Position numbers and translations under genes: made by a program | From: Acidiplasma aeolicum | Lineage (GTDB): Archaea > Thermoplasmatota > Thermoplasmata > Thermoplasmatales > Thermoplasmataceae | DNA: 44,244 bases | Assembly (NCBI RefSeq): GCF_001402945.1 | Contig: NZ_LKBG01000111.1 | Location: 1-44,244, forward strand | Direction: 5' to 3' | The notes under the pieces: generated by a model | Seen by the model: the letters and a program-made list of their open reading frames with translations, nothing else | What the model was told of the DNA's origin: nothing | Database searches by the model: none | In this document: piece by piece, positions 1-44,244 of the stretch | Position numbering within the stretch: the stretch's first letter is position 1 | Layout of the letters: each line of letters opens with the position of its first letter

Positions 1-56
1 TCTATGATAAATGCCATTTCATAGTATTCATGGAGGGATTTAAGAATTTTTTTGGG

Positions 57-290
57 TTATAAATCCTCCTCACCAAAGGCAAGTATTAGGAGTATAAAGC
101 CCACAAAGGTAAAGAAGAAGGATACCCAGCTGCCAATCTGATGAGGGCCATCATTGGCATTGATTCTTGGGAACATGTCATAGTCCAGAAATGTCGGAAT
201 TGAAATTATAAGAAATACTATCCCAGTGTACATCAGGTATTTTGATCTCTTTTTCATCTTTTTAAACCATTCCATTGGTGATTCCGTCAT
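57..290 (-). CDS. Small two-helix membrane protein of the cytochrome bc operon
   Basis: A 77-residue protein with a basic N-terminal segment (residues 8-17), one hydrophobic helix at about 18-34 and a second at about 52-71, ending in acidic residues. It is the last gene seen in the Rieske/cytochrome b operon. Its ATG overlaps the stop of the preceding 112-residue gene by four bases (ATGA), so the two are probably translationally coupled. I recognise no family. By position it could be an accessory subunit of the bc complex or of a terminal oxidase lying beyond the window edge; that is inference only. Positions 1-56 hold no gene I can support. Confidence 0.75.
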   Translation of the reverse strand: MTESPMEWFKKMKKRSKYLMYTGIVFLIISIPTFLDYDMFPRINANDGPHQIGSWVSFFFTFVGFILLILAFGEEDL

Positions 291-625
291 AATATTGCAC
301 CCCCTAAAGCCGCAAAGGTAAATATGTAAAGCAGTATCGGCGTTATAATTGTCCTTCTTGATATCTTTCCATTGGTTGATTTATTATGGGCTATGGATAT
401 ACCCAGAAGTATAATGGATATGAAGATGAATACCAGGGCTATTACCAGAAGTCCCTCCTCATATACACCGAAATTGCCAAATACGGGCGATATCATGGTG
501 TAAGGCTGTTCATGGTAAAGTTTTCCCACAGGCTTTATCAGTATAGCATAAAGCACAAATGGCACACTTCCAATCCAGTAGGCAATCATCGCATAATAAT
601 ATAAATATAATGATTTTTTATCCAT
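287..625 (-). CDS. Small three-helix membrane protein of the cytochrome bc operon
   Basis: A 112-residue protein with three predicted membrane segments, at about residues 8-28, 57-80 and 92-111. The middle loop (about 30-55) is rich in Tyr, Pro and Gly. A purine-rich ribosome binding site (GGAGAGGGTG) lies just before the ATG, which supports this start. It lies one base downstream of the preceding small gene and overlaps the following one by four bases, so it is co-transcribed with cytochrome b. No family is recognised. A role as a non-catalytic subunit of the quinol-oxidising complex is suggested only by synteny. Confidence 0.78.
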   Translation of the reverse strand: MDKKSLYLYYYAMIAYWIGSVPFVLYAILIKPVGKLYHEQPYTMISPVFGNFGVYEEGLLVIALVFIFISIILLGISIAHNKSTNGKISRRTIITPILLYIFTFAALGGAIL

Positions 626-626
626 T

Positions 627-827
627 TTACACCCTCTCCTTTATGGTTCTCTGCATTATCATAAATATTATGGCAGCGAACAAAAATAAATTTATTACCA
701 GCGTTATGGCCCAGTACCTCTCATATGCGTATGGCTTCACCTGCGTGAAATACCACATTAGAGGATCAACGACCACAAGCTGGATTACACCAATTAAATA
801 AATTATGTTCTTAGTTTGCATTTGCAT
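627..827 (-). CDS. Very small two-helix membrane protein behind cytochrome b
   Basis: A 66-residue protein, almost entirely two hydrophobic helices separated by a short polar loop (about residues 23-36) containing Tyr and Arg. The reading frame opens further upstream, but the ATG at 827 is preferred. It sits inside the end of the cytochrome b gene behind AAGGACGGTG. The next in-frame ATG at 821 has a GGTGAT ribosome binding site four bases ahead of it and is an equally good start. The gene overlaps the cytochrome b stop codon, so coupled translation is likely. No family is recognised. Confidence 0.72.
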   Translation of the reverse strand: MQMQTKNIIYLIGVIQLVVVDPLMWYFTQVKPYAYERYWAITLVINLFLFAAIIFMIMQRTIKERV

Positions 828-2010
828 CACCGTCCTTCTTTGCAAATCTCATGGCGTATACTGGCAGGAATGAAATCAATGTTAGTGACCACCACAGGTA
901 TTCTGTTAGAAGCCTTGTCTGGGTAAGACCTGGCTGTGAGTATCCCCATATTGTCATAACTGCAAGTCCTAAAACTAAATAGACACCGAATGCTGTTATC
1001 CATGGCCTTTCAAGGACACCTTTTTTATGGTACCTGTCTATGAATGGTATTATCAGTATGAATATTAGTATGCCAATAATTAATGGTACACCACCGGTGC
1101 TTAGCCCGTAACCTGCGACATCCATTAGCTTATATACAGGTGTAATGTACCAGTCAGGCACAGGGAAGGTGCCGTATGCCAGTGAACCATATCCAAGCGT
1201 TAGTTTCTGCGGGAATGCAGCTGCGAATATTATGATTACACCTATGATTATTATTGCAGAGAATACTGCATATAAAAGATTTGTTGGGTACCATGGTATC
1301 ATTTTTCCCTTTTCTGTTTTATCGTCATTTGCAAGGCCGGACCTTTCAAAGAGCATGAAATGCACCGCGAATATTGCAAGCATTAGCGTGGAAAAAACTG
1401 CAACGTGTAATGCCAATAGATGTGAGAATGTGGCTGTGGTTGTATAATTACCAACAAGTATTCCCTCAAGCCAGTTTATAAATGCACCAGGGAGTATTCT
1501 GCCAAGAACACTTCTCTGCATGAACAGCAATCCTATATGCAGGGCTGCCATTGCTATTGCAGTGTTTGCCAGCATATAACCGAGTATGGCAGTAAGTATT
1601 GTGAGCAAAAATAAAACGACACCGAGAATCCACTGAAGCCATCTCCATTTTCCACGGTATGACCCGACAAGCCACTGCCTCATCATATGGAAATACACAA
1701 GGCCGATCATTGCATATGCCATGTACAGATGTGATGTTAATATAATATGGCCAAACGGAACATCATCTATTATGTATTCTGTTGCCCTGTAGGGGTCAAC
1801 CTGGCTGTAATAAAAGAATATAATAATTCCTGTTACTATCTGATATATTAAAGCCGTTGCAACCCATGCACCGGTCCACTCATCTATTCTGTAACCTTTG
1901 GTTGTAACTGACCTGAATCCTATTTTATATGTACCTTCCGGCAGATCTTTTTCTTCTTCCATTATTTTCGTTAAATCATACTCATTTTTTTCATATTCTG
2001 CTTTTTCCAT
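811..2010 (-). CDS. Cytochrome b subunit of a Rieske/cytochrome b quinol-oxidising complex
   Basis: A 399-residue polytopic protein with the cytochrome b fold: four N-terminal heme-bearing helices and a C-terminal subunit-IV-like part. Likely heme ligands are H94 and H108 on one helix, and H202 and H217 on another. Spacing of the second pair is one residue longer than in mitochondrial cytochrome b and resembles b6-type proteins. The Qo-site motif reads PDWY at 285-288, a variant of PEWY. It would pass electrons from quinol to the Rieske protein encoded 14 bases upstream, and to low-potential heme. An N-terminal cytosolic extension of about 40 residues rich in Glu and Lys precedes the first helix. 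The assignment is firm; the electron acceptor is not visible here. Confidence 0.93.
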   Translation of the reverse strand: MEKAEYEKNEYDLTKIMEEEKDLPEGTYKIGFRSVTTKGYRIDEWTGAWVATALIYQIVTGIIIFFYYSQVDPYRATEYIIDDVPFGHIILTSHLYMAYAMIGLVYFHMMRQWLVGSYRGKWRWLQWILGVVLFLLTILTAILGYMLANTAIAMAALHIGLLFMQRSVLGRILPGAFINWLEGILVGNYTTTATFSHLLALHVAVFSTLMLAIFAVHFMLFERSGLANDDKTEKGKMIPWYPTNLLYAVFSAIIIIGVIIIFAAAFPQKLTLGYGSLAYGTFPVPDWYITPVYKLMDVAGYGLSTGGVPLIIGILIFILIIPFIDRYHKKGVLERPWITAFGVYLVLGLAVMTIWGYSQPGLTQTRLLTEYLWWSLTLISFLPVYAMRFAKKDGDANAN

Positions 2011-2024
2011 TTTTTACTCACCCT

Positions 2025-3074
2025 TTATGGAAGCCTGTGGAAATTACCCTTCCATGGTCCGGAATTGCTTACAACCACTGTTTTATATAAAACCACAGAG
2101 CCATTTACCTGATTTACATCAAAGCTGCTTGGAGCACCGGTCTCAATATTTGAAGGTGTATCCTTGTATGTATAAATTGTGCTGGGAATTGATTGTGTTG
2201 ACGTTGGTATTGCGGTTCCGCCTGTTAGGTTTTCCTTTTTAACCTGCGGGCCATAGGTCTGGCCTCCGGGATACTGCAGGTGTGTCCTTATCACAGCATT
2301 TTTGGAATTTATACCGTAGGCAAAAATATAACTACCGGTAAATGTAGAAGGGTCGTCAAGAGAAGAATCAGGGCTGTTATTTGTGGCAAGCATTATCTGC
2401 GGTAATGAGTGGTTTGCCGGACTTGGTGCTGCTCCATTGTTATATAAATTGCTGCCACCCCATACAGGGTTGTACTGGCTTCCATGGCATTTGCAATATA
2501 TAAGGCCATTGGTTGGCCACTCAAAAACACCAGTGCCGTTGGTCTTATATCCAACAAGCTGGGCCTCAAATGGTATGCTTTTCCCTGGATGATAATCAAG
2601 AAATGGTGGCACACACCCAAGGTGCTGGCATATCCCACTTAATGCTATTATAGATATATCATTAAAAGGATCATAAATAACCCCTGTCATTGGAGCCTTT
2701 GAGGATGGGGACACTGGGGCAAAACCGCTTGTGGGCACTATGCTATCCTCAGGTGTTGTTATTTTAACACCCTTAATGGCTATCAGAAATGTCGGCTCAT
2801 CCTGAAGTGGATAATTAAAAACCAAAATATTTGCACTGGTTGCCGTGGAAGACACGGCGTACTGTTCAACATCCGCAACCGTAATTGGATTTCCCTGCGG
2901 GTCCTCGAGTATGGCAAGTGGATAATTATCCATCACAGGAATTCCACGGTCCTTTGGAACAACATATCTCTCAAAGGAAAGCCCACCAACAAGAAGCGCG
3001 GCCACTGAGAGACCGGCACCTTTAAGAAAGGCCCTTCTTTCAGGCTCTGGAACTGCATTATTACCTTTGTTCAT
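2025..3074 (-). CDS. Rieske iron-sulfur protein, probable Tat substrate
   Basis: A 349-residue protein with both Rieske boxes: C149-x-H151-x2-C154 and C194-x-C196-H197-G-S. The [2Fe-2S] ligands are C149, H151, C194 and H197; C154 and C196 form the usual disulfide. The N-terminus carries a twin-arginine signal (RR at 13-14, then AFLKGAG and a hydrophobic stretch to about 33), which probably stays as the membrane anchor. The domain faces the outside and takes electrons from quinol at cytochrome b, the next gene of the operon. The tatA and tatC genes lie divergently 340 bases away, which fits a need to export this folded protein. The loops between the boxes and the C-terminal part are longer than in mitochondrial Rieske proteins. 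Confidence 0.93.
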   Translation of the reverse strand: MNKGNNAVPEPERRAFLKGAGLSVAALLVGGLSFERYVVPKDRGIPVMDNYPLAILEDPQGNPITVADVEQYAVSSTATSANILVFNYPLQDEPTFLIAIKGVKITTPEDSIVPTSGFAPVSPSSKAPMTGVIYDPFNDISIIALSGICQHLGCVPPFLDYHPGKSIPFEAQLVGYKTNGTGVFEWPTNGLIYCKCHGSQYNPVWGGSNLYNNGAAPSPANHSLPQIMLATNNSPDSSLDDPSTFTGSYIFAYGINSKNAVIRTHLQYPGGQTYGPQVKKENLTGGTAIPTSTQSIPSTIYTYKDTPSNIETGAPSSFDVNQVNGSVVLYKTVVVSNSGPWKGNFHRLP

Positions 3075-3091
3075 AATCAGTTTAATTATTG

Positions 3092-3105
3092 TTTATATAA
3101 ATATT
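3092..3105 (-). promoter_or_regulatory. TATA box of the Rieske/cytochrome b operon
   Basis: On the minus strand the sequence reads AATATTTATATAAA, centred about 25 bp before the ATG at 3074. That spacing puts the transcription start at or next to the start codon, so the mRNA is probably leaderless. Confidence 0.6.
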
Positions 3106-3369
3106 TTGTCATTAAAAAAATCAAATTATCAATATATAAAATAAAAATTACGTTTTTCATCTTATTATATTTATTTCCTTCTTATTATTACCTGTATTTG
3201 CTCTTAACTTTTACTTTTTCTATATAATTTTAATATCATTATATAATTTTTATATGTAGTACATCACAGAATTTTCATCATGTTTTTCACGGTATTTTAA
3301 ATAAAAATGAATAAAAAATATTTTTGAAAATCAATAAAATCAGGCATTTTTAATGGTTTTGGCGTTTAG

Positions 3370-3384
3370 AAATATTTAAATATT
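3370..3384 (+). promoter_or_regulatory. TATA box of tatAC
   Basis: AAATATTTAAATATT, centred about 38 bp before the tatA ATG at 3415, implies a short leader of around ten bases. GTGATC at 3405-3410 could serve as a ribosome binding site. Confidence 0.5.
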
Positions 3385-3414
3385 ATCCATTAAATACAGT
3401 ATTAGTGATCATTA

Positions 3415-3726
3415 ATGTTTGATGCACCAATGGATTGGTTGATAATTATAGTTGTTGCCCTTATCATTTTCGGCGGCACAAAAAAGATACCTGAAATGGC
3501 CAGAAATCTTGGAAAGGCCACAGGGGAATATAAAAGAGGACAGATGGAGATAGAAAACGAATTAAAAAATAGCATGAATTCCTCTGCACCAAAGCCCGAG
3601 GGCCAGGTTGACTACATGAAAATTGCACAGGACCTTAACATAGACACAAACAATAAGACAATAGACCAGATAATAAAAGAGATAAATGAGAAATTAAACA
3701 GAACACCCGAAACAAAGACAAATTAA
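3415..3726 (+). CDS. tatA: Sec-independent protein translocase TatA
   Basis: A 103-residue TatA/TatB-family protein. It has the expected single short N-terminal membrane helix (about 7-20), the hinge and amphipathic-helix start FGGTKKIPE at 19-27, and a charged, disordered tail. TatA oligomerises to form the passage through which folded twin-arginine substrates cross the membrane. tatC follows after one base, so the two are one transcript. The obvious substrate in the window is the Rieske protein encoded divergently. The length and motif match the family well. Confidence 0.93.
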   Translation: MFDAPMDWLIIIVVALIIFGGTKKIPEMARNLGKATGEYKRGQMEIENELKNSMNSSAPKPEGQVDYMKIAQDLNIDTNNKTIDQIIKEINEKLNRTPETKTN

Positions 3727-3727
3727 T

Positions 3728-4552
3728 ATGGACAACGAGTTAATTCAGTATTTCTTAAAATATTCCGATGAGATAAGATATAGGTTAATAAGAATCCTTG
3801 CTGTTTTTGGCGTATTTTTTGTAATTTTTGTGGTATTTCAGGTAAAATATATAATTTTTTTGGGCCACAGATTCCTTTTCATATATCCTGATCCGTATGA
3901 CAATATTGGTGCACAGGCCCTATTACTGTTACGTGACCATATACTTCCAAGCGGTACAAAGCTGCTTATAATAAAGCCGGTGGATGGTGTGATGGCTGAT
4001 TTTTACACATGTATTGCACTTGCAGTTATGATATCAATGCCGGTCATTATTTATCATGTGGCTAAATTTGTAACCCCCGCATTAAAGGAAAGCGAGGTTG
4101 CCCTTTTAAAATCCATAATAATTCCTGCATCATTATTATTTTTCGCAGGTGCATTTGTTGGTGTGTATTTCATTGCACCTGAACTCTTCAGAATATTTAC
4201 CGCATTTGATGTTGGCCTTGGTGCATCGCCAACAGTAAGTGTTTCAAGCTTTACATCATTTTTATTCATGTACATAATTGCCTTTGGATTATCCTTTGAG
4301 ATACCTGTTTTTATGACAGGTTTAAGCAGGTTTGGAATAGTTACAGCAAAAACCTGGAGGGAAAACTGGAGATATGCTGTCATAGGAGCTTTGGTTTATG
4401 GTATGATATTTTCTCCAGGGGTAACAGGATTTACAATGGTAATCATAGCAATACCAATGATTGCACTATATTTTGGTGGAATATACTTCGCAGAAAAGGC
4501 TGAAAAGAAATTTGAGAGCTCTGAAAATCCATCAGGCAGTGCCGACCAGTGA
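3728..4552 (+). CDS. tatC: Sec-independent protein translocase TatC
   Basis: A 274-residue TatC with six predicted membrane helices. The N-terminal cytosolic motif is a variant of the HxxELRxR signature (SDEIRYRL, about 14-21), including the conserved Glu that contacts the twin-arginine signal. The GLSFEIPVF stretch in the fourth-helix region and the SPG...AIP region near the end are also family features. TatC recognises the RR signal peptide and recruits TatA. It is co-transcribed with tatA. Its last 21 bases overlap the end of a convergent gene on the other strand. Confidence 0.93.
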   Translation: MDNELIQYFLKYSDEIRYRLIRILAVFGVFFVIFVVFQVKYIIFLGHRFLFIYPDPYDNIGAQALLLLRDHILPSGTKLLIIKPVDGVMADFYTCIALAVMISMPVIIYHVAKFVTPALKESEVALLKSIIIPASLLFFAGAFVGVYFIAPELFRIFTAFDVGLGASPTVSVSSFTSFLFMYIIAFGLSFEIPVFMTGLSRFGIVTAKTWRENWRYAVIGALVYGMIFSPGVTGFTMVIIAIPMIALYFGGIYFAEKAEKKFESSENPSGSADQ

Positions 4553-4858
4553 AAGACCCCTAATTACAATTTTTCCAGATATTCCATCCTTTATAACAAC
4601 TCTGTCCCTTTCATGACTTATTGAGTTATAAATATCCTTAGGAATCTCTATTTTTATATCCTTATCTATTTTAAATGAATCCTTGTACTTAAAATCACTA
4701 TTTATTTCATATGATGGTTTTTTTATAAGCTGGCACATATTGTCAGTGCATGGTCCCTGTTCAAGTGTAATTTTTAATAATAACACATTATTCTGTAAAA
4801 TTTTTTTAATACCCTCACTTACCATTATTTTGCCGTTTCCTGCATCATACTCAAACAT
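4532..4858 (-). CDS. Hypothetical protein with a GPCTDNMC motif
   Basis: A 108-residue soluble protein of no family I recognise. A predicted beta strand (VLLLKITLEQ, 25-34) leads into GPCTDNMC at 35-42, two cysteines five residues apart, followed by mixed beta and charged segments. The layout could suit metal or iron-sulfur binding, but that is a guess. A TATA box (GTATTTATAA on the minus strand, 4878-4887) is centred about 24 bp before the ATG at 4858, so a leaderless transcript is likely and the start is well supported. Its 3' end overlaps that of tatC by 21 bases in convergent orientation. Confidence 0.7.
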   Translation of the reverse strand: MFEYDAGNGKIMVSEGIKKILQNNVLLLKITLEQGPCTDNMCQLIKKPSYEINSDFKYKDSFKIDKDIKIEIPKDIYNSISHERDRVVIKDGISGKIVIRGLSLVGTA

Positions 4859-4927
4859 ATATTAGCATATTTTTACATTATAAATACATTTTTATTTATA
4901 TTGAAGTGTTGTACCAAATATTTTAAT

Positions 4928-4963
4928 GCATTGTGCACAATATAGGGCAAAAATATATACATT
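4928..4963 (+). promoter_or_regulatory. copT promoter with candidate operator
   Basis: GCATTGTGCA at 4928-4937 overlaps a perfect 12-bp palindrome, ATTGTGCACAAT (4930-4941). It lies directly upstream of a TATA-like stretch (about 4949-4963) centred some 26 bp before the copT ATG. A near-identical GCATTATGCA occurs before the next gene of the cluster, which suggests a shared regulator site. Confidence 0.5.
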
Positions 4964-4980
4964 ATAATTAATTATATATC

Positions 4981-5499
4981 ATGGAATCAAAAAATCTTAC
5001 AATAAATGAGTCGAGAATTCTCAGGGAGTTGATTAAAAATTCAAGACAGAATATTTCAGAAATATCAAGGAATTTAAATTTAAGCAGAAATACTGTTGCA
5101 TTAATAATAAAAAAACTGGAAAATAGTGTGATAGAAAGCTACACTGTAAATATAAAACAGAATACAGAAAGCAATTATATTATTGCCATTGTGAAAAGCC
5201 TTGACGGCATAAAAAAGGAATTATTAACAGAATATTTTGAGCTAACCAATGGAAAATATATGGTCATTTCATCGGATTCAAATTTTTTAAATAACCTGAA
5301 TTATGATGAAATACATATTGCCAGGCATAGAGAGAGGGGGTCTGAAAATTTTAATATTGATCTTTACTGCGATTTCTGCGGTGGCAAAATAGTATCCGTT
5401 CCAAAAACGTATGAGATAAACAGAAAAAAATATTACTTTTGCTGTGATACATGCAAATCAACATTTATTAAAAGACAAAATGCACTGGAAAAATATTAA
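4981..5499 (+). CDS. copT: Copper-responsive HTH regulator with C-terminal TRASH domain (CopT/CopR type)
   Basis: A 172-residue regulator. Residues 1-60 form an Lrp/AsnC-like winged helix-turn-helix (recognition helix around SRNTVALIIKKL). A small middle part follows, and residues 129-165 form a TRASH metal-binding domain with cysteines in the pattern CDFC ... CCDTC. Archaeal TRASH regulators of this layout sit in front of copper ATPase genes and sense copper. Here it precedes a small YHS protein gene and a Cu+ ATPase gene on the same strand, each with similar metal-binding motifs. It has its own TATA box and probably a leaderless start. Activator or repressor cannot be told from sequence. 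Confidence 0.85.
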   Translation: MESKNLTINESRILRELIKNSRQNISEISRNLNLSRNTVALIIKKLENSVIESYTVNIKQNTESNYIIAIVKSLDGIKKELLTEYFELTNGKYMVISSDSNFLNNLNYDEIHIARHRERGSENFNIDLYCDFCGGKIVSVPKTYEINRKKYYFCCDTCKSTFIKRQNALEKY

Positions 5500-5505
5500 A
5501 TTTTA

Positions 5506-5532
5506 GCATTATGCAATATAAATCGATTTATA
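5506..5532 (+). promoter_or_regulatory. copM-copA promoter with candidate operator
   Basis: GCATTATGCA (5506-5515; its first nine bases are the odd palindrome GCAT-T-ATGC) is followed by a perfect 16-bp palindrome, TATAAATCGATTTATA (5517-5532). The right half forms a TATA box centred about 25 bp before the ATG at 5554. The GCATTRTGCA element recurs upstream of copT. Confidence 0.5.
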
Positions 5533-5553
5533 CTCTGTATATATAATTAGATT

Positions 5554-5691
5554 ATGGCAAATATAGATCCTGTATGCGGAATGAAGGTTGATAAAAAGAT
5601 AGAGGCAGAATATAATGGGAAATCTTATTACTTTTGCTGTGAACACTGCAAGAATGAATTCCTTAAGAATCCAGTAAAGTATACAAGGTAA
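5554..5691 (+). CDS. copM: 45-residue YHS/TRASH protein, probable copper chaperone
   Basis: A very short gene encoding 45 residues that are nothing but one YHS/TRASH domain. DPVCGM occurs at residues 5-10 and the second half-site YYFCCEHC at 25-32, giving four cysteines, followed by KNEF. It begins with ATG 25 bp after a TATA box and ends five bases before the copper ATPase gene, so the two form one transcript. Small TRASH proteins in archaeal cop clusters (CopM of Sulfolobus) are thought to bind and deliver copper. The domain is closely similar to the N-terminal 30 residues of the ATPase that follows, which suggests domain duplication. Confidence 0.85.
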   Translation: MANIDPVCGMKVDKKIEAEYNGKSYYFCCEHCKNEFLKNPVKYTR

Positions 5692-5696
5692 TTTTA

Positions 5697-7718
5697 ATGG
5701 CAATAGACCCTGTTTGTGGGATGTACGTTTCAGAGGATACTGATCTCTATCTTGATAAGGATGGAACAAGATATTACTTCTGCTCAACTGGCTGTCTTGA
5801 AAAATTTAGGGAGCCAGAAAGGGAGGAAAAATCGTTAAAAATTAGGTTAATTGTAGCCTGGTCATTTTCAATTCCCATATTAATACTAAATTATGCTCTA
5901 GTATCACCGTACAGGAATTACATACTGCTTTTGCTGGCACTGCCAGTACAGTTTTATTCCGGACTTGGCTTCTATCATGGTGCGTATGGGGCCATTAAAA
6001 ATAGATCAGGAAACATGGATTTGCTGATAACTCTCGGAACATTAACGGCATTTATTTTTTCATTATTCATTACATTTGATGGTAATGTTTTTCCAGTTAA
6101 ATACACATATTATGATGCATCAGTTTTTATTATCACATTGATACTAACAGGTGGTTATATAGAAAGCCTGACAAAGAGGGCAGCAAACTCATCTGCCCAC
6201 AGGCTTTTGGAATTAATACCAGAAAGTGTCCATATGTATAGCAATGGTAATGTACATGATGTGGCCTATGAAAATATTAAAACAGGGGATGCCATTCTAA
6301 TAAGACCCGGAGAGAATATTGCAGTGGACGGAACAATAATAAAGGGTACAACAGAGGTGGACGAATCAATGATAACCGGTGAACAGATGCCGGTACTAAA
6401 GCACGAAAATGACAATGTTTATTCAGGCACAAAAAATATAAATGGTAGCATAATTGTAAAAGTTAACGCGGTGGGCCCAAATTCAACTGTTAATAAACTG
6501 TATTCATTAATACAGATGGCAGCAATGGGAAGGGCAAAAATTCAGCGCATTGCCGATGTATTTTCATCGTATTTTGTTCCGGTTGTTATATCAGCAGCAC
6601 TTGGCTCTTCAATATTCTGGTTTATTTATTTAAATCATGAGGGGGACCCCATATCCTTAATAATATCTGTCCTTGTTTTTGTTTCAGTTATAGTTATAGC
6701 GTGTCCATGTGCCATAGGACTTGCTGCACCAATTACGTTGCTAATATCATCAAATGAATCACTTGAAAATGGAATAATAATTAAAAATTCAAGTTCCATG
6801 GATCGTTTATCGCACATAAACATGGTAATCTTTGATAAAACTGGAACCCTAACAAATAACAGCCCAAATGTGTCATACATGAGGTATTATGGCGATAAGA
6901 TGCTTGTCAACTCCATGTTAATTTCTATAGAACAGGCATCGAATCATCCGGCTGCACGTGCAATTGTTAATTACATTAAGGAACTCCCACATGACACCTA
7001 TACAATTAATGATATAAAGGAGATACCGGGATTTGGCATTAAGGGTGCTTTTAATGGCCGTGAAATCTCTGTTACCAGGGATGGCAATTTTACCGTGCTA
7101 AATTACAATAACGAAAAACTTGCCGAAATAAAAATAGAATATAAATTAAGGGATAGTGCAAAAATCGCTGTTAAAAAGCTTATTAAAAATGGAATTGATG
7201 TTGCAATTGTAACCGGCGACAGCAAGGAGAATACAGTAAACATTGCACATGATCTTGATATCAATAAATATTATTATAATATCAAACCAGACCAGAAGGC
7301 AGAAATAGTAAAGAAGATGCAGAGGGATGGAAAATATGTAATGTTCGTTGGCGATGGCATAAATGATACAATTGCAATGGAGGCTGCCGACGTTGGTGTA
7401 TCAATGTCCTCAGGTTCTGACATAACAAAAGAAAATGGTGATATTATACTATTAAAGGATGACCTAAAAAACGTTTATAATATGATTATCATTGGAAGAA
7501 AAACAATTAAAAAGGTAAGGCAGAACATAGGATGGGCAATTGGATATAACTCGGCACTTATACCTGTTGCGGCCGGCATACTTGTTCCACTGTTCGGGCT
7601 TTCTATATACTTTGTGCTTCCAATACTTGCAGCACTTGCAATGGGTATGAGTTCCACAACGGTTGTTTTAAATTCCCTAAGAATAAAGAAATCAATTAGA
7701 AGGTCAATAAGTTTATAA
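5697..7718 (+). CDS. copA: Copper-transporting P1B-type ATPase with N-terminal YHS domain
   Basis: A 673-residue P-type ATPase that exports Cu+ at the expense of ATP. Visible parts: a YHS domain at 3-36 (DPVCGM ... YYFCSTGC) in place of the usual HMA domain with GMTCxxC; the TGE motif of the actuator domain; the membrane metal-binding CPC at 336-338; the phosphorylated aspartate D380 in DKTGTLT; the nucleotide-binding HP dipeptide at 417-418; and GDGIND at 552-557. YN at 617-618 and MxMSS at 649-653 in the last helices are the Cu+ (P1B-1) signature. It is co-transcribed with the 45-residue YHS protein. Confidence 0.93.
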   Translation: MAIDPVCGMYVSEDTDLYLDKDGTRYYFCSTGCLEKFREPEREEKSLKIRLIVAWSFSIPILILNYALVSPYRNYILLLLALPVQFYSGLGFYHGAYGAIKNRSGNMDLLITLGTLTAFIFSLFITFDGNVFPVKYTYYDASVFIITLILTGGYIESLTKRAANSSAHRLLELIPESVHMYSNGNVHDVAYENIKTGDAILIRPGENIAVDGTIIKGTTEVDESMITGEQMPVLKHENDNVYSGTKNINGSIIVKVNAVGPNSTVNKLYSLIQMAAMGRAKIQRIADVFSSYFVPVVISAALGSSIFWFIYLNHEGDPISLIISVLVFVSVIVIACPCAIGLAAPITLLISSNESLENGIIIKNSSSMDRLSHINMVIFDKTGTLTNNSPNVSYMRYYGDKMLVNSMLISIEQASNHPAARAIVNYIKELPHDTYTINDIKEIPGFGIKGAFNGREISVTRDGNFTVLNYNNEKLAEIKIEYKLRDSAKIAVKKLIKNGIDVAIVTGDSKENTVNIAHDLDINKYYYNIKPDQKAEIVKKMQRDGKYVMFVGDGINDTIAMEAADVGVSMSSGSDITKENGDIILLKDDLKNVYNMIIIGRKTIKKVRQNIGWAIGYNSALIPVAAGILVPLFGLSIYFVLPILAALAMGMSSTTVVLNSLRIKKSIRRSISL

Positions 7719-7740
7719 AAACAAAATAATTAACTTATAC

Positions 7741-8190
7741 ATGAAGATAAGCATAAATGCATTTGAAAATGGTAAAAGGATACCGGTAAGGTTTACGTGT
7801 GATGGCGATGATATATCCCCGGAAATACATGTTTCAGGTATACCGGAGGGGAAGCATTATATGATTATTATGAATGACCCTGATGCTCCTGTGGGACTAT
7901 TTACCCACTGGATAATATACAATATACCGGCATCTGTGAATATACTGCATGAGGATATTGATAAAAATTCAATAACCGAGGATGGGTTTTATCAGGGTAA
8001 AAACGATTTTGGAAAAACTGGTTATGGAGGACCATGCCCACCAAAGGGCAATGGCCCGCACAGATATTTTTTCAACCTTTATGTGCAGGATAAAAGAATA
8101 GACAGGGACAAAATCTCTGTGGCTGAGGCATATAATACTGTAAAAAATAAGGAGAAGACAACATATATGGGTGTATATGAAAGATTATAA
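7741..8190 (+). CDS. PEBP/YbhB-YbcL family protein
   Basis: A 149-residue member of the phosphatidylethanolamine-binding protein family, prokaryotic YbhB/YbcL branch. The ligand-pocket motifs are clear: DPDAP at about 49-53, THW at 59-61, YNIP, and GYGGPCPPKGNGPHRY at about 95-110. The length is typical. Prokaryotic members have no settled role; they resemble Raf kinase inhibitor proteins in fold. It begins 22 bases after the copper ATPase and could be read through from it, though a functional link is not evident. Its 3' end overlaps the convergent aminotransferase gene by six bases. Confidence 0.88.
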   Translation: MKISINAFENGKRIPVRFTCDGDDISPEIHVSGIPEGKHYMIIMNDPDAPVGLFTHWIIYNIPASVNILHEDIDKNSITEDGFYQGKNDFGKTGYGGPCPPKGNGPHRYFFNLYVQDKRIDRDKISVAEAYNTVKNKEKTTYMGVYERL

Positions 8191-9132
8191 TTTTTCAATA
8201 TTTTCAAGAATCTCCTTTAATTTATCAAATGCCTCAGGGAAATCTGGTCTTGTAATGCATACCCTTAGATATGTTCCAGTAACTCCAAATAATCTTGCGG
8301 GAACAGCACTAACCCCATTTTTCGCAAGGATATCGCTTAATTTATCTGAATCCATTTTTGTATATTCTGAATAATCAACGAAGGATACTGGAACATTTAG
8401 TGGCTTTATATTTTTATAGAATTTTAATTTCCCCATGTTATTAATTAATATCCTGTGATTTGAACTTACAATACCCCTGACAAATGATGCAATTTTATCA
8501 TGATCCCTCAAGATCTTAACGCCTGCAGACACATTTATATATGAAACATTCTCCACCACAAGGCCCTTATAACCATATATGTCAAGTGCTGATTGCCTAT
8601 CAGGGGCAATAATGTAACCAAGCTTAAGGTCATCCCCGGCATAAAACTTTGTAAATGTATTTATTAAATATCCTGAGTCATGCCTAAATTTATTCAGGTC
8701 AGAATAAAATTCATAAAATGTTTCATCTATAACGGCAGTTTTATAACCGCCTTTTAATTCAGGCATGGTACCTGTTGGATTGTTTGGAAGGCTTAATGCA
8801 TATATCCCATCTTCACCCTTTTTATAACCATAAATTTCAGGTGTTTTATATATTAATTCATATTCTGGAACATTTACATTACAGGTTTTAAAACCCTTTC
8901 TCATTAAATCAAGCATTATTAATCCAAAGGCCTCTGTTGCACCATGCGTAATAACTATTCTATCAGGGTCAACATCATGCAAGCTGGCTATTTCATTTAT
9001 AAAATCCTTTTCCGTATAATGGTCATTGATGTTAAAATATTTCTTTATGTCAAGAACACCGGACATGCCGCTGTTGCTTAAATTATACCCTGCATGATGT
9101 GAATCCAGCCATAAACCTGTATCAAACGCCAT
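8185..9132 (-). CDS. PLP-dependent aminotransferase (class I/II fold)
   Basis: A 315-residue fold-type I aminotransferase, shorter than the usual 350-400 residues. Family features are GATE (64-67), the NNPTG motif (117-121), DETFYEF (136-142) with the pyridine-binding Asp, the likely PLP lysine K162 in TFTKFYAG, and the substrate carboxylate Arg in YLRV near residue 292. The arginine that usually follows the PLP lysine (GLRxGY) is replaced by Lys (LKLGY). It resembles histidinol-phosphate and CobD-type enzymes, but the substrate cannot be assigned and no histidine or cobalamin genes are nearby. Confidence 0.82.
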   Translation of the reverse strand: MAFDTGLWLDSHHAGYNLSNSGMSGVLDIKKYFNINDHYTEKDFINEIASLHDVDPDRIVITHGATEAFGLIMLDLMRKGFKTCNVNVPEYELIYKTPEIYGYKKGEDGIYALSLPNNPTGTMPELKGGYKTAVIDETFYEFYSDLNKFRHDSGYLINTFTKFYAGDDLKLGYIIAPDRQSALDIYGYKGLVVENVSYINVSAGVKILRDHDKIASFVRGIVSSNHRILINNMGKLKFYKNIKPLNVPVSFVDYSEYTKMDSDKLSDILAKNGVSAVPARLFGVTGTYLRVCITRPDFPEAFDKLKEILENIEKL

Positions 9133-9207
9133 TATCTGATATTACCAATGGCATATATATTTTTATTGAAGGTGATTTTAAATTTTTATGCATAATATGT
9201 TTAAGCA

Positions 9208-9702
9208 ATGATGCAATTATATCTAAAAATGGGAGTTAGAAATTACCTGCTATTTGGTTTGGTTTCCGGATTCATAGCCGCAATTTTCGAGGCTTCTGCA
9301 TTTTATATTTTTGATGCATTATCTGGAATTAGTATCGGAATACAGTTTACCGATATAGGAATTAAACTCTTCCATTTTTATGGTATCACAGCCCAGTCAT
9401 CTGGATTATTAATGCATTTTCTAGTTGGCACAGTTGTTGGATTTTTTGCAGCGTTAATATCGTTTTATATTAAACCATTTAATATTTTTAACAGTCGCAA
9501 AGGATTTTTAATAGGTTTGCTGGCCGGATTTTTAATACTTATTCTTTTCAGCCTTCCGGTAAATATATTTTTATTGCATCTATATGTTTATGAAAATTAT
9601 CATAAGGCATCCACACTGTTTTATTATTCCATGCATATATTTTTTGGCATGGTCTGGGGAATATTTCTGGGATTAATAAATAAAAAATATTTTCACAAAT
9701 AA
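9208..9702 (+). CDS. Four-helix membrane protein, unknown function
   Basis: A 164-residue integral membrane protein with four predicted helices (about 12-34, 62-86, 97-121 and 138-158). The third helix ends in a SLPVN stretch. Both ends are basic, so both termini are probably cytosolic. The ATG at 9208 follows an AT-rich TATA-like stretch about 22 bp upstream; in-frame ATGs at 9211 and 9229 are alternatives. I recognise no family. It stands alone between a divergent aminotransferase gene and an HTH regulator gene. Confidence 0.75.
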   Translation: MMQLYLKMGVRNYLLFGLVSGFIAAIFEASAFYIFDALSGISIGIQFTDIGIKLFHFYGITAQSSGLLMHFLVGTVVGFFAALISFYIKPFNIFNSRKGFLIGLLAGFLILILFSLPVNIFLLHLYVYENYHKASTLFYYSMHIFFGMVWGIFLGLINKKYFHK

Positions 9703-9766
9703 GCGATATAAATTATAATTATAATCGAATGGATATATTTTTATTTGAGTTTGTCATTAAATAAGC

Positions 9767-10441
9767 ATGGATATAGTTGAAAAAATTGCCGGTGAGATTA
9801 CAATTTCCGACAATCCTGGAATAACAATAAGAAAATGGCGTGAGGAATTTAACATATCACAGATGGAGCTATCAAGGTTTATGAATGTTTCCCCATCAGT
9901 TATCAGCGATTATGAATCAGGCAGAAGAAAATCACCAGGTGCATCATCAATAAAAAAAATTGTAAACGCCATGATAAGCATAGAGGAAAAGCGCGGTGGG
10001 CACATACTAAGAAGGTATAACAGCGGAATACCATCAGATGCCCTTCTCGATATAAAGGACTATGACCATGATATTTCATTAGAATATATTCTTCCCAAGA
10101 TAAGGGGCAAATCATGCTCAAAGGCGGATTTAAAAAGAAATATAAGGGGTTATACAATGATTGACGGCATAAAGGCCATACTTCAGTTCTCATATGCTGA
10201 GTATACCAAACTTTATGGGTGGTCAAGCCAGAGAATAATCTTTATAACCGATGTTTCAATAGGAAGAAGCCCAATGATAGCCATAAGGGCTCACCCACTC
10301 AAACCGGCGGCAGTGGTTTATATAAAACCGGAAAATGTTGATGAGCTCGCAATTAAATTATCTGAAATAGAAAATATACCATTAATTAAAACTGATATGG
10401 ATTATAAATCTATATCCGGGGTAATGAATTTGTTAAGATGA
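9767..10441 (+). CDS. XRE-type HTH regulator with archaeal C-terminal domain
   Basis: A 224-residue predicted transcription regulator. A Cro/C1-type helix-turn-helix lies at about 20-70 (QMELSRFMNVSPSVISDYESG), followed by a linker and an alpha/beta C-terminal domain (about 120-224) of the kind found in an archaea-wide predicted regulator group (COG1709-like). The C-terminal part contains no obvious catalytic motif and may be a ligand-binding or dimerisation unit. A TATA-like stretch around 9731-9747, about 29 bp before the ATG, supports a leaderless start. Its last nine bases overlap the end of ftsY on the other strand. Confidence 0.82.
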   Translation: MDIVEKIAGEITISDNPGITIRKWREEFNISQMELSRFMNVSPSVISDYESGRRKSPGASSIKKIVNAMISIEEKRGGHILRRYNSGIPSDALLDIKDYDHDISLEYILPKIRGKSCSKADLKRNIRGYTMIDGIKAILQFSYAEYTKLYGWSSQRIIFITDVSIGRSPMIAIRAHPLKPAAVVYIKPENVDELAIKLSEIENIPLIKTDMDYKSISGVMNLLR

Positions 10442-11386
10442 GAAAATTTTATTTATATACCAGTCAGGGTCAAATGGCATAATATCATCCATATTCTGGC
10501 CTGTGCCAACGAATAATATTGGTTTTTTTATTTCTGTAGATACGCTAATTACAGCGCCACCCTTTGCATCAGTGTCTAGTTTTGTAAGTATAATACCATC
10601 AAAGTTAATTTCTCTGGCAAATGTATTTGCCTGTTCTATAACGTCCTGGCCGATCATTGCATCAAGTACAAGAAGGGTTAAATCCGGCTTTGAAACCCTC
10701 TTTATCTTCTTCATTTCATCAAGGAGATTTTTATTGGTCTGCATTCTACCTGCAGAGTCTATTAAAACATAATCAAGCGACCTTGCCCTTGCGTGCTCTA
10801 TGGCATCAAATGCAACAGATGCGGGGTCACTCTTAAAATCATGTTTTATTACCTCCACACCTATATTCTTACCCAGTATTGAGATCTGCTCTATGGCACC
10901 TGCCCTGAATGTATCGGATGCCGAGATAACAACCTTTTTTCCATTATTTTTCAGGTAATATGCAAGCTTTGCTATGGTTGTTGTCTTTCCGGTTCCATTT
11001 ATACCAAGAAACAAAATTATATATGGTTTTTTACCCGGGTTAAGTATATCGAATCTATTTTGATTTTCAGATATTATTTCCTTAATAACATTCTTTAACT
11101 CATCCTCAACCGAATAAAAGTCAACCCTTCTTTTTAATTTCCCCATACGTTCCTTTAATTTTTCAGTAATCAGATCCGCGGAATCCAGGGAAACATCTGA
11201 TTCAAGCAGGATTTCCATTATTTGATTATCAATTTCAGATCTTTTAATAACCCTCTGGTTACCTTCCTTTCCAGTATTTTCTTCATTTACCTGTTTTTCT
11301 GATGAAACATCGTTTTCAACAACTGAATTATTATCATTCTGTTTCGAAAATATTTCAGAAAACTTTTTCTTTAACTTGTCAAACAT
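10433..11386 (-). CDS. ftsY: Signal recognition particle receptor FtsY
   Basis: A 317-residue SRP-receptor GTPase. An acidic and Lys-rich N-terminal region (1-50) precedes the N domain (about 51-115) and the G domain. GTPase motifs: GINGTGKTT at 128-136, DTFRAGA at 158-164, DSAGR at 210-214 and TKLD at 268-271. It docks the ribosome-SRP complex at the membrane and, with SRP54, hydrolyses GTP to hand nascent chains to the Sec translocon. The start codon overlaps the stop of the prefoldin gene (TAATG), so translation is coupled, matching the pfdA-ftsY order common in archaea. Confidence 0.95.
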   Translation of the reverse strand: MFDKLKKKFSEIFSKQNDNNSVVENDVSSEKQVNEENTGKEGNQRVIKRSEIDNQIMEILLESDVSLDSADLITEKLKERMGKLKRRVDFYSVEDELKNVIKEIISENQNRFDILNPGKKPYIILFLGINGTGKTTTIAKLAYYLKNNGKKVVISASDTFRAGAIEQISILGKNIGVEVIKHDFKSDPASVAFDAIEHARARSLDYVLIDSAGRMQTNKNLLDEMKKIKRVSKPDLTLLVLDAMIGQDVIEQANTFAREINFDGIILTKLDTDAKGGAVISVSTEIKKPILFVGTGQNMDDIMPFDPDWYINKIFSS

Positions 11387-11784
11387 TAATTGCTTCCCCT
11401 TGCATTTTGTATTGCATATACAAGTGCATCATAATTGTTTTGAACCTTCTCCTTCTGTTCTATCAGGCTATTATAGGAATCATTTAGATTTTTTATATTT
11501 GCCTTCAAATCCTCAAGTGCATCCGCCCTATCCTTTTCTATATAAACATTTGATCCAACAGGAACAAGAATTTTATCTGTATTTAGTGTTGCCCTTGCAA
11601 AGAGGCCTGACCCTATTGATATTTTAACATCCTCTGACTTTTGATACTCATTATTTTCCAGTAAGGAGGCGGTTTCAGAGGTTTCCTGAAGTGTCTTTGC
11701 AATTATTTCAATCCTGCCATTTATATTTTCGATGAGATTTTTTAAATACTCAAGCTGGTCCAAAACATTTTCCTGATCTGCCAT
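11386..11784 (-). CDS. pfdA: Prefoldin alpha subunit
   Basis: A 132-residue prefoldin alpha subunit. Two long coiled-coil arms (about 4-45 and 90-130) flank the two beta hairpins of the central body (about 50-88, including SIGSGLFARA and ILVPVGSNVYIEKD). Two alpha and four beta subunits form the hexameric co-chaperone that captures unfolded proteins and passes them to the thermosome. It starts two bases after the pgk stop and overlaps ftsY by one base, so pgk-pfdA-ftsY may form one transcript. The length and hairpin motifs are typical. Confidence 0.93.
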   Translation of the reverse strand: MADQENVLDQLEYLKNLIENINGRIEIIAKTLQETSETASLLENNEYQKSEDVKISIGSGLFARATLNTDKILVPVGSNVYIEKDRADALEDLKANIKNLNDSYNSLIEQKEKVQNNYDALVYAIQNARGSN

Positions 11785-11786
11785 TT

Positions 11787-13025
11787 TTAATCACCAAACA
11801 TTTTTTTATTCTCTATTAATGCATCTATAACTGGGATTGAATCACCGGATAAATAATTTATCAATGCACCACCACCTGTTGATACATAATCCATATATTT
11901 TCTAAATCCAAATCTATTTACTGCACTAATGGTATGTCCCCCACCCACTATTTTCATTGCACTGCTGTTTGAAATCTCATCAAGGATTTCCCTTGTTCCT
12001 ATGGAATATTCATTTATTTCATACATTCCCATTGGCCCATTTATAAATATATTTTTGGCCCTTTTAATATAATCCTTAAACTTTTCAATGCTGTTAAAAC
12101 CTATATCTGCCAGAAGCTCATTATCAGGTACATTATCTTTCAATGTGATATTTTTTTGAGATGGATTTAGTATAAAATCATCAGGTAATATTATTTTTTC
12201 AGGATATTTTTCAATTAAATTTCTAGCCATGTCTATTAATTCCAAATAATTTTTGTTATTATTTTTTATAAAGTCAATATTCCGTTTGCCTATGTTTTTT
12301 CCTGATGCAAGCAAAAATAAATTGGCTGCCACACCACCGTAAAGAATGTAATCAACTATGCCCTTTTCAAAAAATGACCTTGAAACCTTAACAGCATCTG
12401 ATACCTTTGAACCGCCAAGAATTGCAATTTTTGGCCTTTGATTTGAATACTTAAACTTATCAAGCATTGATATTTCTCTTTCCATTAATCTTCCCGCAAT
12501 CATTGGGCCGGATTTTTTAAAACCTATAAGGCTTGTATGTGGCCTGTGAACTGCACCAAATGCATCTATTATATAATAATCAAAGAGTTTTGAAAGATTT
12601 TTTACAATATGCGTATTCTCTATTATGTTAAAATTGTTGAAATTTATTGAAACCTCCTCACTGTAAAATCTTGTATTTTCAAGCATTATTATATCGCCCT
12701 TCTTCATTCTTGAAACTGCATAATCAACAGAGCTTCCAAAGAGTGAGTCTATGAAAAGTATTTCCCTGCCCATTAATTTTGATAGATACCTGCTATGATA
12801 TTTTAATGAGGTAAAATCATCATCCCCGGGTCTTCCCTGGTGTGCGGTTATGACGAGTTTTGAATCTGATAATTCATTTATCGTTTCAGAATATGAGTTG
12901 AGCCGTGAATCGTCCATAATTTCCTGCGTAATTGGGTTTATGGGTGAATTAATATCAATCCTTAGGTACACGCATTTATTATCAAAATCAAAGTCGTCCA
13001 TGGTAAAGAATGGGTAATTATTCAT
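11787..13025 (-). CDS. pgk: Phosphoglycerate kinase
   Basis: A 412-residue archaeal phosphoglycerate kinase, which interconverts 1,3-bisphosphoglycerate plus ADP and 3-phosphoglycerate plus ATP. The substrate-binding motif RIDINSP is at 22-28, HQGRPG at about 62-67, ENTRFY at about 116-121, the [10 protein letters not shown] nucleotide loop at about 200-209 and [10 protein letters not shown] near 330. The GGG-containing C-terminal phosphate loops (VGGGHT and STGGGA) are intact. It lies downstream of sfsA and directly upstream of pfdA. In acidophiles with non-phosphorylative sugar oxidation it may serve gluconeogenesis as well as glycolysis; that is inference. Confidence 0.94.
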
Positions 13026-13058
13026 GAATCGTAATTCCCATGTTGTAATAAAATTTTT

Positions 13059-13721
13059 TTATTTAATAAACCTATTTATGAAGCTATTATCCAGATAGAT
13101 TTCTTTTTTATAATATATGTTTTTAAGATCTGTATCAAAAACCAAAAATCTCATTTTTACCCCACTCTTTAAAGCATCGATAAATTTATTCGAGAATTTT
13201 ATATCACGATCAAAATTTGGTGCGAAGGATTTGGCATTGTTATTAAATATCAAAAATAAAACATATGCATCATATCCTTTATTAATAAGATTTATTAGTA
13301 AATCCAGATGATGTGATGCCCTCTCACTTACCGCGTCAGGAAACATTGCAACACCATAATTCACAAGGGTGCATGATTTAACCTCTATGTATGCATTATT
13401 ATATTTAAAGTCAATACGGCGATTTCCAACAACAACCTCTGAAATGTATCCCGGCCTTATAAAATTGGATGCGATTTTATTATGGAATCTTGAATCATTA
13501 AATGTGTATACATCACCATTTTTTATAAAAGTTACCGAGTAATCTGTTTTTTTCCCGTGGGCCTCACGGATAAAAATTTCATTTCCGGGATATAATAACT
13601 CCTCAAGCCTTCCTGGATCATGCAGGTGGGCAAGAATATTAGTATTATTCATATTTAATTCCATTAGAAATCTATTTATTCTTTTTACAAATATTGCTTT
13701 ATAAATCTTCTCAAAACTCAT
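13059..13721 (-). CDS. sfsA: SfsA family protein (sugar fermentation stimulation protein homologue)
   Basis: A member of the SfsA family. Conserved motifs are the N-terminal KRINRF, HLHDPGRLEEL, the YIEVKSCTL strand with catalytic-type Glu and Lys, FPDAVSERASHH, and FAPNFDRD. The EVK and surrounding residues resemble PD-(D/E)XK nuclease folds; E. coli SfsA binds DNA, but the physiological role is unsettled. The frame opens at 13769 (236 residues), yet the internal ATG at 13721 (220 residues) is preferred. It gives the family's usual N-terminal length, and ATTTATC on the minus strand sits about 28 bp before it. The gene is 33 bases upstream of pgk. Confidence 0.87.
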   Translation of the reverse strand: MSFEKIYKAIFVKRINRFLMELNMNNTNILAHLHDPGRLEELLYPGNEIFIREAHGKKTDYSVTFIKNGDVYTFNDSRFHNKIASNFIRPGYISEVVVGNRRIDFKYNNAYIEVKSCTLVNYGVAMFPDAVSERASHHLDLLINLINKGYDAYVLFLIFNNNAKSFAPNFDRDIKFSNKFIDALKSGVKMRFLVFDTDLKNIYYKKEIYLDNSFINRFIK

Positions 13722-13830
13722 AATAACAGTATTTTCATGAATGCCGATAAATGGGCCTGTGCCATCCATAATATGACAATAATTAAAAGCATTTTAATTA
13801 TTTTATTTTATACATATATAGATAAGCAAA

Positions 13831-13838
13831 TTTATATA
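13831..13838 (+). promoter_or_regulatory. TATA box of the pentapeptide-repeat protein gene
   Basis: TTTATATA, centred 29 bp before the ATG at 13864. It favours that ATG over the in-frame GTG at 13846, which would fall upstream of the predicted transcription start. Confidence 0.55.
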
Positions 13839-13863
13839 CAAGCTTGTGATATATATAATTGAT

Positions 13864-14712
13864 ATGATTAATAGAACCAGGAAATTAATTATTGCAATCA
13901 TTGCGATAATAATAGCAGCCATATTTGTGGAAATGGCATTTAATCCAGCTGTAAATAATAATTCAAATTATATAAACGAAAAGGCAGTGGGGTCCAATAA
14001 TGGTTATCTCATTAACGGTACAATTCAAAATGGTACGGTTAGCCATGCATATATAAAAAACTATTCTATAAATTCCTCAAAAATAAACCATGCATATATA
14101 ACAAATGCATCCTTAAATAATACATATGTTAGCAATGCAATGATAAAGTATTCATATATAAATAACTCAAGGTTAAATAATGTTACAATTATGAATGATG
14201 GTATTAACAATACAGTAATTTATAATGCAACGTTAATAGATGTTTCACTTAATAATGTAACCATATACAATGTTAGCATTATAGATGCCAGTGCTGTAAA
14301 TTCTTATATAAGAAATGCAACTATTAATCATGCAAGTCTGATTGCCTCGGTTCTTTTAAACTCCACCTTTAATAATGGTACAGCATCATATAGCATTCTT
14401 GTTAGTGTAAATCTAACAAATGCAACAGTGAATTTAACTAATTTTACCTTTGTAATTAATCTTAATAACTTTTTTAATCAGGCTTACTTACTTGGAAATT
14501 CCAGCTTTAATAATTTGTCATACCATTTGGGGCTTTCAAATAGTACCTTACTTGCCAATATAAATAATCAGGTTAATAATCAGCCGTCAACACCTGTTAC
14601 ATCACCCACAGGCCCGGTTAAGATAGGTAATGGTCCTCAACCAGTAGCACCATTACCTCCCATAAATCCCACAAATCCCCCAAATAATCCTCCAGCACAT
14701 CCATTACTATAA
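13864..14712 (+). CDS. Exported pentapeptide-repeat-like protein rich in N-glycosylation sequons
   Basis: A 282-residue protein, with the ATG at 13864 preferred on TATA spacing. A basic start (RTRK) and a hydrophobic helix at about 8-27 give a signal peptide or anchor. Residues 46-195 are 30 tandem five-residue units in unbroken register, consensus N-A-T-I-N: small residue at the second position and Leu, Ile, Val or Phe at the fourth. This is the i-2/i pattern of pentapeptide-repeat beta helices. Twelve units have N-x-T/S in register and six further sequons arise across units, so the outer face may be densely glycosylated. The tail (about 240-282) is Pro-rich. The function is unknown; a surface stalk or coat component is one guess. 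Confidence 0.82.
   Translation: MINRTRKLIIAIIAIIIAAIFVEMAFNPAVNNNSNYINEKAVGSNNGYLINGTIQNGTVSHAYIKNYSINSSKINHAYITNASLNNTYVSNAMIKYSYINNSRLNNVTIMNDGINNTVIYNATLIDVSLNNVTIYNVSIIDASAVNSYIRNATINHASLIASVLLNSTFNNGTASYSILVSVNLTNATVNLTNFTFVINLNNFFNQAYLLGNSSFNNLSYHLGLSNSTLLANINNQVNNQPSTPVTSPTGPVKIGNGPQPVAPLPPINPTNPPNNPPAHPLL
13999..14448 (+). repeat. Tandem 15-bp-period coding repeat (30 pentapeptide units)
   Basis: The stretch encodes 30 consecutive degenerate five-residue repeats with no register break. Each is 15 bp; DNA copies have diverged while the protein pattern (Asn, small, Thr/Ser/Tyr, aliphatic, polar) persists. The regular length implies about 7.5 turns of a four-sided beta helix. Confidence 0.8.
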
Positions 14713-14713
14713 T

Positions 14714-14732
14714 TTGTGTTTTATTTTTTCTT
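14714..14732 (+). terminator. T-rich tract after the pentapeptide-repeat gene
   Basis: Immediately after the stop codon the coding strand reads a run of T with few interruptions (TTTTATTTTTTCTTT in its core), the typical archaeal intrinsic termination signal. No hairpin is needed or seen. Confidence 0.45.
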
Positions 14733-14773
14733 TACATTATTTAACAAAAGCTGTCAATAAGGTTTTTAATTTT

Positions 14774-14789
14774 ATTTTGTATACAAAAT
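14774..14789. promoter_or_regulatory. Perfect 16-bp palindrome, possible operator
   Basis: ATTTTGTATACAAAAT is an exact inverted repeat in the 235-base gap between the pentapeptide-repeat gene and the 666-residue membrane protein gene. It lies about 160 bp before the latter's start. Symmetry of this kind suits a dimeric regulator, but the AT-rich setting makes chance possible. Confidence 0.3.
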
Positions 14790-14947
14790 TAGTTCTTTGA
14801 AGTGTTTATACCTCCTTGTATATTTTAGAAAAATTAAATTATCAAATATTAAAAGACTCTTTATTCTTTAATATTCATCCTTATTTCTTATAGAACATTT
14901 ACTATAATTATCATTATTAGTTTTTATTCAATGCTTTAATAGTCTTT

Positions 14948-16948
14948 ATGAATCCAATATATTTATTATGGTTAATTACAGGCCTTATGGCTGTGGCAAT
15001 GGCCTATGCAATCAACCTATCCAGAAGGGCAGATAACATCATGAATAAATTTTTTGTTTATTTAATTCTGGGTATGATGAACAGCATGCTCATTGCTCCA
15101 GTATTTTATTTTATATTTATATTATCGCTGTTAAAGACAATTGAGTTTTCAGTAATAATAATGATGCTGGAGGTGCTTCCATTTTTATTTAAATTTTTAT
15201 CAGATCTTATGCAGAATTCAGGTTCTGTAAAAAAATCGTTTTTATTTTATTATACAATATTTTTTGTTATATTTGATGAATTAATTATGAGTATAGATTT
15301 TAATCTGATTACTGCTAACAGTTACCTGCATTTTTTATTTTTACAACCTTTAAATGCAGTATTTCAGGCCGTATCAACGTACTGGTTTGTATTCCCAATG
15401 GCATTTGAGATGCTCATAACGTCTTTAATTTTAAAAAATTCTCTGAAAAAATTAGTATTTATTATTTTTGCAATGCAGTCTCTGGTAATGCTATTAATGC
15501 CAACTGCGATAAATAATTCTTTATATGCCAGGGTTGCAGTTTATCTTTCCGGTGCCATAATGACCGGCTTTTTTATTTACATTTTTGAATATCTTTATAG
15601 AAAGCAATCCCTTCATAAAACAGAGGGAAAATACATTCTACAGCTTTTGGGAGCATATACATTAATGATGGCGGGGGTATTTATATGGCAGTACAGTAAA
15701 AACGTTTACCTGATTTCAGCCTCAATGATTATTGATATGATTGTTTATCTTAATGGTCTTTTAAGATACAATTTTGACGATAAACAATTTTTCTGGATTA
15801 CAGCCAGAAGATGGTCAGTTTTGTATATGACCATGGTTTTTACATCAGAATTTTTCATGGGATTAACATTTGATGCCCAGTACTATGGTGCCGGCACGTA
15901 TCTAATCTCAATGGGACTTGCCTCAATAGGCGGAAGCATCATAAACATTATCAGTGCCTCACTTTATGATTTTATCGTCTTTTTCGCTGATGTTGCACTT
16001 TCTCCATGGTTTTTAATAATGATGGGAATAGAAATGGGGTCACTTGTGGTATTTAAAATAAGGACAACAAAACAGATTGAAAATAAAATCAGGTTAATTC
16101 TGATGCTTCTTGCCTATGCACTTTACACTGTAATTGTTCCATCATTTTTAATTCCAAACAATTCAATGATTCCATTTATTGGTTGGACCATGGGAATAGG
16201 TTCTGGTGGTCCAGTTGCTCCATTATTAATCATACCAATGGTTTTAACATATGTTATAAGTGGCATATTATCATTATTGTTTGGGTCAAGACAGCTATGT
16301 TCGGTATTTTGTTCCGCACCTGTTATGTATCAGGGTACATTTTATGATTCAATGAAAAAATTCAACAGGCAGACAAAAACAAGCAGGGCAATTACACTAA
16401 ATAATAAATCGGGCCAGAGACTTTATAAAACTGTTTCCTTGATTGTTTATGCCTCAATTGGAATTACAGCGGTTTTATCATTTCTGGATTCAATACACAT
16501 AACATCATTTTATTTCTATGGTACGGATCCGGAATACATGCTTTACCTGTTTTATTTCGGTGTTGTCTGGTATATAGTTTTTATAACCATGCCCCTTCTT
16601 GGATCCTATGCGTGCATAAACACAGGATACTGTCACTGGGGTAACTTTAACAGGTTTGTTTCCAGATTCGGATTTTTTAAGTTAAAGGTCAGGGATTCAG
16701 ATACCTGCCTTACATGTAAAACAAGGGATTGTGCAACAGCATGCCCTGTTGGAAATTCCGCCATGCCCGGCAGTTTTATAAAAACTGGTGCGTACAAGGA
16801 TTCAAGGTGTGTAGGAATAGGCGACTGCATAGAGGCATGCCCACATGATAATATATTTGTATACGATGTTAGAAATTATTTAAGGGAAAGGCTTGGCGGT
16901 GAAAAAAAGAAAGATACCTCTGGTTCTAAAAAGGATAAACTAATTTAA
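14948..16948 (+). CDS. Polytopic membrane protein with C-terminal ferredoxin-like domain
   Basis: A 666-residue protein with roughly a dozen predicted membrane helices over residues 1-570, then a cytosolic ferredoxin-like domain. Cysteines: C451-x3-C455 after one helix, C556-x5-C562 after the last helix, then C587-x2-C590-x4-C595-x3-C599-P and C621-x5-C627-x3-C631-P. The second ferredoxin motif has Ile624 where the usual second Cys stands, so a [4Fe-4S] plus [3Fe-4S] pair is likely. The layout recalls NapH-type membrane polyferredoxins without their standard motif. It probably moves electrons between a soluble donor and the membrane. Residues 1-230 are paralogous to the next gene's product. 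Confidence 0.75.
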   Translation: MNPIYLLWLITGLMAVAMAYAINLSRRADNIMNKFFVYLILGMMNSMLIAPVFYFIFILSLLKTIEFSVIIMMLEVLPFLFKFLSDLMQNSGSVKKSFLFYYTIFFVIFDELIMSIDFNLITANSYLHFLFLQPLNAVFQAVSTYWFVFPMAFEMLITSLILKNSLKKLVFIIFAMQSLVMLLMPTAINNSLYARVAVYLSGAIMTGFFIYIFEYLYRKQSLHKTEGKYILQLLGAYTLMMAGVFIWQYSKNVYLISASMIIDMIVYLNGLLRYNFDDKQFFWITARRWSVLYMTMVFTSEFFMGLTFDAQYYGAGTYLISMGLASIGGSIINIISASLYDFIVFFADVALSPWFLIMMGIEMGSLVVFKIRTTKQIENKIRLILMLLAYALYTVIVPSFLIPNNSMIPFIGWTMGIGSGGPVAPLLIIPMVLTYVISGILSLLFGSRQLCSVFCSAPVMYQGTFYDSMKKFNRQTKTSRAITLNNKSGQRLYKTVSLIVYASIGITAVLSFLDSIHITSFYFYGTDPEYMLYLFYFGVVWYIVFITMPLLGSYACINTGYCHWGNFNRFVSRFGFFKLKVRDSDTCLTCKTRDCATACPVGNSAMPGSFIKTGAYKDSRCVGIGDCIEACPHDNIFVYDVRNYLRERLGGEKKKDTSGSKKDKLI

Positions 16949-16974
16949 AATATCTTTAAGATATACGGTGATTT

Positions 16975-17820
16975 ATGTATAATTTAATTTATATTATTTT
17001 AACCGAAATAATAATGACACCACTTATTATATGGATAGTTGATTATATTACCAAAAAATCATCAGAATTTACGGTAACCGCGTATGTAATTTCATTAATA
17101 TTTTTGGTAATGATGGCCAGCATGCTGGATGCCCTATTTTATTATGATATTAGCAGCAGGTCGTTTCTTAGTGTTATTATTGCGGTAAACATTGTAATGG
17201 ATCCATCCACTATTGTTCTTCTGTATGCATTTATAAAAATAGCAAGGTCAAAATCTGTTAATTTTTCTAAAAAAACAATTGTAAATACAACAACACTGAT
17301 TACATGGTCAGAGGTTTCAATGGCGATTTTTTTAAAATCCCTGGCAATTAATGGAGAGTTTATTTTTTCTGGAATTATAGACTATTTCTCATATTTTGGG
17401 GCATCTGTTACTTACATACTTTTCCTGATACCAATGGTTTCTGAGATGATTTTCTTTGTTTTTTATAATTTATCCGGCATAAAAAGATTAATAGGGTCCC
17501 TCTTACTTTTAATGCAGGTTGCAGACCCTGCAATGTTTAATGGTTATCTTGAAATACCGTTATTAATTGCTTATTCAATTATCATGTTTGCTGTGCTTTA
17601 CCTTCTTGTAAGTTATGTATATAAGCACAGGCAATCCCTAAATTTAAATGCCCATAAAATGATTAAATATACAATAATTTTAATATCAATATCCGTTGCC
17701 GGAATAATAGAACCGTTCATTATTACAGAACCTTTTGGGCTCTCATGGTTATTGCTTGCTGTGAGCATGGTTATTTCCATGTTTTTATACTTTCAAATAG
17801 TTCTAGGATACTTCGATTGA
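16975..17820 (+). CDS. Polytopic membrane protein, paralogue of the preceding protein's N-terminal half
   Basis: A 281-residue protein with about eight predicted membrane helices and no cysteine motif. It matches the first 230 residues of the upstream 666-residue protein nearly position for position. Examples are PMVSEM at 153-158 (PMAFEM at 150-155 upstream), RQSL at 219-222 (KQSL at 219-222 upstream), and a Glu at 113 in a predicted helix (E111 upstream). It is 26 bases downstream on the same strand, so the two are probably co-transcribed and may form one complex. No known family is recognised. Confidence 0.75.
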   Translation: MYNLIYIILTEIIMTPLIIWIVDYITKKSSEFTVTAYVISLIFLVMMASMLDALFYYDISSRSFLSVIIAVNIVMDPSTIVLLYAFIKIARSKSVNFSKKTIVNTTTLITWSEVSMAIFLKSLAINGEFIFSGIIDYFSYFGASVTYILFLIPMVSEMIFFVFYNLSGIKRLIGSLLLLMQVADPAMFNGYLEIPLLIAYSIIMFAVLYLLVSYVYKHRQSLNLNAHKMIKYTIILISISVAGIIEPFIITEPFGLSWLLLAVSMVISMFLYFQIVLGYFD

Positions 17821-17871
17821 ATATAATTTTATTAAACAAAATTTTTAATATTATCGAAATATAATTTATTC

Positions 17872-18681
17872 ATGAAAATATCATACAATAATAGTTATGC
17901 AGCATTAAACAATTCTGGTGCCTATCTTCATGATTTGTATTTAAATGGCACGCCAATATTAATGCCATCCACAGATAATATTGATACCCATGGAGGTTCT
18001 GCAGTATTATTTCCATTTGGAAACAGAATAAGGGATGGGAAATATGAATATAAAAATCAATTGTATAAATTGCCTAAAAACGATGGCAATAATAGCATTC
18101 ATGGATTGATAAGAGATTTCAATTTTGAATATGAGGGAGATAATAAAAATGAAATAACCTTTTCAGGAATATTTCAGCATCCGGGTTACCCCGGGAGGGC
18201 TCAAATAAAAATAAATTATGTAATATCACAGAATAAATTCATAACAAATTTTTATGTAAAATCCCTTGACCTTCAGATACCTGTTGAGGTTGGCTTTCAT
18301 CCCTATTTTTTGGTTTCTGGCAGGTACACTTTAAATTATAATGGAAAATTAAAAATGATGAATTACATGGATACATACTTTCCTGATGGGACATACACGG
18401 ATTTTGATCTTAATGATCACGATTTATCATCTTACAGTCTGGATAATGCCTTTAAGTTACATGGTGATATAAAGTTAATTTATGATGACCATGAGATTAG
18501 AATTCATAGAAAAAATATGGATTATATTGTTTTATACAATGGAAGGTATGCATCAGGAAAATCTATTGCCATAGAACCAATGACGGGCGCTCCAGATGTT
18601 TACCATAATAAAATTGGATTAATAAATCTTAAAAAGGATGAAATTTTTGAATGCGGATATGAAATAGAATTATTGAAATAA
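17872..18681 (+). CDS. Aldose 1-epimerase (mutarotase) family protein
   Basis: A 269-residue GalM-type protein with a beta-sandwich fold. Active-site landmarks are FPFGNRI with R52, IHG with H77, the catalytic-acid candidate H143 in GFHPYF, and the base candidate E235 in IEPMTGAPD. Mutarotases interconvert alpha and beta anomers of sugars, feeding sugar dehydrogenases and kinases. At 269 residues it is shorter than classical GalM and closer to the YeaD-like and archaeal branch, so the substrate may be another hexose or a sugar phosphate. It is convergent with a Gfo/Idh/MocA dehydrogenase gene 11 bases away; both may act on sugars. Confidence 0.88.
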   Translation: MKISYNNSYAALNNSGAYLHDLYLNGTPILMPSTDNIDTHGGSAVLFPFGNRIRDGKYEYKNQLYKLPKNDGNNSIHGLIRDFNFEYEGDNKNEITFSGIFQHPGYPGRAQIKINYVISQNKFITNFYVKSLDLQIPVEVGFHPYFLVSGRYTLNYNGKLKMMNYMDTYFPDGTYTDFDLNDHDLSSYSLDNAFKLHGDIKLIYDDHEIRIHRKNMDYIVLYNGRYASGKSIAIEPMTGAPDVYHNKIGLINLKKDEIFECGYEIELLK

Positions 18682-18692
18682 TTTTATTAAAT

Positions 18693-19664
18693 TTATGATA
18701 TCATATTATTGTATATTCTTTTGACGGCAATTAAATCCCTTAATTCCATTTCAGGTTTAAATGGTACCTCCTCATTATTCTTTACAGCGTCTATAAATTC
18801 ACTTATTTCCCTTGTATAAACATCATATTTTTTAATATTCATTTTTCTGCCATTGAGGTATAAATCTCCGTAAACTGTCCTTATTTTTGTATCTATATCC
18901 CAGTCTGTTCTTGATTTTGGATCCTCATAAAGTGATCCCTCAGATCCAATTACCTCAAATGCAGGTACCTGTGGTGATTCCATGTATGCCCATGAATAAT
19001 ACAGTAATCCCATGGCACCTGAAGAGAATAGAAATAGCGCAGATGTTGTATCCTCACCATTCAGGCTTGATCCCCCATGCATACTTTTTCCTATTATATT
19101 GTTATAATTACCACCAAATTCAAGCATTGTATTAATATAATGTATTCCACCATCTATCAATGATCCACCACCTATATATTCTGGCTGCTGCCTCCAGCCG
19201 GTTTTAGAATAAAATCTCTGGTCCCTAACTATTATGCTGTGAATCCTGCCGAGTTTTCCGCTTTTTATTATGTTTTTTGCCTCAACAACTGAAGGATCGA
19301 AAAAATACTGGTCTAGTACCATAAATTTAGTCCCATTCTTTTTTGCCTCCCTTATGATTTTAAGACCATCAGATGGATTTGTTGATATTGGTTTCTCCAT
19401 TAGAAGATTTGCACCGGTTTTTAATGCCTTGATACCGAATTCAAGATGAAGGTTATGTGGAATAATTAAATCTATTATATCATATTTATTTTTCAATGCA
19501 GAATCATAATTTGAATAAACATTATTTATATTATATTTGGATTTTACAAAATTTATAACATCATTATCCCTTTCAACTATATCAATTTCAAGATTATTCA
19601 ACCTATTAAGAGCGGATAGATGCATTTTTCCGAATCCCTTTACGCCCACCACAAGTATTTTCAT
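18693..19664 (-). CDS. Gfo/Idh/MocA family NAD(P)-dependent oxidoreductase
   Basis: A 323-residue oxidoreductase. The N-terminal Rossmann fold begins MKILVVGVKGFGKMH, with the dinucleotide loop at about 6-13. The EKPISTNP motif carries the conserved catalytic Lys of the family, followed by the alpha/beta substrate domain with GGGSLIDGGIHYI. The frame opens further upstream at 19706, but the ATG at 19664 puts the Rossmann strand at the very N-terminus as usual. A TATA-like stretch (19682-19690) lies about 22 bp before it. Members oxidise or reduce sugars, inositols and related polyols; the substrate cannot be read from sequence. Confidence 0.88.
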   Translation of the reverse strand: MKILVVGVKGFGKMHLSALNRLNNLEIDIVERDNDVINFVKSKYNINNVYSNYDSALKNKYDIIDLIIPHNLHLEFGIKALKTGANLLMEKPISTNPSDGLKIIREAKKNGTKFMVLDQYFFDPSVVEAKNIIKSGKLGRIHSIIVRDQRFYSKTGWRQQPEYIGGGSLIDGGIHYINTMLEFGGNYNNIIGKSMHGGSSLNGEDTTSALFLFSSGAMGLLYYSWAYMESPQVPAFEVIGSEGSLYEDPKSRTDWDIDTKIRTVYGDLYLNGRKMNIKKYDVYTREISEFIDAVKNNEEVPFKPEMELRDLIAVKRIYNNMIS

Positions 19665-19884
19665 AATTATAAAATTATAATAAAGATTATTAATTTTTTT
19701 ATACATTGAAATATCTCATGCCAGCACAATGAGACTTACCATTTGAAATACACCAGAAATTCATTCAAATCATAATTCACCGGCCTTCCACAGAATAACC
19801 TGTAATTATATTATTACTGATTTTAATTGCATTATAATTAATGCCCAATTAAAATATTTATATAAAATTTTAAAATGTGTATTC

Positions 19885-20169
19885 ATGCAGCCACAAATCG
19901 AAATAGAAAAGCTAAAAAATTATGTCATGGAAAACCCATCATTCAGGATATATATAAATGGAAACAGCGTTGAACTGCATTTTATTCCGAATACACCTGA
20001 AGCCTCAATGCACTTTCCTGACGGAGTTCAGGTTGAACATATTATGTATGGGAATATTGAAGATGGTAATGTTGTTTTCTATAAATTTGTTACTATTAGC
20101 AGCAGGGGAAAAACAGAAACCGAAATACTTGATGATGATCCTGTCATGGAATGGATGAAATATATATAA
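19885..20169 (+). CDS. Small hypothetical protein
   Basis: A 94-residue soluble protein of mixed alpha/beta prediction: a short N-terminal helix, then strands around IYINGNSVELHFIP and VVFYKFVTISS, ending in an acidic stretch and an aromatic C-terminus. No cysteine, membrane segment or motif is recognised. A clear TATA box (TATTTATATAAA, around 19855-19866) sits about 24 bp before the ATG, so it is probably a leaderless single-gene transcript and a genuine gene. Nothing nearby suggests a function. Confidence 0.68.
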   Translation: MQPQIEIEKLKNYVMENPSFRIYINGNSVELHFIPNTPEASMHFPDGVQVEHIMYGNIEDGNVVFYKFVTISSRGKTETEILDDDPVMEWMKYI

Positions 20170-20268
20170 AAAAATAGTATATTTTTTAAAATTGCGCATA
20201 GCAATCAACTTTTAATGATATATATAATTTCATACTTATAATTCGATGGAAATCTTTTTAAGTGTATA

Positions 20269-20286
20269 ATCCCTTTATTAAGGGAT
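20269..20286 (+). promoter_or_regulatory. Inverted repeat before the ferredoxin oxidoreductase genes
   Basis: ATCCCTT-TATT-AAGGGAT is a perfect 7-bp inverted repeat with a four-base loop. It ends four bases before the ATG at 20291 and covers the expected transcription start. The right arm (AAGGG) could also act as a ribosome binding site. It may be an operator for a dimeric repressor or a small leader hairpin. Confidence 0.45.
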
Positions 20287-20290
20287 AAGC

Positions 20291-22189
20291 ATGCACGAAA
20301 TAGATATAAATCTGCTTGTTGGCGGTCCCCAGGGAGGGGGTATAGACAGCTCAGCAAATATGATTAATATGGCATTTTCCCTGGCAGGATATTATATTTT
20401 TGGTGTTAGGGAATATCACTCAAATATAAAGGGAAGGCACAGTTATATTCATTTGAGAATTATGAGAAGGCGGCCCGGATCATTAAAATACCCGGTTGAT
20501 ATCATGGTGGCCCTAGACCCTGATACATTGTTTGAGCATATGCATGATGTTTCAAAAAACTCTAAGGTTATATATGATTCAGCATTTGAAAAATTTGATT
20601 TATCACAGGCAAGAATGATTTTACCAGATACCCTTGCAAGAATAAAGGAGGAATTATCAAAAAATAATCTTCCGTTAAATGCTGCTGGGGTTCTCGAATA
20701 TTATCATTCGCATGGAATAAAAACCATTTCAATACCATTTGATAAGGTAATAAATGAAAATGTTCCGGAAGGGCCATCCACAAGGTATTATAATACACTT
20801 GGTGCAGGTGTCACCCTTGCACTTCTTGGCCTTGACATGGATCATGCAATCGCCGGAATAAAATATGCATTCAGGAAAAAGCCTGCAGTTATAGAACCCA
20901 ATGTAAAAATTTTAAATGCTGCATATGACTTTGTGGATAAACTGGGAGAGAATATTGCCAATTTAGAAACGTATGAGGCAAAACCACGGATGCTGTTAAA
21001 TGGTAATGATTCTGTTGCAATAGGTAAGCTCATGGGAGGTTTAAGATTCCAGACATACTATCCAATCACACCTGCAAGTGATGAAAGCAATCTGCTGGAA
21101 AACCATGAGGAAATAGAGTATTTATCAGAGGAGGCGGAAAATCTTAGAAAGGGAGGCCTTGTTGTTGTCCAGACCGAGGATGAGCTTGCCGCTGTAAATA
21201 TGGCAAATGGCGCGGCACTCACCGGTGCAAGAAGTGCCACTGCAACTTCGGGCCCTGGATTCTCCCTAATGGCAGAGGGTATATCATTTGCTGGCATGAC
21301 AGAAATTCCAGTGGTTATAACATTTTATCAGCGTGGTGGCCCATCAACAGGCCTCCCAACAAGAAATGGTCAGGCAGATCTGGATTTTGCCCTCAACACC
21401 GGCCATGGAGAATTTCCGAAAATAGTGTTATCATCAGGAGATATGGAGGAATGCATATATGATGCAATGAAGGCATTAAATTATGCCCAGAAATACCAGT
21501 TACCAGTAATACATTTAATTGATAAAACCCTCGCAAATACCATGGATCTTGTCCCAGAAATAGATGTTAAAAAGGTAAAAATTGAGATTCCAGAGTATAA
21601 TAATGATGAAAATAACTATAAAAGGTACTCTCTTAATACCAGTAATGGTGTATCACCATACGGTGTATTTGGCAGGGATGTTTTCTGGATGACCGGCGAT
21701 GAACATGATGAACTTGGCCATGTTACAGAGGACCCTGAGATCAGGGATAAAATGATGGAGAAGAGGATGAAAAAGCTTGAGACTGCTGCAATGGAAATAC
21801 CATTGGAGGATAAGGCAGTGCTCTACGGTAATAAGGAAGCAGATTTAACTTTTGTTACATGGGGGAGCCAGAAAACATTGATTATGGATTTAATAGATGA
21901 ATTAAAGAAGGAGAATATTAATGCAAACATGCTTTACTTAAAAATGTTTGAGCCGTTCCCATCAGAATTTGTTGAGAGCATACTGGGTAAATCAAAAACT
22001 GTTATAGATGTTGAGAGCAACATGACAGCACAGGCGGCAAAGGCAATAAGGTTAAATACCGGTATAAAAATAGATAATTATATTTTAAAGTATAATGGCA
22101 GGCACATGACCATAGATGAGGTATTAACTGCCACAAAGAATATTATTGATGGAAAATCAAAAATGGAGGTCCTGAAAAACGGATCATAA
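20291..22189 (+). CDS. korA: 2-oxoacid:ferredoxin oxidoreductase, fused gamma-alpha subunit
   Basis: A 632-residue large subunit of the archaeal two-subunit type. Residues 1-200 are the gamma domain (GGPQGGGIDSS at 11-21), and the alpha domain follows. The YPITP motif at 257-261 is the signature of Sulfolobus-type enzymes. The enzyme decarboxylates 2-oxoacids (2-oxoglutarate, pyruvate and similar) with CoA and passes two electrons to ferredoxin. The beta subunit gene follows after two bases, if its frame is read from the upstream GTG, or 11 bases from its likely ATG. Substrate preference cannot be set from sequence, hence the symbol is tentative. It is convergent with the succinate dehydrogenase operon. 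Confidence 0.93.
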   Translation: MHEIDINLLVGGPQGGGIDSSANMINMAFSLAGYYIFGVREYHSNIKGRHSYIHLRIMRRRPGSLKYPVDIMVALDPDTLFEHMHDVSKNSKVIYDSAFEKFDLSQARMILPDTLARIKEELSKNNLPLNAAGVLEYYHSHGIKTISIPFDKVINENVPEGPSTRYYNTLGAGVTLALLGLDMDHAIAGIKYAFRKKPAVIEPNVKILNAAYDFVDKLGENIANLETYEAKPRMLLNGNDSVAIGKLMGGLRFQTYYPITPASDESNLLENHEEIEYLSEEAENLRKGGLVVVQTEDELAAVNMANGAALTGARSATATSGPGFSLMAEGISFAGMTEIPVVITFYQRGGPSTGLPTRNGQADLDFALNTGHGEFPKIVLSSGDMEECIYDAMKALNYAQKYQLPVIHLIDKTLANTMDLVPEIDVKKVKIEIPEYNNDENNYKRYSLNTSNGVSPYGVFGRDVFWMTGDEHDELGHVTEDPEIRDKMMEKRMKKLETAAMEIPLEDKAVLYGNKEADLTFVTWGSQKTLIMDLIDELKKENINANMLYLKMFEPFPSEFVESILGKSKTVIDVESNMTAQAAKAIRLNTGIKIDNYILKYNGRHMTIDEVLTATKNIIDGKSKMEVLKNGS

Positions 22190-22190
22190 A

Positions 22191-22195
22191 GGTGG
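22191..22195 (+). promoter_or_regulatory. Ribosome binding site that decides the korB start
   Basis: GGTGG lies five bases before the ATG at 22201. It supports that ATG rather than the in-frame GTG at 22192, which is part of the site itself. Confidence 0.6.
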
Positions 22196-22200
22196 TAAAA

Positions 22201-23145
22201 ATGCAGAAAACAGTATATAATAAGGGAAGTTATAATTTTAGGAATAATGTAACGATAGACTGGTGCCCGGGATGCGGTGATTTCGCAATAGTTACCGCAG
22301 TAACACAGGCACTTAGCAAAATGGATATGGACCCAACAAAGGTTGTTGCCATATCCGGTATAGGATGTTCCGGAAAAACACCGCATTATCTTAATATAGC
22401 AGGTGCCCACACACTGCATGGAAGGGCGATACCGTATGCAGTTGGCGTTAAGCTTGCAAATCCAGATCTTAATGTACTGGTAATGGGCGGTGATGGTGAT
22501 ATGCTTGGAATAGGGGCAGGCCATTTCGTTGCCGAGGGGAGAAGAAACTCAGGAATAGTTGTGCTCCTGTACAACAATGCTGTTTACGGTCTAACAAAGG
22601 GCCAGGCCGCACCAACCATGCCGCTTGGAGAAAAGGTAAAGAGCATACCAAGGCCAAGCATACTTGGTAAAATAAATCCTTCCGCGCTTGCACTGGCATC
22701 TGGATATACCTTTGTGGCACGTGCCTTCTCATCTGAAATAGCCCAGCTTTCAGATATAATAATAAAGGCCCTTAACCATAAGGGTTCATCAATGATAGAG
22801 GTACTGCAGCCATGCCCAACATACAATGATGTTAACACACTTGACTGGTACAGGAAGAGGGTTTACAAGCTTGAAAATGATAAGTCGTGGGACCCAGAGG
22901 TTAATTCCGCTGACGAGGATGAGGAAAAATTCAGCAGGGCCTATGAAACTGCAATGACATGGGGAGATAAAATACCAATAGGAATATTATATAAGAATAA
23001 TATAATACCGCCATTCACGGAGAGGCTAACATCAATAGTTCCGGATTATTTCAAATATCCACCTGCAAATCAGGACATATGCGATAAAAATGGCTATACG
23101 CTGGTTGATCCATTTAAAACATTTAACGAGAAGGTTATTGACTAA
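22201..23145 (+). CDS. korB: 2-oxoacid:ferredoxin oxidoreductase, beta subunit
   Basis: A 314-residue beta subunit, started at the ATG behind a GGTGG site. It binds thiamine diphosphate and one [4Fe-4S] cluster. The cluster ligands are C22 and C25 (WCPGC), C56 (GIGCSG) and C205 (QPCPTYND). The thiamine diphosphate motif runs from GDGD (97-100) to NN (125-126). Together with the gamma-alpha subunit it forms the heterodimeric enzyme that supplies reduced ferredoxin and acyl-CoA in the oxidative citric acid cycle of aerobic archaea. The 3' end overlaps the convergent small sdh-operon gene by 11 bases. Confidence 0.94.
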   Translation: MQKTVYNKGSYNFRNNVTIDWCPGCGDFAIVTAVTQALSKMDMDPTKVVAISGIGCSGKTPHYLNIAGAHTLHGRAIPYAVGVKLANPDLNVLVMGGDGDMLGIGAGHFVAEGRRNSGIVVLLYNNAVYGLTKGQAAPTMPLGEKVKSIPRPSILGKINPSALALASGYTFVARAFSSEIAQLSDIIIKALNHKGSSMIEVLQPCPTYNDVNTLDWYRKRVYKLENDKSWDPEVNSADEDEEKFSRAYETAMTWGDKIPIGILYKNNIIPPFTERLTSIVPDYFKYPPANQDICDKNGYTLVDPFKTFNEKVID

Positions 23146-23485
23146 CCTTCTTCTCCTTTAATTCATTTAAATATTTTTCTATATACTCAAGATCAATGTT
23201 TAATGTATTTTCTGTTTCCTTAAGCCATAAAAGACCGCCGGCAGAGTCAACCACCTGACCTGCAAACTTCATATTGCCAACGAGGTTTTTCCAGTTAAAT
23301 GGTATTTTGGATATTATAGATAAATACATTTTGCCGTCGGATTTTCTTACATGCAGCTTTCCATTAAATAGGTCTCCTTTTTTATAAAATATTTCGGTGG
23401 CAAATGGCTTTTCTCCTGGTTTTCTTGAAACGTCCTTAACATCTGTTACCTCAACACCCTTCATGAGATTTTTTAGATCATCCAT
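23135..23485 (-). CDS. Small protein ending the sdh operon, candidate SdhD
   Basis: A 116-residue soluble-looking protein with a beta-rich middle (about 27-80) and an amphipathic Lys/Glu-rich C-terminal helix (about 93-114). No motif is recognised. It is the fourth gene of the succinate dehydrogenase operon, directly adjoining the CCG-domain subunit gene, in the place where Sulfolobus carries a short sdhD. Those complexes lack membrane-spanning anchors, and the small subunit is thought to help peripheral attachment. The assignment rests on position and size, not sequence similarity. Confidence 0.6.
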   Translation of the reverse strand: MDDLKNLMKGVEVTDVKDVSRKPGEKPFATEIFYKKGDLFNGKLHVRKSDGKMYLSIISKIPFNWKNLVGNMKFAGQVVDSAGGLLWLKETENTLNIDLEYIEKYLNELKEKKVSQ

Positions 23486-24355
23486 TTAAAATCCCCTCGA
23501 CCTCAGGTAATTTGTGGCTATTTTGCCAAGACCCAGCTGTTCTGGCGTGTACCCAAATGAAAGGCCTATAAGCTGTGTTATATACAGTGTTGGCATTGTC
23601 CATTTCTGATTGAATCTGTCCATTATTTTAAGCTGCGTGGCATCAAGCTGCAGATGGCACAGTGAGCAGGGGTGTACCAGCATTTCAGCTCCGTTACCCT
23701 TTGCATTTGTGAATATATTATTTGCCATTTTTAATCCAACATCTGGATTGCTTCCCATGAGTGGAAATCCACAGCATGCAGCCTTCATTGGAAATGCCAC
23801 AGGTGTTGCTCCTGTTGCGGCAACAAGATCCATTACACTGTGCGGGTTGTGTGCCGGCTCAAAACCCATCACACTGCTGGGTCTCAGAAGCTGGCATCCG
23901 TAGTATGTTCCAACCTTAATGCCCGTGAGCGGTTTCTTTACATGGCTTTTTATGTTATCTATGCCAACATCCTGAATAAGAACCCATATAAAATGTTCGG
24001 AATCCACCCCACCTTCATATTTTATGTTGGCCCGGCCAAGGCGTTCATCAACATTTTCCCTTAATTCTGGATCCTTTTCATACTTATCAGCTGCTATTCT
24101 GTGGCTGTTAAGGCATACACTGCATGGTGTTGCCATTTTATCATATCCCATATTTTTTACCTTGTTAAGATTCCTGAGATTAAGTGCGGTATGTATTTCC
24201 TCACTTTTATCATCCATAAACCCTCCACCACAGCAGTTCCAGTCCTCCACCTCAACTAGCTCAAGGTTTAAATCCTTTGCAATAAGCTGGGTTGCAATAT
24301 CAACATCCTTTGCTATTCCATGGGATGCACATCCCGGATAGTATGCCACCTTCAT
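23486..24355 (-). CDS. sdhC: Succinate dehydrogenase subunit C, CCG-domain (HdrB-like) type
   Basis: A 289-residue protein with two CCG cysteine-rich domains, as in heterodisulfide reductase HdrB. Domain 1 uses C9, C41-C42, C78 and C81; domain 2 uses C154, C194-C195, C230 and C233. There are no membrane helices. In Sulfolobus-type succinate dehydrogenases this subunit replaces the heme b anchor, holds iron-sulfur clusters and links SdhB to the quinone at the membrane surface. Its start overlaps the end of sdhB by four bases (ATGA), so translation is coupled. Confidence 0.88.
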
Positions 24356-25296
24356 TTTTTATCACCCATTATCTTTTTTATTTCATCTATATTTTTTACA
24401 TCATTATCCTTTGCAAGTGCGTATTTTAATTTTCCCTCCTTTCTCATATAATTTATATCCTTAATTGCCTCTCCAAAACCAAAAGTTTTTAGGTATAATG
24501 TTGATTCCTTTATTTTTCCCGTATTGTTAATAAGATCAAATACTGTGTCATCATGCTTTCTCGCCATCTCTGTAACCTCTGTATTGCCCTTATATTCATT
24601 GAGGTATGATTTTGTTTTTTTAATTGCAATTACGGGCTGCACGTCCTGTGGGCACACCTCATAGCACATATAGCATGATGTGCACCTCCATGCACTGTCC
24701 ATAAGTATATTTATCCTCTCCTCCGTCTTTGTATCCCTGCCATCAGCAATAAACCTGTAACCCTTTGCATGTGCGGCAGGTCCCAGAAATTTTTCATCCA
24801 TTCTTACGGAGGGACAGGCGGAAACACACAGGCCGCACCATATGCATTCCTGGAACTTCCACACCTCTTTCTGCTCTGAGGGGGTCATCCTCTGCTCATT
24901 TTCACCTGCTATTACAGATTCATCTGCATAAAGTCTTGGCATTACCTTATACATTCTATCATAAAATGTGTCAATGTCCGGTATTAAATCCCTAATACCT
25001 TTATAATAATCCATTGCCTCAAGATTAATTTCATTATTTTCGTCCATCACATCAAATGCCATGGTTCTGCATGCAAGTCTTGGAAAACCATTAATCTTCA
25101 TGGCACAGCTCCCACACACTGCCATATGGCACGAGGCCCTGTATGCAAGTGCAGGATCCTGCTCAGTTTTTATACGCCTCAACACCTCAGTCATCTGTGT
25201 ATATCTATCGGCCCTTACCTTGTATGTCTTCCAGTAAGGATCATTTTTACCGTCGTATTTTTTAATATTTACGGTTATTTCCTTTTCCTCCACCAT
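24352..25296 (-). CDS. sdhB: Succinate dehydrogenase iron-sulfur subunit
   Basis: A 314-residue SdhB. The N-terminal [2Fe-2S] site uses C56, C61, C64 and C76. The C-terminal ferredoxin part has C151, C154, C157 and C161 for one [4Fe-4S] cluster and C205, C208, C211 and C215 for the next. In mitochondrial and E. coli SdhB the second residue of that last set is not Cys and the cluster is [3Fe-4S]. Here C208 is present, so a second [4Fe-4S] cluster is expected, as reported for Sulfolobus enzymes. It carries electrons from the flavin of SdhA to the CCG subunit. It begins one base after sdhA ends. Confidence 0.94.
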
Positions 25297-25297
25297 A

Positions 25298-26992
25298 TCA
25301 ATACACCCTCGGTTCCGGTTTCCATTTGGTTACTATAACCGGCTTATACTTTATTTCTATATCATTATCTGCAAGATATGCCAATGTGTGCTTCATCCAG
25401 TTCGTATCATCCCTTTCTGGGAAATCATCCCTGAAATGTGCACCCCGGGTTTCTGTCCTGTTAAGAGCTGCAGACGCTATGGCCAGAGATACATCTATCA
25501 TATTTCTTGTTTCAAGTGCATTGAAGACCTCTGTATTGTAATTTGTTGTTTTATCAGTTACGTACATATTCAATGACCTTTCCTTTAATTTTTTAATGCT
25601 CCTCACAGCATCCTCAAGCTTATTTTTATCCCTGAATATGCCAACGTTTTCCCACATAATGTCCCTAAGCTCGTTCAGGAGCGTGCCAAAATGCTCTCCA
25701 TTTTCCCTCTTAATGTATTTATATGCATTATCAAGTATTTTATCTGTACCATCTGATGCCTCGACATTTTTATGATTCTTCAGGAATTCAACCATTGTAT
25801 TGCCTGTTTCCCTGCCATATACAAGAGTTTCAAGAAGTGAGTTGGAACCAAGCCTGTTTGCACCGTGAACAGATACACATGCAGCCTCGCCTGCAGCAAA
25901 AAGTCCATTGAGGTCTGAATTTGCCCCTGTTATATCAACGTCAATACCTCCCATAAAGTAATGCTGTGCAGGTCTGACAGGTATCATTTCCTCGGTTGCG
26001 TCAACCCCTGCAAACGTTTTTGCAGCATCATATGCAAGGCTTAACCTGTCCATAATATATTCCTTGCCAAGGTGTGTTAAATCCAGCCCGAGATAGCCAC
26101 CCTCAAAGCCCCTGCCCTCACGCATCTCAATGGTCATAGACCTTGATACAATATCCCTGGGTGCGAGGTCAAATTTATGGGGTGCATATTTGGCCATAAA
26201 CCTCTCACCCTTATTATTCTTTAATATTCCACCCTCGGCCCTTGCGGCCTCACTTATTAATATATCAGAGGGATACAGCCCAGTGGGATGAAACTGCACG
26301 AATTCTGGGTCCTTTAACGGGACACCTGACCTCAGTGCAATGCCGTATCCATCACCGGTATTTATATAACTGTTTGTTGTATGCTTATATATCATGCCGA
26401 GGCCGCCAGAGGCTATTAAAAGTGCCCTTGCCTTAAGGTATATTGGATCCATATTTTTCATCTGCATTGCAACAAGTCCGTTTACATTATTACCATTTTT
26501 TACAATATCTAAAACATAATACTCCGGATAAAAATCTATATTATTAAATCCAGATGCATGTTCAAAGAGAGTATGCAATAATGCCATTCCCGTTTTATCA
26601 GCAACAAATCTGGTTCTTGGATATGTCTGCCCACCAAAATATCTCAGGGCTATTCTGCCATCAGGCTGCCTGTTGAATGGTGCACCCCATAGATCAAGAA
26701 GATTGATTATTTCCCCAGATTTCTGTGAAAGTAATTCTGCAGCATTTTGATCCACAAGATAATCACCACCCTTAACCTCATCATAGGACATAAAATCAGG
26801 GTCATCATTTGGGTCTGAATTGCCCTTTATGTACGCAGCTATTCCACCCTCTGCAGCTGCGGAATGAGACCTTGTCGGAAAAACTTTAGAAACCACGGCA
26901 ACGGTAAACCCATGTTCGGCCACCGTGTTTGCCGCCATAAGGCCAGCCAAACCGCCTCCTAGAATTACAGCATCATATTCTTTTTTTTCCAT
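25298..26992 (-). CDS. sdhA: Succinate dehydrogenase flavoprotein subunit
   Basis: A 564-residue flavoprotein that oxidises succinate to fumarate. The FAD loop [10 protein letters not shown] is at 12-21, and the covalent FAD histidine is probably H43 in [11 protein letters not shown]. The substrate-site motif [10 protein letters not shown] and the R-containing ARAEGG segment follow, then [11 protein letters not shown] near residue 380-390. The chain is slightly shorter than mitochondrial SdhA. It is the first gene of sdhABC plus the small gene, and an AGGTGAT ribosome binding site supports the start. Electrons pass to SdhB. Confidence 0.95.
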
Positions 26993-26998
26993 GAAATA

Positions 26999-27005
26999 AT
27001 CACCT
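26999..27005 (-). promoter_or_regulatory. Strong ribosome binding site of sdhA
   Basis: The minus strand reads AGGTGAT six bases before the sdhA ATG, a near-perfect match to the archaeal 16S tail. This transcript therefore has a leader, unlike many others here. A TATA-like stretch lies around 27030-27042. Confidence 0.6.
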
Positions 27006-27400
27006 ATATATAGTTTATACTATGGTATAATTACATAAAATATAAGATTTTGTTTTTAAACCTTAGAAAAAACAATTTTAGGATTTAAAGCATAAAATTA
27101 TGAAGAAAAACGTTTCAACGTAACCGTATTGAATATAAATGATTAGGACAATGAAAGAAAAATATAAAAAACCAAAATTTTTATGCAGGGTGTTTTATTA
27201 TAAAATAATTGTTAATATCATACTTTTATAAATTTATATTATTATATAACAAATTTTAAATCTAAATTCAAGAACAAACTGCTTGAATATTCAATAAATG
27301 TTATAATTTATAACAACTTATGAAACTTAATATTAACCTTTGAATAATTATTATTGTTGTGCTCCATAAAATTATATTTATATAATTTACATTATAATGT

Positions 27401-27422
27401 TCATTATTTTTATAAATAATGA
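27401..27422 (-). terminator. Hairpin after the radical SAM gene
   Basis: TCATTATTT-TTAT-AAATAATGA is an exact 9-bp inverted repeat beginning eight bases after the radical SAM stop codon. It may mark the 3' end of that transcript, although no U-tract follows on the minus strand, so a terminator call is weak. Confidence 0.35.
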
Positions 27423-27430
27423 GGGCATTG

Positions 27431-28498
27431 CTAATACACAGCCTCTGTTAGATTATAATCAACAACAGGCACTCCAAAACTGGATAAACTTTTAAATTTA
27501 AACATCTCATCATATTTTTCTTGCGGTGTCATTGGCTTATCTTTAAGCGCACTCAGGAAGCGTTCATTTTCTGAAAGTTCAGATAAATAAATCATATCAC
27601 CATGTGTAAAATTAATTTTTTTAAGATAATTAACAGTATTATTTATATGACCCTGAGAATGTTTTTTACCTCCGGCGCCTATTAAAATTATAATTCCAAT
27701 ATTTATCCCGGCATCTTTAACAGTGTTTATAAAATTTATGGATTCATTTATGTCTATTTTTTTATTTAAAATGTTCAGTACATCTGGGTCCCCACTTTCA
27801 AGACCCACATAAACTCTTTTCATACCAAGTTCCCTCATTCTGACAAAATCCTCAAATTTTTTGGTCTTAAGTGTTGTGAATACATCCATAAAAGAGTAAA
27901 TCCCAAGATTAAAATTACTATGAATTAAATCTAAATATTCGAAAAGCCTGTCTGACCCTATATTTATGGCATTTGCATCACCAAGGAATATTGATCTTCT
28001 GGACGTTATGGAACTGCCAAAATATTCCTTTAATGCATTTATCTCGGATTCTATGTCTTTTAGGTGTAAAACATTATATTTATCATTTTGGTAAAGATCA
28101 CAGAACGTACATTTATTCCATGGGCATCCAGATGTTATCTTTAAATAAATCGATAAATACTGGTCAGGTGGCACTATTGGTATAAAATTGCCATATATTT
28201 TAATTAATTTCTCTGCGTCATCCTGTAAAAATTCATAATTTACATGTTCCGGTATATATGTATAATTTCTCGCATAGGAATAAAACTCATTGACTATTTT
28301 TTTTGCCTCATTAATTCCAAGCCGCTCCACCATTCTTCTTCTGTTTATAATATAATTCTTAATGAATATATTCTGCAGGCTCCTTCTAACGGTAAATCCA
28401 TTATATGAATAAAACATTATTCTGTAATTATTATCCATTACCATTATTCTGGAATTTTCTGCTATTTTTATTGAACCATCTGCCTGAATATATGTCAT
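27431..28498 (-). CDS. Radical SAM protein with CX4CX2C cluster motif
   Basis: A 355-residue radical SAM enzyme. The [4Fe-4S] motif is C125-x4-C130-x2-C133 (SGCPWNKCTFCDLYQ), one residue longer than the canonical CX3CX2C and characteristic of a COG1032-like branch. The SAM-binding segments follow (FLGDANA near 205, VYVGLESGD near 245, GIIILIGAGGKK near 285). The N-terminal 115 residues are a basic, helical extension. The chemistry is unknown. It starts nine bases after the end of a SpoIIM-like membrane protein gene, so they share a transcript. Confidence 0.85.
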   Translation of the reverse strand: MTYIQADGSIKIAENSRIMVMDNNYRIMFYSYNGFTVRRSLQNIFIKNYIINRRRMVERLGINEAKKIVNEFYSYARNYTYIPEHVNYEFLQDDAEKLIKIYGNFIPIVPPDQYLSIYLKITSGCPWNKCTFCDLYQNDKYNVLHLKDIESEINALKEYFGSSITSRRSIFLGDANAINIGSDRLFEYLDLIHSNFNLGIYSFMDVFTTLKTKKFEDFVRMRELGMKRVYVGLESGDPDVLNILNKKIDINESINFINTVKDAGINIGIIILIGAGGKKHSQGHINNTVNYLKKINFTHGDMIYLSELSENERFLSALKDKPMTPQEKYDEMFKFKSLSSFGVPVVDYNLTEAVY

Positions 28499-28506
28499 GT
28501 TTATGC

Positions 28507-29163
28507 CTAACTATTGTTAAATATATCATCTATTAATTCCTTATGCTTGCTTTTATACTCATCTTTATCAAAATGCCTGTAAAGGTATATTAAAAATGCT
28601 ATTAAAAATACACCTGGAATCCACATATAAAATGAGCTGTATGGATTTTTTGTTTTTAATAAAACTATTTCCGATGTTTCAATAAGCCCGGCAATGGCAA
28701 GTTCTATAACCACAAATATGTACATGTACAGTATTTTTATATAGCTTTTTAATGGATAACCTTTTATTAGATAATATAAAAGGTAAATCCCGGAGCTTAA
28801 TGCAACAGAATATGCTGGGAGCTCAAGCCAGAAATGCGGAAGCATCATTAATGAAATGGCAATAACAAGACCTGAGGTGTGATCATGCGCACCCTCAACT
28901 GCAACAACCAGCGCAGTTGAATATATTGATGTGGCAAAGAAGAATATTCCTATTATGGGTATAAATTCAATGGTTGCAATTAGGAGATTATGTGGAAATA
29001 TTGAAAGCCACATCGGTATGAAGGCCTGGGACGTAATGCTTCTATCCTCAGATGCAAATGAATTATATAATGCAGAATTATGGATTGGCAGGGAGGAAAT
29101 GAAAAGAAATGCCGCAAGATCCAGAATGAACACCAGCAGGAATAATCTTCTTAGTTTTATCAT
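28507..29163 (-). CDS. SpoIIM-like (DUF95) membrane protein
   Basis: A 218-residue membrane protein with about five helices. The segment LPHFWLELPAYSVALSSG (about 107-124) matches the PHGxxELPA signature of the stage II sporulation protein M family, and the acidic/basic C-terminal tail is cytosolic. In archaea these proteins have no link to sporulation; their role is unknown. It is the first of a two-gene unit with the radical SAM protein. The TATA-like AT stretch before the ATG at 29163 is consistent with a short leader. Confidence 0.75.
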   Translation of the reverse strand: MIKLRRLFLLVFILDLAAFLFISSLPIHNSALYNSFASEDRSITSQAFIPMWLSIFPHNLLIATIEFIPIIGIFFFATSIYSTALVVAVEGAHDHTSGLVIAISLMMLPHFWLELPAYSVALSSGIYLLYYLIKGYPLKSYIKILYMYIFVVIELAIAGLIETSEIVLLKTKNPYSSFYMWIPGVFLIAFLIYLYRHFDKDEYKSKHKELIDDIFNNS

Positions 29164-29195
29164 ATAATTTTATAAGTAAATTTTATTATAAAACT

Positions 29196-30890
29196 TTAAT
29201 TGTTTTCAATTCTTGTAATCTGATTAATATCCTCATTATATTTTTGCAGCAGGTTCTTTAATGTAATAATTCCCAGAAATTTCCCATTATCAGTGACTGC
29301 ACACCATGTTGTTCTATTCTTCATCATTATCTCCCATGCACTCTCTGCACTGTTTTCAAGTTTTACATATGATGTTCCGGGCCGGTAATATTCATTTACA
29401 TAACCATAAAGCTTATTTTCAATATCATACATATAAATGCTTCCAAGAAGCTGATCGTTATGAACAACCGGAAGTGCCAGCATGCTGTTTTCCCTCATTA
29501 TCTCTGCAGCCCTGTGAATGCTGTAATATAAATCTGCGTATATATTTGTGATAAGCGGTACATCAGAAACCTTAATATCAAGTAATAACGGTGTATGGTA
29601 TTCTCCCATGTTGGCAGGAGAATCCTTTCTTGTCATAACCTGTGATTCGTATATGCTGTATTTTGTTCCGGATACGATATATGCAATTGTTACAGCTATC
29701 ATTGCACCGGGAAGCAGCTGAAGGCTTCCTGTCATTTCAACAACCATTATAATTACAGACAATGGGGCCTTACCCGCAGAGCCAAAGAATGAAAGCATGC
29801 CTATTATTACAAAGGGTGCCACTGAGGTTACTATTGCAGGAACAATCATATGAAATAGAAAACCGATAAGGGCTCCAAGAGATGCCCCTATAAATATGCC
29901 GGGAGCAAATACACCCCCACTGCCACCTGAGGATACAGTAAATGATGTGGCAATAATTTTAACAAATGGAAGCAAAATTAAAAAAACAATTAATGGAAGG
30001 CCAAAGGTTATAAGGTCATTAAACTGGCCGCTTTCCAAAAGCTGAACCCACCCATAGCCTGTGCCCAGAATTTCAGGAAAGGCAAGTGCTATGAGGCCTG
30101 TTACAGCACCGCCAACCATTGGCTTAATATGATTGGGGACCTTCCATTTTTTAAAAATATCCCTTACACCGTAAAATGTCCTGACATATACTATTGACAT
30201 TAAGCCGGCTATTATACCAAGAAGTGCGTAAAATGGCATCCTCAGCGGGTTAAACGCCTCAAGGTAATAACCAAATATTGGCTCGAATCCAACTATTGAT
30301 GCAAAAATGGAGTACCCTATTGCAGATGCCACTAGTGATGGGAATATAACCTCTGATTCAAAATCACGGCGGTAAAGTATTTCTGCACCCAGTATGGCAC
30401 CACCTATTGGTGCCTTAAATATTGTTCCTATACCTGATCCTATTCCAACCGCAACGGCTATTCTGCGATCCTTGGGGCTTAAACCAAGAAAATCAGCAAT
30501 CATGGATCCTATGCCTGCGGCTATTAATGCTGTTGGCCCCTCCCTGCCGGCGCTGCCTCCAGATCCTATGGTAATTGCAGATGCCAGTGTTTTAATAAAT
30601 GGGATTCTATGCCTTATTTTCCCCTGCTTGTAATGAAATGACCTTATTGCGGCGTCCGTACCGTGGCCCTCCGCCTCCGGTGCTGTGGTATATATTATCA
30701 ATCCTGATATTAGCCCGCCAAGTGCAACAATAAGCGGAATAAAATAAAAATGAGTTGCATGAAATGTATATATTAAGGAACCCCCCTCACCAAGTGGCCT
30801 TGGTATGTTCATGCCTATTATATGAATTAAAAAAATATTCTCAAAAAATCTTATTGCAAAATAAAAAATTGTTGCACCAAATCCTGCCAC
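29196..30890 (-). CDS. ClC-family chloride channel/transporter with CBS domain pair
   Basis: At least 564 residues. The ClC membrane domain has the gating Glu at 117 in GSGGSAGREGP (109-119), the FKAPIGGAI segment and GGSGGVFAPG. Residues after about 440 form two CBS domains, likely nucleotide sensors. The position of the proton-transfer glutamate of E. coli ClC (E203) is Ile here (GAEIL), as in chloride channels. The only conventional start, GTG at 30890, cuts off half of helix B. The frame stays open to 30974 and encodes a good helix start (PYFERWLLIGGLIG) but has no ATG, GTG or TTG, so the true start may be non-standard. Confidence 0.87.
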   Translation of the reverse strand: MAGFGATIFYFAIRFFENIFLIHIIGMNIPRPLGEGGSLIYTFHATHFYFIPLIVALGGLISGLIIYTTAPEAEGHGTDAAIRSFHYKQGKIRHRIPFIKTLASAITIGSGGSAGREGPTALIAAGIGSMIADFLGLSPKDRRIAVAVGIGSGIGTIFKAPIGGAILGAEILYRRDFESEVIFPSLVASAIGYSIFASIVGFEPIFGYYLEAFNPLRMPFYALLGIIAGLMSIVYVRTFYGVRDIFKKWKVPNHIKPMVGGAVTGLIALAFPEILGTGYGWVQLLESGQFNDLITFGLPLIVFLILLPFVKIIATSFTVSSGGSGGVFAPGIFIGASLGALIGFLFHMIVPAIVTSVAPFVIIGMLSFFGSAGKAPLSVIIMVVEMTGSLQLLPGAMIAVTIAYIVSGTKYSIYESQVMTRKDSPANMGEYHTPLLLDIKVSDVPLITNIYADLYYSIHRAAEIMRENSMLALPVVHNDQLLGSIYMYDIENKLYGYVNEYYRPGTSYVKLENSAESAWEIMMKNRTTWCAVTDNGKFLGIITLKNLLQKYNEDINQITRIENN

Positions 30891-30990
30891 AACGCCTATT
30901 AAACCTCCTATTAATAGCCATCTCTCGAAATAGGGCAGGGCAGATATTTTTAGATTCGTTTTTATACCCCTTACTTAATTTACAGGGTAA

Positions 30991-31007
30991 TTATATATAA
31001 ATATATA
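30991..31007 (-). promoter_or_regulatory. TATA box of the ClC gene
   Basis: On the minus strand a long T/A alternation (TATATATTTATATATAA) is centred at about 30999. The transcription start predicted from it is near 30973. That is well upstream of the GTG at 30890 and near the 5' limit of the open frame. Confidence 0.5.
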
Positions 31008-31101
31008 ATATTTAGTAAACGGATTTAATGCATATTAACCAAGATTTCCTGATTTTGCAAGCGATATTTATTTTATAAAATATTTTATCAATTCAATACC
31101 G

Positions 31102-31110
31102 TTATATATT
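31102..31110 (+). promoter_or_regulatory. TATA box of the lhr gene
   Basis: TTATATATT, centred about 34 bp before the ATG at 31140, predicts a leader of only a few bases. Confidence 0.5.
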
Positions 31111-31139
31111 GTAATGAATTATCATACAGACTATTAACC

Positions 31140-34100
31140 ATGATTAACGAGAAGCCATTTAAGGTTAAACAACAGTTACCATTCCTTGATGATATCATAG
31201 CAGAATGGTTCGATTCAAAATATGATGATTTAAGTGAACCACAGAAAAAGGCAATACCACTAATACATAATGGAAAAAATGTGCTGGTATCATCACCAAC
31301 CGGAACAGGAAAAACACTTACAGGATTTCTTTCAATTTTAAATGAGCTATTTATAAATGCAAGGAATAATTCCCTTGAGGATAAAATATACTGTGTATAT
31401 ATCTCACCATTAAAGGCACTGGCTAATGATATTGATAAAAATCTTAAGGAGCCTTTAAAGGAAATCTATGATCTGGCCAGATCAAAGGGAGAAAATATAC
31501 CTGATATAAGAATTGGTGTTAGATCTGGCGATACTGGCCAGAGCGAGAGGGGAAAAATGCTGAGGAAACCTCCCCATATTTTAATAACAACCCCGGAATC
31601 ATTATCACTGGCACTTACCGCAACAAAATTTAGGGAAAAATTTGCAGACGTCCAGTACGTTATAGTTGATGAAATTCATGAGATTTCAGCAACAAAACGT
31701 GGATCACTATTATCATTAAATCTGGAAAGATTGTATAATATAGCAGGTGAATACACAAGAATAGGGCTTTCAGCAACCCAGGCACCACTGGATCTAATTG
31801 CCTCATACCTTTGTGGCTATTCCGGAAATAAGAAAAGAGAATGTGAAATTATAGAGGTAAACACAAACAAGTACCTTGATTTAAAGATTATAACTCCGGT
31901 AAAGGACCTAACAATGGTAAGCTTCGAGGTCGCCAATGAAAAAATGTATGACATAATGGTCGATTTAATAAATTCTCATAAAACCACATTAATTTTTACA
32001 AACACAAGGAGCTCCACAGAGCATGTTGCCATAAGACTTAAGGCAAGAGGAATTGAAAATATTGAGGCGCATCATTCATCGCTTGGAAAGGAAACAAGGA
32101 TAGATGTTGAAAATAAGCTTAAGAATGGCGAATTAAAATGTGTTATTACATCAACATCACTTGAACTTGGAATTGACATAGGTTTTATTGATCTTGTTAT
32201 TCAGATAGGCAGCCCAAAATCGGTTTCAAGGGCACTTCAGAGGATAGGGCGGTCTGGACATGGCGTCAGGGATCTCTCAAAGGGAAGATTTATAGTATTT
32301 GATCTTGATGACCTGATGGAATGCGCCGTAATGACAAAGGCTGCCTATGATCACGAAATTGACAAGGTAAGCATACCATTAAATCCACTTGATGTTTTAT
32401 CCCAGGGAATAATAGGCATGGCCCTCGAAAAGGTATGGAATATAGATGACGCATATAATTTAATAAAAAATTCTTTTTCTTTCCACACCTTGGATTATAA
32501 TGATTATATTGCCACATTAAATTATCTCGCAGGAAAAATAGAGGGAAATACTTTATTTTCAAAAATATGGCTTGATGAGGAACAAAAAACATTTGGAAAG
32601 AAGAAAAGCACCAGAATGATATATTTTATGAATGTTGGAACCATACCAGAGGAGGCAAATTATAATGTTGTAAATGAACAGGGTAGAATAATAGGCCAGT
32701 TAAGCGATAAATTCGTGGAAAGATTAAAAAAGGGAGATATATTCGTTTTGGGTGCAAAAACATATATTTTTCTAAGAACGTCAAGAAATAATATTACAGT
32801 CAGGGAGGCAAAGGGAATGAAGCCAACAGTGCCATCATGGACAGGTGAGCTGCTTCCCCGAAGCTATGATCTCGGTGTGCTAATAGGAAAGTTTAGGGAA
32901 ACACTTTATAAAAAAATAAAGGCTGGCGAGGATCCCCGGCAGTGGTTAATCGATAACTACCGGGTTGATGAATACGGTGCCATGAGCCTTATATCATATG
33001 TAAAATCCCAGGGTTCATTTTACATTCCAACACACGACAGGTTATTTATTGAGGGCTATATTGACAAGGATTTGTATGATATAATATTTCATATTCCGCT
33101 TGGAAGGCGTATTAACGATGCCATATCAAGGGCATATGCGCTTGCAATATCAAATAAATATGGAATATCCACAAGGCTAAGCGTTAACGACAACGGTTTT
33201 ATGATTACAATAGGAAGACGCCTGAGAATCGATGATATTATTCATCTTATTAATGCCGGCAATTTTGAGGATTTATTAGACAGGTCAATAGTAAACACAG
33301 AAATGTTTAAGCAGCGTTTCAGGTACTGTGCCACAAGATCTTTAATGGTTTTAAGGAAGTATAAGCAAACGGATATATCTGTGGCAAGGCAGCAGCTTCG
33401 CAGTGACAGGCTTTTAAGGGTTCTTGAATCCATGAATAATTTTCCTGTAATAAAGGAAACTTTTAATGAGATAAAAAATGATCTCATGGATGTTAATAAT
33501 GCAAAAAAATATATCAACGATGTAATAGATTCCGGGCATTACAAAATAAGGGATTACAGTGACGAAACCAGTCCATTTTCATATAATTTAATACTTTCTG
33601 GTGTTTCAGATATAGTTTTAATGGAGGACAGATCCAAGTTATTAAGGGAATTGCAGAACAAGCTTCTCGATAAAATTTACGGTACAAACGGAATAGATTT
33701 TCTTATTAAGGATTCAAAGATGGCTGAGGACTACTTTAAAAATAAAATTCCAAGGGTTATCGATGAAAATTCATATATGGATTTTATTAAGCATTTTCTT
33801 TACATAGATCCGTTTAAAAAAAGGTATAATTCGCCACTGGATTATACTGACATGGATATAGAAAAAATAACCTATGAACTTATAGACCAGGATATTTTGG
33901 TTTATGCCTTTATGAGGTCTGACCAGTGGGTGTACCGCGGGTATTATGATATTATGTACTCATTATTTAAAAAAGAAGTCGAACTTAATAATACAGATAA
34001 AGAGGTTTTAAATAATGTAAATCTTAAATCATATTCAGAACTTAAAAAGCTCGGCATAAATGAGGATGCATTAAAGGATTCATTAATGAAGCTGGAGGAG

Positions 34101-36236
34101 AACTATTTAATCAGGAAAAAGTTGTCAGGCCATAATTCGGTTTACATAAAAAATGATATAAAAGTTAAAACATCTGGTAATGAATTAAAGGATGCTGTTA
34201 AACTTATTCTATCATCCTTTGGGCCATTATCAATGGATGAGCTTCAGATAAGGCTTCCCGTGGATTCTGACATGCTGGAACAGTCGATGGAGGAACTAAT
34301 AAAAACTGGAGAGGTTATATATGATTACATTACACCAATATTTGTTAAGCAGTACATACTAAAAAACGATCTGGATGCAATTCTCAATAAAACCGATGAA
34401 AATATACTGACAAAAAGAATAATAAATTTTATACAGGAGGTTGATGACGTCAGTGAATATTTTGAAAAATATGGTTTTGCATTTGATGTCTATGATATTT
34501 TGATTAGAACCAAACATTATAATCAGATGGATTTAAACAAAATGCTTAAAAACCAGGATGTATATTATTTAAAGGCCATAAAAAATAAATATGTGTATAT
34601 ATCTAAATGGCTGGTTGATGCACTGTATTATCTAAGATATGAAAAAAATACAGAGAATGAGGAAAATATATTAAGATACATAGCCGAGGGGTATAACACA
34701 GAGGAGGAACTGTTAAATATCTCAGGTCTGGATAAATCAATTATTAAGGTGATATTAAAATCCCTTACATTCAAATTCCAGATAATGGATAATAATGGAA
34801 TTTTTACCATTTATTATCCGGTTGATAATAACAGTAATATAATAATAGAAAAATATGGTCCGGCCACAGCCTATGAACTCTCTAGATTTTTCTGGTTTAA
34901 TCCTGCAAGAATAGATTATTCTGGATTAAAGCCATATTATTACAAAAATGACGTTTATTATGGCTTTATTAAAAACAGTAATGTGCAAAACAGGGGAATA
35001 ATAGTAAATATTAATGATCCTGTGAGCATATACCTTGGAAAGTATATACAGAATGACGATTACAATGCAAGATTTATTTACAACGGTGCCGAGGAGGCAA
35101 TATTCCATATGGAAATGCGCACCCCCGGTATATGGATAGATAATTTATATTTTGAGCATCCAAAAGTTGACGAATTTATTGAGGCCTTATTAAATACGTG
35201 CAATAAAACTAATATTAATTCAATTATAATTAAGGTTGGGGATGGTATTTCCTTTGATAACTTTGAAAAATATGGGTTTAAAAAACAGAATGATGTAATA
35301 TACCGCGGAAACTTCGAAATTATGGATATAACCAATGATGACCTGATTGAACTTGCAGTTAAAAAATCGATGAACCAGAACATACCAATAAATTACAGTG
35401 TACTAAATAAAATGCTTTTTGGATTTAGAAATGATATAGAATCATCATATTTTGGGGTAAGGAGCCTTGAATTAAATAACTATTATAACTCTGTACTTCT
35501 GTATAATTTTAATGGCCCCTTTGGAATAAATGCCCTTGCAACAAAAAACGTTATAAGCATATACAGGTCTGCAAAGAAGAACGATCTAAATTCTCAGGAG
35601 GAAAAAATTCTTAAGATGCTTATATCAGAATCAATGTCGGAGAATGAATTAATTAAAACGGCAAACATAAATTCTATTGTAATAAAAAATTCTATAAAAA
35701 ATCTTTATAAAATTAATGCCATAGCAAGGGATAAAAACAGAAAATATATAGTAATTAATTCAGAGTATAATGAGCAGGAAGCCATAGAAAATATACTTTC
35801 ATATATAATTGAAACAATTGGCTTCTTCGATGATGCCATATATGAAAGGTTTATGGAGACAAAAATCAGCAGGGCTTATTTAAGTGCAGTAAAATCTTTA
35901 ATTTCAGCCAGGGTTATACACGAGGTTTTAATACCATCCGAAAAAAAGATAATATATGTATCAACTGCTATTGATATGGCCAAAATTAAAAAAATGAATG
36001 TAATAAGGTTAATAACCCCGAAGGATATAATATCATTATTCTTTACTGACTATATAAAATCGAGATATAAAACGGTAAATTCATATTTATTATTTTATAA
36101 CAACTCCATAAAGGCTAATTTTACCGTCAAAAAGAGTGGAAAATACCTGTCAATCAAATCATTTAATGGAGATAATTCATTAAAAGGAATTATAAAAAAA
36201 GAGTTCAACAATGCAGGATATATATTATCTATATGA
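31140..36236 (+). CDS. lhr: Lhr-type superfamily 2 helicase with long C-terminal extension
   Basis: A 1698-residue helicase, about twice the length of the usual archaeal Lhr. The core has a Q-motif at 31-45, Walker A SPTGTGKT at 52-59, DEIH at 177-180, SAT at 211-213 and motif VI QRIGRSGH at 367-374. The Lhr-specific winged-helix and beta-bundle part ends near 850 (the SPFSYNLIL and VLMEDRSKLLREL region at 811-842 resembles the C-terminus of archaeal Lhr). Residues 850-1698 contain several helix-turn-helix-like segments and recall the C-terminal half of E. coli Lhr. The helicase translocates 3'-5' on DNA and acts in repair of stalled forks. A single intact frame covers the gene. Confidence 0.9.
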   Translation: MINEKPFKVKQQLPFLDDIIAEWFDSKYDDLSEPQKKAIPLIHNGKNVLVSSPTGTGKTLTGFLSILNELFINARNNSLEDKIYCVYISPLKALANDIDKNLKEPLKEIYDLARSKGENIPDIRIGVRSGDTGQSERGKMLRKPPHILITTPESLSLALTATKFREKFADVQYVIVDEIHEISATKRGSLLSLNLERLYNIAGEYTRIGLSATQAPLDLIASYLCGYSGNKKRECEIIEVNTNKYLDLKIITPVKDLTMVSFEVANEKMYDIMVDLINSHKTTLIFTNTRSSTEHVAIRLKARGIENIEAHHSSLGKETRIDVENKLKNGELKCVITSTSLELGIDIGFIDLVIQIGSPKSVSRALQRIGRSGHGVRDLSKGRFIVFDLDDLMECAVMTKAAYDHEIDKVSIPLNPLDVLSQGIIGMALEKVWNIDDAYNLIKNSFSFHTLDYNDYIATLNYLAGKIEGNTLFSKIWLDEEQKTFGKKKSTRMIYFMNVGTIPEEANYNVVNEQGRIIGQLSDKFVERLKKGDIFVLGAKTYIFLRTSRNNITVREAKGMKPTVPSWTGELLPRSYDLGVLIGKFRETLYKKIKAGEDPRQWLIDNYRVDEYGAMSLISYVKSQGSFYIPTHDRLFIEGYIDKDLYDIIFHIPLGRRINDAISRAYALAISNKYGISTRLSVNDNGFMITIGRRLRIDDIIHLINAGNFEDLLDRSIVNTEMFKQRFRYCATRSLMVLRKYKQTDISVARQQLRSDRLLRVLESMNNFPVIKETFNEIKNDLMDVNNAKKYINDVIDSGHYKIRDYSDETSPFSYNLILSGVSDIVLMEDRSKLLRELQNKLLDKIYGTNGIDFLIKDSKMAEDYFKNKIPRVIDENSYMDFIKHFLYIDPFKKRYNSPLDYTDMDIEKITYELIDQDILVYAFMRSDQWVYRGYYDIMYSLFKKEVELNNTDKEVLNNVNLKSYSELKKLGINEDALKDSLMKLEENYLIRKKLSGHNSVYIKNDIKVKTSGNELKDAVKLILSSFGPLSMDELQIRLPVDSDMLEQSMEELIKTGEVIYDYITPIFVKQYILKNDLDAILNKTDENILTKRIINFIQEVDDVSEYFEKYGFAFDVYDILIRTKHYNQMDLNKMLKNQDVYYLKAIKNKYVYISKWLVDALYYLRYEKNTENEENILRYIAEGYNTEEELLNISGLDKSIIKVILKSLTFKFQIMDNNGIFTIYYPVDNNSNIIIEKYGPATAYELSRFFWFNPARIDYSGLKPYYYKNDVYYGFIKNSNVQNRGIIVNINDPVSIYLGKYIQNDDYNARFIYNGAEEAIFHMEMRTPGIWIDNLYFEHPKVDEFIEALLNTCNKTNINSIIIKVGDGISFDNFEKYGFKKQNDVIYRGNFEIMDITNDDLIELAVKKSMNQNIPINYSVLNKMLFGFRNDIESSYFGVRSLELNNYYNSVLLYNFNGPFGINALATKNVISIYRSAKKNDLNSQEEKILKMLISESMSENELIKTANINSIVIKNSIKNLYKINAIARDKNRKYIVINSEYNEQEAIENILSYIIETIGFFDDAIYERFMETKISRAYLSAVKSLISARVIHEVLIPSEKKIIYVSTAIDMAKIKKMNVIRLITPKDIISLFFTDYIKSRYKTVNSYLLFYNNSIKANFTVKKSGKYLSIKSFNGDNSLKGIIKKEFNNAGYILSI

Positions 36237-36282
36237 AATAATTTTATCTGTTTATCCATTAAAATGATAATTTTGAAAAAAT

Positions 36283-36645
36283 TTAAAAATTTGGCATGTA
36301 TTTTGAAATTTTCTGAATAACATCATCGGGTGCCGCTGCAAGTGCCTTTTCCATCATTTTTAGATCCCTATCCCTTATCATTTCCGGCAGATCCATGTTT
36401 GCCTTCACCCTTAAATTTAGATAATCCCTAATTTTATCCCCATCCATTTCTGAAATAACCTTAAAAACGGTGATGCAGAAATTTACATAATTTTCATCTG
36501 TGGCCTTTCTCATCTCAATAATCATGTCCCTCATAATTTTTTCAATCTCATTCTGGTTCATCTGCAAAAGTTCATTTATATATAATGCTGTTTCAGATTT
36601 TCGTGTTTTTTCATCCATTTCTGAAATTTCCAGTGTACTTTTCAT
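36283..36645 (-). CDS. Hypothetical helical protein
   Basis: A 120-residue, highly charged, predicted all-helical soluble protein with many Met, Glu and Lys residues and no cysteine apart from one in the middle (NFCITVF). It has no membrane segment or recognised motif. A TATA-like tract (around 36670-36684) lies upstream of the ATG at 36645. It is convergent with lhr, 46 bases away, and upstream it borders a tRNA gene. It reads as a genuine single gene, possibly lineage-specific; no function can be proposed. Confidence 0.68.
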   Translation of the reverse strand: MKSTLEISEMDEKTRKSETALYINELLQMNQNEIEKIMRDMIIEMRKATDENYVNFCITVFKVISEMDGDKIRDYLNLRVKANMDLPEMIRDRDLKMMEKALAAAPDDVIQKISKYMPNF

Positions 36646-36703
36646 CTGTATCTATTGATAATTTTGGCTTTTTTAAAATATTTTTTGGTATGAATAAAAT
36701 AAT

Positions 36704-36780
36704 TGGCGGGCCTGCCGGGATTTGAACCCGGATCCTCGGCTTCGAAGGCCGTAAGGATGTCCTAGTTACCCCACAGGCCC
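36704..36780 (-). tRNA. tRNA-Arg (anticodon UCG), CCA encoded
   Basis: The minus strand folds as a tRNA: acceptor GGGCCTG (36774-36780) pairs with CAGGCCC (36708-36714). There is a D arm with GG, an anticodon loop CTTCGAA giving UCG for arginine CGA/CGG codons, and a TTCAAAT T-loop with a CCGGG/CCCGG stem. The discriminator base is G, and CCA follows in the genome (36704-36706). The anticodon stem has four good pairs and an apparent A-A at its top. No intron is present. A TATA-like AT stretch lies about 26-30 bp upstream. Confidence 0.93.
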
Positions 36781-36865
36781 GTTCAGTGTATTATTTTATG
36801 GAATAAAAATAATGGGTTTGGCATAAATCATATTATATGTTCATTAAGCCATGAAGATATTAAAT

Positions 36866-38251
36866 TCATGGTTTGGACTCCTTTTTATATAATCCTGTTT
36901 CGTTCCAGTATGTTTTATTGTTCCTGTGCCTTATTATATTTATGAAGCCGAAAATGAGACCTGATAGGGCAACAGTGGAAGTAAATATCAAATAATACCT
37001 TATTGACCCCTTAATAGCAGAATCTTTTACCATATCGTATATATTTATTATATGCCCGGAATGACCAAAAATAAACATAAATACAGGAAGCATGGATATT
37101 GATATAATCATGCCCATGTTTCTTAAAATAAATAATGAGTTATTTGCCTCTGTTCTGTATGAATAACCTCTTGCATCCGTTATCATGGTCGTGGATGGGG
37201 ACCAAAACAGTGATCCACCAAGGCCGGCAAGAAAAAGGAGCTCGGGTATGTAGCTTAAATACAGTCCAATAAACATTATGCTAACACCCTCAAGCAGTAT
37301 TCCCGCATTCATTATCACCTCACCATGCCCATAACGATCATAGAGATATCCCCCAAGTGGGCTTGATATTATTGATGCAAGTGGGTATGGAAATATAAGT
37401 ATGCCTGCATCAAGGGATGATATTCCAAGGTATGATTCATAGTAGATGCTCATGGCGTAAAGCACAGAAAAAAATGCAAATGATTCAAGAAAGGATGCAA
37501 TGGATATCAATGAAAACTGCCTGCTTTTTAATAGATTCCTTGATATAACGGGACGCCTGTACTGGGCATAAAAAAAGAATGGAAATATAATTGCTGATAT
37601 TATTAGATAATATATATTTATAAATGAAATGCCAATGATAAGGGGTACCAAAAATACAAGCATGGCAATGGACGATGTAAAATTAATTTTTTCATTCAAT
37701 TTTTTGCTTTTCTTTATGAATTTAAATGCAAAAAATATGGCCAGAATGCCAACAGGAACATTAATTAAAAAAATATATCTCCAGTTAAAAAGTACCAAAA
37801 ACCCTCCCAGCAGGGGCCCCATAAGTGTACCAACTGACCAGGATATTGAATTTATACCAACTGCCCGTCCACGTTCCTCTTGCGGAAATGCATTTAAAAT
37901 TATGGGTATATCTGTTGCCGTCATAATCCCGGCACCGATGCCCTCGAAAAATCTGGAAATGATCATAAAGTTTATTCCAGGGGATAATGCGACAAAAAGT
38001 GACGATGCTGTAAATAATGAGAATCCGGTTATATAGAATTCACGATTGCCAAATTTTTTAATTATTTCTATGGCCGGTGCAAGCATAACTGTTGATGAGA
38101 TGATGTATATTACTATTACGAGTGTGAGATTTGACACATTTGTTTGAAAGTTTTCTCCTATTTCAGGCAGTGCAAGATAAACAATGGTGGAATCCACGGC
38201 TGCCATGAGTGTGCTTAGGGTGGTCACAAGGAGAACATAGTACCTATTCAT
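36866..38251 (-). CDS. MFS drug:H+ antiporter-like transporter (DHA2 type)
   Basis: A 461-residue major facilitator transporter with about 14 predicted helices, as in EmrB/QacA-like proteins. The first helix has DSTIVYLALP (about 20-29). The motif-C-like WSVGTLMGPLLGG region (about 137-149) and ERGRAVG before it fit drug:proton antiporters. The likely role is efflux of toxic organic compounds driven by the proton gradient, which is very large in acidophiles. The substrate is unknown. It runs in the same direction as the next MFS gene, 44 bases apart, and both could share a transcript. Confidence 0.86.
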   Translation of the reverse strand: MNRYYVLLVTTLSTLMAAVDSTIVYLALPEIGENFQTNVSNLTLVIVIYIISSTVMLAPAIEIIKKFGNREFYITGFSLFTASSLFVALSPGINFMIISRFFEGIGAGIMTATDIPIILNAFPQEERGRAVGINSISWSVGTLMGPLLGGFLVLFNWRYIFLINVPVGILAIFFAFKFIKKSKKLNEKINFTSSIAMLVFLVPLIIGISFINIYYLIISAIIFPFFFYAQYRRPVISRNLLKSRQFSLISIASFLESFAFFSVLYAMSIYYESYLGISSLDAGILIFPYPLASIISSPLGGYLYDRYGHGEVIMNAGILLEGVSIMFIGLYLSYIPELLFLAGLGGSLFWSPSTTMITDARGYSYRTEANNSLFILRNMGMIISISMLPVFMFIFGHSGHIINIYDMVKDSAIKGSIRYYLIFTSTVALSGLIFGFINIIRHRNNKTYWNETGLYKKESKP

Positions 38252-38295
38252 CTCATGCTAATGTTATATTAATATAAATAAATAACAAATAAAAA

Positions 38296-39474
38296 TTAAT
38301 GTATATTTTTGTTAACTCTCTTAATATTGAAGTATGAGGCTATTATAAGATATATTATGACCGGCACAAGAATTATAAACATGTTCCTAAAGCCTATCAG
38401 ATTGTTTATAAAACCCCCCACAGATGGGGTGATTATACCTATAAGCATCATTACTGAAAAGAAATAGCTATTTGCCACATTTCTGCTCGACATATCAAAT
38501 GTTCTGCTTATTGATACTATAGATAATGGATATGTTACACCGTGGGGTATTCCAAGCATTAGATATGCTATTATATATATGATTGCAAATTTACTGAAGA
38601 ATATTGCTATTATTCCTGTGAGTGTGACCAGCATTGCAATGGCTATATAATGCCAAAGGTTTTCAGGAGTTTTTATTGAATAAAAAAGCCTTGATGAGAA
38701 AGAAATAATAAAAAATCCGGTAAATAGTAATGTTACCTGCGAGTAGGAAAATCCTAAAACGGATTTTGCATATATTCCACCAAAGGTAATAAGAAGTGCG
38801 AATACAATATTGTATGCTAAAATTGCATAAACCGCAACCTTAAACCCTGGCTCGCCAAACACATTTATTTTTTTATGGTTCTTCTCGATATTTTCATCCG
38901 GAAATTTAATAAAAAAGGAAAAAACCGAGGCCACAATGCCGAATGGAACAAAATACAGGAATATATACCTTAGGGGTTCAAAATTTAATATGTATGATTC
39001 ATAGGCAGGACCTGCTATAAGGCTCACACTTAGTGCGAGTGTGTAAATTCCCAGAATTCTTTCCCTAACCTTCTTATCACCAGATGAACCGGCGGATGTG
39101 ATTATATTTGGCATTATTGCACCAAAGGCAAATCCTGCAACAAATATAAATATCCATACAGATATATTATTGGAAAATTCCATTACAGCCAGAATTATGG
39201 TAAATGTAATATTTGATGCAATGAAAAGTACCCTCCTGGGAAAAGCACTTAAATGTGTGTTAATTATTGCAGTGGTAATAAATGTTGCCAGTGCCATTAC
39301 CGATTCTGTTAGGCCAACCTCAACCTGATTAAAATACAGGTCATATTTTGCAAATAATGATATGGTGGTCATCATCATATTATTTGAGGCCCTTACGGCA
39401 AGTGTAAGCAAAACAATTATAAATATTGAATAAATTAAATAGGCCTGAGATGAATATTTTAATTTATTTTCCAT
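38296..39474 (-). CDS. MFS transporter (12-helix)
   Basis: A 392-residue major facilitator transporter with about 12 helices and a central basic loop (about 192-208, KNHKKIN). The family-level motif between helices 2 and 3 is weak; the ATM/GFAFGAIMPN stretch around 115 and GIPHGVTYPLS near 315 are recognisable. The substrate is unknown. It is divergently transcribed from a PadR-type regulator gene 68 bases away, and the two share a compact promoter region with a palindrome, so the regulator probably controls it. Confidence 0.84.
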   Translation of the reverse strand: MENKLKYSSQAYLIYSIFIIVLLTLAVRASNNMMMTTISLFAKYDLYFNQVEVGLTESVMALATFITTAIINTHLSAFPRRVLFIASNITFTIILAVMEFSNNISVWIFIFVAGFAFGAIMPNIITSAGSSGDKKVRERILGIYTLALSVSLIAGPAYESYILNFEPLRYIFLYFVPFGIVASVFSFFIKFPDENIEKNHKKINVFGEPGFKVAVYAILAYNIVFALLITFGGIYAKSVLGFSYSQVTLLFTGFFIISFSSRLFYSIKTPENLWHYIAIAMLVTLTGIIAIFFSKFAIIYIIAYLMLGIPHGVTYPLSIVSISRTFDMSSRNVANSYFFSVMMLIGIITPSVGGFINNLIGFRNMFIILVPVIIYLIIASYFNIKRVNKNIH

Positions 39475-39508
39475 TTTAATATCATCATATACAATAAGTC
39501 AATTATCT

Positions 39509-39521
39509 ATAAATAATTTAT
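39509..39521. promoter_or_regulatory. Palindromic element in the divergent MFS/PadR promoter
   Basis: ATAAATAATTTAT is a perfect odd palindrome. Its centre is about 28 bp before the PadR ATG at 39543 and about 40 bp before the MFS ATG at 39474. It can serve as TATA box for one or both directions and as a repressor site that would block them together. Confidence 0.4.
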
Positions 39522-39542
39522 CTGTTAAATGAATACATAAAT

Positions 39543-39875
39543 ATGAGAAATGAGCTAATATTAAAGGGAACCATAAACCTCCTAATTTTAACCCAGATAT
39601 CAAAAAAACCAATGTATGGATATGCAATAGAAAAGGAGATAAATTCAATGATAAACACACCACTTCCAACTGGAACAATATATACACTTCTGCATAATTT
39701 AGAAAATAGAAATTTTATTAAATTTACAGTTAAAAAAAATAATAATGGACGTATATCAAAAATTTATGAGATAACACCCGATGGGAAAAAGTTTTTAAAA
39801 TTCCATCTTGAACCATTAAATACGGTATCCATGATTATAAAATATCTGATAAGTGAGATACCCAAAATCACATAA
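39543..39875 (+). CDS. PadR-family transcriptional regulator
   Basis: A 110-residue winged-helix regulator of the PadR type. The N-terminal LILTQISKKPMYGYAIEKEI, the recognition-helix stretch LPTGTIYTLLHNLENRNFI (about 41-59) and the wing YEITPDGKKFL are diagnostic. The dimerising C-terminal helix is short, as in PadR-s1 proteins. A TATA-like palindrome about 28 bp before the ATG suggests a leaderless message. It is divergent from an MFS transporter gene, the classic arrangement for a repressor of an efflux pump. Confidence 0.87.
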   Translation: MRNELILKGTINLLILTQISKKPMYGYAIEKEINSMINTPLPTGTIYTLLHNLENRNFIKFTVKKNNNGRISKIYEITPDGKKFLKFHLEPLNTVSMIIKYLISEIPKIT

Positions 39876-39896
39876 ATATTAAAAAATTTATAAAAA

Positions 39897-40403
39897 TTAG
39901 AATAATATTTTTTCAATATTATTTTTTATTTTTTCCAGTCTGAGCTTTTCATCCGATGTCAGCCTATCCCTGTTATCAGCAAGGTACTGTATATTATTTT
40001 CAATTTTGTCCAAAACCACTGAGTTTTCATTGCCCTTTAAGCTAAATTCAACCTGTTTTTTCCATGGAAACCAGGAATTATTTAAAAATTCCCTTCCGGA
40101 ATCTGTAATATAATAATATTTCTTTCCGTCTCTTTCTTCCATTTCAAGATATTTAAGGTCATAAAGATTTTTAAGCATTGGGTATATTATTCCGGGAGAT
40201 GGCACCCATCTTCCATCGGTTATTTTTGCTATTTTTTCTGTTATTTCTGATCCTGTAACCTTACTTTCTGATGCTATTGTTAATATCCAGTATTTAAGTC
40301 CAAATCCTCTTCTGCTCTCCATGCCGTGCATGTGGCCACATCCATTATTCATCCCGTGCATATTTTCATTATTTCCCATTCCGTGTCTGTATCTATTATA
40401 CAT
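39897..40403 (-). CDS. PadR-family regulator with His/Met-rich N-terminal leader
   Basis: A 168-residue PadR regulator. Residues 1-28 are a leader dense in His, Met, Gly and Asn with one Cys (such as HGMNNGCGHMHGM), which looks able to bind a soft metal ion. The winged helix follows at about 33-105 (YWILTIASESKVTGSEI, PSPGIIYPMLKNLYDL), then a long C-terminal helix (about 125-168) for dimerisation. A GGAGGG ribosome binding site at 40409-40414 fixes the start. Upstream is a regular array of GATATC boxes, probably its own operator. Confidence 0.85.
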   Translation of the reverse strand: MYNRYRHGMGNNENMHGMNNGCGHMHGMESRRGFGLKYWILTIASESKVTGSEITEKIAKITDGRWVPSPGIIYPMLKNLYDLKYLEMEERDGKKYYYITDSGREFLNNSWFPWKKQVEFSLKGNENSVVLDKIENNIQYLADNRDRLTSDEKLRLEKIKNNIEKILF

Positions 40404-40414
40404 TTTTACCCTCC

Positions 40415-40461
40415 AGATATCTTTTAGTGATATCTAATATAGATATCTATAACAGATATAT
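40415..40461 (-). promoter_or_regulatory. Operator array of GATATC boxes with 13-bp period
   Basis: GATATC occurs at 40416, 40429 and 40442, with a degenerate GATATA at 40455: four boxes exactly 13 bp apart. The third sits in a perfect palindrome, TAGATATCTA (40440-40449). On the minus strand CTTTATATATC (around 40455-40465) is the likely TATA box, and the ribosome binding site follows the array. Confidence 0.6.
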
Positions 40462-40640
40462 AAAGTTATGCATTAATTACATAAAGGCAAATGGGGTCTT
40501 AAAAAATTTATAAAAATCTGAATTAAATACGATTTTAAGCATACATCAAATGAGTGCCAGTGGCTTATAATTATAACTGGAAAAATTATGCGGTTATTAT
40601 TTTATTATAATATTATTAATTAATTGTTTTATTTTATACA

Positions 40641-40850
40641 TTAACTTGACCCGGATTTTGGCATTTTAACCACCCAGAGTGCCATGGTAAATGCAAACAT
40701 GAATCCAAGTATTATTGCTATTATATCAAAAAATAGGGCATTTTTTAAATAGTATTTAAAATTTAAAAGTACATATGTAACGTATACAACGGTGATTACA
40801 CCAATGCCAATATTTAAACCGATTATTTTTTTTACATTATTTACTGACAT
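40641..40850 (-). CDS. Small two-helix membrane protein
   Basis: A 69-residue protein with hydrophobic helices at about 9-30 and 38-60, and a short polar tail ending in Gly and Ser. No family is recognised. An AT-rich, TATA-like region precedes the ATG at 40850. It lies alone between a PadR regulator gene, whose operator faces away, and an M20 amidohydrolase gene. The short length and low complexity leave some doubt, though the codon pattern resembles that of neighbouring genes. The 237-base gap to its left holds only the PadR operator and AT-rich sequence. Confidence 0.6.
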   Translation of the reverse strand: MSVNNVKKIIGLNIGIGVITVVYVTYVLLNFKYYLKNALFFDIIAIILGFMFAFTMALWVVKMPKSGSS

Positions 40851-40896
40851 TATACAGTGATTTCATTATGATTAATATTTTTTATTTAAATTTTAA

Positions 40897-42036
40897 TCAT
40901 TTTTTTAATAAATCCTCAGCAGATTTCTTTAATATCATTGCTCCATATTTTAAAGACCTTTCATCCACATTAAAAGTGGGACTATGGTTTGGGGAATATA
41001 TGCCCTTTTCCCTATTTCCTCCACCAAGGAAATAGTATGCACCCGGAACCTTCTGAAGGTAATATGCAAAATCCTCCCCTCCCATATCTGGTTTTGGATG
41101 AACAATATTTTCCTGACCAAGAACCTCTGCTGCATTTTTTTCTATTATTCTGGAAACCTCCTCGTTGTTGATAAGCACCGGATAACCTTTTATATAGTCA
41201 TACTCATAGTCTATCCTGTATGTTAGCTTTAACCCCTCCAGTATTTCTTTTATTCTCCTTTCTATCTTTGCCTGTGTATCGTTATTAAATGTCCTGACAG
41301 TGCCTGTAAGCTCTGCATGGGATGCTATAACATTAAACCTGAATCCTGCATTTATGGTTCCAATGGTAATTACTGCAGCCTCCTGCGGGTCTATTTCTCT
41401 GGAAACAATATTATGGATCATTTCAATGAGATGCCCTGATATATAAATTACATCTATTGCATCCTGTGGTGCTGAGCCATGGCCACCCTTTCCTGTTAAT
41501 TTTATAACAAACCGGTCTGCATTGGCCATCATTTCATGGTAGTATATATATGCCTTTCGCATGTCCTTGTTTCCCCATATGTGCTGGCCTATTATGTAAT
41601 CAACGCCATCAAGGGCACCATTTTTTATCATTTCAACAGCTCCGCCGGGGGGGTTCTCCTCAGCTGGCTGAAATATAAGCCTTATGGTCCCCGGTATATT
41701 ATTTTGTTCTGTGAACATTTTTGCCACGCCAAGAAGCATGGCCATATGTGTGTCATGCCCGCATGCATGCATTACACCGGGATTTTTTGATTTGTAATCA
41801 ATGTTATTTTCCTCCTGTACAGGCAGTGCGTCCATGTCTGCCCTTATTGCCACAGTTTTACTTCCATTGCCCCTAATATCACAGATTATCCCGGTTTCTG
41901 TAATTCTTTTTGGTGATAATCCCATTTTTTTTAATTCTTCTTCTATTTTGTCTGCAGTTTTGTATTCCTTAAAGCTAAGCTCGGGATATTCATGAAAATA
42001 CCTTCTCATGGATATTATATAATCCTCAACTTCCAT
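40897..42036 (-). CDS. M20-family metal-dependent amidohydrolase
   Basis: A 379-residue amidohydrolase of the M20D type (N-acyl amino acid amidohydrolase or carboxypeptidase CPSA-like). Metal and catalytic motifs: ADMDALP at 66-72, HACGHD at 90-95 with C92 and H94, QPAEE at 123-127 with the catalytic Glu, QH near 152 and NHSP near the C-terminus. The dimerisation-domain motif GKGGHGSAPQ is intact. Enzymes of this kind hydrolyse N-acyl amino acids, hippurate or short peptides. It is probably cytosolic, with no signal peptide. The exact substrate is not assignable. Confidence 0.9.
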   Translation of the reverse strand: MEVEDYIISMRRYFHEYPELSFKEYKTADKIEEELKKMGLSPKRITETGIICDIRGNGSKTVAIRADMDALPVQEENNIDYKSKNPGVMHACGHDTHMAMLLGVAKMFTEQNNIPGTIRLIFQPAEENPPGGAVEMIKNGALDGVDYIIGQHIWGNKDMRKAYIYYHEMMANADRFVIKLTGKGGHGSAPQDAIDVIYISGHLIEMIHNIVSREIDPQEAAVITIGTINAGFRFNVIASHAELTGTVRTFNNDTQAKIERRIKEILEGLKLTYRIDYEYDYIKGYPVLINNEEVSRIIEKNAAEVLGQENIVHPKPDMGGEDFAYYLQKVPGAYYFLGGGNREKGIYSPNHSPTFNVDERSLKYGAMILKKSAEDLLKK

Positions 42037-42088
42037 AGGGGATTAATTTTAAAACATATATAAATATAATTAAAGAAAAATTATTTTA

Positions 42089-44191
42089 TTATCTGTTTCT
42101 CTTTTTGATTTCAATAAATATGGCAAGAATTAATATCAAAAGGATTATTAAATCGAAGATTGTAATATTTGCAAATATTGATTCTGCCAGAATGTTAATG
42201 CCCAGAATTTTAAAAAATGATCCAAGCGCAGAGTTATAAACAGTTATTAATTTTTCATTTGGGCTTTTAATAAGGTATTCCTGTGAATGAAGATTAAATG
42301 ATTTGTTATCCATATTATATGATATATTGGCATAGGGAATTACAAATTCTCCAGGCCCATTTAATTTAATCTTATATGTAAAATTATAGTATTCACCAGG
42401 TTTTAGTGTAATATTATGTATATCAGAATTTCCAGAAATTAATGATAATGATCCGGTTTTTTCATAATTTTCAATAAAGTAATCCTCGGATATATTAAGA
42501 TAATATAATGTCGAGTTATCCCGGTTTTGAACCTCATTAATTACTGTGGCCACATGATTATTCTCACTGATTTTAACGTTAAAATACAGGTATGCAGGAA
42601 AGGTATAATTGAAGGAAATATTACTCTGGTCAGGATTAAAATTTTGCGTATTATAATATGTTGTATTTGTACTTTCATTGAGAATAGAAACAAAATTTTT
42701 ATTATTTGAATAAAAAATTGAGTTTATTGATGTTTTACTATTACTGGAATCTGGATAAATTACACCAATGGCAGATACAGTCCCATTAAAATTAATTGTG
42801 GAATTATAACCAATTATATCTGACATATTTATTTTATGATATTTACCGGAGGAATGGAATACACTGGGATTTTCAAATAGTCCGGCCAAAAACCTTTCAT
42901 TATCACTGGTTTTATTCCCACCCAAAAGTAGGGAATAATTGCCATAACCATATATCAAGGCTGATGACCTGAAATTTTCTGAATCATATTTTTTTATTAT
43001 ATTATACATTGATAAATTAGAATTGTAGTTATTAATAACATTTTTAATATATTTTGATTCATTGATATCCTGACCATAAACATATAATTTATATTTTGAA
43101 TAATTGTATGCAAGCAGTAACTGCGGATTGATAATTCCAGAGTTTTTTAGGATCCCTGAGGTTCCATCAGAGCCTAAAGTATAATTATTTTTGGAAACAA
43201 CAACAAAAAGCCCTGATGGTACCATTGATAATAATTTTTTAAGGTTCCCTGATATTGGCAGATGTACTATAGAATTTGAGATGTATGTAAGATTATTGCT
43301 TAATATGGATGCTGCAAGAATAATATTTGAATTAATATTAGTACTGTTCTGGGCAAGAATCACCGTGTTTATTAATGATCCATTCTCTGTAATAATGTTA
43401 ATAGATGCCTGAATACCCACATTATTTAGATTATTAGCCGAATTTGCCTCTGTATTTGCATGGTTTATACCGGCAGGAATTACAAAAAATGATGAGATAA
43501 CAATTAATGTTATAATTACAACAATTATGGCCTCAGCCCTGGCCATCCCTTTATGCCTTTTTTTAAACAGTGAGGCGATAACACCTGAAACCAGAATAAC
43601 AATTGCCAGGTTCTCTATAATATTAATTATAATAGGATATACAAGTGAGTAGTTAAAAATGCCTGAGGAACCATAAATGCTTGTTTCTGGATTTAAAGCC
43701 ACAGCATTATTTTTTCCTATTGCTGCAATAATTATGCTGTAAATTGTTGAAATTAGTGGTTCATTCTTTATATCTATTAAATTAACATTGTATGGAATCA
43801 TATTTGGTAATATGGATAATATTCTCTCCACCCTGCCTGTTATATCAGGAATTGCAGAGGTATATGATGTTATGTCAAGAACTGATATAAGCACAAGGAT
43901 CATAAAGGAAAATGTTAAAGAATACAATAAAATGGATGTGCCCATGGCCCTGAGCCCTTTTCTTGTGCTGATTCCAACAATAATGCCTATTATAATCCAG
44001 CTTATCATTATTGCATAATAATGTATGGGATTTCCTGCGAGGAGACCAATGATGCCCAATAATAGTGGGAGACCATATCCAAGATATGGACCAAGAAGGT
44101 TTATCAGTGGTGAGTAAAGCGGTGATACCATATAATATGAAAGCATGACCACACCGATACCACCGGCGATTAAGCCCAAAAGTTTTCCCAT
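42089..44191 (-). CDS. Large membrane-anchored protein with sequon-rich external domain
   Basis: A 700-residue protein. Six N-terminal membrane helices (about 5-22, 38-53, 58-75, 84-105, 183-207 and 220-240) precede an external domain of some 420 residues and a single C-terminal helix (about 673-692) with a basic tail. The external part is rich in Asn, Ser and Tyr and carries more than twenty N-x-S/T sequons, so it is probably heavily glycosylated. It has no cysteine and no enzymatic motif I can see. The start lies just after an AT-rich TATA-like region (44196-44220). No family is recognised; it is possibly specific to the Thermoplasmatales. Confidence 0.78.
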   Translation of the reverse strand: MGKLLGLIAGGIGVVMLSYYMVSPLYSPLINLLGPYLGYGLPLLLGIIGLLAGNPIHYYAIMISWIIIGIIVGISTRKGLRAMGTSILLYSLTFSFMILVLISVLDITSYTSAIPDITGRVERILSILPNMIPYNVNLIDIKNEPLISTIYSIIIAAIGKNNAVALNPETSIYGSSGIFNYSLVYPIIINIIENLAIVILVSGVIASLFKKRHKGMARAEAIIVVIITLIVISSFFVIPAGINHANTEANSANNLNNVGIQASINIITENGSLINTVILAQNSTNINSNIILAASILSNNLTYISNSIVHLPISGNLKKLLSMVPSGLFVVVSKNNYTLGSDGTSGILKNSGIINPQLLLAYNYSKYKLYVYGQDINESKYIKNVINNYNSNLSMYNIIKKYDSENFRSSALIYGYGNYSLLLGGNKTSDNERFLAGLFENPSVFHSSGKYHKINMSDIIGYNSTINFNGTVSAIGVIYPDSSNSKTSINSIFYSNNKNFVSILNESTNTTYYNTQNFNPDQSNISFNYTFPAYLYFNVKISENNHVATVINEVQNRDNSTLYYLNISEDYFIENYEKTGSLSLISGNSDIHNITLKPGEYYNFTYKIKLNGPGEFVIPYANISYNMDNKSFNLHSQEYLIKSPNEKLITVYNSALGSFFKILGINILAESIFANITIFDLIILLILILAIFIEIKKRNR

Positions 44192-44244
44192 AAATATAAA
44201 ACTTATATCTTTATATAAATATTTGTTTTAAAAATTATAAAGAT

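Follow-up and report, generated by a model that had tools for sequence, protein, structure and literature searches.

An unbroken run of 30 five-residue units, rich in N-glycosylation sequons (N-x-S/T, where x is not P), forms the centre of a 282-residue protein encoded in the 44,244-nucleotide stretch of Acidiplasma aeolicum DNA analysed here (the window), and the units show a further period of three. With modest confidence, we lean towards reading the protein as a type II (N-in, C-out) membrane-anchored, N-glycosylated beta-solenoid of three pentads per coil that serves as a surface spacer of Thermoplasmatales. An earlier, sequence-only reading of this DNA had described pentads with sequons, which are real, and had interpreted them as a glycan-studded, four-sided helix of 7.5 turns on the cell surface. 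The exported beta-helix layout, the sequon excess, an oligosaccharyltransferase, and an order of archaea lacking an S-layer all agree with that interpretation, with the exception of its four-sided, 7.5-turn helix.

The pentad gene and its homologues

The source genome spans 1.78 Mb in 296 contigs. The gene and its product are laid out as follows.

13831..13838, + strand: TATA-like element tttatata, 26 nt 5' of the ATG, read from the sequence
13864..14712, + strand: gene for a putative sequon-rich pentad-repeat surface protein of 282 aa (open reading frame, with homologues in three sister-genus genomes)
13885..13941, + strand: residues 8-26, predicted signal anchor or transmembrane helix following R4, R6 and K7, N-in, C-out
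13942..13998, + strand: residues 27-45, Asn-rich linker whose length differs among the aligned homologues
13999..14448, + strand: residues 46-195, 30 pentads with 19 sequons, predicted beta-solenoid of about 10 coils of 15 residues
14449..14568, + strand: residues 196-235, where the repeat degenerates into an end or cap, with 3 more sequons, from the sequence
14569..14709, + strand: residues 236-282, Pro-rich C-terminal tail, probably disordered and also present in the homologues (sequence and alignment)

The start codon (ATG at 13864) is backed by alignment with homologues that share the same start and layout, and the spacing of the TATA-like element is compatible with a leaderless transcript. 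The N-terminal hydrophobic segment and the Pro-rich tail noticed earlier are both real by hydropathy and sequence. Specifically, residues 8-26 reach a Kyte-Doolittle value of 3.00 against 1.14 for the next best segment of the protein, hydropathy across all 282 residues detected no membrane-like segment beyond residue 26, and AlphaFold2 (AF2) predicted a helix at residues 2-26 (pLDDT about 58-86).

Dividing the sequence bears out the claim that residues 46-195 form 30 pentads without a break, as well as the claimed pairing of a small residue at i-2 with an aliphatic residue at i, which occurs in 28 of the 30 pentads in the best phase (mean 7.4 and maximum 15 in 2000 shuffles). Aliphatic residues are autocorrelated at lags 5 (+0.47), 10 (+0.34), and 15 (+0.49), and all remaining lags give values near zero or below. 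By frequency, the consensus pentad reads N(i+2)-A/S(i-2)-T/Y/S(i-1)-I/L(i)-N(i+1). The Asn content of the repeat region is very high (21%), and the repeat is nearly uncharged (8 charged residues in 155), which suits a very acidic medium. Tandem Repeats Finder detected no DNA-level array within the repeat, so the pentad pattern is maintained at the protein level. Recent tandem duplication was ruled out as the origin of the repeat, with the sole array, a 28-nt one, confined to the tail; duplication is also disfavoured by codon usage, as same-codon use in the window gene is not raised at lag 3 (25/43 versus 15/28 at lag 2).

A search with the repeat region alone retrieved homologues in three species of a sister genus of the same family, namely G085 (321 aa), G086 (282 aa), and G087, whose copy carries one in-frame TAA. 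All three share the same architecture, in which R/K residues precede a hydrophobic segment (8-26), and a linker leads into unbroken pentads that carry sequons and then a Pro-rich tail. At 27-33% identity, the homologues keep the pentad register unbroken, and the 45 residues that G086 lacks relative to G085 amount to exactly nine pentads, or three whole coils of 15 residues. Within the sister genus, dN/dS is 0.16-0.23, indicating that the protein is under purifying selection.

These observations bear on the idea of a mucin-like, disordered stalk, rich in Asn, Ser, and Thr, in which the pentads would be an accident of biased low-complexity composition. The high Asn content, a tail that looks disordered, and single-sequence AF2, which was uninformative (pLDDT 36 overall and about 30 over the repeat), would agree with such a stalk, as would the tendency of AF2 to over-predict solenoids (PMC11795689). 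A single register in 28 of 30 pentads, its persistence in divergent homologues, an indel of whole pentads, purifying selection, and five models that each average above pLDDT 95 on only four alignment rows argue against it, and we consider it very improbable.

The distribution of the family is patchy, with the gene absent from the two other species of its own genus and missing in most species of the sister genus, so the pentad protein is not an essential coat protein. A single-sequence scan of the genome-contig collection returned no homologues, nor did a family-alignment search of viral contigs or a search among phages; plasmids yielded nothing beyond a weak Lactiplantibacillus match (E 9e-3), and NCBIfam and PHROGs yielded nothing more than sub-threshold pentapeptide or unknown families. 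Several candidates were set aside. First-round weak matches in the same genus (G014, G015, and G009) proved to be open reading frames for an acyl-CoA dehydrogenase, a peptidase, and other unrelated proteins (L003, L004, and L006), G035 is a cytosolic ion channel of the ordinary pentapeptide-repeat type, and L021 and L022 belong to a different, irregular beta-helix family. The interrupted homologue of G087 (L036, C1 772300-773247), split by its one in-frame TAA, lies in a single-contig genome.

Coil number and related folds

A period above the pentad was sought by permuting whole units and scoring unit-to-unit similarity at each lag. The clearest signal is at lag 3, in the window protein (z = +3.7, p<0.001), G085 (+4.2), and G087 (+3.2), with G086 at +0.6; G085 also scores at lags 6 and 9 (z +2.7 and +3.6), and the shorter G086 at lags 6 and 7 (z +2.1 and +2.9). 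A four-pentad period was not significant at lag 4 in the window protein or its homologues (z at most +1.6). The lag-3 signal resides in positions i+1 (pooled z 4.9), i+2 (2.8), and i-1 (2.1), which presumably point outward. Written in rows of three pentads, the window protein and G085 each show aligned units; for example, the third column of G085 reads NTYIY, NSVVW, NTSIW, NAHIL, NSTLY, NTSIY. Sequons are spaced exactly 15 residues apart in ten pairs, compared with three pairs at 20. Among the controls, a canonical pentapeptide-repeat channel protein gave z = +4.4 at lag 4 and nothing at lag 3, whereas HetL and one designed pentapeptide protein gave neither signal; the test is therefore informative when positive, and a missing lag 4 proves little.

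Structure prediction points in the same direction. AF2 was run on residues 46-150 aligned with three homologous segments (depth 4), and all five models, entirely beta, have a mean pLDDT above 95 (best 97.4, pTM 0.88). Strand breaks recur exactly every 15 residues, at 11, 26, 41, 56, 71, 86, and 101. This spacing may carry a small bias, as one of the four alignment rows comes from a segment shifted by 105 residues, a multiple of 15. The beta helix anticipated by the sequence-only reading appears in the model, but its coils are of 15 residues, not four-sided. By local similarity, Foldseek retrieved pentapeptide proteins as well as luminal domains of SV2 (synaptic vesicle glycoprotein 2), with E-values down to 4e-8 and pentapeptide proteins at the top. 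Superposition was poor, with TM 0.14-0.47 and rmsd 6-12 Å among the 50 PDB matches listed, and could reflect coil number or handedness. A predicted 402-aa protein of salmon gill poxvirus (A0A0H4Y153) fits the model at TM 0.97 and rmsd 0.6 Å with 15% identity, which may reflect a fold common to both or a habit of AF2 that affects both. AF2 is known to yield confident yet unrealistic beta-solenoids for repeat sequences, a behaviour tested mostly with perfectly repeated random units (PMC11795689), so the 15-residue-coil model is only supporting evidence, and the coil number rests on the agreement between the model and the independent lag test.

A canonical right-handed quadrilateral pentapeptide helix is unlikely. 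It would wind four pentads per coil into 7.5 coils of about 36 Å, exported and Asn-rich, with N-glycans on its outside and the SV2 luminal domain as its relative. Profile matches lend it weight: Pfam PF13599 (E=1.3e-7) scores 32.0 against a gathering cut-off of 38, which the homologues also miss (21.7 and 26.7), and the match to PF00805 named in the sequence-only reading does exist (E=1.1e-3), but its score of 18.9 falls below the cut-off of 20.2. Profile comparison against the PDB recovered designed pentapeptide proteins (E=2e-10), HetL (1e-6), and the SV2 luminal domain (E 0.35), and Foldseek likewise found both pentapeptide proteins and SV2. The weak lag-3 signal of G086, the solenoid bias of AF2, and the low single-sequence pLDDT also count against three sides. 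On the other side stand the strong lag-3 period beside a non-significant lag 4, the 15-residue coil of the model, TM values of at most 0.47 among the 50 PDB matches listed, and the near-perfect fit of the predicted poxvirus protein. The sequence period, the AF2 breaks, and the poor superposition make about ten three-sided turns the better reading and tell against the proposed 7.5 four-sided turns. The repeat thus probably winds three pentads, or 15 residues, into each three-sided coil.

Pentapeptide-repeat proteins (PF00805 and PF13599; HetL, MfpA, and Qnr) resemble the window protein in the unit of five, small i-2, hydrophobic i, unbroken tandem, and predicted beta-helix. The 28 conforming pentads exceed the at least eight contiguous ones by which such proteins are recognized. 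Four pentads (20 residues) per coil is not what lag 3, the AF2 coil, and the poor TM values give, and of the consensus [STAV][DN][LF][STR][G] only i-2 and i fit, i+1 being N. Thr/Ser/Tyr occupies i-1 and Asn i+2, in place of Asp/Asn and Gly, so that the published consensus differs at both positions (PMC8145042). Unlike pentapeptide-repeat proteins, the window protein is membrane-anchored, presumably exported, sequon-rich, below the Pfam cut-offs, and of three-pentad period. Computationally, we would therefore not file it as a member, although it resembles one as a short-unit beta-solenoid.

The SV2 luminal domain has few sequons, and these lie outside its repeat consensus. It is a loop in a 12-TM transporter with four-and-a-half to five coils and four sides, which sets it apart from the window protein. 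Luminal domain 4 of SV2A/B/C is nevertheless an extracytoplasmic pentapeptide beta-helix, as the window protein would be, and SV2's carries N-glycans (PMC8145042). N-glycosylated pentapeptide helices outside the cytosol were thus already known, and the earlier remark that pentapeptide proteins are usually cytosolic overlooks both SV2 and thylakoid-lumenal members (PMC8145042).

A fold with 15 residues per coil, the number suggested for the window protein by the AF2 model and the lag test, also exists in the spruce budworm antifreeze protein (CfAFP), a disulphide-bonded insect protein forming a triangular beta-helix with outward T-x-T. The archaeal pentad proteins have no Cys beyond the anchor, in contrast to CfAFP. 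The corresponding family, PF05264, has no match in the window protein itself and sub-threshold ones in one homologue (E 0.96, score 9.9 versus a cut-off of 25.9) and a related archaeal insert (E 0.006). CfAFP has been classed as a left-handed beta-helix (PMC13123833).

Pentads occur in a second setting. Across 400 Thermoplasmata genomes, the family profile found ABC-2 permeases (Pfam PF12679) with an extracytoplasmic pentad insert. In various Thermoplasmata (L060, L062-L069, and L071-L074), about 10-20 pentads of the form small-x-aliphatic, often N-x-S/T, lie between TM1 and TM2. These share the N-x-S/T-aliphatic style and the class of archaea with the window protein, but their host is a transporter subunit, and they are placed much as SV2 carries its luminal pentapeptide domain. 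Their pooled lag z values are 1.0 at lag 3, 2.4 at lag 6, and -1.2 at lag 4. The inserts indicate that exported pentad helices recur in the class.

Sequons and possible N-glycosylation

Residues 46-195 contain 19 sequons, with the Asn at pentad position 1 in 12, position 5 in 5, and position 3 in 2. The 12 in-register sequons counted earlier are borne out, and the six said to cross units become seven on recount (N at i+1 in 5 and at i-1 in 2). Expectation depends on the null: shuffled composition predicts 6.8, keeping the five pentad columns predicts 13.2 (p=0.003), and keeping fifteen columns predicts 15.2 (p=0.02). Under the fifteen-column null, the homologues show no significant excess (p=0.27 and 0.12), which weakens any claim of an excess over every null. 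The pentad consensus by itself accounts for most of the excess, leaving a smaller share beyond it.

Across all 282 residues, the window protein has 24 sequons, 2.6 times expectation. The other genes of the window together reach 0.97 times expectation once a sequon-rich membrane protein at 42089-44191 (- strand) is set aside. That 700-aa protein carries 24 sequons (1.9 times expectation), has no Pfam match, and is likely another surface glycoprotein. Within the window, strong excess is confined to these two membrane proteins, so it marks likely surface proteins of the genome. The genome encodes one STT3/AglB oligosaccharyltransferase, which, together with sequons above expectation and a predicted export signal, is the combination by which an archaeal N-glycoprotein is recognized. 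We infer that glycans are attached to sequons of the repeat, as the term glycan-studded implied.

Asn ladders are common in beta-helices. The Asn and Thr/Ser of the repeat could therefore serve the fold itself, through ladders and turns on stacked coils, leaving the sequons as a by-product with few or none glycosylated. The modest fifteen-column excess and its loss of significance in the homologues suit this explanation, as does the about equal conservation of sequon Asn (17/39) and other Asn (15/37) between the window protein and G085. Between G085 and G086, however, sequon Asn is kept in 23 of 29 cases against 17 of 32 for other Asn, and sequon S/T in 23 of 29 against 55 of 96 for other S/T. 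In addition, N-P-S/T is absent, the window protein has the reverse motif S/T-x-N at just 7 places and its homologues at 1-3, the excess over the five-column null persists, and another membrane protein of the window shares the excess that the bulk of its genes lack. We thus consider a pure by-product improbable and prefer a repeat that is glycosylated in part. In the stop-interrupted G087 copy, the sequon excess is the lowest among the family members (9 versus 7.8), which, as one case, is compatible with loss of function.

Possible surface role and genomic site

Thermoplasmatales are described as lacking a paracrystalline S-layer, in keeping with the earlier suggestion of an organism without a cell wall, and cryo-EM of two species revealed a dense, unordered protein layer of ~20 nm whose proteins are unidentified (PMC12448462). 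The pentad family offers a concrete, testable candidate for this layer. Under the favoured account, residues 8-26 would hold the protein in the membrane with its N-terminus inside, and the short linker would lead to a solenoid of about 30 pentads that folds outside the cell. Aliphatic i and small i-2 residues would point inward, and Asn, Thr/Ser, and others outward. With 15 residues to the coil, about 10 coils would extend 48 Å, assuming a rise of 4.8 Å per coil. AglB would add N-glycans to some outward Asn during or after export, and only to part of them, as sequons stacked one coil apart (about 4.8 Å) make full occupancy sterically difficult. The Pro-rich tail would carry the end further outward, and the low charge and sugar coat would yield an acid-stable spacer within the unordered exterior layer that replaces an S-layer. 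That the protein is a coat component is a reasoned guess to which we give not quite even chances, with adhesion or a receptor-like function as other possible roles.

More tentatively, and with our judgement inclined somewhat against it, the family may constitute a new beta-solenoid class of wall-less archaea, with three pentads per coil, a consensus that is itself a sequon, a glycan column on each face at one-coil spacing, and a coat that is modular by whole coils. Should the three-pentad coil be true, a five-residue repeat would build two helices, three- and four-sided, and a Pfam pentapeptide match alone would not tell the fold. The family would likewise show how glycosylation sites can be built into the consensus of a solenoid.

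The genomic site varies among relatives. In the two nearest congeners (L016 and L017), gene order is common with the window as far as sfsA. The sfsA gene itself (window 13059-13864) is inverted in both, and to its right the window differs, carrying the pentad gene together with others. The homologous site in other species of the sister genus is occupied by a glycosyltransferase-like gene with another beta-helix, by a different anchored protein, or by no comparable gene. These differing contents place the pentad gene in a variable set of surface genes, and its site in G085-G087 is, as gene content suggests, an exchangeable surface-protein slot in related species. The different anchored protein (L089 2287-3165 and L091 1333-2223) has 22-23 sequons in about 295 aa and adjoins an ABC transporter. 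Elsewhere, genome G055 (L023 1276-2000) encodes another anchored, sequon-bearing pentad protein and belongs to another family within the order; this protein is broken by stops and lies nearer the classic A(D/N)LXX consensus. Finally, downstream in the window, 14948-16948 (+ strand) encodes a 666-aa polytopic membrane protein with a C-terminal 4Fe-4S dicluster domain; it has a paralogue on contig C45, about 41% identical over the C-terminal half, and a relative in G001 at C17.
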